Below are positions 1 to 30,069 of a DNA stretch of 30,069 bases, piece after piece. The translations under genes and the position numbers were made by a program. Source of the stretch: a virus; IMG/VR virus record IMGVR_UViG_3300038696_000634, positions 1-30,069 of that record, one strand, 5' to 3'. Every line of letters begins with the position of its first letter. The first letter of the stretch is position 1. The notes beneath the pieces are model-generated. The model was not told where the DNA came from, ran no database searches, and saw nothing but the letters and a program-made list of their open reading frames with translations.

Positions 1-1989
1 GACGAAGTCGCCCACGGCGGTTTCCGCGCTCTGGAACGCCCCGACCAACGTCTGGCCGATATCGCCACCGATATCGCGGGCCTTGGCTGCATATTCAGCA
101 AGAGCAGCCGTAACCGCGCCCCAGCCGGTTGCGGCTTGTGCCGCACCCTCGGCGGCCGCCGCTCCGGCTGCGCGTGCGGCGGCTCCAGCGCCACCGGCAG
201 CGGCGGCCGTCTCATCAAGTTCAACCCCGAGCGCATCCGCCGAGGTGGCAGCATCCGCGAGGGCTGTTTCCGCCTCCGTCCCGGCGCTGGTCATCGCATC
301 CTGCAGCGCCTGCCAACTCGCCAAGGGGCGGCCAGCCGCATCCGCCAACATGCCTGCCGCCTCGCGGTAGCCGTCAGCTCGGGCGCTGGCATCGTCGGCC
401 GCCGCCCCAAGCCCCAGATCAGGCGTATCGACGTAAGTTCGCCCCAGCGCCGCCGAGAATGCATCGGCTGCCGCAGCTCCCGCCGTCTCGGCCGCCCCCG
501 CGAAAGGGTTGTCAATCCCGCCGAGCGTCACCGGATCAAGTGTGCCGAGCCGCACGCCACCTTCGCCGGTTGCCCATTCGGGGAGCAGGTCCAGCGCTGC
601 GTTTAGCGTTGCAATGAACCCATTGATCCGGGTGACGACACCGTTCAGCATCGACTCGACCCCGCTGATCAGACCGTTTGCCGCCTGAAACGCGAAGTCG
701 CCAATGGCACCGGGAAGCCGCCCCCAGATCGCCTTCATCGCATCGAATGCGCCCTGGAACACAGCCACCGACCGGTCGCCAAAGCTGAACACGCCCGTCA
801 CTGCACCGTCGAGCGCCGTCAGCGCAGTGGCCTTCATTCCCTCCCAACCTGCTGCCATTCGCGCTAGCTCTGCATCCAGCGCCAGACCGATGCGTCCCCA
901 GACCTCGGAGGCGAGGTCGGAGAGCAAACCCATGGCGTTACCAAAGCCACCAGCACCGGCCATAAGTCGGGTGAACTGATAGACGAGCTCGCCCGCGCCG
1001 ACGATCAGCGCGCCGATCCCGGTCCGGATGAGCGCCCCGCGCAGGAACACCAGCGCTGTGGCGAGGCCCCGCACCGACAGCGCGGCCATGGCCATGCCTG
1101 CCACCCAGTGCCCGGCCATGAGGCCCGCGAATGTGGCGGCATAGGTCGTCAGCCGTCCGATATTGTCGAACAGTGCCGTGATCGCGATACCGACCGGCCC
1201 GGTGGTGCGCGCGACGGCGGCCAGCGCATTGGCCACAGCCTCGAGCGCGGGTGCCGCCGCCACGGCCAGTTGGTTCGAAACCCCGCGCCAGATCAGCCCG
1301 AGGCGGGAAATCGCATCATTGGTCCGCTCGATCTGGTCAGCATCCTGCTCGGAAACCACCACCCCGAAGGCAAGCACGTCCTCTGTCGCCTGGCGTAGTG
1401 TCGCCGTGTCGATGCGCGACATGGCGATGGAGCCTTCCTCGCCGAAAAGCTGCCCCGCGACTGCGGCGCGCTCAGCCGCAGGTACGAATTCCGCGATGGC
1501 GGCGTTGATCGCCCCGACACGCTGGTCCAGCGGCAAAGCGATCAGGTCGGAGGCCGACAAACCCAGCCGGTCCAGCGCATCGGCGGCCGGGCCGGTCCCG
1601 GCAGCAGCCTGGCTCAGCCGCCGCGTCAGATCCTTCGTGGCCTGCTCGATCCCGGACATCGACACACCGGCCAACTCGCCTGCGCGCTCCAGTGTTTGGA
1701 TCGAGGCGACGGTCGTCCCGAGCGACTGCGCCAGTTTTGCCTGCGCGTCCACCGTCTGCAGGCCCGAGCGGATCATCGCGGCCCCGGCGGCGGCCAGCGC
1801 CGCCGTTGCGGCGGCTGCAGCCAGCGTGGCACGACGAGCGAAAGCGGCCACGCGGGCATTGGCCATGTCCATCTCGCGCGACAGTCGCCCGAAGCCGCGC
1901 GCGCCAGCCGAGCCCACACCCTCCAACTCGGCCCGCACCTGGCGGCCGCCTTCCGCCACGAGGCGGACGGAGACCCGTTTTTCAGCCAT
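1..1989 (-). CDS. Phage tail tape measure protein (3' end beyond window)
   Basis: The frame is open from the ATG at 1989 to the left edge, giving 663 codons with no stop, so the C-terminus lies outside the window. The N-terminus (MAEKRVSVRLVAEGG) is followed by a long Ala-rich, helix-rich region, then hydrophobic segments around residues 290-350 and Ala/Gly-rich stretches towards the edge. This composition is typical of tape measure proteins, which set tail length and sit inside the tail tube. The gene follows the chaperone frames directly: its ATG overlaps the stop of the frameshifted chaperone extension (1982-1984). Position (tube, chaperones, then tape measure) supports the call more than any single motif. 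In lambda the equivalent is gpH. Confidence 0.85.
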   Translation of the reverse strand, partial: MAEKRVSVRLVAEGGRQVRAELEGVGSAGARGFGRLSREMDMANARVAAFARRATLAAAAATAALAAAGAAMIRSGLQTVDAQAKLAQSLGTTVASIQTLERAGELAGVSMSGIEQATKDLTRRLSQAAAGTGPAADALDRLGLSASDLIALPLDQRVGAINAAIAEFVPAAERAAVAGQLFGEEGSIAMSRIDTATLRQATEDVLAFGVVVSEQDADQIERTNDAISRLGLIWRGVSNQLAVAAAPALEAVANALAAVARTTGPVGIAITALFDNIGRLTTYAATFAGLMAGHWVAGMAMAALSVRGLATALVFLRGALIRTGIGALIVGAGELVYQFTRLMAGAGGFGNAMGLLSDLASEVWGRIGLALDAELARMAAGWEGMKATALTALDGAVTGVFSFGDRSVAVFQGAFDAMKAIWGRLPGAIGDFAFQAANGLISGVESMLNGVVTRINGFIATLNAALDLLPEWATGEGGVRLGTLDPVTLGGIDNPFAGAAETAGAAAADAFSAALGRTYVDTPDLGLGAAADDASARADGYREAAGMLADAAGRPLASWQALQDAMTSAGTEAETALADAATSADALGVELDETAAAAGGAGAAARAAGAAAAEGAAQAATGWGAVTAALAEYAAKARDIGGDIGQTLVGAFQSAETAVGDFV

Positions 1990-2224
1990 CACGGCTTCCT
2001 TCCATCTGTTCGTTCACTTTACGGACCATCACGGCCTCGATTTCGGGCAGCAGTTCGGCGGCGATCAGGGTGTCGATGCCCAGCGCTCGGGCGAGAGCAA
2101 TTGCCGCGCCCATGTCCCAGCCCAGCACAGCGCCGGGGATCACCCGCAGCTGCCCGCCAAGGCGACCAACTAAATCCCAGACCTGCCAGCCGTCCTGTGT
2201 TTGGGGCTGGTTCAGTCTTTTGGG
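1982..2224 (-). CDS. Tail assembly chaperone C-terminal extension, probably made by -1 frameshift (gpT-like)
   Basis: The -1 frame relative to the chaperone ORF is open from the slippery site to the TGA at 1982-1984. It encodes about 80 residues, including DGWQVWDLVGRLGGQLRV and MGAAIALARALGIDT, with acidic and hydrophobic helices. It has no convincing start codon with its own ribosome binding site near its beginning; only CTG, TTA or GTG codons or a mid-frame ATG are available. Its stop overlaps the tape measure ATG. In lambda, gpG and gpGT are made from the same arrangement. A separate small tail protein initiated at the internal ATG is the alternative. Confidence 0.65.
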   Translation of the reverse strand, partial: PKRLNQPQTQDGWQVWDLVGRLGGQLRVIPGAVLGWDMGAAIALARALGIDTLIAAELLPEIEAVMVRKVNEQMEGSRDG

Positions 2225-2649
2225 GCAGTCTGGGCACGGCCCCTGGCAGGCGGCGCAGTACCGATCGCCCCCGCCGAAGGACCAGTCGGCGAGAGCGCGG
2301 AGACGTTTTTTTCCGCGTCCAGGATCAGCCCGCGCGCGACGTATTGGGTCTGGAAGGCTTCAAAGACCGGCCAGATTTCTAGGAGGGCGTCGATTCCTTC
2401 TGGCGAAACGGGGATGATATTGCCTGCATCATCGCCGACACCCTCCCAATCCAGCACGGCGCGCCGGGCGACGGCTTTCGCCATGGCCAGCGCCAACTCT
2501 TCGGTCGTGGACGTTTCGGGCATGGCTTCTATGGCTGGATCGGCGCGGGCCGAAACCATTAGCGCGGTGGTCAGGGGTCCGACGAGCAGGCGCAGTCCGG
2601 AAGCCAATTCCAGCCATTCGGGTGAAACGGTCAGGTTCAGACGGATCAT
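2212..2649 (-). CDS. Tail assembly chaperone (gpG-like)
   Basis: This is a 145-residue protein starting MIRLNLTVSPEWLEL. I chose the ATG at 2649 because it lies just after the tail tube stop (2652-2654); the longer open frame upstream only shadows the tube gene. The sequence is acidic and helical in the middle (ETSTTEELALAMAKAVARRAVLDWEGVGDD) and ends in a Pro/Ala-rich tail (PPARGRAQTAPKD). I do not recognise a named domain. The call rests on position between tail tube and tape measure and on the -1 slippery heptamer near its 3' end. It would bind the tape measure and recruit tube subunits during assembly. Confidence 0.65.
   Translation of the reverse strand: MIRLNLTVSPEWLELASGLRLLVGPLTTALMVSARADPAIEAMPETSTTEELALAMAKAVARRAVLDWEGVGDDAGNIIPVSPEGIDALLEIWPVFEAFQTQYVARGLILDAEKNVSALSPTGPSAGAIGTAPPARGRAQTAPKD
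2218..2224 (-). promoter_or_regulatory. Candidate -1 programmed ribosomal frameshift heptamer
   Basis: Read on the minus strand, the chaperone frame ends GCC CCA AAA GAC TGA. The heptamer C CCA AAA fits X XXY YYZ exactly (X=C, Y=A, Z=A). Slipping back one base gives CCC AAA AGA CTG and enters the downstream open frame. The site is two codons before the stop at 2212-2214. Tail chaperone frameshifts just upstream of the tape measure gene are widely conserved in tailed phages. The match and the frame relation are seen; frameshifting itself is inferred. Confidence 0.65.
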
Positions 2650-2651
2650 GA

Positions 2652-3590
2652 TCAGTATCCTGTGAGTGTGTTGGTAAGGACGGCCGTGCACATGCGCGCC
2701 GGGCTGGTGGCGCGGGCCGCCTGCCAGTCGAAGCTGGCCTGCACGCCTTGCGGCCCGGCGATCTCGATGCGCGGGATCGGCAGATATACGGCGTGGGCGG
2801 TGAAGGTGAAGCTGGCATTGGCCCCGAGGCTGTAGACGAATTCCAACTCGCAAGGGCTGCCGTCGATGGCTTGGGTGACCAGCGCCGTGTCAGAAAATCG
2901 CACCTCGATCCGGCCGGTCAGCGCGGCCATGGTGGGGTCGGCTCCATCAATGCGGCCATCGCCGCGGATGGTTTCAATGCGGTCGAGGTTATTGGAATAG
3001 GTGATTTCGGCAGAAACCACATTGCCCAAGGCCGAGCCATTGCGCTTCACCGTGCCGTTGAAATGGCCAAACCGTTGCAGGCCCAGCGCGGTCGGTGTGC
3101 CAGCGGCGGTTGCGGCGGCGATGGTTTCGCCTTGGGCAATGAGCCGGGCGGTCGCCGTGAGCAATCCCGACCTCTGCATTTGCCACGACAACTGATCCAG
3201 CACACAGCCAGAATACATGGCAAAACGCGGCACCTCCGGCATGGCGGTTTCGATCGACATGCTGGGCAACGTCCAGTTGCCGGATTGGAAAGTGTGGGTC
3301 TTGGGCGTGGTGCCGCTGGTGACTGGCTGGCCGAAGGCCGCCTTCAGCCAGAACCCGAAGGCCTCCACATCGATCGGCACCACCACCTCGCCGTCGGCGG
3401 TGACCGCATCCTTGATCGGGGCCAGCGGATCGCGGCCATAGCCCAGCAGTTCGGATTCCAGCAGCGGCTGTTCCGACCCGAGTGTCGTCCGGGCAAAGGG
3501 CATCAAGCGGAACCCACTCACCGGCGGGGTGCCGTAAACTGTCTCATACGCAAGCGCCATCTGCGCCCGCGCGCCTTGCGCACGTGCCAT
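2652..3590 (-). CDS. Phage tail tube (major tail) protein
   Basis: This is a 312-residue protein beginning MARAQGARAQMALAYETVYGT, preceded by a good GGAG ribosome binding site. It resembles the phage tail tube family seen in alphaproteobacterial siphoviruses: an N-terminal 'AYETVYGTPP' segment, beta-rich repeats such as GEVVVPIDVEAFGFWLKAAFG, and a C-terminal beta domain (ELEFVYSLGANASFTFTAHAVYLP). It would polymerise as rings around the tape measure. It lies between the tail terminator gene (24-nt gap) and the chaperone, the normal lambda-type order. Confidence 0.8.
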   Translation of the reverse strand: MARAQGARAQMALAYETVYGTPPVSGFRLMPFARTTLGSEQPLLESELLGYGRDPLAPIKDAVTADGEVVVPIDVEAFGFWLKAAFGQPVTSGTTPKTHTFQSGNWTLPSMSIETAMPEVPRFAMYSGCVLDQLSWQMQRSGLLTATARLIAQGETIAAATAAGTPTALGLQRFGHFNGTVKRNGSALGNVVSAEITYSNNLDRIETIRGDGRIDGADPTMAALTGRIEVRFSDTALVTQAIDGSPCELEFVYSLGANASFTFTAHAVYLPIPRIEIAGPQGVQASFDWQAARATSPARMCTAVLTNTLTGY

Positions 3591-3614
3591 GGGGGTCTCC
3601 TTTATGTGGGGGTG

Positions 3615-4037
3615 TCAGGCCAGAGGGCCGGAAGTGGTGTAGTGCAGCACGACGGTGATCACCGCCGCTTTCAGCGCCGCCGCGCCCTCGATAGGCAGGT
3701 CAACCGAGGCCGGGGCTTCGGGTTCGATCCAGTCGCAGAGGCCGCCCAGCGTACGGTCGGCTTCCAGCGCCGCGCCGATGGCGGTGATCAGGGTGTCAAA
3801 GGCGCTGGCCCGGCCATTCGGGGCCTGGACGACGACCTCCAGCTCGGCCCGGTGCTGGTAATGGTAGCGTAGGGGCGACAGGGTCACCTCCGGCTCGCCC
3901 GGTTGGCCGTCGCGCAGAATGATCAGCCCTGCCGCAGGGATCCGCTCTGGCAGCACCTCGTCACGCAAGGTGAGGGCGGCAAGCGGCTGCAGCCGCGCGT
4001 GCAGCGCAGCGAGGACGGTTTCGCGGGAGGTGGGCAT
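3615..4037 (-). CDS. Tail terminator / minor tail protein
   Basis: This is a 140-residue protein, MPTSRETVLAALHARLQPLAALTLRDEVLPERIPAAG. The start (short helix, then 'AALHARL..L..', then 'I.RDG.P..PEVTLSPLRYHYQHRAELEVVVQ') is characteristic of phage tail completion/terminator proteins (lambda gpU-like fold). It would cap the finished tail for joining to heads. Its ATG at 4037 is the last element of the structural operon before the inserted plus-strand cassette. In an uninterrupted relative it would probably abut the DUF6441-type gene now at 5488-6120. The ribosome binding site is weak (GAGAG). Confidence 0.65.
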   Translation of the reverse strand: MPTSRETVLAALHARLQPLAALTLRDEVLPERIPAAGLIILRDGQPGEPEVTLSPLRYHYQHRAELEVVVQAPNGRASAFDTLITAIGAALEADRTLGGLCDWIEPEAPASVDLPIEGAAALKAAVITVVLHYTTSGPLA

Positions 4038-4087
4038 TCGTTGCTCTCAAGTGTGCGGCTTCAGGAAGATCGGCTAGGAGCCGATAG

Positions 4088-4119
4088 TTGACACGGTGAA
4101 CCGGTTAGAAAACTACTAT
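4088..4119 (+). promoter_or_regulatory. Possible promoter and operator of the moron cassette
   Basis: TTGACA at 4088-4093 is a perfect -35-like element. TACTAT at 4114-4119 is a weak -10 with an over-long 20-nt spacer; AACTAC at 4111-4116 gives 17 nt but matches poorly. The 8-bp palindrome AACCGGTT (4099-4106) sits between the two boxes, a natural place for a repressor such as the HxlR protein encoded next. The segment 4038-4229 holds no gene and is clearly AT-richer than the structural genes. Confidence 0.35.
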
Positions 4120-4229
4120 GTTGGGTCCCGGTTCTCGTTCGGTTCGTTTCGTTTAAAAGCGAATGTAGCGGGGTGCTAAGAGTGCTAGGCTTCAACGTCA
4201 GGCCCTTTTGGCCTTTGGAGGGCGCTGGA

Positions 4230-4928
4230 ATGAAGCGAGGGAGTTATGAACAGTTCTGCCCAGTTGCGATGGCATCCGAAGTTCTTTGCACGAGATGGAC
4301 AATGGTTCTTGTCCGTGAACTCGTGGCAGGTTCCACGAGGTTCGGGGACCTTCGACGAGGCGTTCCCAGGATGTCTCCCTCACTTCTGTCACAACGGCTG
4401 AAGGAGCTTGAAGCCGCAGGGATCGTCTCCCGCATGCTCGTTGCCGGTGAGGCTGGTATTCACGAATACCAACTGACGACGGCCGGAAAAGACCTAAAAC
4501 ACATCGTAGAGTCCTTTGGTATCTGGGGGCAGAAATGGGTAGAGACCAGAGCTACTCTCGAGAACCTCGATCCTTCACTGTTGATGTGGGACATGCGGCG
4601 CAACATTAACCCGGCCCCGCTGCCGTCGCAACGGACTGTCATTCAGTTCTGCTATCCGGAACTTCCCGCCAATCGCCGCGACTGGTGGTTGATCATCGAT
4701 CCGGAGGCGAAGGTCGCAGTGGATCTTTGTGCGACCGATCCCGGGATTGAGGTTGATCTTTGGATCACCACGGACCTCAAGACCATGACTGCCATCTGGC
4801 TGGGGCTATCCTCAGTGAGTGATTCTCAATCAAAAATGCTCGTTGATGGTGACCCTGCATTGGCGCGATCCATGGCGCAATGGTTGGGCCTCAGTCACTT
4901 CGCCTCGCAGAAGAAAATCGTCAGGTAG
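4230..4928 (+). CDS. HxlR-family winged-helix transcriptional regulator with C-terminal SCP2-like domain
   Basis: The protein has 232 residues if started at the ATG at 4230, which follows a strong GGAGG site eight bases upstream; the open frame extends further 5' without such a site. The first ~100 residues show the HxlR/MarR-like pattern: a conserved early Cys in 'EQFCPVAMASEVLCTRWTMVLVRELVAG', then 'RFGDLRRGVPRMSPSLLSQRLKELEAAGIVSR'. The C-terminal half (DWWLIIDPEAKVAVDLC, VDLWITTDLKTMTAIWLG, ARSMAQWLGLSHFA) looks like an SCP2 sterol-carrier-like ligand domain, which some HxlR regulators carry. The gene runs opposite to the phage tail operon and is AT-richer. It probably controls the haemoglobin gene 94 nt downstream. 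The N-terminal Cys could sense redox or electrophiles, but this is inference. Confidence 0.85.
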   Translation: MKRGSYEQFCPVAMASEVLCTRWTMVLVRELVAGSTRFGDLRRGVPRMSPSLLSQRLKELEAAGIVSRMLVAGEAGIHEYQLTTAGKDLKHIVESFGIWGQKWVETRATLENLDPSLLMWDMRRNINPAPLPSQRTVIQFCYPELPANRRDWWLIIDPEAKVAVDLCATDPGIEVDLWITTDLKTMTAIWLGLSSVSDSQSKMLVDGDPALARSMAQWLGLSHFASQKKIVR

Positions 4929-5022
4929 CGGTCTAATCTAGGGCGAGTCCAGTTTCAGGACTATCGGTAACTTCTTGTTGCTTCCATTGCTTGTGAGGAA
5001 GTTTCAATGAATGGAGAATGTC

Positions 5023-5382
5023 ATGACCGATACCCTTTACGCTCGCCTCGGAGGGGCGGATGCAATCGTCCGCATCGCGTCCGACCTCGTCGACAATCAC
5101 ATTGCAAACCCTCTGATAGGCAAACGGTTCGCAGGCAGCGACGTGATTGCTATGAAGAAGAAGGCAGCGGATTTCTTTTCAATGGGTTCGGGCGGTCCCA
5201 ACAACTATGACGGGTTGGACATGCTCAGCGCCCACAAACACATGAACATTTCCGACAACGAATATATGGCTGCCGTCGATGACCTGATGAAGGCGCTTAC
5301 GAATGCGGACGTAGGCGATCATGAAAAAGCTGAAGTGCTCTATATCTTCCACACCCTTCGTCCCGACGTCGTTGGCGTATGA
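5023..5382 (+). CDS. Group 1 truncated haemoglobin
   Basis: This is a 119-residue protein, MTDTLYARLGGADAIVRIA. I chose the ATG at 5023 (GGAG six bases upstream); an in-frame ATG at 5011 would add four residues. Family marks are 'LYARLGG', the Gly-rich 'SGGPNNYDGLDM' loop, 'SAHKHMNIS' with the proximal haem His, and a C-terminal 'TLRPDVVG'. Length matches the family. These proteins bind O2 or NO at haem and often act in NO detoxification. An oddity is helix B, which reads 'ASDLVDNHIANP' where most relatives have 'DFY' before the helix end. The distal Tyr at B10 therefore seems to be replaced by Val, which would change ligand handling. Finding it inside a tail operon marks it as a moron gene. 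Confidence 0.88.
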   Translation: MTDTLYARLGGADAIVRIASDLVDNHIANPLIGKRFAGSDVIAMKKKAADFFSMGSGGPNNYDGLDMLSAHKHMNISDNEYMAAVDDLMKALTNADVGDHEKAEVLYIFHTLRPDVVGV

Positions 5383-5480
5383 ATGTCCTGTAGTATGGTT
5401 TGTCAGATTTCACGGCCTGAGTTTCCCTGCATGCTGTCTGCCAGATTGATCTCGCTGCATACGGCCGCTTCGTCCGCATT

Positions 5481-5497
5481 GCTGACGTTAGGTCAGC
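5481..5497. repeat. Short perfect inverted repeat at the stop of the DUF6441-type gene
   Basis: GCTGAC (5481-5486) and GTCAGC (5492-5497) form a 6-bp stem with a 5-nt loop that contains the TAA stop of the minus-strand gene. Neither strand has a T-tract after it, so it is not a classical terminator. It sits at the boundary where the plus-strand cassette meets the minus-strand operon. The rest of 5383-5487 holds nothing I can name. Confidence 0.4.
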
Positions 5498-6120
5498 TTG
5501 CCGTCAACCCATGCAGCCACAATCCGCCCCGGCACGCCGTCCACCGCCCGCTCTGCATCCCGCGCCAGATCGAGCCGCTTGCGCAGCTTGACCTGTGGCA
5601 CCAGCAGGAAGATTGGCACGGTTGCAACGCCGCGTCCGGTCTTCGACCTCGATGCCACGGCCCGGCCTTTCGAATTCAGCCGCCCTTCCGCCACCAGCAG
5701 GCTCGGCCCACGACGGCGATAGATGAATCGCAGGCGCAACCCAGTGCGGCGTTCCCATTCTCCGGGAGTGATGCGACCGCCCCTGGTGCTTTTGCCAGCG
5801 GCCGGAGTGGGGATGGCCAGCCAAAACCCATCCTTGGACCGGATCAGCGGGCCAGTGTCATGCGCGCCGATAATGATCGGGGCATTTGACCAGACCAGCG
5901 CCGCTGCGTTCAGGCTGTCGCCGGATTTGGGGAAACTGGCGAGGCGGATGCTATTGCCAAGCCTAGTGCCGAGTTTAGCGCCGGTGATTTGGCCGCGCCA
6001 GGCGGATTTCAGGGAGGTGCCAGCCTCGCGCATGGCGGCGGACACTGCCTTTTCGCCAGCCGCGATTTCGGCCTGCATCAGGGCGGCGATGTCCGGATCG
6101 AACGCGACCCGCAGCCTCAT
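5488..6120 (-). CDS. Phage tail/connector protein, DUF6441-like
   Basis: This is a 210-residue protein starting MRLRVAFDPDIAALMQAEIAAGEKAVSAAMREAG, with 'TGPLIRSKDGFWLAIPTP', 'GGRITPGEWERRTGLRLRF' and 'PQVKLRKRLDLARDAERA'. These blocks match what I remember of the DUF6441 family from alphaproteobacterial prophages. It occupies the place of the HK97 gp10-like head-tail component, between the head-tail adaptor (ATGA overlap at 6117-6120) and the tail terminator. The protein is strongly basic. Exact function is unknown. Confidence 0.65.
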   Translation of the reverse strand: MRLRVAFDPDIAALMQAEIAAGEKAVSAAMREAGTSLKSAWRGQITGAKLGTRLGNSIRLASFPKSGDSLNAAALVWSNAPIIIGAHDTGPLIRSKDGFWLAIPTPAAGKSTRGGRITPGEWERRTGLRLRFIYRRRGPSLLVAEGRLNSKGRAVASRSKTGRGVATVPIFLLVPQVKLRKRLDLARDAERAVDGVPGRIVAAWVDGKLT

Positions 6121-6431
6121 GTTGGCCTCAGGTCCAGCGACCAGATCAGCCGTTCGCGGTCACGCACTGGTTCGCCCTGAATGGTGAAACTGTCCGCCCC
6201 GATCACGATCAGATCGCCGGGGCGGGGACCGGGCAGATCGGACACGCGCACGTCGACCATCATGGTATCGCTGACAAATCGTGCCGCCCCGAATTCGGTG
6301 ATGCGATCCGCGGCGCGGTGCATGACCCGAATAGGTGTTTCCTCTGATGTGGTTGCAGAAATCCACAGAGCCGCCACCGCCATGGACGGGCTGGTGTAGA
6401 TACGATCCATGGCGGTGGCAAAGACATCCAT
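6117..6431 (-). CDS. Head-tail adaptor / head completion protein
   Basis: The frame is open from 6470, but I prefer the ATG at 6431 (MDVFATAMDRIYTSPSM, 104 aa) because it lies just after the capsid stop. The longer version would overlap the capsid gene. The protein shows beta-strand features (MMVDVRVSDLPGPRPGDLIVIGADSFTIQGEPVRDRERLIWSLDL) typical of lambda gpFII-like or HK97-type head-tail joining proteins. It overlaps the next gene by four bases (ATGA), so the two are probably translationally coupled. Confidence 0.6.
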   Translation of the reverse strand: MDVFATAMDRIYTSPSMAVAALWISATTSEETPIRVMHRAADRITEFGAARFVSDTMMVDVRVSDLPGPRPGDLIVIGADSFTIQGEPVRDRERLIWSLDLRPT

Positions 6432-6441
6432 GCTGGACCCG

Positions 6442-7464
6442 TCAGTTCGAGGTGTGAATGCGGATCGCAATGCGCGGCCGCTTGTTGACCGGCAGAATTG
6501 AGGCTTCGGTCATCAGGTCGATCCAGCGCCCTTTTTCGTCGAGGTGCTGGCGGGCGTAGAGCGGCAGACCCATTGTGTTGGCCGCCTCCAGCAGGTTGGC
6601 CGGGCCGCCGTAGGTGGTGAAGGTATCCATCGTGCCCAGCGGGAAGGCGATGCCTTCGCTGGCGGGCACCAGCCGTTCGGTCGCTTTGGTCGAGAGGGTG
6701 ACGGTGCCGCTGTATTCCTCGAACACGATGCCCGCGAAGGGAAAGTTGCGGCGCACATCCTGGCGCAGGGGTTGCGCGCCGGTGGCAGCGTAGAACTTGT
6801 AGGCCTCCTCGGTTTTGGGGTGCGCGATCAGCTTGTCGAAGAACTCGCGGCTGACGAGGGCATGCACATCACTCATGCTTTCGCCGAGCAGGTTGTCTTC
6901 CATCGACCGCAAGACCTCGCGCACCTTGCCCTGCACATTGGTGCCTGCGGTTCCGAGCAGGAAATCGACCGAGATTTGAGCCAGCCCGAACTCGGTGAAG
7001 TAATTGTAGAGCGTGGTGCCCGCGCCATCCTTCACGATACCGCGCAGGGCGTTCATCTCCATGTATTCGCGGGTCTGGGCGTGCTTGCGTCGCATCAGTT
7101 GCAGCTTGCGGTTCATCACCTCGACCAGCGGGTCGGCGCCATCGAAGACTCCCAGCGCCGGTTGGCCCTGAATATCGCCCGGCAGAATGACGTCGTCATG
7201 CGGAATCCACGGCAGGGCGAAGGACCGCATCGACCGGCCTTCCCGCGTGCCGACGGTGGACGGGCCACCCAGCGGCACCGAGGGCAGCAGGTTCAGCACG
7301 CCCTCGTATTGCTCGATAATCACCGACCGCTGGCTGACCCCTTCGAAGCGGAAGAGGCCGATCTGGCCAAGGCGGGTGTAAAGGTTGGGCAGGATGTTGA
7401 TGGCCTGCGTCATCTCGGCCAGCGAATAGCCGCCAGCGTCAAATGGATTGCGGACAAGGGTCAT
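6442..7464 (-). CDS. Major capsid protein (lambda gpE family)
   Basis: This is a 340-residue protein, MTLVRNPFDAGGYSLAEMTQAINILPNLYTRLGQIGLF. The N-terminal arm, 'E..EG.L.LLP..PLG', 'LPWIPHDDVILPGDIQG', and 'MEDNLLGESMSDVHALVSREFFDKLIAHP' fit the phage major capsid protein E family. The length is that of lambda gpE. It has a GGAG ribosome binding site and lies directly after the decoration protein, as in lambda (D then E). Confidence 0.92.
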   Translation of the reverse strand: MTLVRNPFDAGGYSLAEMTQAINILPNLYTRLGQIGLFRFEGVSQRSVIIEQYEGVLNLLPSVPLGGPSTVGTREGRSMRSFALPWIPHDDVILPGDIQGQPALGVFDGADPLVEVMNRKLQLMRRKHAQTREYMEMNALRGIVKDGAGTTLYNYFTEFGLAQISVDFLLGTAGTNVQGKVREVLRSMEDNLLGESMSDVHALVSREFFDKLIAHPKTEEAYKFYAATGAQPLRQDVRRNFPFAGIVFEEYSGTVTLSTKATERLVPASEGIAFPLGTMDTFTTYGGPANLLEAANTMGLPLYARQHLDEKGRWIDLMTEASILPVNKRPRIAIRIHTSN

Positions 7465-7511
7465 AGGGTGCTCCGGGGGAATGAGGGATGGATGTGCTGG
7501 GCTGGTTTGCG

Positions 7512-7892
7512 TCAGACGCCGTCGCGGGCGATGATGCCGACAGCAGCAAGCTGGCCGATCTTGGTGGTGATCTTTGCGCCGTCATCGACGGTGGCGTCGT
7601 AGGCCAGACCTGCGCGCGACACGATTGAAGGACCGCGCGCGACCACGATGCCTGTGGCATCCGCCAGAGTGGCATCGACGGCATAAAGGAGGACCGCGCT
7701 GGCGGTTTGCGCACCATCAGCGCCACCGCTGGTCGCAAGCTTGTACTTGCCACTGGCGGTGATTTTGCCGAGCACCGATCCGACCGGATAAGGCATGCCC
7801 ACAAGGAGGGTAATCACCTCGCGGGTGTAGTTCGGGTTGACCTCATATTTGAGGACATCGCCCATGCTGGGCTGTTCCGTCAGGACGGGCAT
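7512..7892 (-). CDS. Head decoration protein (lambda gpD family)
   Basis: This is a 126-residue protein, MPVLTEQPSMGDVLKYEVNPNYTREVITL. Typical gpD-family features are the N-terminal disordered arm, 'GSVLGKITASGKYKLATSGGADGAQTASAVLLYAVDA' and a C-terminal 'ITTKIGQLAAVGIIARDGV'. It trimerises on the expanded capsid and stabilises it. It has a good GGAG site and lies between the protease/scaffold and capsid genes. Confidence 0.9.
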   Translation of the reverse strand: MPVLTEQPSMGDVLKYEVNPNYTREVITLLVGMPYPVGSVLGKITASGKYKLATSGGADGAQTASAVLLYAVDATLADATGIVVARGPSIVSRAGLAYDATVDDGAKITTKIGQLAAVGIIARDGV

Positions 7893-7940
7893 TGGTCAGT
7901 CTCCATGTCTTGGGGTGGGGAAGGTGGAAGCGGCGCTGGT

Positions 7941-8336
7941 TCAGCGCTTGGCGTCGGTCGCGGCCTTCCTGGCGGCAGCGATGATCGGGCTGTCTTTGGC
8001 GGCAGCTGCGGCCGGGGCGGTGGCGATGATGCCTGCCGCATCGCTGCGGGCGGCGAGGTCGGCCAAGACCCGAGCGCGCAGGGCCTCAGGCTTCAGGCCT
8101 TTCGTGACAGCATCGGCGGCGTCAATGGTCACGCCGAGCCGGGCGGCCTGCGCGCAAACCTGCGCCACCTCGGCTGCCTCGGCGCGAATGGCATCTGCGG
8201 TCATGGTGGTGGTGACGGGCGCTGCCGCGTTCACCGATGGTTCGGGCGTGGCGGGTGCGACCGCGACGGCAGGCATTGCCGCAGGAGGCGCGGCAACTGG
8301 TGCCGGGTTCGAGGTTTCTGTGGGCGTGGTGGTCAT
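7941..8336 (-). CDS. Internal in-frame scaffold protein start (Nu3-like)
   Basis: An in-frame ATG at 8336 (residue 315 of the protease) begins MTTTPTETSNPAPV and is preceded by an AAAGGG motif seven bases upstream. It would give a 131-residue product: a Pro/Ala linker followed by helices (MTADAIRAEAAEVAQVCAQAA) and a charged C-terminus. Lambda Nu3 is made from gene C the same way. Internal initiation is inferred from the start context and from the domain boundary. Confidence 0.55.
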   Translation of the reverse strand: MTTTPTETSNPAPVAAPPAAMPAVAVAPATPEPSVNAAAPVTTTMTADAIRAEAAEVAQVCAQAARLGVTIDAADAVTKGLKPEALRARVLADLAARSDAAGIIATAPAAAAAKDSPIIAAARKAATDAKR

Positions 8337-9278
8337 CGTTGGACCCTTTCTGCTGGGGGAGGTTGTGCCGCGGGGTGCGGCGGCGAAGGATCGGAAAGCG
8401 GTGACGGGATCGGCCAGTTCGTCAGCAAGACCGGCGGCGATGGCATCGGCCCCGCGAAACACGGCGGCTTCGGTTGCGAGTGCGGCCGCATGCGTCAATC
8501 GATCCCCGCGCCCTGCGGCGACGGTTTCTGCGAAGATGAAGCGGACCACCTCCAACTCGCGCTGCATCTGGTCGTGCACCGCCACAGGCAGGGGCTGGTA
8601 GGGATTGGCGTCGATCTTGTGCGATCCTGCGTGGATCAGCGTGACCGCGATGCCCTTCTGATCCAACGCCCCGCTCATATCAGTGTGCAACGCCACGACC
8701 CCGATGCTGCCGACAGCGCCGGTGCGAGGCAGGATGATGCGGTCGGCTTGGGAGGCCAGAACATAGCCAGCCGATAGGGCATGTTCCGCAACGAATGCGT
8801 GGACCGGCTTTTGTGTCCGTGCCGCCCGAATGCGATCCGCCAGATCGAAGGCGCCTGCGACTTCACCACCGAAACTGTCGATGTCGAGCGCAATGCCGCG
8901 TACGCCGGGATCAGCCAGCGCGGCCTGCAGCTGGGCGGCGATGCCTTCGTAGGACGTAAGGCCCGAGGATTGCCCGATCCATGCGCCGCGGTGGACAAGT
9001 GTGCCCGAGATTTCGATAACGGCGATGCCATTGACCGCCGCAAAGGGCTGGCTGCCGTTGCGCTGGTGGCGCTGGGCCAGATCGTTCCCGAACAGCGAGG
9101 CGCGGGTGGGCGGAGACGTATGTTCGACACTAGGGGAGAGCAGATCGATGCCATGGAAAGTGATTTCCTGTCCGGTGATGCGCGGCCCAAGCCCGGACAG
9201 GAAGGCCAGCGCCTTGGCCGGGTCGACCATCAGCGGTGTGTTGAAAGCGCGCTGGGCGATTTGTGCGTGGTGCATCAT
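7941..9278 (-). CDS. Head maturation protease, S49 family, with C-terminal scaffold region (gpC/Nu3-like)
   Basis: This is a 445-residue protein. Residues ~80-300 are an S49 (SppA/ClpP-type) peptidase: 'GIAVIEISGTLVHRG', 'GIALDIDSFGGEV', 'EHALSAGYVLASQADRI' with nucleophile Ser about residue 169, 'GAVGSIGV', and 'HAGSHKIDANPYQPL' with general-base Lys about residue 221. The usual DSPGG loop reads DSFGG here. Residues ~315-445 are Ala/Pro-rich and helical, resembling a scaffold. It would cleave the portal and scaffold during prohead maturation. Its ATG overlaps the portal stop (ATGA, 9275-9278). Confidence 0.9.
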   Translation of the reverse strand: MMHHAQIAQRAFNTPLMVDPAKALAFLSGLGPRITGQEITFHGIDLLSPSVEHTSPPTRASLFGNDLAQRHQRNGSQPFAAVNGIAVIEISGTLVHRGAWIGQSSGLTSYEGIAAQLQAALADPGVRGIALDIDSFGGEVAGAFDLADRIRAARTQKPVHAFVAEHALSAGYVLASQADRIILPRTGAVGSIGVVALHTDMSGALDQKGIAVTLIHAGSHKIDANPYQPLPVAVHDQMQRELEVVRFIFAETVAAGRGDRLTHAAALATEAAVFRGADAIAAGLADELADPVTAFRSFAAAPRGTTSPSRKGPTMTTTPTETSNPAPVAAPPAAMPAVAVAPATPEPSVNAAAPVTTTMTADAIRAEAAEVAQVCAQAARLGVTIDAADAVTKGLKPEALRARVLADLAARSDAAGIIATAPAAAAAKDSPIIAAARKAATDAKR

Positions 9279-10771
9279 GCGCCCTCCTTCGGATCGGGTT
9301 TTTCATCGCTGGTCTCGTCGGCTTCATCGTCCTTGGCGCTGTCCTGATCTGCGTCTGTCGCCGTGCTTGCGCCCGGCCCCTGTGCGGGTGATCCGGGGCG
9401 ACGGAAGTCGAGGCCCAGCGCCAGTTCGCGTTTGCGCTCTGCAGCGATTTCCCGATCCACCTGTTCGGCGTCATAGCCACGCTCGGAGATGGCTTGGGTG
9501 CGCGATTTCAGCCCGGACTCGATCTGCAGGATTTCGGCCGAAGCGTCCTTCATTGGGTCGATCCAGTCCCATTTGGTCGGCAACCATGCGCAGGCCTGAT
9601 ATTGCCGCCGCTTTTGATCATAGCCGGGCAGGTCGATGGCACCGGACAGTACGGCGGTATCCATCCAGCGGGTCCAGACGGCACGACACAGCTGGAACAC
9701 CAGCACGCCATGTTGCCACGCGGAGATGCGACGGCGGAATTCGATCAGGGATATCCGCGTGTTGGAGAAATTGCCCTTCGCCGTGTCGCCGGTCAGATAG
9801 CCGTAAGGAATGCCCAGCGCCGCCGCGACCTGCAGAAGCGTCCGATATTGGAACAGCTCATAGGTGCCACCAGAATCTGGCGTGGAGGGGGTCGAGACGT
9901 CCTCACCCGGATCCAGCCGCACCACTTGGCCGGGCTCGACTTCCAGATCTTCCTCGGTTGGTTCCAGCGGGGTTTCCGGCGCGGGCGAGGTGATGAACAT
10001 CGCGAACATCGCGGCGATCTTCTTTCGTTCCAGCTCTGCGTCATCATAGAGGTCCAGCGTGAACAGCTTGACGATGGCCGCGGCAAAACGTGACACACCG
10101 CGCAGCTGACCTGCCTCGACCGGGTCTAGGACATGGATCACGTCCGCAGCCGGGACGCGGACGGTTTCGCCCGCAAGGCCGGGATCGGTAAGGTCACCCG
10201 GATGGCGGCGCAGGAAGTGATAGGCAACGCGGCGGCCGATGCCGTCGAACTCAATCCCCTGCCGGATCAGGCCAGCGCCGGGCAATTCGCGGCTCATGTC
10301 GAGCGGCAGCATTTCCGCAGGGAGCATCTGCAATTGCAGCGGCACGGTCAGACCGTCCTCGGCCCGGCGCGGGCGGATGCGGATGAAGACCTCGCCCGAC
10401 AGGAACACCTCGCGGGCAGCGCGGCGCTGCAGCCCGTAGAAGTCTGTCAGCCCTTCGGCGTCGGCATCGTCAGTCCAGGCCAGCCACAGCGCCTGCAACT
10501 CTTCTTTCTTGGTGGCATCCGCGATGGTCGAGGAGGGCTTAATCCCATCGCCCACCACATTGCTGGCGAAGCTCTCCACCGCATTGGCCGCATAGCCATT
10601 GTTCCGAACCAGCCAGCGGGCGCGGGCCGTGATCGTGTCGCCCGATGCCGCAATCAGCGTGTTCACATGGGCGCGGCTGGCCCGGAAACCCCGAAGCCGC
10701 CGGTGGGCTTGCGCCGCGTCAAATCCGCCGATGATGCTGCCGATGCGCTGGCGGAAGGCCTCGAACGCCAT
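9275..10771 (-). CDS. Portal protein (lambda gpB family)
   Basis: This is a 498-residue protein. Family marks are 'LIAASGDTITARARWLVRNNGYAANAVESFASNVVGDGIKP' near the N-terminus, 'GEVFIRIRPR', 'VPAADVIHVLDPVEAGQLRGVSRFAAAI', and 'GIPYGYLTGDTAKGNFSNTRISLIEFRR'. It forms the dodecameric DNA channel at the capsid vertex. The C-terminal 60 residues are acidic and probably disordered. It lies between gpW and the protease. Confidence 0.93.
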   Translation of the reverse strand: MAFEAFRQRIGSIIGGFDAAQAHRRLRGFRASRAHVNTLIAASGDTITARARWLVRNNGYAANAVESFASNVVGDGIKPSSTIADATKKEELQALWLAWTDDADAEGLTDFYGLQRRAAREVFLSGEVFIRIRPRRAEDGLTVPLQLQMLPAEMLPLDMSRELPGAGLIRQGIEFDGIGRRVAYHFLRRHPGDLTDPGLAGETVRVPAADVIHVLDPVEAGQLRGVSRFAAAIVKLFTLDLYDDAELERKKIAAMFAMFITSPAPETPLEPTEEDLEVEPGQVVRLDPGEDVSTPSTPDSGGTYELFQYRTLLQVAAALGIPYGYLTGDTAKGNFSNTRISLIEFRRRISAWQHGVLVFQLCRAVWTRWMDTAVLSGAIDLPGYDQKRRQYQACAWLPTKWDWIDPMKDASAEILQIESGLKSRTQAISERGYDAEQVDREIAAERKRELALGLDFRRPGSPAQGPGASTATDADQDSAKDDEADETSDEKPDPKEGA

Positions 10772-10774
10772 GGA

Positions 10775-10990
10775 TCACAGGCCTTTCGAGGCGACCGTGC
10801 CCCAGCGGCGGCGGCGCTTTGTGCCGGTCGTAGCCGTGGCTATGCGGGTTTCCAGATCGCTGATCGCGTTCGCCAGTTCCGCGTCTGAGCCGTAGTTGAT
10901 CGACTTACCGTCATAGCTGGCAGACCGGACGCCCGCATACCGCGCCTCCTGCAACGCGGCCAACAGCGCACGCATCCGTTCCAGATCCAT
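10775..10990 (-). CDS. Head-tail joining protein (gpW-like)
   Basis: This is a 71-residue protein, MDLERMRALLAALQEARYAGVRSASYDGKSINYGSD, ending in a basic tail (TGTKRRRRWGTVASKGL). Small size, the two-helix pattern with a central 'Y.G....Y.S..EL' turn and the position between terminase and portal match lambda gpW. It binds below the portal after packaging. The start lies one base after the terminase stop and uses GAGGGA inside the terminase 3' end as ribosome binding site. Confidence 0.85.
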   Translation of the reverse strand: MDLERMRALLAALQEARYAGVRSASYDGKSINYGSDAELANAISDLETRIATATTGTKRRRRWGTVASKGL

Positions 10991-10991
10991 C

Positions 10992-13049
10992 TCAGTCCCT
11001 CATGAAGTTTGGTGTGTAAGCCCGGCGTTTGCGCCGGGGCGTCGTCGGTGTTCCGGCCTTCGGCGCGGTTGGGACATCAGTTGTTGCGGGTACGACTGCT
11101 GGCATTTGAGGTTTGGTCTCAACACCGGCCTGTTCTTCCAAACGCCGCCAAGTTGCCTCGTCCCAACGATCCGCGCCCATTATCCAGGCCGCCGCGCGGG
11201 CATAGATGCGGCAGTCCAGCGCCTCGTTGCGTTCCCGCATTTTCTGCCATTCGGGGTGGCTGTAGCCGCGCTTGTTGCGGACCGTGACGAGCTGCTCGGC
11301 CACGAGCTGCTTCAGCCATTCAGTGTCGATCCACTCGGGCAGATGGACCGTGCCGGGCGCGTCACAGACGCCCAGCGCGCGGTCTTCATCCGAGGGCCGT
11401 TCTAACCGCAGGAAGCGATAGGTCTCGGTTTTGAAGGTCGCAGTGGCCACGGACCACAGCCGCGCGCCCCGACGCAGACGTTTGCCGCCGATTGTCGCGT
11501 CAACGAAGGTCGGACCCGACACCGGCGTTGCGCGGTTGAAGCCTTCCAGCCCTTTGATCGGCGAAACTTGATCGAACCCCTGCTTTCGCGCCCATGCGTA
11601 AACGGCTGGCGCTTCATAGCCAGTGTCGATGGCCAGCTTACCGATCAGCATCACCGCGCCATTGGTGCAGATCCACGTTCGACCGAGCAGGGCCGTCAGC
11701 TTGTCCCAGCAGGACGGATCGTCCGGGCCACCGGCAATCACAATGTGATCCACGAGCCAGCTTTCCAGCCCACGCCCCCAGGCCCAGACATCAACCTCGA
11801 TCCGGTCCTTCTGTACATCGACGCCAGCCGTCAGGAACAAACCACCGACGGGGATCTTTGTCCCGAAGGCTTCGCGCCGCTCCGCCAGCCGCTGCCATTC
11901 CGGGGCATCGCCGCTCTCGACCCACGTCTCGCCCAGCAGAGTGTTGCGTGCGGCGCGCAGCATTTCCTCGGAGCCCTGCGCCGCCAGCCAGTCGCGCGCG
12001 ATCTGCTGCCAGCTTTTCCAGCCCAGCGGCGAATAGAGCGCCGAGAGGTGAAAGCCGATCGAATGCGGATCGGCGGATACAGCCGTCGCCCGCCATTCCC
12101 CACGTTCCAGCATCTGCGTCTTGTGGTGCTCGGCGATGGGTTTGTCGCAGCCTTCGCAATGGTAGGCCGCCGTGTCTGGACGTCCCTTGTCCCAGCGCAG
12201 CCTCTCGAACTGCAGCCACTGCATGGCCCCGCAATGTGGGCAGGGCACGAAGTACCGACGCTGGTCCGATGCCTCGAACTCACGCTCGATCCGGCTGATG
12301 CCCCGGATCGTCGGGGTGGAAACCATGAAAACCTTGCGCCGGTGCGAGAAGGTGGTGGTCCGCGCTTCGGCTAGGGTGACAGGATCGCCTTCCTCGTCAG
12401 CTGAGGCCGGATAGGCATCGACCTCGTCGAGGAAAATGTAGCGCGCGGGCATGGAGCGCAGGCCGGTTGCAGAGTTTGCCCCGGTCAACACCAGAATGCC
12501 GCCAGGAAACTCCTTGGACAGCATCGAGTTGCCCGCATCGCGCGACCGGGCCGGGTTCACCCGTTCGCGGAGAGCTGGGCTTTCCGCGATCAGCGGATCA
12601 AGCCGCCCGCGCGACGTGCGTTTGGCCATTTCCACCGTCGGCAGCACCGCCAGCATCGGGCCCGGCGCATGGTGGATGACGAAGCCGATCCAGTTGTTGC
12701 CTGCCTCTGTCGCGCCGACCTGCGCGGCCTTCATGAAGCTGACGCGCTGCGCCGGGTGGCGGGGTGACAGCGCATCCATGATTTCGCGCAGGTACGGTGT
12801 GCGCGCGGTGCGGTATCGCCCCGGTTCGGCAGCCGCACGCGACGACAGCCAGCGATGCGCATCCGCCCACTCCGACACCGTCAGGTCCGGATCGGGGCGC
12901 ATGCCCTTGCGCCAGCTGCGCAGCATGTCCTCGGCCCCGTCAAAGCCAAGGTCGAGATCGTCCGTCAGATCGTCGCTGGTCAGTTCATCTTTGTCATCAT
13001 CCAAGCGAGACCCGGAGATCGGCGAGGGCGTCGAGGTGCTGTCTGACAT
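10992..13049 (-). CDS. Terminase large subunit (lambda gpA family)
   Basis: This is a 685-residue protein. The ATPase shows a Walker A-like 'MKAAQVGATEAGNN' (Lys about 107) and Walker B 'YIFLDEVDAYP' (Asp-Glu about 208-209). A CxxC...CxxC zinc-ribbon-like pair follows (about residues 270-301, CPHCG and CEGC). The C-terminal nuclease half contains 'AGVDVQKDRIEVDVWAWG' and 'IDTGYEAPAVYAWARKQGF'. It packages and cuts DNA at cos. The N-terminus is uncertain: the ATG at 13049 overlaps the small subunit by 53 nt with a poor ribosome site, and the family core begins near residue 42. Confidence 0.93.
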   Translation of the reverse strand: MSDSTSTPSPISGSRLDDDKDELTSDDLTDDLDLGFDGAEDMLRSWRKGMRPDPDLTVSEWADAHRWLSSRAAAEPGRYRTARTPYLREIMDALSPRHPAQRVSFMKAAQVGATEAGNNWIGFVIHHAPGPMLAVLPTVEMAKRTSRGRLDPLIAESPALRERVNPARSRDAGNSMLSKEFPGGILVLTGANSATGLRSMPARYIFLDEVDAYPASADEEGDPVTLAEARTTTFSHRRKVFMVSTPTIRGISRIEREFEASDQRRYFVPCPHCGAMQWLQFERLRWDKGRPDTAAYHCEGCDKPIAEHHKTQMLERGEWRATAVSADPHSIGFHLSALYSPLGWKSWQQIARDWLAAQGSEEMLRAARNTLLGETWVESGDAPEWQRLAERREAFGTKIPVGGLFLTAGVDVQKDRIEVDVWAWGRGLESWLVDHIVIAGGPDDPSCWDKLTALLGRTWICTNGAVMLIGKLAIDTGYEAPAVYAWARKQGFDQVSPIKGLEGFNRATPVSGPTFVDATIGGKRLRRGARLWSVATATFKTETYRFLRLERPSDEDRALGVCDAPGTVHLPEWIDTEWLKQLVAEQLVTVRNKRGYSHPEWQKMRERNEALDCRIYARAAAWIMGADRWDEATWRRLEEQAGVETKPQMPAVVPATTDVPTAPKAGTPTTPRRKRRAYTPNFMRD

Positions 13050-13533
13050 GGGTTTCCAGCACCCTCTGCAGGATCGCGGCCTCGATGATCACTGGTGTTC
13101 CGGTTTGTTTTTCAACTCCCAAAGCCACTTCGGCTGCCATCAACGCCGCCACTCTGCTGGGCCAGGTGACCCATGTGTCGCGTTCTTGCCGTGCGAGGCG
13201 AAACACCAGCGCCTCCGCCCGAGCGCGGTCGACCAAGGTGCCCTTCTTCTTCTGAATGCCAAGCTGCTTGTCCTGCGCCTGGTAGACGGTCAGCGCCGTG
13301 CGGGCCTTCAAGTACGACGAGCTGTCGGCGGGACCAGAAAATCCGCTGTCACCGCCGGTGCTGCGGCGCTGCTGGTCAGGATCGGTCATGTCGGCCCGGC
13401 GCACGTCGGACGCCGCCGCATTGATCGAACCGTCGCTGTAAACCACCAGCCGACTGGCTTTGCGCGCCTTCTGGATGGCCCCGCGAGACAGGCCGGAATG
13501 GGCGGAATACTCCCGCTCGGACATACCTTCCAT
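12997..13533 (-). CDS. Terminase small subunit (Nu1-like)
   Basis: This is a 178-residue protein with an N-terminal helix-turn-helix (MSEREYSAHSGLSRGAIQKARKASRLVVYSDGSINAAASD) like that of Nu1-type cos-binding subunits. A helical dimerisation/assembly region follows (YLKARTALTVYQAQDKQLGIQKKKGTLVDRARAEALVFRLARQERDTW). It would recognise cos and bring in the large subunit. A second in-frame ATG three codons in (13524) is an alternative start. It is the first gene of the late operon. Confidence 0.85.
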   Translation of the reverse strand: MEGMSEREYSAHSGLSRGAIQKARKASRLVVYSDGSINAAASDVRRADMTDPDQQRRSTGGDSGFSGPADSSSYLKARTALTVYQAQDKQLGIQKKKGTLVDRARAEALVFRLARQERDTWVTWPSRVAALMAAEVALGVEKQTGTPVIIEAAILQRVLETHVRQHLDALADLRVSLG

Positions 13534-13661
13534 GGCGATTGAATGTCCCTCAATATATTGTAATTAAACGGAAATAACGAACTTATTCAGTTGATTGCAC
13601 TCCCGTGTAGAGCGAATCTGGGTGCAAGAAAACGATGCAACTCACCCCCGGAGACCACGCC
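13534..13661. promoter_or_regulatory. Divergent regulatory region between late operon and small plus-strand genes
   Basis: This 128-bp gap is the most AT-rich stretch in the vicinity (13550-13600). On the minus strand TATATT (5 of 6 to the -10 consensus), with TCGTTA 17 nt upstream, could start the late operon. On the plus strand TTGATT (13591-13596) could be a -35 box. The leader element at 13609-13644 lies in its right part. Promoter positions are guesses from consensus. Confidence 0.35.
13609..13644 (+). repeat. Leader element copy 1 (AGAGCGA ... GAAAACGATGCAACTCA)
   Basis: AGAGCGA (13609-13615), 12 unlike bases, then GAAAACGATGCAACTCA (13628-13644). The same two blocks recur with identical spacing at 14456-14491. 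In both cases the second block ends 17-18 bases before the start codon of a small gene beginning ATGACCACC. The conserved blocks with a diverged spacer look like a protein-binding site or promoter, not a recent duplication. Confidence 0.6.
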
Positions 13662-13862
13662 ATGACCACCAAGACCACCCCCGCCAAAGCCCCCAGCGAA
13701 GCCCTGCTTCTGGAGATCGCTACCAAGCATTTTCACAGCATCGAGACGCTGGAGACCCGCAACAGCGACCGCCTCGACTTCCACGATGTGGCGGTCTGGG
13801 CGATCCGCTCCGCGCTGGAAGCGGCCTATGCCGCAGACCTCGCCGCCGCCGCGAAGCGCTGA
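13662..13862 (+). CDS. Small phage protein, DUF6900-like
   Basis: This is a 66-residue protein, MTTKTTPAKAPSEALLLEIATKHFHSIETLETRNSDRLDF, ending in an Ala-rich helix. The block 'IETLETRNSDRLDFHDVAVWAIRSALEAAY' is one I recall from short proteins (DUF6900) in alphaproteobacterial phages and plasmids. Function is unknown. The start at 13662 is set by GGAG eight bases upstream. It is the first gene of a tight plus-strand cluster. Confidence 0.75.
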   Translation: MTTKTTPAKAPSEALLLEIATKHFHSIETLETRNSDRLDFHDVAVWAIRSALEAAYAADLAAAAKR

Positions 13863-13876
13863 AGGAGGGCCGCGAC

Positions 13877-14098
13877 ATGACCATGTCCACCACCACCATT
13901 CGCATCGACATAGACACGCTGCCCGACCATCTCGACCGCAGCCGCCTGAACAGTGTCGCCGCCAGCATCGAGGAAGCGCTGAAGGAAGCGGGCGTTCGGG
14001 CCGATTGCTCGGACCTCTTCTCGCACATCAAGATCGACCTGCCGACCGCACGGCTGGCCGCCGCCAGCGCCGTGCTTGTCGACCTGCAGCTGATCTGA
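13877..14098 (+). CDS. Small hypothetical phage protein
   Basis: This is a 73-residue protein, MTMSTTTIRIDIDTLPDHLDRSRLNSVAASIEEALKEAGVRADCSDLF, with a predicted beta-alpha-beta pattern. GGAGG lies nine bases before the ATG at 13877. It follows the previous stop by 14 nt and precedes the next gene by 11 nt. I do not recognise a family. Confidence 0.7.
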   Translation: MTMSTTTIRIDIDTLPDHLDRSRLNSVAASIEEALKEAGVRADCSDLFSHIKIDLPTARLAAASAVLVDLQLI

Positions 14099-14109
14099 CG
14101 GAGGGCGAG

Positions 14110-14406
14110 ATGAGCACCCGCGCGCAGATCGCCATCCAGATCGGCCCCGAGGAATGGGCGCATGTCTACGTCCATTTCGACGGCTATCCCGCCCACATGC
14201 TGCCTGCGTTGGCGCGCTGGAAGCCCGAGGATATCCTCACCGCTCGTGAAATCCGGCAGGTCACGCTCGACGCTCTGGATTGCTTCAGCCCGCCCCGCGA
14301 TCCCCGCATCCTGCCCCGCCCGACGCGGGAGTTCGCCCACCTCTACATGTGGATCGGATGCCAGTGGGTGCATGTCGTGCCGCAAGCCGATGCTGGCAGA
14401 GTGTAA
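14110..14406 (+). CDS. Small hypothetical phage protein (MSTRAQI type)
   Basis: This is a 98-residue protein, MSTRAQIAIQIGPEEWAHVYVHFDGYPAHMLPAL, with GGAGG just upstream. The opening 'MSTRAQI.I......VYVHFDGYP..MLP.L' is a layout I have seen in many small phage and plasmid proteins of unknown role. The C-terminal part (EFAHLYMWIGCQWVHVV) is aromatic-rich. It may be translationally coupled to the gene before it. Confidence 0.7.
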   Translation: MSTRAQIAIQIGPEEWAHVYVHFDGYPAHMLPALARWKPEDILTAREIRQVTLDALDCFSPPRDPRILPRPTREFAHLYMWIGCQWVHVVPQADAGRV

Positions 14407-14455
14407 TCAGAAAGCACTGATATTGCTTCGAATTACCTACACTAGCCACCCTGCC

Positions 14456-14491
14456 AGAGCGATGGTGATTACACGAAAACGATTCAATTCA
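14456..14491 (+). repeat. Leader element copy 2 (AGAGCGA ... GAAAACGATTCAATTCA)
   Basis: AGAGCGA (14456-14462) and GAAAACGATTCAATTCA (14475-14491), with the same offset (19 bases between block starts) as copy 1 at 13609-13644. It lies in a 103-bp gene-free gap (14407-14509), so the genes from 14510 may form a second transcription unit under the same control as the genes from 13662. Confidence 0.6.
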
Positions 14492-14509
14492 GCCGAGGAA
14501 ACCCCCGTC

Positions 14510-14737
14510 ATGACCACCCGCCGCGCCAGCGACAACGCCAAAGCCCTCGACGCCTTCATGACCACCAAGTTCCAGATCGACGCGATGCTGGAGCGGCTGA
14601 AGGCCCTGAGCGACGACCATTTCGAGACCCACCCCGACGAGATCAACTGGGGCCACGTTGGCACCCTGAACCACTACGCCAGCCTTCTGCGCCAGATCAC
14701 CGACGCGGCCTTCAAGGAGGGCGAACATGCCGCTTGA
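14510..14737 (+). CDS. Small hypothetical phage protein
   Basis: This is a 75-residue, mostly helical protein, MTTRRASDNAKALDAFMTTKFQIDAMLERLKALSDDHFE, with 'INWGHVGTLNHYASLLRQITDAAFKEG' at its C-terminus. GAGGAAA precedes the ATG at 14510. It overlaps the next gene by 11 nt. No named family is recognised. Confidence 0.7.
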   Translation: MTTRRASDNAKALDAFMTTKFQIDAMLERLKALSDDHFETHPDEINWGHVGTLNHYASLLRQITDAAFKEGEHAA

Positions 14738-14951
14738 TCCCGCCCAGCGCCACCAGATCGAACAGGACGCCATCACCGCCGCATGGGAGGCCGAACGCCT
14801 CGCCGCCTGCGACGACGCCATCGCCCTGCTGCGCGAGATCGCCGATCTGGACCGCGACGACGATGGCGACGTGATCATCGGAACGGATGCCGAAGGTCAC
14901 AACGATCTGATGTCGCGCATCATCGCTTTCGTTGCCGCCAACGACCAGTAG
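14727..14951 (+). CDS. Small hypothetical phage protein
   Basis: This is a 74-residue acidic helical protein, MPLDPAQRHQIEQDAITAAWEAERLAACDDAIALL, then 'DLDRDDDGDVIIGTDAEGHNDLMSRIIAFVA'. AGGAGG lies inside the end of the previous gene, implying coupled translation. The Asp-rich loop could bind a metal, but nothing shows a function. Confidence 0.65.
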   Translation: MPLDPAQRHQIEQDAITAAWEAERLAACDDAIALLREIADLDRDDDGDVIIGTDAEGHNDLMSRIIAFVAANDQ

Positions 14952-14962
14952 AGGACGCCGCC

Positions 14963-15496
14963 ATGACCAAACTTACCGACACCCAGACCATCATCCTCAG
15001 CGCCGGGGCCCAGCGCCCCGACCACATCGCGCTGCCGCTGCCCAAGGGGCTGCACGGTGCGGCGGCGAAGATGGCCGTCACCAAAATGATCGCACATGGC
15101 TGGCTGCAAGAGGTCGACGCCAATCTGCGGCGCGGCGAACCCCTCTGGCGCGAGACCGGCGATGGCCATGGCACCACGCTGGTGGTGACTGACGTGGGGC
15201 TTCTGGCCATCGGGATCGAACCGGTGGTAGTCAAGACCGTGGTTGCCATGCCCGAACATCTTGCCAAAGCCGCGACCCCGACGCCGCCGACCCACCGCGC
15301 CGGAACCAAGCAGGCGCAGATCATCGCCATGTTGCAGCGGCCCGAAGGCGCCAGCGTTGCCGAGATGGTCGAAGCTACATCGTGGCAGTCGCACACGGTC
15401 CGGGGGTCGATTTCGGGTGCACTGAAGAAGAGGCTAGGCCTGCCGATTGCCACCGAGAAGGTCGAGGGCAGGGGGACGGTGTATCGACTTCCTTAG
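14963..15496 (+). CDS. DUF3489 domain protein
   Basis: This is a 177-residue protein starting MTKLTDTQTIILSAGAQRPDHIALPLP. The C-terminal ~65 residues (GTKQAQIIAMLQRPEGASVAEMVEATSWQSHTVRGSISGALKKRLGL...EKVEGRGTVYRLP) are a clear DUF3489 module, a winged-helix-like domain common in phages and mobile elements. The N-terminal ~90 residues also look like a helix-turn-helix fold. DNA binding is likely but the target is unknown. It closes the plus-strand cluster and converges on the HNH gene with a 13-nt gap. Confidence 0.8.
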   Translation: MTKLTDTQTIILSAGAQRPDHIALPLPKGLHGAAAKMAVTKMIAHGWLQEVDANLRRGEPLWRETGDGHGTTLVVTDVGLLAIGIEPVVVKTVVAMPEHLAKAATPTPPTHRAGTKQAQIIAMLQRPEGASVAEMVEATSWQSHTVRGSISGALKKRLGLPIATEKVEGRGTVYRLP

Positions 15497-15509
15497 GGCG
15501 GTTGCTGGA

Positions 15510-16514
15510 TTAACAGTAGTCGTCCATGCAGTCTTCGTAGCTTTCGCCCGTTAGTTCACAAAAGGTCTTAAGTGCCCCCTGCAGGCTGAAATACTGATGT
15601 TCGCTGCGGTGGTAGAAAAACTCTCCACGAACCCCAATATGCGCGACGGCCCAGTCCTTGATGGCATTATCACTCGGGTCATGCGTGAGAACGACGAGGC
15701 CATCCTCTGTTTCGGCATGCTGCACGACCAAACTTTGATAGATTTTGTTTCGCGCAAAGACGCGGCCGAACTTGAGGTTTGCTGAGTATTGCTGGAGCGC
15801 ATCGTCGGTGACCGTTTCAGGGCATAGAGGAAACTCGGTCGGAACCTTCCATTTAACCTGCACCACCGAGGGTGTGAGCGACTCGAATTCTTCAGGCGAC
15901 GGCTCGTAACTTGCGCGCTCTCTCGTGCCATACAGCCAGTCGCCCAAGGCACCGCCGCTCGGAACTGATCCACTTTTTGCCCAAGCCTCTAGTCGTGCCT
16001 TTGCAGTGGTCGCTTCTTCTTTCGATAGGGTTTTCATCCATGAAATGTCGGGGAACACCTTGTCGCTTTGGATCCGGCTTGGGTCCGCGAAGAACGCTTC
16101 GATTGAACCGTAAACCAATTCAATCCGCCGGGCGGAGATCTCGTTGAGCAGTACATTCTCGAGGCGGGTGACCCAGCGCAGGTTTTCCGGTCGATTGTTT
16201 GCCCGGTTGGTGTCGATATGATCGACGACATGCCGATCTGACGGTTGCTCACCATGAAACGCTACGCAAACAATGCGGTGGACTGGCACGCCGCTCAGAT
16301 ACATGTAGCCGGTCGATAAACCTTGCCGTCCAAAGGTCCACTGGTCATCAAGCGGCCTCGACTTTTGCCGTTTCTGAGGCAAGCGATGCGCCGAGCCATT
16401 GTCGCGAACCCTGTATCGTTCACCTCGGTATTCGACATGCATCTCGCGTTCAAAGACGTCGATTAGCGGTTCGGCTTGGCGATTGGGAGGAAATGACCTG
16501 GATGGGCTACGCAT
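15510..16514 (-). CDS. HNH endonuclease (homing-type, HNH_3-like)
   Basis: The protein has 334 residues from the ATG at 16514, chosen because GGAG lies seven bases upstream and a longer start would run into the methyltransferase gene. Residues ~75-125 hold the HNH core: 'GYMYLSGVPVHRIVCVAFHGE' then 'HVVDHIDTNRANNRPENLRWVTRLENVLLN', with catalytic His in VDHID and the downstream Asn residues. The N-terminus (YRGERYRVRDNGSAHRL) is NUMOD4-like. The remaining ~200 residues are acidic and unfamiliar. Codon use is AT-richer than in the flanking methyltransferases, suggesting a later arrival. It could be a free-standing homing endonuclease or a nuclease partner of the adjacent methyltransferases. 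Confidence 0.8.
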   Translation of the reverse strand: MRSPSRSFPPNRQAEPLIDVFEREMHVEYRGERYRVRDNGSAHRLPQKRQKSRPLDDQWTFGRQGLSTGYMYLSGVPVHRIVCVAFHGEQPSDRHVVDHIDTNRANNRPENLRWVTRLENVLLNEISARRIELVYGSIEAFFADPSRIQSDKVFPDISWMKTLSKEEATTAKARLEAWAKSGSVPSGGALGDWLYGTRERASYEPSPEEFESLTPSVVQVKWKVPTEFPLCPETVTDDALQQYSANLKFGRVFARNKIYQSLVVQHAETEDGLVVLTHDPSDNAIKDWAVAHIGVRGEFFYHRSEHQYFSLQGALKTFCELTGESYEDCMDDYC

Positions 16515-16614
16515 CAACGGCTCCGGTGGTAATGCGGCCTTGAAAATAATGAAGGCGGTAGACCGGGTTCCCTTTCTCCTTCTGCGCGAATATTGGCAAG
16601 TTTGAACCAGCGGG

Positions 16615-17937
16615 TCAATTACGACTGGCCGTCCGCCCCGTCGCCATCTCCCACCGCCGCACGGCCACGTCGCAATAGACCGGGTCCAACTCCATCGCGA
16701 AGCATCGCCGCCCAGCGCGTTCGGCGGCCACCAGTTGGGTGCCGGAGCCGCAAAACGGCTCATAGATCAGGTCGCCCGCATCCGAGAACGCCGTCAGCAC
16801 CGTCTCGACCAGCGCCACCGGAAACACGGCCGGGTGCGATCCGGCAGCGCCCAGCCCACCCTTGTGGCGCATGATGCGGAAGACGCTGTCCGGGATGCGG
16901 TGGCTTTGGATCGCGTTGCCGGTGCCGGTCTTGGCGTGAACGGTGCCGTCGGCCCCGCGCAGACCACCGCCGCCGAGGGTCTCGCCCGCGTGCTTCGACG
17001 GGACGGTTTTGTGCGGTTTGCGCGGCGCGCGGTTGAAGTGGAAAATGAACTCGTGTGACGGGGCCAGGCGGCCGTTCCAGTCGCCCGGCAAGCCCGGGCC
17101 CTGATCCCAGACATACCAGCCAAAGCGTCGCCAGCCAGATTTTCGCATCCATTCGACCCATCCTTCCCAATAGGGCTGCCATTCGCTGTCGCGGTGCACG
17201 AGGCCGAGATTGACCAGCAGCTGCGCATCGTCGGTGATCGGGGCTGCGGCGAACACGCCTTGCATCAGCGCATCCCAATCGCCGACCTTTTCCTTGGCCG
17301 CGCCGTAGTCGCGCTGCTGCGCGTAGGGTGGCGAGGTGAACATCAGCGTCGCCTGTTCGCCCTGCATCAGCTGGGCCACGGCGGCAGGATCCGTTGCGTC
17401 GCCGCAGCAAAGCCGGTGTTTGCCCAGCGCCCAGATGTCACCCGGCTTGGTAATCGGCTCAGTAGGCGGTTCGGGAATGGCATCAGCCGCATCGTCAGAA
17501 ATCACCGGGCGGTCGTCGGTATCTGCCAACAGCGCGTCCAACTCATCGTCCGGGATCCCGATCAGCCCGAGGTCGAAATTCTCGGCCAACAGTGCCTGCA
17601 ACTCTTGCAACAGTAGCGCCTCGTCCCAGCCACCCAGTTCCGTCAGTTTATTGTCGGCGATGCGATAGGCCCGGCGCTGCGCCTCGGTCAGATGGCCCAG
17701 AATGATGACCGGTGCCTCAGTCAGCCCAAGATGGGCCGCCGCCAGGACGCGACCGTGACCAGCAATCAACTCCCCATCAGCACCCACAAGCACTGGGACT
17801 GTCCAGCCGAACTCGGCCATGCTGGCGGCGATCTTCGCGACCTGATCAGCGTCGTGGGTTTTGGCGTTGCGGGCATATGGTTTGAGCCGGGCCAAGGGCC
17901 AATGTTCGATCCGGCCCGGCAGGATTGGCGCATTCAT
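16615..17937 (-). CDS. ParB-like domain fused to DNA methyltransferase (TSPPY type)
   Basis: This is a 440-residue protein. Residues ~10-100 are a ParB/Srx-like domain (RLKPYARNAKTHDADQVAKIAASMAEFGWTVPVLVG..GELIAGHGRVLAA). The catalytic motif TSPPY is at about 201-205 and the SAM-binding 'EPFCGSGT' near 395-400, the beta-class order. TSPPY is more usual in N4-cytosine enzymes, DPPY in N6-adenine ones, so the modified base may be cytosine; this is inference. It overlaps the upstream paralogue by four bases (ATGA), so the pair is co-translated. Confidence 0.88.
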   Translation of the reverse strand: MNAPILPGRIEHWPLARLKPYARNAKTHDADQVAKIAASMAEFGWTVPVLVGADGELIAGHGRVLAAAHLGLTEAPVIILGHLTEAQRRAYRIADNKLTELGGWDEALLLQELQALLAENFDLGLIGIPDDELDALLADTDDRPVISDDAADAIPEPPTEPITKPGDIWALGKHRLCCGDATDPAAVAQLMQGEQATLMFTSPPYAQQRDYGAAKEKVGDWDALMQGVFAAAPITDDAQLLVNLGLVHRDSEWQPYWEGWVEWMRKSGWRRFGWYVWDQGPGLPGDWNGRLAPSHEFIFHFNRAPRKPHKTVPSKHAGETLGGGGLRGADGTVHAKTGTGNAIQSHRIPDSVFRIMRHKGGLGAAGSHPAVFPVALVETVLTAFSDAGDLIYEPFCGSGTQLVAAERAGRRCFAMELDPVYCDVAVRRWEMATGRTASRN

Positions 17938-19193
17938 GCCGTCAGCCTCTTGGCCTTCAGGTCGGCAAAGGTCTCACCGGTGTCGGCCAAGACAGCATTC
18001 GCGCCGGTGAACTGCTGCCAGCGTTCAATGGCCACATCGACATAGGTGGGGTTCAACTCGATCCCGAAGCAGAAGCGGCCTGTGGTTTCTGCGGCGATAA
18101 GCGTGGTGCCGGATCCCATGAATGGCTCAAACACCGCCTGACCGGGGCTGGAGTTGTTCAGGATCGGGCGGCGCATGCATTCCACCGGCTTCTGGGTACC
18201 ATGGACGGTGGCCGCATCCTGGTCTTTGCCGGATATTTGCCACAGCGTGGTTTGCTTGCGATCCCCCGCCCAGTGTCCCTTGCCGGTCTTTTTCACGGCA
18301 TACCAGCAGGGTTCGTGCTGCCAGTGATAGTCGCCCCGGCTGAGAACAAGCCGGTCCTTTGCCCAGATGATCTGCGACCGCACGGCGAAACCTGCGGCCA
18401 CCAGACTCTCGGCCACGGTCGAGGAATGCAGTGCGCCGTGCCAGACATACGCGACGTCGCCAGGGAACAGCGCCCAAGCTTCACGCCAGTCGGCACGGTC
18501 ATCGTTCAGCACCTTGCCGGTGCGCTTGGTTTTGGCCGCGCCAGCTTGGTTGCGCCAGGACGGATCGTAGTCCACACCGTAGGGCGGATCGGTCACCATC
18601 AACAGCGGGCGGACATCGCCCAGCAGTCGCGCGACCACATCGGCAGAGGTGCTGTCGCCGCAGATCAGCCGGTGCGATCCCAGCTGCCAGATGTCGCCCG
18701 CCACCGAAACCGGCGTGACAGGCGGTTCGGGAATGTCGTCCTCGCCCTCGACCGCACCACCCTCGAACTGATCCGGATCGCGCAGCAGGGCGTCCAGATC
18801 TTCGTCGGTGATCCCCAGCAGTGACAGATCGAAATCTTCGGCCAGCAGCCCCGCGATCTCGTCGCGCAACATCGCCTCGTCCCATTCGCCCAGCTCGGTC
18901 AACTTGTTGTCTGCGATCCGGTAAGCTCGGCGCTCTGCCTCGTCGAGGTGGCTGAGCCGGATCACCGGTACATCCTTCAGCCCCAGCATCGCCGCCGCCA
19001 GGATCCGGCCATGCCCGGCGATCAACTCGCCATCGTCGGCCACCATGCAGGGGACGGTCCAGCCGAACTTGGCCATGCTGGCCGCGATCTTGGCGACCTG
19101 GTCAGTGCCGTGGATCTTGGCATTGCGGGCGTAGGGGCGCAGCCGGTCGAGAGGCCAAGTCTCGATCTGGCTCGGTGCGAAGACCAGGTCCAT
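17934..19193 (-). CDS. ParB-like domain fused to DNA adenine methyltransferase (DPPY type)
   Basis: This is a 419-residue protein. Residues ~10-100 repeat the ParB-like domain of the next gene almost word for word (RLRPYARNAKIHGTDQVAKIAASMAKFGWTVPCM, GELIAGHGRILAA, ERRAYRIADNKLTELG). The methyltransferase part has DPPYGVDY (about 202-209) and 'EPFMGSGTTLIAAE' (about 356-367), the beta-class N6-adenine pattern. It is probably an orphan enzyme protecting phage DNA. Gene-free sequence with repeats and promoter-like boxes lies upstream. Confidence 0.9.
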   Translation of the reverse strand: MDLVFAPSQIETWPLDRLRPYARNAKIHGTDQVAKIAASMAKFGWTVPCMVADDGELIAGHGRILAAAMLGLKDVPVIRLSHLDEAERRAYRIADNKLTELGEWDEAMLRDEIAGLLAEDFDLSLLGITDEDLDALLRDPDQFEGGAVEGEDDIPEPPVTPVSVAGDIWQLGSHRLICGDSTSADVVARLLGDVRPLLMVTDPPYGVDYDPSWRNQAGAAKTKRTGKVLNDDRADWREAWALFPGDVAYVWHGALHSSTVAESLVAAGFAVRSQIIWAKDRLVLSRGDYHWQHEPCWYAVKKTGKGHWAGDRKQTTLWQISGKDQDAATVHGTQKPVECMRRPILNNSSPGQAVFEPFMGSGTTLIAAETTGRFCFGIELNPTYVDVAIERWQQFTGANAVLADTGETFADLKAKRLTA

Positions 19194-19328
19194 GGGTGGC
19201 TCTCTCGGGCAGGCGGACGTGCCGAAGCGCGCCGGGCTATGCCAGAGACACGATCAGGATCCGCGATGTGGGGGAAAACGAAAGCGCTCGCGAGGGGTGT
19301 CCTCCGGGCGCAACTCTTCGATGATCAA

Positions 19329-19358
19329 TAGGTAGGTCAAGGGGGGCAGCTTTGTCAA
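19329..19358 (-). promoter_or_regulatory. Possible promoter of the ParB-methyltransferase genes
   Basis: On the minus strand TTGACA (19353-19358) is a perfect -35-like box, with TACCTA (19329-19334) 18 nt away as a weak -10. A second TTGACC lies at 19335-19340. The direct repeats at 19373-19554 sit just upstream, as activator or repressor sites would. The first gene starts 136 nt further on, at 19193. The -10 match is poor. Confidence 0.35.
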
Positions 19359-19372
19359 ATGGAAAAATGACG

Positions 19373-19554
19373 TGGATTCAATGACTTCTTGCGGGATGGC
19401 TTCCGCTGGCTGGATTCCGGCGAGGTGGCTTCCACAAACTGGCTTCCCTGGATTCCGAAAAGAATCCAGCACGCCAAGATCGCGATTCCGCAAGCCTTTG
19501 ATAATGAGTCGCTTTTTTCAAAATCGAGCGTCAGGTGGATTCCGCCTGGATTCC
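19373..19554. repeat. Cluster of TGGMTTCC direct repeats with one inverted copy
   Basis: TGGATTC(C/A) occurs at 19373-19380, 19411-19418, 19449-19456, 19536-19543 and 19547-19554. TGGCTTCC occurs at 19397-19404, 19426-19433 and 19440-19447. CTGGATTC (19448-19455) pairs with GAATCCAG (19462-19469) across six bases. Spacings of 14, 15 and 14 bp, and 11 bp for the last pair, suggest an array of binding sites. The surrounding 19194-19640 has no gene I can support. Confidence 0.6.
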
Positions 19555-19640
19555 CCGGTGAAACTGCCTGTCGCTAGCGAAATGCCGCGCTGCGCCCCCC
19601 CGCATACGTTCAGGGCCAGGGAGGAACCATCCCGTGGGGG

Positions 19641-20651
19641 TCAGCTTGCCTTCGATTTAGCCACGAGGGATTTGAAGGCACTTTCACCAATGATGAGAAT
19701 GGGATGCCCAGCGCTTTGCATGTCTTCGGCCTTACGATGCTTGCTGCTCTTGGTGTGACCTGCCAGCACGGTCAAATCCTGATCACCCACGACCAGATGC
19801 GTCGTCTCCTTGGTCACACCGGGTTTCACGGACATGCCGACCCGGGCCGCGAGTTCAGCGGCCTCGTTGCGGGACATGCCCAGCGCGCCTGTGAAGACCA
19901 CCACCGACCCCGCCAGTGCGCCTTTGGGATCGCCATTCATGGTGATCGGGGCTGCGTAGCTCTTTCGGCCGACGGGTTTGATCAGTTCCTCGAAGGAAAG
20001 CCGAAGATGCAGCTCGGCATGCAGCACAACCATTGCAGCGGCGCGGGCGTCCTCGCCCGCATCATGATGGTGGAACTGCAGGTTCAGCGTGCGCTTGAGG
20101 TTCGCCAACCCGTGTCCGCCGTTGCCCTTCAACTCGGGCCATGCCCGCCTCGCGATCTGGACGCTGTCGCTCCAGCGCAAGTCAGGGGCGTCGATGCCGC
20201 AGAAACCGCAGGCAGCATTCATCGCCTGCTTGTCGAAATTGCTGTGCTGGATCAGGTGGTGGCGCGTCAGCAACGGGAGTAGCGCGGTCAAGGCGTCGGG
20301 GAAGCGGGGTGCATCCGCTACATGATCTGGACCAATGCCGTGGAGCTGAATGTTGAACGCGTCAAACCGGGTGCTGGGATTGACCAGCATGGAGAACGTC
20401 TGGATCTGATTGTCGGGTTGGACGCAGGCAAGGCCGATCTGGCAGATACTGGCGACATCACTGCATGCAGTTTCCACATCCAGTGCGACGAAACGGAAAC
20501 TGCCCTCCGGCACTTTGATTGCGTGCGCGAATGCCGGTCGTACAGGATGGCGGACGATCGGGGCTGGCTGATAATCCTCCGTGGCGCGTACGGGCTGCCT
20601 CTGTTGGGTCGGTTTTGGGGTTCGGCCAAACAGCCAGTCAAAAAGTGCCAT
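19641..20651 (-). CDS. DEDDh 3'-5' exonuclease with C-terminal BRCT domain
   Basis: This is a 336-residue protein. Residues ~52-215 are a DnaQ/epsilon-type exonuclease: 'FVALDVETA' (Asp58, Glu60), 'HSNFDKQAM' (Asp140) and 'HHHDAGEDARAA' (His196, Asp201), giving the DEDDh set. Residues ~245-330 are a BRCT domain (LAGSVVVFTGALGMSRNEAAELAARVGMSVKPGVTKETTHLVVGD), like that of NAD-dependent ligase. It would trim DNA ends in repair or replication. It follows the restriction gene by 74 nt and ends before the TGGMTTCC repeats. Confidence 0.9.
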   Translation of the reverse strand: MALFDWLFGRTPKPTQQRQPVRATEDYQPAPIVRHPVRPAFAHAIKVPEGSFRFVALDVETACSDVASICQIGLACVQPDNQIQTFSMLVNPSTRFDAFNIQLHGIGPDHVADAPRFPDALTALLPLLTRHHLIQHSNFDKQAMNAACGFCGIDAPDLRWSDSVQIARRAWPELKGNGGHGLANLKRTLNLQFHHHDAGEDARAAAMVVLHAELHLRLSFEELIKPVGRKSYAAPITMNGDPKGALAGSVVVFTGALGMSRNEAAELAARVGMSVKPGVTKETTHLVVGDQDLTVLAGHTKSSKHRKAEDMQSAGHPILIIGESAFKSLVAKSKAS

Positions 20652-20725
20652 ATTTGAACTCGCTGCTTTTCAAGGACATAGTTTGGAACTCTGGCTTTTA
20701 AGCAAATAGCTACTCATCCTAAGGC

Positions 20726-21625
20726 TCATCCGTTCCACGCAAGAAGGATTCCGGAATTTGCTGCGATCATTACCTCGGCTTGGACGCGAGGCTTGTAAGA
20801 AACGAATTCGCTCCCGTTGCAAAAGGGCAGGCCCAGTGCTTTTATCAACGGTGCGTCGTAATGGCCCGACAGTAGCAGCACACCTTCCCGCGCAAGATGA
20901 TCCCTCGTTCCCTTGCCATTGTCTGCTCGTATCCGGCGCATAAAGTCCTGTTGTTGTGCCACCGCCTCAATGACAGAACGCGTAATTGGTATTTGCTGCA
21001 ATTCCCGGAACAGCGACATAACTCTACGATTCCCAGATTTACCAGCGAAAATCCGATCAATCACATCAGAAGGCACCGTGCGCCAGAAATTTGGCGGGTA
21101 AGGATGCGCATTTAGGAGCCACAGTATGTTGGCAAAGCCGAGCGCTGAGATAGATTTCTTTGAATCCTTATTTTGGCCGACGGTAAGATATTCAGGGCGT
21201 GCCACAATAAGTCCAAGGTAGCAAACTGCACGAACCTCATCGGCAGCCACCAAGATGCAAGGATGACCTACAGCTTCAGTTGGGATCATCCAGTTGCTTC
21301 CCATCGTATTCTTGATGTCCACATCGTGGCCCAAGATGACAGTATCCAGTCTACCCTTGTTCAGGTTGAGCATCGCCCGAAGTTCAATCTCCACGCGCGT
21401 TCCGATATAAGTCTTCTCGGTTTTTTCGAGCTCGTCATACGAGCGACGACCTGTTTTCGGCGTCATGATAACGTCATCGACGCATTGACGCAGCATGGTC
21501 GAAAAGCCCTCCGACAGGGCTTCGGTACCACCAGCGCGCTGTATGATGTCAGCCGCAATAGATGTCAGCAGTTGAAAATCTGTGTGCCCATCGAGGACGG
21601 TGCTTGTGGGAACGTTTTGCTTCAA
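20726..21625 (-). CDS. NaeI-like type II restriction endonuclease
   Basis: This is a 299-residue protein starting at TTG 21625; an in-frame stop lies eight codons upstream and no ATG fits. It aligns by eye along most of NaeI as I remember it: 'TGRRSYDELEKTEKTYIGTRVEIELR', 'DVDIKNTMGSNWMIPTEAVGHPCILV', 'PPNFWRTVPSDVIDRIFAGKSGNRRV', 'ITRSVIEAVAQQQDFMRRIR', and 'ALGLPF'. The catalytic set Glu79, Asp94, Asp103, Lys105 keeps the NaeI layout (E, D, D-x-K). The ligase-like Leu43 neighbourhood of NaeI is not conserved; Val is at that place. NaeI cuts GCCGGC and needs two sites. The partner methylase lies just upstream. GC is lower than in neighbouring genes. Confidence 0.85.
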   Translation of the reverse strand: MKQNVPTSTVLDGHTDFQLLTSIAADIIQRAGGTEALSEGFSTMLRQCVDDVIMTPKTGRRSYDELEKTEKTYIGTRVEIELRAMLNLNKGRLDTVILGHDVDIKNTMGSNWMIPTEAVGHPCILVAADEVRAVCYLGLIVARPEYLTVGQNKDSKKSISALGFANILWLLNAHPYPPNFWRTVPSDVIDRIFAGKSGNRRVMSLFRELQQIPITRSVIEAVAQQQDFMRRIRADNGKGTRDHLAREGVLLLSGHYDAPLIKALGLPFCNGSEFVSYKPRVQAEVMIAANSGILLAWNG

Positions 21626-21637
21626 GCGCTGGATGCC

Positions 21638-21660
21638 TCTGAGAAACTATATTTCTCAGA
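21638..21660. promoter_or_regulatory. Perfect inverted repeat between methylase and restriction genes
   Basis: TCTGAGAAA (21638-21646) and TTTCTCAGA (21652-21660) form a perfect 9-bp stem with a 5-nt loop. On the minus-strand mRNA the downstream arm ends in ..CTCAGA and is followed at once by GG. The AGAGG ribosome site of the restriction gene is thus partly inside the stem, 12 nt before its TTG start. It could hide the ribosome site or bind a regulator. Confidence 0.6.
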
Positions 21661-21691
21661 AGTCTGTCACACGCCTTAAGGTTTTGAAAGA

Positions 21692-22651
21692 CTAAGCGCG
21701 AATGGCGTGAAGCTTGCGTTGTCGAAGAGCCTTCGCAATTTGTGTGGCCACCGCGCGTGCCACTGGTGGTGGAAAGGCATTTCCTACCTGCTTGTAGGCG
21801 TTGGTCTTAGCCCCTGTGAAGTGCCAGTCGTCGGGAAAGCCCTGCAAACGGGCAACCATCGGCACTGTAAGCCGTGGCATCCCGCTGTGGAACGGATCCG
21901 GTGCCTCGGGAGCAATTGTGCGACCTTCAACACCGAGGGTCGCCCAAGCTGCTCGCGCCCGCGTTGGCCCAAGGTCCGGACCGCCATGCTTTTTCGATCC
22001 GCCGACGATTGTAGGCGCTATTTCGTCGGCTTGCTCCCGCCAGGTGGCGGCACCCTTCCAGCCGCGTGCGGCCATTAGTTCATACAGCGTTGTGCCGACT
22101 GTTGGCGGATTATGAGGATTCGGATCAGGCCAGTTAAACAGCTCAGAGCGCGCCTGCTGTACCGCCACAATCACAACGCGCGGGCGCAGTTGCGGGACGC
22201 CGTAGTCAGAAGCGTTCAGCAACCGCCAGTCGGTGTCGTATCCAAGTTTTTTGAGCTGCACCTTCAGCCGTTCGCGATAGTCGTGAAAAACCGCGTCCAG
22301 AAACCCGCGCACGTTCTCGATCATCACGGCCTGTGGACGTGTGCCATCAACTATGTCGATAGCATCATTGAAAAGATTGCGCTCATCCAACTCGCCAAGT
22401 TGTTTCCCAGCGACCGAAAATGGCGGGCAGGGCAAGCCACCAGCAAGGAGGTCGATCCCCATGAAATCGCCCGAACGTTCTTTGAAGATACGCATATCTT
22501 CCTCGAGAACGTTCCACTCGGGACGATTATGACGCAGCGTATTGCAGCAATGTTTATCAATTTCGACAAGGGCAGTGTGTGCGAACCCGGCCTGCTCAAG
22601 CCCAAGAGCTTGTCCGCCTGCACCTGCGCAAAGTTCTACCGATGTCAGCAT
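21692..22651 (-). CDS. C5-cytosine DNA methyltransferase of the NaeI-like system
   Basis: The protein has 319 residues from the ATG at 22651, which has GAGG nine bases upstream; the open frame reaches 22705 without a better site. C5 motifs are in order: I 'SVELCAGAGGQALGLEQAGF', IV 'AGGLPCPPFSVAGK' with catalytic Cys in PCPPFS, VI 'MIENVRGF', VIII 'QLRPRVVIV', and IX-X 'RLTVPMVARLQGFPDDWHF' and 'YKQVGNAFPPPVARAVATQI'. It would methylate the site cut by the downstream enzyme. The methylase comes first in the operon, so protection precedes cutting. The gene is AT-richer than the phage average. Confidence 0.92.
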   Translation of the reverse strand: MLTSVELCAGAGGQALGLEQAGFAHTALVEIDKHCCNTLRHNRPEWNVLEEDMRIFKERSGDFMGIDLLAGGLPCPPFSVAGKQLGELDERNLFNDAIDIVDGTRPQAVMIENVRGFLDAVFHDYRERLKVQLKKLGYDTDWRLLNASDYGVPQLRPRVVIVAVQQARSELFNWPDPNPHNPPTVGTTLYELMAARGWKGAATWREQADEIAPTIVGGSKKHGGPDLGPTRARAAWATLGVEGRTIAPEAPDPFHSGMPRLTVPMVARLQGFPDDWHFTGAKTNAYKQVGNAFPPPVARAVATQIAKALRQRKLHAIRA

Positions 22652-22677
22652 ATTGTTAGCCCTCATTTCGCGCGTAC

Positions 22678-22705
22678 AGTATCTAGAACACCCATGAAAA
22701 ATCAA
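22678..22705 (-). promoter_or_regulatory. Possible promoter of the restriction-modification pair
   Basis: On the minus strand TTGATT (22700-22705) and GATACT (22678-22683) lie 16 nt apart, each matching the consensus at four of six positions. The methylase ATG is 27 nt further on. The segment 22652-22835 holds no gene. GTTCTTA is repeated 11 bp apart at 22726-22732 and 22737-22743. This would let the cassette be expressed in the lysogen independently of the early operon. Confidence 0.35.
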
Positions 22706-22835
22706 TGACCTAAAGCTAGCTCGATGTTCTTAATTCGTTCTTACCCTGCGGTAGACCTTCAGGCAAGAGTGGTTCCAACTTATGGGGGCAGATGAGCACT
22801 GCGTATCGGCTCAAAGCCATAGGCAATACAACGAG

Positions 22836-23495
22836 TCAGCGCGCACTCCACGGCCTCGATCTAGGCATCACCGCCTTAACCTCGACCTCCCGCAGCATCC
22901 CGCCTGCTATCAGCCCATCCCGCACCCAGTCCAGCGACAGCCACCAATCCTCATAACCGCGGCGGGCGGATGCGATCTGTTCCGGATGGGGCCGCCAGGT
23001 GACTGGGCAGGCCAGAACCTCGACCGTCCGCCATTTGCCGCGTGTCAGCACCCGTTCGGTGCCAACCACCACCGTGGTCGACCGCTCGCCGTGCTGATTG
23101 CGCTTGGTCTCAACCGGCACGCAGCGCGGCACAGCGCCTGGCATCCAGTCGGGGGTCAGCCCTGCCCTTGCCAGTTCCGCCACCCGGATCGCCATGCGGA
23201 TGCCGCCGAGGCTGTCGGGGATCCCGGCAACGGTGGCGGCGATCACCTCTGCGTCTGGGTGGGTGTAACTGCCCATTTTGTGCTGCCCGCCGTCCACTTT
23301 GCAGCCAAGTATGGCACGCTGGAGGAGGACGTATTCGAGGCCAAAGCCAAACCCTTCCTCCGTCACGTCCTTTGGCGGCGGCAGTTCCAGCTGCGCCCGC
23401 TCGACCCGAAACGCCCATTCCAACGCCGCCTGGACGCCCAGCGCACGTTTGACCTTGCTGCCACCCGCGCGACCGATCCGTCCCTGCTTGCTCAT
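22836..23495 (-). CDS. Hypothetical early phage protein
   Basis: This is a 219-residue protein, MSKQGRIGRAGGSKVKRALGVQAALEWAFRVERAQLELPPPKD. It has clear coding composition: a helical basic N-terminus, a middle part (GSYTHPDAEVIAATVAGIPDSLGGIRMAIRVAELARAG) and a C-terminus with 'WWLSLDWVRDGLIAGGMLREVEV'. I recall similar unnamed proteins beside methyltransferases in Rhodobacterales prophages. Its ATG overlaps the stop of the longer overlapping frame upstream (ATGA at 23492-23495). Confidence 0.75.
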   Translation of the reverse strand: MSKQGRIGRAGGSKVKRALGVQAALEWAFRVERAQLELPPPKDVTEEGFGFGLEYVLLQRAILGCKVDGGQHKMGSYTHPDAEVIAATVAGIPDSLGGIRMAIRVAELARAGLTPDWMPGAVPRCVPVETKRNQHGERSTTVVVGTERVLTRGKWRTVEVLACPVTWRPHPEQIASARRGYEDWWLSLDWVRDGLIAGGMLREVEVKAVMPRSRPWSAR

Positions 23496-24757
23496 GGCTG
23501 CAGCCCGTCAAACAGGGACATCTGCGCCGGGCGCTGGGCCTCGTAAGATGGCCGCCAAATCCACGGGCCCAAGGCCATGGGCAGTCGCGAGAGCGCGCCA
23601 CGCATGTGCTGCTGCCAGAGGGTGAACTCCGTTTCCGAGCAGGCGCAGAGCGCGTGCCCGATAGGCCAGCCCATCAGCCATCCGACGAAGATCGGATTGA
23701 GCCGCCGCCGCGACCGGCCCTTCAGGATCCGCCGACATGCGGCGCGCCCATGCGAGGCAATCATTGAAGCCCAGAGCGGGCGCGAGATCGGGGCGTGATG
23801 GGAGCACTGCCGCCCATCCGGCATGATCACCGGGTCCGGGTGGGTGAAGCCCTGCTCCGCCCGATAGTGCAGGATATCCATCCGGGACTTGCCATCCGCC
23901 CGGATTACGCTGGCCTCGCTCGACCCTTTCCAGTTCTGCGCGGCTGGCGTCGGCCATTGCAGCGCTTGCGCAGACAGCTTCGGCTCGCCCCGGCTGTTGA
24001 TCTTGCCGCGCAGCCGGTCCATCTGGTCGTCCGCCACCGGCGTTTGCCATTGCGCCGCCTGCGCTGGCAGGGGCGGCATCCCGCCCGAGCCATAGCTCTG
24101 GCCCGGCCCGCCCTTCGCGCCGTCCGTGGCCTTGGGTGTCGACCAGTTGTTGGTGATGCCCAGCGCCAGCGCTTCCGCTTTCCGGGTGAAATCGCTGTTC
24201 CCCGCCGGGTTGTAGGTTGCCGTGCCGGGATGCAGGCTCATCGGTGTGGGCCAGGATGAAGATGCGCAGCCGCTGATGCGGCGCGCCAACTTCTGCCGCC
24301 GAGAACAGACCCGCCGCAGGCGTGTAGCCCAAGTCCCAAAGCTCTCGCAGGACGGTCTCAAGCCCGAGGGTGACGTGACCGGGGACATTTTCAAGAAAGA
24401 CCCATGCGGGGCGGCATTCTCGGGTGATGCGGGCGACATCGGGCCAGAGGTGGCGGGGGTCGTTGGTCCCTTCGCGCTTTCCAGCGGCGCTGAAGGGCTG
24501 GCAGGGATATCCGGCGAGTACGATGTCGAAGGCGCCGTGAAAGACCCGAGCATCGAAACTGCGGAGATCATCCCAGATTGGCGCCGGGGCGAAATAGCCT
24601 GCGCGCTGGGCGGCGATGAGCACAGTTCGCGGCCAGTCCTCCCACTCGACAAAGGCTCGGGTGTGATAGCCGGGCTCAGTGAGCATGAGGCCCAGATCAA
24701 GGCCTCCGCCGCCTGCGCAGAGGGACAATCCGTGCCGGGGACGAAGCACCATGCCAT
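23492..24757 (-). CDS. Overlapping long ORF in the methyltransferase region (frame B)
   Basis: This is a 421-codon frame on the same strand, offset by one base. Its ATG at 24757 abuts the stop of the initiator gene and has GAGGGG eight bases upstream. Its TGA forms an ATGA overlap with the next gene. From about residue 170 third positions are nearly all G or C over 250 codons, better than frame A there. The peptide has repeated WPTP-type motifs (SSWPTPMS, NNWSTPKATD, WQTPVADD, WPTPAAQNWKG), 'RRLNPIFVGWLMGWPIGHAL' and a C-terminal QMSLFDGL that resembles a beta-clamp-binding tail. I recall WPTP/NPxFVxWLMG peptides from phage methyltransferases. It could be the C-terminal half of the methylase after a frameshift, or an overprinted gene. 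Confidence 0.5.
   Translation of the reverse strand: MAWCFVPGTDCPSAQAAEALIWASCSLSPAITPEPLSSGRTGRELCSSPPSAQAISPRRQSGMISAVSMLGSFTAPSTSYSPDIPASPSAPLESAKGPTTPATSGPMSPASPENAAPHGSFLKMSPVTSPSGLRPSCESFGTWATRLRRVCSRRQKLARRISGCASSSWPTPMSLHPGTATYNPAGNSDFTRKAEALALGITNNWSTPKATDGAKGGPGQSYGSGGMPPLPAQAAQWQTPVADDQMDRLRGKINSRGEPKLSAQALQWPTPAAQNWKGSSEASVIRADGKSRMDILHYRAEQGFTHPDPVIMPDGRQCSHHAPISRPLWASMIASHGRAACRRILKGRSRRRLNPIFVGWLMGWPIGHALCACSETEFTLWQQHMRGALSRLPMALGPWIWRPSYEAQRPAQMSLFDGLQP
23508..24752 (-). CDS. Phage C5-cytosine DNA methyltransferase (frame A of a dual-frame region)
   Basis: The protein has about 414 residues from the ATG at 24752 (GTG at 24761 is an alternative). C5 motifs are: I 'LSLCAGGGGLDLGLMLTEPGY', IV 'GYPCQPFSAAGKREG', VI 'VFLENVPGHVTLGLE', VIII 'GAPHQRLRIFILAH', and X 'ALRLLGNGVHPLAAAHAWRAL'. 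Between VIII and X lies a region with LAHTD, MANAG and MADAS, like the 'LADA' repeats of related enzymes. In that region, however, the neighbouring frame (23492-24757) has stronger coding composition. The enzyme may be full length in this frame or may shift frames near 24235. It would be an early orphan methylase protecting phage DNA. Confidence 0.7.
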   Translation of the reverse strand: MVLRPRHGLSLCAGGGGLDLGLMLTEPGYHTRAFVEWEDWPRTVLIAAQRAGYFAPAPIWDDLRSFDARVFHGAFDIVLAGYPCQPFSAAGKREGTNDPRHLWPDVARITRECRPAWVFLENVPGHVTLGLETVLRELWDLGYTPAAGLFSAAEVGAPHQRLRIFILAHTDEPASRHGNLQPGGEQRFHPESGSAGAGHHQQLVDTQGHGRREGRAGPELWLGRDAAPASAGGAMANAGGGRPDGPAARQDQQPGRAEAVCASAAMADASRAELERVERGQRNPGGWQVPDGYPALSGGAGLHPPGPGDHAGWAAVLPSRPDLAPALGFNDCLAWARRMSADPEGPVAAAAQSDLRRMADGLAYRARALRLLGNGVHPLAAAHAWRALATAHGLGPVDLAAILRGPAPGADVPV

Positions 24758-25717
24758 TCACAGCACCCCTCGCTGGCGCAACCGTTCCGTGGTCACCAGT
24801 CTCCGCGTCAGCATCGCCCCGCACATGGCGTTGCTGATCATGCTGGGGGGCAGAAACTTGTCCGAGTTGACGATGTCCGCATAGGATTTTGCCAGTTCAT
24901 CCGGGTTAAGCACCGGTTTGACTTGGGGCTTGCGGCTGCGCTTGTCGCTACGACCACTGCCACTTGCGGCAGCTTGCGCATCGCGCTGGGCCGCGCGTTC
25001 CATGAACCGGTCCAGCGCCTTGGGCCCATCGGGCGGATTTGGATGATCGCCCCGGCTCTCTGTCGCCACCTCGATGATCCGATCCTCGGTCAGCCCGAGA
25101 TCATCGATCCAGCGCTGGACGTGCAGCTTGGCAGGCCAGCCCTGCCACCAGGCGGGCAGCGTGGCGTTGGCTTTGAGGCCCAGTGCTGTGAGCAGCTCTG
25201 CAAAAAAATCATCCGAAACTTTCGCGCGTGCGTCCTCCTCCTCCTTTACAGGTTTACTTAAGGGTTCTCTTACAAGGTTAGTCTCCGGATTCCGGAGATG
25301 GCTTTGGGCAAAATCCGGAGATGGGTTTGCCGAAAACCCGGAGATGGCCCCATGTCCGGATTCCGGAGTTGGGTTGTCGTCATGTTCTTTCTCCGTTCCT
25401 GAAATCCCGTCTCCGGTTTCCGGAGTTGGCTCTTGTGGAAATCCATCCTCGAACCCCAAGATGTAGCGGGTGGCCTGACGCTTGTGGGTGCGCGGATCAT
25501 GGATGCGGACGCGGTGGATCAGACGCAGCTCTTCCAGTTTGGTGAGGTGGTCGTTCAGCGCCGAGATCGACATCTCCGCGTCGTCGGCCAGCCGCGCCTG
25601 CGTCGGGAAGCAGCCAAAATCCGGGTTGTGCCGGTCGCAAAGGAACCACAGCACGATCTTGGTGGCAGGCTTCAACCCGCGTTGCTGGATGGCCCAGACG
25701 GTCGCCTTGTGGCTCAT
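24758..25717 (-). CDS. Replication-initiator-like helix-turn-helix protein (lambda O analogue)
   Basis: The protein has 319 residues from the ATG at 25717, set by GGAGG upstream and an ATGA overlap with the VRR-NUC gene. Residues ~1-95 are a winged helix (KPATKIVLWFLCDRHNPDFGCFPTQARLADDAEMSISALNDHLTKLEELRLIHRVR). A low-complexity linker of about 60 residues is encoded by the iteron array. The C-terminal part holds 'LPAWWQGWPAKLHVQRWIDDLGLTEDRIIEVATESR' and a basic tail. Place in the early operon and this domain layout match phage O-type initiators. No helicase or primase gene is seen nearby, so the host replisome would be recruited. Confidence 0.75.
   Translation of the reverse strand: MSHKATVWAIQQRGLKPATKIVLWFLCDRHNPDFGCFPTQARLADDAEMSISALNDHLTKLEELRLIHRVRIHDPRTHKRQATRYILGFEDGFPQEPTPETGDGISGTEKEHDDNPTPESGHGAISGFSANPSPDFAQSHLRNPETNLVREPLSKPVKEEEDARAKVSDDFFAELLTALGLKANATLPAWWQGWPAKLHVQRWIDDLGLTEDRIIEVATESRGDHPNPPDGPKALDRFMERAAQRDAQAAASGSGRSDKRSRKPQVKPVLNPDELAKSYADIVNSDKFLPPSMISNAMCGAMLTRRLVTTERLRQRGVL
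25246..25429. other. Candidate phage replication origin: iterons inside the initiator gene
   Basis: CCGGAG(A/T)TGG occurs five times in the same orientation, at 25292-25301, 25315-25324, 25338-25347, 25363-25372 and 25420-25429. Steps are 23, 23, 25 and 57 bp. Three copies lie in palindromes: TCTCCGGATTCCGGAGA (25282-25298), TCCGGATTCCGGA (25355-25367) and CTCCGGTTTCCGGAG (25411-25425). An AT-rich, poorly structured stretch (25246-25282) adjoins the array. Lambda's origin has the same plan: iterons in the middle of gene O with an AT-rich side. Confidence 0.65.
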
Positions 25718-26109
25718 GGCGCGACCCTCCGTGCTGGAAGTTGCGCGCGACTGGTGAAGCCGTTGTCGGCCAGCGCGCCCAGCGCATCGTCGACCGACCG
25801 CACCAGCGCCCAGCCAAAGCCTTGCGCGCAGACGGTGTCGCGAAACACCTCCTGCGATTTGCGCAATCGGCCGGTTTCGCTTTTGACCTCCAGAAACAGC
25901 ACGCGGCCGCCGCAGATCACGACCAGATCGGCAAAGCCGGAGTGGACGCCCATGCCGACGAGGATCGACTGACGCTTGGCACCGCGGGGCCCCGCCTCGG
26001 TCACCTCGTTGACGCAGTGATGGACGATGGCATCGCGGGGCAGAGCGAACCGCAGAGCCTGCACGATGGCGCGCTGGGCATCGGCCTCGGGCGTGCTGCG
26101 CCGGTTCAT
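25714..26109 (-). CDS. VRR-NUC domain nuclease
   Basis: This is a 131-residue protein, MNRRSTPEADAQRAIVQALRF. The VRR-NUC core is 'GVHSGFADLVVICGGRVLFLEVKSETGRLRKSQEVFRD', with Asp61, Glu74 and Lys76 as the PD-(D/E)xK set and Gln86 after it. Stand-alone VRR-NUC proteins of this size are common in phage early regions and may resolve branched DNA. It is joined by ATGA overlaps to genes on both sides. Confidence 0.9.
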   Translation of the reverse strand: MNRRSTPEADAQRAIVQALRFALPRDAIVHHCVNEVTEAGPRGAKRQSILVGMGVHSGFADLVVICGGRVLFLEVKSETGRLRKSQEVFRDTVCAQGFGWALVRSVDDALGALADNGFTSRAQLPARRVAP

Positions 26110-26372
26110 GCGGCACCGCCTTTCGGGGAGGCTGCCGCCGCGATGGCATGAAGGGGCCGCCGGTCCAGCAGGCGCAGCAGTTCAAACGCGTCGTCACATT
26201 CGCGTGCATCGTCGGTCTGGCCGATGACAACCCGTGCCGCGAGGATGACCAGCGAATCCGGATGCTGGGTGGTGTCAACGAGGACGCCGCGCGCCTCGGT
26301 CAGGCGGTCGTGCATCCAGTCGCCAGTGGTGGAAGTCGGAATGACGGGCGGGTTGGATAAGGGGTGGTTCAT
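26106..26372 (-). CDS. Small hypothetical early protein
   Basis: This is an 88-residue protein, MNHPLSNPPVIPTSTTGDWMHDRLTEARGVLVDTTQHPDSLVILAARVVIGQ, then 'DDARECDDAFELLRLLDRRPLHAIAAAAS'. Helical with an Ala-rich end. It overlaps both neighbours by four bases. Function is unknown. Its length and place between the HTH gene and the VRR-NUC gene are its only clues. Confidence 0.7.
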   Translation of the reverse strand: MNHPLSNPPVIPTSTTGDWMHDRLTEARGVLVDTTQHPDSLVILAARVVIGQTDDARECDDAFELLRLLDRRPLHAIAAAASPKGGAA

Positions 26373-26617
26373 TTCCGCCCCCGCCGTGTCCGCGCCGGGC
26401 GGGTCTGTTCCTGTGCGTTGATCCAGTTCTCCACTGTGGTGCGCCGATACAGCACCTTGCGCCCGATCCGCGTGCAGGGTGGTCCGAGTTGGCGGGCTTC
26501 CCAGCGGGCCAGCGTGTCGCAGGCAATGCCGAGTTCACCGGCCAGCTGTTCGCGGCTGATCCAGTCGGCCAGCAAGTTGAGGGGTTGGTCCTGCGGTGCA
26601 GGGGCTGTGGTCTGCAT
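26369..26617 (-). CDS. Helix-turn-helix protein, excisionase/AlpA-like
   Basis: This is an 82-residue protein. Residues ~15-70 hold a MerR-like excisionase fold: 'LLADWISREQLAGELGIACDTLARWEARQLGPPCTRIGRKVLYRRTTVENWI', followed by a basic tail (RPARTRRGRK). It may be the excisionase for the integrase at 28813 or an early regulator. GGAGAT precedes the ATG. It is the first gene of the early operon, just after the ACCGGAA-rich region. Confidence 0.8.
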   Translation of the reverse strand: MQTTAPAPQDQPLNLLADWISREQLAGELGIACDTLARWEARQLGPPCTRIGRKVLYRRTTVENWINAQEQTRPARTRRGRK

Positions 26618-26671
26618 TTCGATCTCCTATCCAGATCCCGGCAGATGCCGGAGACGGGGTGAGGGAAGCAG

Positions 26672-26920
26672 ACCGGAAGGACCGGAACCTAGGCAGAGAC
26701 CGGAATTGAGAGGCCGGATACCATTCCGGTCCCTGTTTTATTGGGTGTATGCTGCTGAACCGGAATGCGAATCGGAAACGCCGCCCAGCGCCATTCCGAC
26801 ATTTCCGGGCATCTGTGGCAGATCACCCCTGCCATTCGAGGCGGGCAACGCTGCAAGCCGGATTTCATCGGCAGGGCGCGACGCCAACCGGGTGGCGCGG
26901 GGCAGAACACCTGTTCCGGT
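26672..26920. promoter_or_regulatory. ACCGGAA operator-like repeats upstream of the early operon
   Basis: ACCGGAA occurs at 26672-26678, 26681-26687, 26699-26705 and 26759-26765, and inverted (TTCCGGT) at 26724-26730 and 26914-26920. Near matches are ATCGGAA (26771) and TTCCGAC (26794-26800). GACCGGAAT (26698-26706) and ATTCCGGTC (26723-26731) are perfect 9-bp arms 16 nt apart. The gap 26618-26921 has no gene I can support. The repeats sit where a repressor controlling the early genes would bind. Confidence 0.5.
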
Positions 26921-26921
26921 G

Positions 26922-27923
26922 TCAGGGCAGGGCGGGAAAATCGCTGTGGCGGTAAGCATCGACGAGGCTGCGCACTTCAGGCGGGGCGATCACCTCGACC
27001 TTGTCACCCCATGTATAAAGGTGCCAAGCCATTTCCAGCCAGCCCCCAGCGCTGAACCGGACGGTCAGGCTGCCGTCAGTCTCATCCTGCATGTGCTGGT
27101 CGGGATGGAAGATGAAGGTCCGCGCGACCCCGGCCGCTGAGGGCGCAAATCGCCATTCCACTAGCCCATATTCTGCATCGGAATGGAATGACCCGAACGC
27201 CCGGGCCGCGTGTTTGCCAAGGTCAAACTCGGGATCGCGCAGGAAGGAATTCTGCAGCAGGCTGGCGCTTGCAATCCGGTCCAGACGGTAATGGCGATGC
27301 TTGCTGCCGGTGCCGATCTCGCGCGCAATCAGATATCCACGCATGCCGAACAGCACGCCATAAGGTTCGATCGGCCGCGACCGTGGCGCGGTATCCTGCG
27401 CCGCCGCATAGTCGATTTGCATGGTGAAGGGGCCTTTCAGCGCAGCGTCGATCACGCCCAGAACATGGGCAGAATACTGCGCGCGGGGTCCGGGGCGGCA
27501 GGCGTGGCCCCGTGCTTCCAGCACCGCCTCGGCATCCACCTCGGCACGCCGGGCAAAGGTCGGCGGCATCGTCGCAAGCAGGCGGTTGCGCAGCGATGTC
27601 AGTGCCGTGACCTCTGTCGCTGCCCCGTCGCGTTCCGCGCGCCGGATGCCCATTTCCAGCGCCGACAGCTCGCTGTCGCGGATACCCTGCATGTGCAGCA
27701 GGCGGCTGTCAGGCAATTGCCACCACTTGCGCCGGGCTTGGTCGGTGCGGGTCTGGACCATCGGGAAGGCGACCTCCAGTGCGCGTGACATGCGCTGCGC
27801 CGTGCGCAGGGTCACGCCGAAGGTCTCTACGATCTGCACCAGGCTGATGCCACCGGGCCGGGCAGCGGCCTCTTCCGCCAGGCGCATGATGTCGAGGGCC
27901 TTGCCCAGCCTTTTGTTATCCAT
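26922..27923 (-). CDS. WYL-domain transcriptional regulator (candidate phage repressor)
   Basis: This is a 333-residue protein. The N-terminal DeoR-type winged helix is 'GISLVQIVETFGVTLRTAQRMSRALEVAFPMVQ'. A WYL domain follows at about 165-235 (FTMQIDYAAAQDTAPRSRPIEPYGVLFGMRGYLIARE...HRHYRLDRIASASLL). The C-terminal region ('GLVEWRFAPSAAGVARTFIFHPDQHMQDETDGSLTVRFSAGGWLEMAWHLYTWGDKVEVI') is the WCX type. WYL proteins are ligand- or nucleic-acid-responsive regulators, often in defence or DNA-damage control. No CI- or Cro-like gene is seen in the window, so this may fill the repressor role. An inverted repeat lies at its ribosome site. Confidence 0.9.
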   Translation of the reverse strand: MDNKRLGKALDIMRLAEEAAARPGGISLVQIVETFGVTLRTAQRMSRALEVAFPMVQTRTDQARRKWWQLPDSRLLHMQGIRDSELSALEMGIRRAERDGAATEVTALTSLRNRLLATMPPTFARRAEVDAEAVLEARGHACRPGPRAQYSAHVLGVIDAALKGPFTMQIDYAAAQDTAPRSRPIEPYGVLFGMRGYLIAREIGTGSKHRHYRLDRIASASLLQNSFLRDPEFDLGKHAARAFGSFHSDAEYGLVEWRFAPSAAGVARTFIFHPDQHMQDETDGSLTVRFSAGGWLEMAWHLYTWGDKVEVIAPPEVRSLVDAYRHSDFPALP

Positions 27924-27928
27924 CTTTA

Positions 27929-27953
27929 ATCCCTGACCGAACCTGACAGGGAT
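27929..27953. promoter_or_regulatory. Inverted repeat over the 5' leader of the WYL gene
   Basis: ATCCCTG (27929-27935) and CAGGGAT (27947-27953) are perfect 7-bp arms 11 nt apart, 6 to 30 nt upstream of the WYL start codon at 27923. It could be an autoregulatory operator or an mRNA hairpin. The rest of 27954-28196 is a gene-free divergent spacer with the AT-rich stretch GTTAACGACAATTCGTC. Confidence 0.4.
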
Positions 27954-28196
27954 GTTAACGACAATTCGTCTAAAACGAGAATAGCTGTCTTGGTCAGCTC
28001 AAGCCGATTCTACCTGTGCGTGTTTCAGATAAACGAGGTGCATTTCACCTGGTTCTCCAGACATGGCCGATTGAAGACACCTTGAGGCGTGTTTCTGGAT
28101 GGCCAGCAAGTTGGCAAGCCGCTGGTCGGGAACGCGATCCCTGCCATGCCTGGTACTGACCCGGGTGTCGCTGAATGAAGAAAGGACGCACCGCCC

Positions 28197-28793
28197 ATGA
28201 CCCTGCCACCAAGAGCCTTCTATTCCCTTACCGAAACATCCGCCCGTTGGGGTTGTGCCGCCGCCGATCTGGCAGGATGGGCGGCGACCGACCATCTGAC
28301 CCTTGTCACCAGCATCGCCTCGGTGATCTGCGGAAAACAGCCTGTCGCCGGGATCGTGGTGGTCACCGCCGCTGACATGATGCGGATGTTCCGCCGTCAT
28401 GGCCCGAGCGACGAGGAATGCCGGGTGTTCCGGATCCGGCCGCAGGGCAGCGCGGAGTGGCAGTACATCACCGAACCGGCGGATGGTGTACTGATCAAGA
28501 TCACCGATCTGATGCTGCTGGCCGAGGAGGTGCAGAAGTTCGAGGACGAGCGCGATTTGCTGCGCCGCCACTTTGTGTCACCTGGCTCGGCCCCGCGTTA
28601 CGATTGGGAGGGCATGAACATCATGCTGTTCCGCCGCATCAACGACCAAGGCGTGCCTGCGACACAGGCTGAACTGATCGCCGAGGTGCAGGACTGGTTT
28701 GCCCAGAACTCGCCTACGGGTGAGATTCCCGAGGAAAGCACGACGCGCAAGAAGATCGCGCCGATCTGGCGCGCGCTGCGCGAAAAGGATTGA
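28197..28793 (+). CDS. Hypothetical protein divergent from the WYL regulator
   Basis: This is a 198-residue protein, MTLPPRAFYSLTETSARWGCAAADLAGWAATDHL. The opening (FYSLTETSARWGC...LAGWA) resembles a small DNA-binding or MerR-like start. The middle has 'VITAADMMRMFRRHG'-like helices, and the end ('PATQAELIAEVQDWFAQ', 'PEESTTRKKIAPIWRALRE') is helical. I recall similar unnamed proteins next to integrases in Rhodobacterales. AAAGGA precedes the ATG. It converges on the integrase with a 19-nt gap and no visible terminator. The long minus-strand frame over it is a shadow. Confidence 0.75.
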   Translation: MTLPPRAFYSLTETSARWGCAAADLAGWAATDHLTLVTSIASVICGKQPVAGIVVVTAADMMRMFRRHGPSDEECRVFRIRPQGSAEWQYITEPADGVLIKITDLMLLAEEVQKFEDERDLLRRHFVSPGSAPRYDWEGMNIMLFRRINDQGVPATQAELIAEVQDWFAQNSPTGEIPEESTTRKKIAPIWRALREKD

Positions 28794-28812
28794 GGCGACA
28801 AGTTCGACCCGG

Positions 28813-30069
28813 TCAGGCGCTTTTGTGGTCCTGATCGGCGTCATGCACCAGCTGCGGGCGGGGCCGGAAGATGCTGGCGACAGCATTGACCCCGTCGCGC
28901 AGGGGAGAGTCCATCAGGTGGGCATAGCGCTGGGTCGTCTGCATCTGCGTGTGGCCCAGCAGCTTGCCGATCATTTCCAACGAGGCCCCGCCGCTGACCA
29001 ACAATGATGCAAAGGTGTGGCGCAGGTCGTGGATCCGGACATCGGGCAGATTGGCCTCGGTCTGGATCCCGATCCAGAACCGGCGGATTTCCTTGACCGG
29101 TTGTCCGGGCGTGTCGCCGGGAAAGAGCCACGGATTGCCGCGCGGCACGAGCAGTGACCGCTCGCGCACGATGGCGGCCACATCGCCCGAGATTGGAATA
29201 CGGTGGATCTTGCGCTGCTTGGTGGTCGCGGCGGGTTTTGACCAGCTGCCAAGGTCGAGGTTGAACTGCTCGAACCGTGCCAGCCGCACCTCGCCCGACC
29301 GTGCGCCGGTCAGCATGCAGAGCCGGATAATCCCCGCCGCACGCTGATCCTTGGCGGCATCCAATGCCTTGGCCAGCCGCCCGATTTCCTCGGGCGTCAG
29401 GAACCGCTCTCGTTCATTCTCGATCCGGCGGCGGAAGCCGCTGGCGGGATTGTCGGCGCGCATGCCCCAGTCGATGGCCAGCGTGAACATCTTGCGCAGC
29501 ACCTCACCCACCCGGTTGGCGCGCACCGGCGTGGGCTTCGGCCCCTGCAACTTGCGCGCCCGATTGTTCGGCTTGGTCTTGGACGGCCGGGCGCGACCAG
29601 CGGCGATCTTGGTCAGCAGCTTTTCCACATCGGCCTTGGTGACTTCCGTCACCAGCTTCTTGCCCCAGTCGGGCGCCACCAGCTTGTGCATGATGGTGTG
29701 CTGGTCGGCGGCGTTGCGTGCAGCGAGGTGCGGCGTGTGTTCCGCCAGATAGCGCGCGATCATATCGTTGACCCGCGGGGCCTCACGCGACGTTTCCCGT
29801 AGGCTGAGGGGATCGATCCCCTCATCGATGTCGCGCCGCAGTTCCTTGGCCCGTTCGCGCGCCGCGACCGCGTTCCACTCCGGCCAGCGCCCGATGGTCA
29901 TCCGTCGCTGCCGTCCCGCGATCCGGTAGTCCAGCGTGAAGGCCCGGTTGCCCGAGGGGTAGATGGTGATCGAAAACCCGCGCACATCGGTGTCGAAGAT
30001 CTGGTAATCCCGCCCCAGGTTCTCAGCCTCCCGGACGGTTTTCTCATTCAGTTTCAGCCTGTTGACCAT
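28813..30069 (-). CDS. Tyrosine-type integrase (DUF4102 arm-binding domain)
   Basis: The protein has 418 residues from the ATG at the window's last bases (MVNRLKLNEKTVREAEN); a start further right cannot be excluded. The N-terminal DUF4102 domain is 'GFSITIYPSGNRAFTLDYRIAGRQRRMTIGRWPEW'. The core-binding domain spans about 100-215. Catalytic residues are Arg257 (TGARSGEVR), Lys284, 'HDLRHTFAS' (His347, Arg350), 'LLGHTQ' (His373) and Tyr382 (QRYAHL). It recombines attP and attB. The att site is expected beyond the right edge; none was identified here. Confidence 0.93.
   Translation of the reverse strand: MVNRLKLNEKTVREAENLGRDYQIFDTDVRGFSITIYPSGNRAFTLDYRIAGRQRRMTIGRWPEWNAVAARERAKELRRDIDEGIDPLSLRETSREAPRVNDMIARYLAEHTPHLAARNAADQHTIMHKLVAPDWGKKLVTEVTKADVEKLLTKIAAGRARPSKTKPNNRARKLQGPKPTPVRANRVGEVLRKMFTLAIDWGMRADNPASGFRRRIENERERFLTPEEIGRLAKALDAAKDQRAAGIIRLCMLTGARSGEVRLARFEQFNLDLGSWSKPAATTKQRKIHRIPISGDVAAIVRERSLLVPRGNPWLFPGDTPGQPVKEIRRFWIGIQTEANLPDVRIHDLRHTFASLLVSGGASLEMIGKLLGHTQMQTTQRYAHLMDSPLRDGVNAVASIFRPRPQLVHDADQDHKSA

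Follow-up and report, generated by a model that had tools for sequence, protein, structure and literature searches.

A putative HxlR-controlled truncated haemoglobin cassette in a cargo hotspot of a marine bacterial virus

The inserted genes and the slot that holds them

The stretch of DNA analysed here (the window) is the whole of a 30,069-base virus record, IMGVR_UViG_3300038696_000634, which belongs to a marine bacterial virus. Its head and tail genes form a minus-strand operon encoding a terminase, a portal, a protease, a capsid protein (PF03864), a head-closure protein, a DUF6441 protein, a tail terminator, and a tail tube; the names terminase, portal, protease, and tail tube are what we take these proteins to be from their sequences. 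An integrase gene lies at 28813-30069. The operon is split between the DUF6441 and tail terminator genes by two plus-strand genes. One encodes an HxlR-family regulator of 232 aa with a C-terminal extension (4230-4928; PF01638, E=2e-22), and the other encodes a group 1 truncated haemoglobin of the TrHbN-2 type, 119 aa long (5023-5382; PF01152, E=7e-9). On the late strand, the DUF6441 gene (5488-6120, minus strand; PF20039, E=2e-44) is the upstream neighbour of the insert and the tail terminator gene (3615-4037, minus strand; phrog_4204, E=2e-44) is the downstream neighbour. These profile matches bear out the arrangement that the first-pass annotation had read from the letters of the sequence. 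The two genes are also AT-richer, as it had stated, with a GC fraction of 0.55 for HxlR and 0.54 for the globin as compared with 0.62-0.67 around them.

The inserted plus-strand cargo segment spans ~4085-5462, and these limits are approximate. As judged by eye, phage-type flanks common to other prophages extend up to ~4084 and begin again from ~5463, and the homology to the chromosomal cassettes described below reaches at most 4135-5489. The DUF6441 protein has a homologue at 47% in phage RcKemmy (gp12); DUF6441 proteins are annotated as minor tail proteins in Rhodobacter phages, and a search of the open literature found no paper on DUF6441. Three cultured phages (RcKemmy, RcOceanus, and Sc-Yong805-1) have homologues of the DUF6441 and terminator genes that share a 4-bp overlap, ATGA, so an uninterrupted junction exists. 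This is the intact tail operon that had been suggested as a check on the locus. The pair in the window therefore interrupts genes that adjoin in relatives and has a composition unlike that of the phage, in agreement with its earlier description as inserted cargo (a moron) in the late operon.

Related prophages were gathered by scanning with the capsid and DUF6441 proteins, and the best 80 matches of each scan gave 95 distinct sequences. In all 95 of these, a gap of 447-3727 bp separates the DUF6441 gene from the terminator gene, while the adjoining gene pairs have median gaps of 13, -1, and 27 bp. The gap is a cargo hotspot, with the HxlR-globin pair as one occupant, because in every one of these close relatives (best 80 of each scan) it is filled with mostly unrelated, AT-richer DNA (median GC 0.556 for the cargo and 0.673 for the flanks) and the neighbouring gaps are tiny. 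By DNA similarity, the contents fall into 58 cargo groups, the largest with 22 members (95 sequences, best 80 of each scan). Some cargo matches defence models, namely DRT9 reverse transcriptase (L041:10226-11773), PD-Lambda-2 (L157:7040-8185), and viperin. Much of it is not defence, and metabolic genes, transporters, and methyltransferases are found as well as many genes with no known family (loci L013-L160). The hotspot is thus a place to seek new phage-defence or host-modifying genes of marine bacteria.

Other features were observed in and outside the slot. A cargo protein of one relative (L159:8900-10537) combines a Mu-F-like domain with an EndoU nuclease domain at its C-terminus, an architecture like that of polymorphic toxins. 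A repeat-like sequence at the DUF6441 end of the slot, TTCGTCCGCATTGCTGACGT, was considered as a portal for recombination via dispersed repeats and was dropped because eight Rhodobacteraceae genomes contain few copies of it (0-4 loose matches). Elsewhere on the minus strand of the window there are a NaeI-type restriction endonuclease gene (20726-21625; PF09126, E=1e-57), two tandem N6/N4 DNA methylase genes near it (16615-19193), and a gene for a single protein with an RNase T-type exonuclease domain and a BRCT domain (19641-20651; PF00929, PF00533). The region 20.7-22.8 kb is AT-richer.

The globin, its regulator, and a candidate operator

By profile and by fold, the globin is a group 1 truncated haemoglobin of the TrHbN-2 subgroup: it scores above the PF01152 cut-off, and the top fold match of its predicted model is 7tt9 (TM 0.87). 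Among solved structures, Shewanella benthica HbN (SbHbN) is its nearest relative (E=7e-30). Pocket residues, mapped through the SbHbN numbering of PMC11904497, are B10 Val23, B13 His26, CD1 Phe36, E7 Met44, E10 Lys47, E11 Ala48, and F8 His71. The proximal histidine, His71, is invariant in 24 sequences, and the B10 valine and the B13 histidine are each invariant in the nine closest ones. A lysine at E10 could act as a sixth ligand, as it does in some algal globins. Residues Val23, Met44, Ala48, and Phe36 conform to the TrHbN-2 pattern of hydrophobic B10, E7, and E11 with Phe at CD1, for which low O2 affinity is expected (PMC11904497); in the same work, the B13 histidine of SbHbN is regarded as a notable deviation.

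The apparent absence of the B10 tyrosine had earlier been taken as a sign of altered ligand chemistry. The residue is indeed valine, but there is nothing special in this: a hydrophobic B10 is normal for TrHbN-2. A phage-specific loss of the tyrosine was rejected, as the chromosomal copies and the TrHbN-2 subgroup also do without it. Because the absence is the norm of the subgroup, low O2 affinity is predicted for the window globin rather than efficient NO dioxygenation, and it is not expected to match mycobacterial HbN in strong NO dioxygenation.

The regulator carries the HxlR winged-helix domain (PF01638, 79 bits against a cut-off of 20.8) and an N-terminal cysteine, Cys10, that is invariant across 16 HxlR proteins. 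HxlR regulators commonly sense thiol-reactive compounds. The predicted structure of the C-terminal half (pLDDT 48) is too poor for use.

Ahead of the globin gene lies a 21-bp inverted repeat, GAGTCCAGTTTCAGGACTATC (AGTCC-N7-GGACT), at 4945-4965 on the plus strand, a probable operator of HxlR. It is identical in the window and in five chromosomal copies (6/6), while its surroundings vary. Each of five genomes has a single match to it when up to 3 mismatches are allowed, always before the globin gene, and its reversed control has no match at this threshold in the same genomes; the number of matches expected by shuffling in the window is 0. In 10 of 16 more distant genomes of the family with a globin, an HxlR relative (58-67%) adjoins the globin gene in divergent orientation. 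Several of the intergenic regions of such divergent pairs contain related sites, such as AGTACAGTTTCTGCACTA or GTACAGTTCCTGTAC; in only about half of the ten divergent pairs does the best related-site match score above almost every shuffle. The repeat is likely the HxlR operator, given its identity in all six copies, its single occurrence in a genome, and the related sites next to divergent pairs. The simplest reading of these patterns is a dedicated HxlR with one target.

A different control region had been proposed, in which a TTGACA box at 4088 serves as a promoter and HxlR binds at 4088-4119. At a spacing of 16-18 nt no acceptable -10 element accompanies the box, and the five chromosomal copies lack the TTGACA; nor is the proposed binding site conserved, the conserved putative site being 4945-4965. 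Conserved blocks lie upstream of both the HxlR and the globin genes. A consensus scan of 3950-5600 found no sigma-70 promoter or terminator, and an Rfam search gave no match. Some divergent HxlR-globin operons include an added gene, either a tautomerase (L196:4658-4879) or a weak match to a cupin (L190:5369-5788, L198:5363-5776), and these additions would fit, without proving, an electrophile or redox theme.

Origin and possible role of the cassette

When bacterial and archaeal species genomes were scanned, the globin turned up at 89-95% identity in six contigs of Rhodobacteraceae. HxlR (74-88%) is just upstream in the same tandem order in five of these, and the sixth contig ends too soon to show the arrangement. 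The pair is carried by Roseovarius, Rhodalgimonas, Mameliella, Maritimibacter, and Thioclava contigs. Its chromosomal neighbours differ each time and include a zinc dehydrogenase, leucyl-tRNA synthetase (leuS), glutamine synthetase, and uvrA, among others; none of the tested phage structural genes lies near the chromosomal pairs. The close version is present in only 2 of 397 sampled genomes of the family, and the pair is AT-richer than its surroundings on chromosomes too. On these sequence comparisons, the pair acts like a movable unit of sporadic occurrence. At the DNA level, its copy in the window is ~82% identical to the best match on a chromosome. Acquisition by the phage is probable, because the pair sits on five chromosomes with different neighbours. 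Pairwise dN/dS against the chromosomal copies lies at 0.03-0.06 (globin) and 0.06-0.13 (HxlR), which indicates that both proteins have been under constraint, if mostly before capture.

Searches with the globin, a globin alignment, and the HxlR protein found only one further viral contig with the cassette, a second IMG/VR contig of 41.8 kb (L002) that has it at the same place. Window positions ~110-7179 (7.07 kb, cassette included) differ from L002 by three mismatches, and beyond 7179 the two are ~10% divergent through the capsid, portal, and terminase genes. A near-identical block followed by such divergence points to two mosaic phages that recently exchanged DNA. As only two viral contigs carry the cassette and they share this block, its capture may have been a single recent event.

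The reading that we favour, and consider probable, is that a bacterial cassette of HxlR and a globin that it probably controls was captured into the cargo slot of temperate phages related to Rhodobacteraceae prophages. The contrary case named by the first-pass annotation was a gene pair fixed in host chromosomes and joined to phage DNA by faulty assembly. The pair is indeed present on bacterial chromosomes, as a sporadic cassette, but an assembly artefact is hardly credible: both junctions recur in L002 despite the divergence of its other structural genes, the phage copy differs in DNA by at least ~18% from every chromosomal copy found, and an insert occupies the same place in 95 of 95 distinct sequences (best 80 of each scan).

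It is also conceivable that the slot takes any DNA and that the cassette is transient host DNA of no benefit to phage or lysogen. Its presence in one phage lineage only and the extreme variety of slot cargo are in keeping with such a neutral passenger, and the pairwise dN/dS values, which mostly mirror a chromosomal past, leave room for recent neutrality. We nevertheless think this unlikely, given that neither gene is disrupted, that pairwise dN/dS relative to the chromosomal copies is low, that the putative operator is unchanged, and that recognised defence and metabolic genes also occur in the slot. Those defence genes (DRT9, PD-Lambda-2, and viperin matches) raise another idea, that the globin shields the lysogen from competing phages, perhaps by clearing a reactive species or by changing respiration while the infection proceeds. 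This appears very unlikely, since PADLOC gave no match for HxlR and no globin model among the matches listed (25 of 59 families), the chromosomal copies lie outside visible defence islands (by eye), and much of the slot cargo is not defence.

If the captured-cassette reading is correct, HxlR would sense an electrophile or oxidant via the invariant Cys10 and then let go of the inverted repeat at 4945-4965, so that the globin would be made in the stressed lysogen. The globin, with its hydrophobic distal pocket, B13 histidine, and E10 lysine, might act with low affinity on O2, peroxide, or reactive nitrogen and protect the lysogen or adjust its respiration. Since the cassette runs opposite to the late genes and probably has a control site of its own, it could be expressed during phage dormancy. 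The firmest of the results are the hotspot and the conserved operator-like site, whereas we infer the physiological role, namely that lysogens would gain redox protection or protection from reactive species. Tentatively, a mobile HxlR-globin stress module might move among Rhodobacteraceae chromosomes via the phage slot and give lysogens an inducible globin for handling reactive species or oxygen; we hold this to be possible, though somewhat short of an even chance. If that is so, this would be the first description of a regulated haemoglobin cassette as lysogenic-conversion cargo, and its site would be a large phage accessory hotspot that has not been catalogued. Through the pair, a globin family with no assigned role gains a predicted operator and a predicted regulator dedicated to one target, so that its inducing signal becomes open to direct test.

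Comparison with known systems

Searches of the open literature found no paper describing a truncated haemoglobin that a phage carries together with a regulator, nor one on an HxlR-globin regulatory pair. The parts of the cassette can be compared with known systems separately. S. benthica HbN (PDB 7tt9/8ugz; PMC11904497) has ~45% identity to the window globin and the same fold (TM 0.87), and the two have in common hydrophobic B10, E7, and E11 residues, the proximal histidine, and the B13 histidine. They differ at CD1, where the window globin has the Phe normal for the subgroup and SbHbN has Tyr34, and at E10, where Lys replaces the Met of SbHbN. Unlike SbHbN, the window globin is phage-carried and paired with HxlR. 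Another phage-borne Bac_globin (PF01152, E=7e-7; 30% identity to the window globin) is the truncated-globin relative STG2_99 of Salmonella phage STG2 (MK005300.1, 81184-81606; L003:3001-3423). It differs in that it belongs to a T5-like phage, has no adjoining HxlR, lies in a tRNA-rich region, and is annotated as hypothetical; no further phage record of the collection contains it.

With the thiol/redox regulators of the HxlR family (RrpB, YodB, HypR type), the window HxlR shares the PF01638 HTH, the N-terminal conserved cysteine, and a candidate inverted-repeat site beside the presumed target, and its match to RrpB is below threshold. Unlike them, it has an extra conserved C-terminal half of ~120 aa with an invariant Cys167 and is apparently single-target (the globin). 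The slot itself resembles those of prophage morons and the P2/P4 accessory hotspots (PMC9122126), in which a fixed position among conserved phage genes likewise holds variable accessory or defence genes. In contrast to the P2/P4 hotspots, it is found in another phage family and at another position, between DUF6441 and the tail terminator, and here its cargo is a globin with a regulator.
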